A model generated the notes under the pieces. The model saw nothing but the letters and a program-made list of their open reading frames with translations. It made no database searches and was not told the DNA's origin. Shown piece by piece: positions 1 through 5,306 of a stretch of DNA of 5,306 nt (its first letter is position 1; each line of letters starts with the position of its first letter). Both the position numbers and the translations under genes were made by a program. The DNA is from Candidatus Roizmanbacteria bacterium RIFCSPLOWO2_01_FULL_44_13 (lineage in GTDB: Bacteria; Patescibacteriota; Microgenomatia; UBA1406; GWC2-37-13): contig MGAT01000019.1 of assembly GCA_001789855.1 (NCBI GenBank), positions 1 to 5,306 of the forward strand, written 5' to 3'.

Positions 1-146
1 GGAAAAGGGGCGACCTATTATTCGATCGCCGTCGTTTTGGACCAGCTGGTCGAGGCCTGTTTCTCCGACGCGAGGAAAAGGGGCGACCTATTATTCGATC
101 GCCGTCGTTTTGGACCAGCTGGTCGAGGCCTGTTTCTCCGACGCGA
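1..146. repeat. Exact 73-bp direct tandem duplication inside ldh
   Basis: Positions 1-73 and 74-146 are identical base for base; the match ends at 147 (A instead of G). The unit length is not a multiple of three, so the two copies are in different frames and the dehydrogenase is interrupted. The hexamer GAAAAG occurs at 2-7, 75-80 and 145-150, giving a short homology at the junctions that could support slippage. The first copy begins exactly at the first base of the window, so the true left boundary is unseen. That position also makes a contig-end assembly artefact a serious alternative. Confidence 0.95.
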
Positions 147-328
147 AAAGAATCTTCCCGGTCTCGGTACCGCTGGAGGGAGAATACGGATTAAAAGATG
201 TTTCGTTGAGTGTACCTTGTATATTGGGTCGCGACGGAGCGGAAAAAATCATTGACCTAGAGTTGTCTGATGAAGAAAAAGAATCACTGAACAAATCGGC
301 GGAGGCCTTAAAACAATATCTTACCTGA
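2..328 (+). CDS. ldh: L-lactate dehydrogenase, C-terminal part (5' truncated by window edge, disturbed by a 73-bp duplication)
   Basis: NAD-dependent reduction of pyruvate to L-lactate in the cytoplasm, the usual NADH-recycling step of fermentation. From position 74 the translation reads GKGATYYSIAVVLDQLVEA, then VPLEGEYGLKD, LSVPCILGRDG and a final helix ending in ALKQYLT: 84 residues, about the last quarter of a roughly 315-residue enzyme. The Gly-Ala-Thr-Tyr-Tyr stretch is the LDH-type substrate-pocket segment (it contains the residue known as Thr246) and closely resembles bacillary LDH as I recall it; malate dehydrogenases differ here. Positions 2-73 are open in this frame but encode unrelated residues, because they are a duplicate of 74-146 read in another frame. 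In frame 1 the upstream copy is correct but runs out of frame and stops at 253-255. The true upstream part of the gene is therefore not joined to this end as sequenced. The stop TGA at 326-328 lies inside the end of convergent rsmI. Family assignment is firm; LDH rather than MDH is likely. Confidence 0.8.
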   Translation, partial: EKGRPIIRSPSFWTSWSRPVSPTRGKGATYYSIAVVLDQLVEACFSDAKRIFPVSVPLEGEYGLKDVSLSVPCILGRDGAEKIIDLELSDEEKESLNKSAEALKQYLT

Positions 329-1010
329 CAACGACGGTAATCTCTCCCTTGAATTGCTTATCCGTAAGTTCGCTGACTTTTCCTCTCAGTATTTCTTCAA
401 ACTTTTTCGTCAGTTCGCGGCAAATTGCCAAATCTGGATTCCATCCGGAGCCAGCCCAAAGTTTGAGAGTTTCATTAATCCGTTGACCGGACTCAAAAAA
501 AACAAAAATCATTTCGGGGAGGAATTCTTTGATCGCCTTTAATTTATTGATTAATTTAATTTTCTCCGATTCTCTTTTTGGAAAAAAACCCAAAAACGCA
601 AATTCCTTGGCAGGGAGTCCGGAGTGAACGATGGCGGTTGAAATCGCCGTCGCTCCGGGGATAACGGTGAAAGGAATTTTTTCTTTTATGACAGTCTTGA
701 CCAATAAATAGCCGGGGTCGCTGATGAGGGGGACTCCCGACTCGGATATCAGCGAGACGTTTTTTCCTTCTTTTAGCCATTCGATTACCTGGGGCAGTTT
801 TTCAAACTCCTTTTCTTTATAGTACGAGACAATTTTTAGATCCGTAGTTTTGGGTTGTAGATCTTTGAATCGTTTTTGAATGGCCTCGAGCAAAATGTTG
901 GCGCTCCTCGTGTCTTCGGCGAGAATGATGTCGGAGGACACGAGAGTTTTTGCCTGACGGAGCGATAGATCGTCCAAGTTTCCGATAGGAGTGGCGACGA
1001 TATACAACAT
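321..1010 (-). CDS. rsmI: 16S rRNA (cytidine-1402-2'-O)-methyltransferase RsmI
   Basis: SAM-dependent methyltransferase of the tetrapyrrole-methylase fold. The family methylates the 2'-OH of C1402 in 16S rRNA, near the P-site decoding region. The 229 residues show the family motifs in order: VATPIGNL (5-12), AEDTR (31-35), the glycine-rich loop SESGVPLISDPG (89-100), VIPGATA (116-122), SGLP (130-133), the F..GFFPKR stretch near 140, FFESGQRI near 170, and RELTKKFEE followed by KGEITVVV at the end. It is shorter than the roughly 286 residues of the E. coli protein because nothing follows the KGEI motif; the small C-terminal extension is absent. The loop usually reads SDAGTP, so SESGVP is a variant. 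The ATG at 1010 is preceded by AAGGA nine bases upstream (1020-1024). The gene follows dedA with one base between, and its TAA overlaps the end of ldh by 8 bp. Function is well supported by motifs; activity of the variant loop is inferred. Confidence 0.93.
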   Translation of the reverse strand: MLYIVATPIGNLDDLSLRQAKTLVSSDIILAEDTRSANILLEAIQKRFKDLQPKTTDLKIVSYYKEKEFEKLPQVIEWLKEGKNVSLISESGVPLISDPGYLLVKTVIKEKIPFTVIPGATAISTAIVHSGLPAKEFAFLGFFPKRESEKIKLINKLKAIKEFLPEMIFVFFESGQRINETLKLWAGSGWNPDLAICRELTKKFEEILRGKVSELTDKQFKGEITVVVR

Positions 1011-1011
1011 A

Positions 1012-1653
1012 TTATTTATTCCTTTTTAGTTTTTTCCTTAATATCTCGACGACGATAGGAATAAGCGATATCAAAACCACGCCGATGATGACGAGAGAAA
1101 AGTTTTCCCGGACAAATTTGATGTTGCCGAAAAAATATCCGGCCAGAGTGGCGATAAAAACCCAAAGGATTCCGCCGATGACATTGTAGGAAAAAAATTG
1201 CCCGTAGCTCATTTTGCCTACGCCGGCGACAAACGGAGCAAAGGTCCGGATAAACGGCATGAAACGGGCAATAATGATCGTTTTTCCTCCATACTTGTCA
1301 AAGAATTTTTTGGTTTCCCTGATGTGCTCTTCGTCGATAGGAATTTTTGGGTGGGCGACGATTTTTTTGCCGAAGAAGTGACCAATCCAGTAATTTGCCG
1401 TATCTCCCAAGACCGCAGCGATGGAAAGAATCAAAAGCAACAGGCCAATATTCAAAGAATTAAGAGCGGCAAAAGCGCCGGCGGCAAAGAGGAGCGAATC
1501 GCCGGGGAGAAATGGGGTAAAGACCAGGCCGGTTTCCATAAAAATGATAAAGAAGAGAATCGCATAGGTAAGTAACCCGTAGGTGGAGATAATTTGGCCT
1601 AAATGAACGTCGATGTTAAGAATAAAATCGATGAGGAATCTCAAGAGGTCCAT
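1012..1653 (-). CDS. DedA-family (SNARE-associated/VTT domain) integral membrane protein
   Basis: Inner-membrane protein of the DedA superfamily. Members are linked to recycling of undecaprenyl phosphate and other lipid carriers across the membrane and to membrane-potential homeostasis. From the ATG at 1653 the product is 213 residues. It shows METG...FLPGDSLLF with Glu40 and Asp52, a hydrophobic segment containing GDTANYWIG, then ARFMPFIRTFAPFVAG with Arg130 and Arg136, N..GGILW, and a last membrane helix ending in a Lys/Arg-rich tail (LRKKLKRNK). The acidic pair and the two arginines match the positions reported as essential in E. coli YqjA almost exactly, which also supports this start. 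The frame stays open upstream: ATG at 1659 and TTG at 1677 are alternative starts adding 2 or 8 residues. I prefer 1653 because a TATAAT at 1660-1665 would place the transcript start on it. Upstream of rsmI, probably co-transcribed. The transported lipid cannot be told from the sequence. Confidence 0.9.
   Translation of the reverse strand: MDLLRFLIDFILNIDVHLGQIISTYGLLTYAILFFIIFMETGLVFTPFLPGDSLLFAAGAFAALNSLNIGLLLLILSIAAVLGDTANYWIGHFFGKKIVAHPKIPIDEEHIRETKKFFDKYGGKTIIIARFMPFIRTFAPFVAGVGKMSYGQFFSYNVIGGILWVFIATLAGYFFGNIKFVRENFSLVIIGVVLISLIPIVVEILRKKLKRNK
1020..1026 (-). promoter_or_regulatory. Ribosome binding site of rsmI
   Basis: Read on the minus strand this is AAAAGGA, nine bases before the ATG at 1010 and inside the last codons of dedA. 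It supports the chosen rsmI start and translation from a shared dedA-rsmI message. It is the clearest Shine-Dalgarno sequence in the window. Confidence 0.6.
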
Positions 1654-1659
1654 CTCCAT

Positions 1660-1665
1660 ATTATA
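1660..1665 (-). promoter_or_regulatory. Putative -10 box of the dedA-rsmI operon (leaderless start)
   Basis: The minus strand reads TATAAT, a perfect -10 hexamer, followed by ATGGAG and then ATG. Normal -10 spacing puts +1 on the A of the ATG at 1653, giving a leaderless message. No good -35 is seen at 16-18 bases; TTTACA (1689-1694, minus strand) is 23 bases away. The hexamer could also be chance in AT-rich sequence. Confidence 0.4.
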
Positions 1666-1666
1666 G

Positions 1667-1696
1667 TTGCTAAACAAGCTAAAAGTAGTGTAAAAT
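1667..1696 (+). promoter_or_regulatory. Possible uvrB promoter
   Basis: TTGCTA (1667-1672) and TAAAAT (1691-1696) are separated by 18 bases and match the sigma-70 consensus at 4/6 and 5/6 positions. Transcription would begin near 1703 and give a leader of about 100 bases containing the whole palindrome at 1721-1798. It would be back-to-back with the proposed dedA promoter. Weak evidence; AT-rich sequence produces such matches easily. Confidence 0.3.
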
Positions 1697-1720
1697 TATT
1701 GGTTGCAATTTCAAAATAAA

Positions 1721-1798
1721 AAACCCTCAATACCGTATTTCTCGCGAACCGCTGCGCTTGCGGACTAAGTTCGCTCGGAAATAGGTATCTGCGGGTTT
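1721..1798 (-). repeat. Structured palindromic repeat, copy 1 (between dedA and uvrB)
   Basis: A 78-bp imperfect palindrome. Paired arms from outside in: 1721-1726 with 1793-1798 (AAACCC/GGGTTT), 1730-1734 with 1784-1788 (ATACC/GGTAT), 1736-1741 with 1778-1783, and 1744-1749 with 1769-1774 (GCGAAC/GTTCGC). A small apical stem is possible at 1750-1752/1760-1762. G1735 is a single unpaired base, and on the minus strand a GA/GA tandem mismatch lies between the last two arms. The minus strand is taken as the sense of the element because there it ends in a T-rich tail (TTTTTTATTTT, 1713-1723), as copy 2 does on the plus strand. It ends 7 bases before the uvrB ATG, leaving no Shine-Dalgarno sequence. 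Role unknown: it could be a terminator, a leader structure or a dispersed repeat. Confidence 0.8.
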
Positions 1799-1805
1799 AA
1801 GTAAT

Positions 1806-3803
1806 ATGAATTTTAAACTTGTTTCATCATTCAAGCCGACAGGTGACCAGCCGCAGGCGATAAAGGGTCTAATCGGCGGCCTAAAAGACAACCTAAAAAA
1901 CCAGGTTTTAATCGGCGTTACCGGGTCCGGGAAGACCTTTACCATGGCCAATGTCATCAAGGAAACGGGTTTGCCGACATTGGTGATTTCCCACAACAAA
2001 ACCCTAGCAGGACAGCTCTATCAAGAATTCCGCGATTTTTTTCCGGAGAACGCGGTCTCTTACTTCGTTTCTTATTATGACTACTACCAGCCGGAGGCCT
2101 ACATCCCGACGACCGATACCTATATCGAAAAAGAGGCCCAGATCAACGAACTGATCGATAAATTGCGTTTACAGTCGACGACCAATATTTTGACCCGCGC
2201 CGACGTCGTTGTCGTCGCCTCGGTTTCCTGCATTTATAACATTGGGTCCCCAAAGGAATACGGCAAGTCCATTCTGGAACTCGTTGTTGGAAACCCGGTC
2301 GATCCGAAAAGCATCTTCCGCCGCCTGGTCGAGCTCCAGTACGAAAGGAGCGAGTTTGACTTTAAGAGGGGGACATTCCGGGTGAGGGGCGACAGGATTG
2401 ACATCTATCCGGCTTATGAGGACAACGGCTACCGGATAATATTGAAAAATGGCGAAGTCGGAAAAATAGAAAAATTCGAACCTGTCTCCGGAAAAATTAT
2501 TAGCATCAAAGATGCAGCCAGATTAATAATCTATCCGGCCAAGCACTACATGATGGACAGAAAAGTTTTTCAGTCGGCGGAAGTACAAATCCGAGATGAT
2601 TTAAAAAAAGAGTCGGAGGCTCTAAAAAAACAGGGAAAACTTTTGGAGGCGGAACGGCTGATCCGCCGTGTCAACTACGACCTGGAAATGATCAAAGAAA
2701 TCGGCTATGTGACCGGAATCGAAAACTACTCACGATATTTTGACGGCAGGGGAATAGGAGACCCTCCGTACACTTTGCTCGATTACTTCAAGGAAGCCTA
2801 CGGTACTGATTGGCTGTTGATTCTCGACGAATCCCACATGACGGTTCCACAACTGCGGGGGATGTATAACGGCGACTTCTCGAGAAAAAAAACTCTCATA
2901 GATTTTGGTTTCCGGTTGAAGGCTGCGTATGACAACCGGCCTCTGAAGTTCGAAGAATTTTATCCGAGCGCCTCGAAAATAATTTATGTCTCCGCGACGC
3001 CGGACGAATGGGAAATAAAAAGATCCAAGGTGGTCGAGCAGCTGATAAGGCCGACGGGGATCATCGACCCGGAAGTCATAATCAAGCCGGCCGAAGGAGA
3101 AGTCCAGGATCTCATCAAGGAAATCGAGATAAGAGCCCAAAAGAACCAAAAGGTCTTGGTGACGACGTTGACGAAAAAAACCGCCGAAGACTTGACGGGT
3201 TATCTCAAAGAAAGAAAAATCAGAGCGTCTTATCTCCATTCCGACATCCAGACCCTTGAGAGGTCCGACATCCTCGACAATCTGCGAAAAGGCGAATTTG
3301 ACGTTTTGATCGGAGTCAATTTGCTTCGCGAAGGGTTGGATTTGCCCGAAGTCTCACTGGTCGCAATACTCGACGCCGACCAGGAGGGGTTCCTGCGCTC
3401 CTATACGTCGCTCATCCAGACGATGGGCCGGGCAGCGAGAAACATTACGGGCCAGGTAATTGTCTATGCCGACAGGATTACTCGATCGATAAAGTTGGCG
3501 GTTGACGAAATCGAACGAAGAAGAAAGTATCAAGCCGAGTACAACAAAAAACATCGTATTACCCCGAAAACCATTGTCAAACCGGTTAGGGAGAAAATTG
3601 TCGGTAGGGAGGATACGCCGATGATTTTTGACCAGAAAGTTGACGACTACTTCTTGGAGAATATAAAAAGTGATGGGTTGACGCCTTTTGACAAAAAAAA
3701 GGTGATAAAAAAATTAGAGCTGGAGATGAAGAGACAGGCGGAGGATCTCAATTTTGAACTAGCCATTAAGATTAGAGAAAAGATAAAAGAGATTAAAAAT
3801 TAA
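1806..3803 (+). CDS. uvrB: UvrABC system protein B (excinuclease subunit, damage-verifying helicase)
   Basis: UvrB is loaded by UvrA at damaged DNA, opens the strands with a short ATP-driven helicase motion, verifies the lesion and then recruits the nuclease UvrC. All 665 residues are present (E. coli: 673). Motifs in order: FKPTGDQPQAI (9-19), Walker A GVTGSGKT (37-44), the aromatic beta-hairpin YYDYYQPEAY (90-99) that clamps one DNA strand, Walker B-like DESH (341-344), VSATP (395-399), LLREGLDLPEVSL, helicase motif VI QTMGRAARN (538-546), YADRITRSI, and a C-terminal UVR domain from about 632 to 664 that binds UvrA and UvrC. No catalytic motif is missing. The ATG at 1806 gives the expected N-terminus, MNFKLVSSFKPTGDQ. 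No Shine-Dalgarno sequence is visible; a structured repeat ends 7 bases upstream, and an inverted copy begins just after the stop. uvrA follows on the same strand after 85 bp. LexA control is not evident. Confidence 0.98.
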   Translation: MNFKLVSSFKPTGDQPQAIKGLIGGLKDNLKNQVLIGVTGSGKTFTMANVIKETGLPTLVISHNKTLAGQLYQEFRDFFPENAVSYFVSYYDYYQPEAYIPTTDTYIEKEAQINELIDKLRLQSTTNILTRADVVVVASVSCIYNIGSPKEYGKSILELVVGNPVDPKSIFRRLVELQYERSEFDFKRGTFRVRGDRIDIYPAYEDNGYRIILKNGEVGKIEKFEPVSGKIISIKDAARLIIYPAKHYMMDRKVFQSAEVQIRDDLKKESEALKKQGKLLEAERLIRRVNYDLEMIKEIGYVTGIENYSRYFDGRGIGDPPYTLLDYFKEAYGTDWLLILDESHMTVPQLRGMYNGDFSRKKTLIDFGFRLKAAYDNRPLKFEEFYPSASKIIYVSATPDEWEIKRSKVVEQLIRPTGIIDPEVIIKPAEGEVQDLIKEIEIRAQKNQKVLVTTLTKKTAEDLTGYLKERKIRASYLHSDIQTLERSDILDNLRKGEFDVLIGVNLLREGLDLPEVSLVAILDADQEGFLRSYTSLIQTMGRAARNITGQVIVYADRITRSIKLAVDEIERRRKYQAEYNKKHRITPKTIVKPVREKIVGREDTPMIFDQKVDDYFLENIKSDGLTPFDKKKVIKKLELEMKRQAEDLNFELAIKIREKIKEIKN

Positions 3804-3804
3804 T

Positions 3805-3888
3805 AAAAAACGCAGATACCTATTTTGAGGGAACGTTCGTTTGCAAGCGCAGCGGTTCCCGAAAAATACGGTATCGAGTTTTATTTTT
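3805..3888 (+). repeat. Structured palindromic repeat, copy 2 (between uvrB and uvrA), inverted relative to copy 1
   Basis: Fills the whole uvrB-uvrA gap. Paired arms: 3815-3820 with 3870-3875 (GATACC/GGTATC), 3821-3826 with 3863-3868 (TATTTT/AAAATA), and 3829-3834 with 3855-3860 (GGGAAC/GTTCCC), plus an apical hairpin at 3838-3841/3846-3849. C3869 is bulged, and G3827-A3828 faces G3861-A3862 as a symmetric tandem G-A mismatch. An A-run (3805-3810) precedes it and TTTTATTTTT (3879-3888) follows, directly abutting the uvrA ATG. Against the reverse complement of copy 1, about 59 of 69 aligned columns agree (hand count). Two arm positions have changed on both sides so that pairing is kept. It may terminate uvrB transcription, act as a leader element of uvrA, or be a member of a dispersed repeat family. 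Confidence 0.85.
3815..3888 (+). terminator. Possible intrinsic terminator or attenuator between uvrB and uvrA
   Basis: The palindrome of copy 2 is followed within a few bases by TTTTATTTTT, and it begins just after the uvrB stop, as an intrinsic terminator would. The A-run at 3805-3810 gives the opposite strand a similar tail, so it could work in both directions. Against a simple terminator: the T-tract ends at the uvrA start codon, leaving no room for a separate uvrA promoter downstream. The stem is also long and AT-rich at its base, unlike a compact GC-rich terminator. Conditional read-through is an alternative. Confidence 0.4.
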
Positions 3889-5306
3889 ATGGATTTTATT
3901 AAAATCAAGGGCGCAAGGCAACACAACCTAAAAAATATTTCGGTCGACATTCCAAAAAATAAATTCGTCGTCTTTACGGGGATATCTGGATCGGGCAAGT
4001 CCAGCCTGGCGTTCGACACAATCTACGCCGAGGGACAGCGGCGTTACGTGGAATCGCTCTCCGCTTACGCGAGGCAATTTTTGGGAATCATGGACAAGCC
4101 GGACGTCGACTCGATCGACGGCCTGTCGCCTTCGATTTCGATCGACCAGAAAACCACTTCCCACAACCCGCGCTCGACCGTCGGCACAGTCACCGAGGTC
4201 TATGATTTCTTCCGCCTTCTCTACGCAAGAATCGGCCACCCCCACTGCCCGAACTGCGGCCGGGAAATCAGCAAGATGTCTTTGGACGAAATCGTCGACA
4301 AAATTTTTGGAGAAATTATAAAACAGGTTGCCGCCGATAAAATCAAACCCCACCAATTTACAATTCTTTCCCCAGTCGTGAGGGCCAAGAAAGGCGAGTT
4401 TAAGGACCTGTTTGACAACCTCCGCGGCAAAGGCTTCACCAAGGTAAAAATTGACGGCAAAGAAAAAAACTTGGACGAGGAAATAGACCTTATTAAAACC
4501 AACAAGCATACGATCGAGGTCGTGATAGACCAGTTAAACACCAGTCACAAAGAATTAAAACAGAAAGTATTCTCTGCCAATTTTAAATCCCGCCTGACAA
4601 CCGCTGTCGAGCAATCGCTCAATTTATCGGACGGATTGGTGATACTAAAAGCCGGGAATAAAGAACATTTATATTCGGAAAAATTTTCCTGCCCGGTCTG
4701 CAATATATCCCTGCCCGAGCTCGAGCCAAGAATATTTTCTTTCAATTCGCCGATTGGAGCGTGTGAAAAATGCCGGGGAATCGGGACGATTTTTGCCGTC
4801 GACCGCGATTTGATTTTGAATAAAAACTTGAGCGTTCTCGAAGGAGGGATTCTACCTTTCAATAAATTATTTTTTCACGAGACTTGGTACGTCAGGTTGA
4901 TAAAAACCGCCCTCGAGGAAGAAAGGATAAATCTGAACGCGCCGATAGGGCAGCTGGCCGATAAACAAATCAAGACCATCCTCGACGGGACGGACAAAGT
5001 TTATCGCGTTCACGGGGTGAACCGCTACGGCAAACCGACAGCCATCTTTGAGAAATTCGACGGCATCGTTGCCGAGCTCGAGCGCCGTTATTACAACGCT
5101 TCGGGCGACTGGGCTATGGCAGAAATCCAAAAGTATATGAGGGAAGAAATTTGCCCAGAGTGCCGCGGCGCGAAATTAAAAAAAGAAGTCTTAGCGGTAA
5201 CGGTCGACAACATCAACATCTCAAAATTTTCCGACAAATCGATTGACTTTATTTTAAATTATGTCACCGACCGCCTGCCCAAAATAGTCAAGCCCTACGA
5301 AGAAGT
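3889..5306 (+). CDS. uvrA: UvrABC system protein A, N-terminal half (3' truncated by window end)
   Basis: UvrA is the ATPase that scans DNA for distortions as a dimer and hands the site to UvrB. The window encodes 472 residues of about 940, with no stop before the edge. Visible in order: MDFIKIKGARQHNLKNI at the start, Walker A GISGSGKSS (about 30-38), EGQRRYVESLSAYARQFL, SPSISIDQKTTSHNPRSTVGT, a first Cys pair HCPNCG (Cys120, Cys123), and the UvrB-binding domain with ILSPVVRAKKGEF and KKHTIEVV-like NKHTIEVVIDQ. A zinc module follows, C-x2-C-x20-C-x2-C (268, 271, 292, 295), around LELEPRIFSFNSP-like sequence. Next is ERRYYNASGDWA, then a further Cys pair CPECRG (422, 425). The first ABC signature motif and the whole second ATPase half lie beyond the edge. 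The ATG at 3889 aligns with the E. coli start; no Shine-Dalgarno sequence precedes it, only a T-tract. Same strand as uvrB, 85 bp downstream, so co-transcription depends on passing the intervening palindrome. Confidence 0.98.
   Translation, partial: MDFIKIKGARQHNLKNISVDIPKNKFVVFTGISGSGKSSLAFDTIYAEGQRRYVESLSAYARQFLGIMDKPDVDSIDGLSPSISIDQKTTSHNPRSTVGTVTEVYDFFRLLYARIGHPHCPNCGREISKMSLDEIVDKIFGEIIKQVAADKIKPHQFTILSPVVRAKKGEFKDLFDNLRGKGFTKVKIDGKEKNLDEEIDLIKTNKHTIEVVIDQLNTSHKELKQKVFSANFKSRLTTAVEQSLNLSDGLVILKAGNKEHLYSEKFSCPVCNISLPELEPRIFSFNSPIGACEKCRGIGTIFAVDRDLILNKNLSVLEGGILPFNKLFFHETWYVRLIKTALEEERINLNAPIGQLADKQIKTILDGTDKVYRVHGVNRYGKPTAIFEKFDGIVAELERRYYNASGDWAMAEIQKYMREEICPECRGAKLKKEVLAVTVDNINISKFSDKSIDFILNYVTDRLPKIVKPYEE

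Follow-up and report, generated by a model that had tools for sequence, protein, structure and literature searches.

A dispersed, gene-less palindromic repeat around uvrB in Candidatus Roizmanbacteria, likely mobile as folded single-stranded DNA

The two hairpins that flank uvrB in a 5,306-nt stretch of a Candidatus Roizmanbacteria draft genome (contig MGAT01000019.1; the whole stretch is referred to as the window) are, with reasonable if not strong confidence, copies of a gene-less palindromic repeat that is dispersed between genes and in-frame inside genes of one bacterial order, is oriented by strand composition, and is probably mobilised at replication forks in the form of folded single-stranded DNA, with a RAYT-like Y1 transposase predicted to do the cutting and joining in trans. 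The best reading of the family's identity is that of a new, non-autonomous palindrome resembling REP and RPE elements, and single-strand mobile DNA is the likely mechanism. The initial annotation of the window had described the element from the two copies around uvrB; it is a dispersed repeat rather than a feature of uvrB.

In the window the element measures about 83 nt and forms an imperfect hairpin, present as two inverted copies around uvrB. The scores below refer to R1, a covariance model built on the 21 full-length copies of the window's own genome, with four masked, short-apex, half and deletion copies left out.

1718..1800, minus strand: copy 1 of the palindromic element (R1, 81.9 bits)
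1793..1798, minus strand: copy 1 outer stem, 5' arm AAACCC, partner 1721-1726 (fold and alignment)
1790..1792, minus strand: copy 1 GNA/GA internal loop, GCA side, with the GA side at 1727-1728 (fold and alignment)
1778..1789, minus strand: copy 1 core stem, 5' arm GATACC-TATTTC (fold and alignment)
1729-1741, minus strand: copy 1 core stem, 3' arm, with a bulged C at 1735 (fold and alignment)
1721..1726, minus strand: copy 1 outer stem, 3' arm GGGTTT (fold and alignment)
1806..3803, plus strand: uvrB, 665 aa (open reading frame; Pfam UvrB_inter, UvrB, UVR; homologues)
3804..3886, plus strand: copy 2 of the palindromic element (R1, 104.3 bits)
3806..3811, plus strand: copy 2 outer stem, 5' arm AAAAAC, opposite GTTTTA at 3878-3883 (fold and alignment)
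3812..3814, plus strand: copy 2 GNA/GA internal loop, GCA side, with the GA side at 3876-3877 (fold and alignment)
3815..3826, plus strand: copy 2 core stem, 5' arm GATACC-TATTTT (fold and alignment)
3827..3862, plus strand: copy 2 GA/GA tandem mismatch (3827-3828, 3861-3862), GGGAAC/GTTCCC stem and variable apex (fold and alignment)
3863-3875, plus strand: copy 2 core stem, 3' arm, with a bulged C at 3869 (fold and alignment)
3889..5306, plus strand: uvrA, 5' part, cut by the window end (open reading frame; Pfam UvrA_inter, UvrA_DNA-bind)

Copy 1 ends 5 nt before the start of uvrB and lies antisense to it, and copy 2 constitutes the uvrB-uvrA spacer, with the uvrB stop ending at 3803 and the uvrA ATG at 3889. 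The inverted, structured arrangement around uvrB that had been proposed was confirmed by a repeat search of the window (arms 1711-1805 and 3799-3893, 75% complementary without gaps) and by a similarity search in which the two copies were 81% alike over query positions 1-88. Both copies fold into a rod with the same order of parts, namely outer stem, GCA/GA loop, GATACC/GGTAT(C or T), bulged C, TATTTY/RAAATA, GA/GA mismatch, GNGAAC/GTTCNC and apex; in copy 2 the outermost position of the outer stem is an unpaired A-A. The compensating changes named at the outset are present (GCGAAC/GTTCGC and TATTTC/GAAATA in copy 1 where copy 2 has GGGAAC/GTTCCC and TATTTT/AAAATA, and an outer pair that is G-T in the first copy but G-C in the second), as is the bulged C in both copies; the GA/GA tandem mismatch described for both holds for copy 2 but not for copy 1, where an extra C yields CGA/GA. 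Compared with dinucleotide shuffles, folding gave z scores of -4.3 and -5.8 for the two copies, with none of 200 shuffles equally good. The apex of copy 1 aligns with that of an own-genome copy in L019 and not with that of copy 2, and the two are therefore no fresh duplication of each other. At the contig start, window positions 1-146 hold a perfect 73-bp tandem duplication that is probably an assembly end artefact.

The window's own genome, a 467-kb draft that is 81% complete, carries 21 full-length copies and four others (a copy containing masked bases, a copy whose apex is short and replaced, a half copy and a 44-nt deletion form). With R1, 23 sense-strand places scored at least 57 bits in this genome, accompanied by weaker reverse-strand echoes, and many contigs have copies; the covariance search suggested for the element thus returned additional copies both here and in relatives. 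Among the 21 copies 94.9% of 648 pair cells pair, two-sided cells number 31 against 8.1 in shuffles, and pairs changed on both sides 11 against 4.3. These genome-wide copies and their pairing contradict a chance or recently duplicated palindrome. The 44-nt deletion form (L031:980-1023, 24 bits) keeps GCA, GATACC, TACGGTATC and GA; in the shortened forms at L029:999-1068 and L031:980-1023, the hairpin foot is kept and the apex is lost or replaced.

A second covariance model, R2, was built on 98 relatives' copies drawn from 87 loci, 10 reverse-strand duplicates having been taken out of an earlier alignment. In these copies 94.4% of pair cells pair and two-sided changes amount to 409, where shuffles give 111 and slid controls no more than 94, in an alignment fitted to the model's structure and hence biased towards it. 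Most arm changes are compensated across copies, so that pairing is maintained as had been claimed. On the strand called sense, wobble pairs exceed A-C mismatches (84 versus 22), which identifies it as the folding strand and bears out its earlier designation. The loop at the foot reads G in 94 copies, N, and A in 88, opposite G in 66 and A in 95; the N of the foot GNAG is A in 77, C in 10, T in 10 and G in 1. Near the foot, 85 of the 98 copies have an additional base on their 3' arm (C in 66). Higher in the rod, some subfamilies have paired TT/AA in place of GA/GA. Element length ranges from 55 to 135 nt, and apices vary between subfamilies and recur inside one genome, for example in 12 of 15 copies of genome G040. 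Altogether, the GNA/GA loop and the extra foot base persist while apex and outer stem vary.

The outer stem is copy-specific over about 6 bp, complementary beyond within-genome flank shuffles, weaker further out, and 8 bp long in G040. REPs inside palindromic sequences are on record in the available text of PMC3733652, and template switching during replication can create compensated palindromes, as the accessible part of PMC8794818 describes; a palindromic target, template switching and selection are alternative sources of this stem. The same documented mechanism bears on the family as a whole: template switching at forks might make or perfect palindromes without a dedicated enzyme, compensation being mutational rather than selected. 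The outer stem, copy-specific yet complementary over about 6 bp and weakly beyond, speaks for this, and the strand-asymmetric orientation described below could fit it too. However, the GNA/GA loop and the one-arm extra base persist in most of the 98 diverged copies, although a perfecting process would erase both, and the process accounts for stems but not for how a single sequence came to occupy many loci, which makes it an improbable explanation overall. The earlier proposal that pairing is under selection is upheld as to the pairing, which is maintained, but compensation alone is insufficient to establish selection, as template switching also yields it (PMC8794818, as far as its accessible text goes).

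The family is common in one order of tiny bacteria and rare elsewhere. R1 matched 23 of 57 genomes searched among relatives, the own genome counted, and R2 found the family in 58 of 83 genomes of the same order, with a maximum of 25 matches per genome. At class level the element was seen in 19 of 187 genomes, 8 of them outside the order, absence being weak evidence at only 23 candidates scored per genome; phylum-wide it was seen in 2 of 379 genomes including the own genome, i.e. in 1 of 378 others, at a reduced sensitivity (11 candidates scored per genome) that makes absence weak evidence there as well. A strict pattern scan of named genomes gave nine stretches, seven from Roizmanbacteria and one from Gottesmanbacteria, which we take to be members of Microgenomatia, and one from a Patescibacteria bin; the same pattern had no exact match in viral contigs, where phage carriage was sought. 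The view that the element belongs to no recognised family agrees with an Rfam 15 covariance search of the window, in which the only matches were two weak ones away from the element (E 0.91 and 2.4). Among the matches listed for literature on Patescibacteria, CPR, Roizmanbacteria or Microgenomates with palindromes or MITEs, the text available from those sources contained no such element.

Comparison of equivalent loci reveals filled and unfilled sites. In the uvrB-uvrA spacer the element is absent from all 24 relatives with a uvrA motif within 400 nt downstream (30 uvrB loci fetched). Upstream of uvrB, copies also occur in G007, G013 and G008 (L124), antisense as in the window and with other apices; L274, L279, L124 and window positions 1718-1800 represent four genomes with a copy on the same strand just before uvrB and with different apices, like the tgt sites. 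By eye, the uvrB-uvrA spacers of G025 (L284), G020 (L285) and G040 (L296) hold other palindromic repeats. In tgt, 17 copies were found in 11 of 30 genomes, every one antisense to the gene, with no match in the other 19; they fall at three sites among the rows visible in the alignment (an insert list for all 30, residues for about half), and at least one further row, G006, looks by eye as if it had a degenerate copy missed by the model. The tgt genes of G009 (L183) and G002 (L181) also hold a second short repeat, which encodes LPAGRQ-like residues and sits within or next to the copies of the element. The shared sites upstream of uvrB and in the tgt loops could be hotspots, or else long-standing insertions whose apices have turned over, as opposed to fresh jumps. 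The copies look mobile; no exact before/after pair was seen in close strains.

Insertion into reading frames is a recurrent property of the family. With a criterion of an open frame of at least 200 codons and at least 50 codons on each side, 26 of 119 copies are in-frame (33 of 119 under a looser criterion), in hosts that include tgt, dprA, acetyl-CoA synthetase, tatD and miaA. When Pfam was applied to ten host frames holding 12 of these 26 copies, nine had domain matches on both sides of the insert, representing TGT, DprA, acetyl-CoA synthetase-like, TatD, MFS, IPP transferase, radical SAM, P-type ATPase and peptidase M16 proteins; the one in-frame copy of the own genome (L019) lies in a PMT_2-type protein with a domain match on one side only. 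In dprA of G010, G017 and G029 the copies stand between LYVRG and AIVGTR, and in G017 two adjoining copies of opposite orientation share one open frame (L230:1330-1509). The solved TGT structure 6ygl runs gapless at two of the three insert sites, passing from 115 to 117 and from 296 to 297 where the G010 protein adds 45 and 30 residues. In the TGT model (mean pLDDT 80.7) the segments below 50 are 99-147, 241-244 and 362-380, the first extending past its insert and the other two spanning part of theirs. An open frame across a sequence of element size arises in 97% of shuffles, so that openness alone is no sign of coding design; element length modulo 3 (1/2/0) is distributed 15/6/5 in genes and 35/35/23 elsewhere, a difference that is suggestive only.

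Orientation follows strand composition. Of 118 copies, not all of them independent since flanks overlap in clusters, 96 have flanks whose sense strand is rich in C, and the bias is present where genes run with the sense strand (17 of 25), against it (39 of 42) or in mixed directions (40 of 51); third codon positions agree in 87 of 117. A genome-clustered fit that accounts for gene direction gives an intercept of -0.054 (95% interval -0.073 to -0.037), and in the stretches sampled, genes do not clearly prefer either strand. Adjacent copies on one contig have the same strand in 60 cases and differ in 16, in tables that list a part of the matches. The idea of an integron-like cassette array, which came from such same-strand clusters, was discarded on the one cluster read, G008:C1, which has full-length genes between the copies. 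As read from tables, 7 of 7 copies switch orientation with skew and replichore in the one-contig genome G065, and 16 of 18 agree with the skew in G010; in the own genome 15 of 21 agree with strand composition, and of the window's two copies the first agrees while the second does not, being in the minority orientation.

The skew of G065 changes sign at about 80-90 kb and again at about 620-640 kb, two points separated by roughly half a chromosome; a search near these flips for DnaA and other origin motifs found none. The 23S rRNA gene at about 631 kb and the 16S gene at about 696 kb, both on the plus strand, lie near the plus-to-minus flip, and a C-rich rRNA strand is reported for some Microgenomatia in the available portion of PMC7143001. 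These two points would tentatively make the C-rich strand leading and the sense strand the lagging-strand template in G065. The G065:C1 stretches (L303-L322, L343-L351) display a two-replichore skew, and the rRNA placement hints at a skew of inverted sign in this lineage.

Strand-linked orientation is what single-strand movement at forks predicts; neither an RNA role nor cut and paste predicts it. Read as a functional structured RNA, such as a processing site, a terminator or a stabiliser of the 3' UTR, whose duplicates were retained for what they do in the transcript, the element would be expected to show the covariation seen in the 98 copies and the one-strand excess of G-U (84) over A-C (22), and in same-direction gene pairs 38 of 56 copies indeed lie no more than 10 nt from the upstream stop codon and 37 of 56 nearer to that stop than to the next start. 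Yet beside same-direction genes 19 copies are co-oriented and 37 antisense, so that 37 of 56 transcripts would bear the other strand, divergent genes flank 16 copies, the in-gene copies divide into 13 with and 13 against the gene, orientation tracks strand composition, and Rfam is without a match at the element; an RNA function is therefore unlikely. Between the structured RNA and the single-stranded DNA hairpin that the initial annotation had left side by side, the balance of in-gene orientations and the agreement with strand composition in all gene-direction classes favour the latter.

For folded single-stranded DNA, a RAYT-like Y1 enzyme acting on the element is the likely partner, a prediction that is correlational. 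Y1_Tnp matches occur in 60 of the 83 genomes of the order (59 above the Pfam cut-off), in frames of which many have about 210-255 aa and others are short and IS200-like; the window's own genome, an 81% complete draft, yielded no match. Five of five long-type Y1 proteins match the NCBIfam RAYT model with scores of 40-72 bits, which is under its curated cut-off of 80, and by eye the order's Y1 proteins look similar to subclass 2.1 as set out in the accessible part of PMC6006769. Element and Y1 counts correlate across 82 genomes (Spearman 0.42, p 1e-4), with shared ancestry ignored and all Y1_Tnp matches counted, including the short IS200-like ones; both are present in 47 genomes, the element only in 10, Y1 only in 13 and neither in 12. 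Among 20 Y1 loci fetched (E at most 1), some shortened by contig ends, none had an element near the Y1 gene. A conventional MITE, mobilised by a DDE transposon through double-strand cut and paste, would likewise be short, gene-less, bounded by an inverted repeat and both intergenic and intragenic, but it is very unlikely, given that no target-site duplication was detected (mean longest direct repeat at the ends 3.39 versus 3.54 shuffled), that DDE_Tnp_1 (PF01609, the one DDE family tested) occurs in 15 of 83 genomes, is uncorrelated with element number (rho -0.01) and was not found in the own genome, and that cut and paste is not expected, on reasoning, to give replication-strand orientation.

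Under the preferred reading of a single-strand mobile palindrome, the mobile form would be the folded sense strand, replication forks would supply it, RAYT-like Y1 transposases would cut and join it in trans, and in-gene copies may persist by being translatable and located in loops. A more far-reaching version, put forward tentatively and held to be doubtful, is that this fork-borne family is native to Microgenomatia and is the missing substrate of RAYT-like Y1 transposases that lack a known repeat partner, subclass 2.1 being an example, inserting routinely in-frame in housekeeping proteins and swapping its apex at fixed sites with a constant foot. To our knowledge, how gene-less, protein-coding palindromes spread has been an open question since Rickettsia. 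The family described here, which spans an order, has both filled and unfilled sites and combines a fixed foot with an exchangeable apex and a clear orientation by strand, opens the mechanism of spread to testing. It suggests, too, that insertions recur in loops of housekeeping enzymes in tiny genomes. Furthermore, protein predictions and structure models from these bacteria include repeat-derived segments.

Among known systems, the REP/RAYT pair offers a close comparison: the element is an imperfect, bulged hairpin, intergenic and at times in genes, near stop codons and within small palindromes, as REPs are in the portions of PMC3733652 and PMC6006769 available. It has G-N-A-G at its 5' foot, with GTAG in 10 of 15 G040 copies, and RAYT-like genes are present in its order. 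It differs in its length of 55-135 nt, against 20-40 nt for REPs, in a foot that is mostly GAAG or GCAG, so that only the T minority fits the GTAG or GTGG that REPs carry 0-2 nt 5' of the foot, in the outer stem below this tag, and at the 20 Y1 loci examined, where no copy accompanies the gene, unlike the copy within 1 kb of a tnpA-REP.

With the IS200/IS605 elements, recognition of folded ends would be shared, and so is the lack of a target-site duplication. The strand orientation of the element fits their lagging-strand targeting, described in the available text of PMC6006769, but the element is without a transposase gene, and a single hairpin is the whole of it. Inverted repeats in functional protein genes are also known from the coding palindromes of Nematomorpha mitochondria; there, however, both arms encode conserved protein, whereas the present element is extra sequence between conserved parts (PMC6649704, in its accessible part). 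With the Rickettsia RPEs, compared by description, the element shares the occurrence of multi-copy palindromes in-frame in unrelated housekeeping genes, as given in the available parts of PMC10969869 and PMC3733652; it differs in lacking from its consensus the CGTC end tag of R. conorii (PMC3733652, likewise in part), in belonging to another phylum, in having internal loops conserved order-wide, and in being oriented by strand composition.
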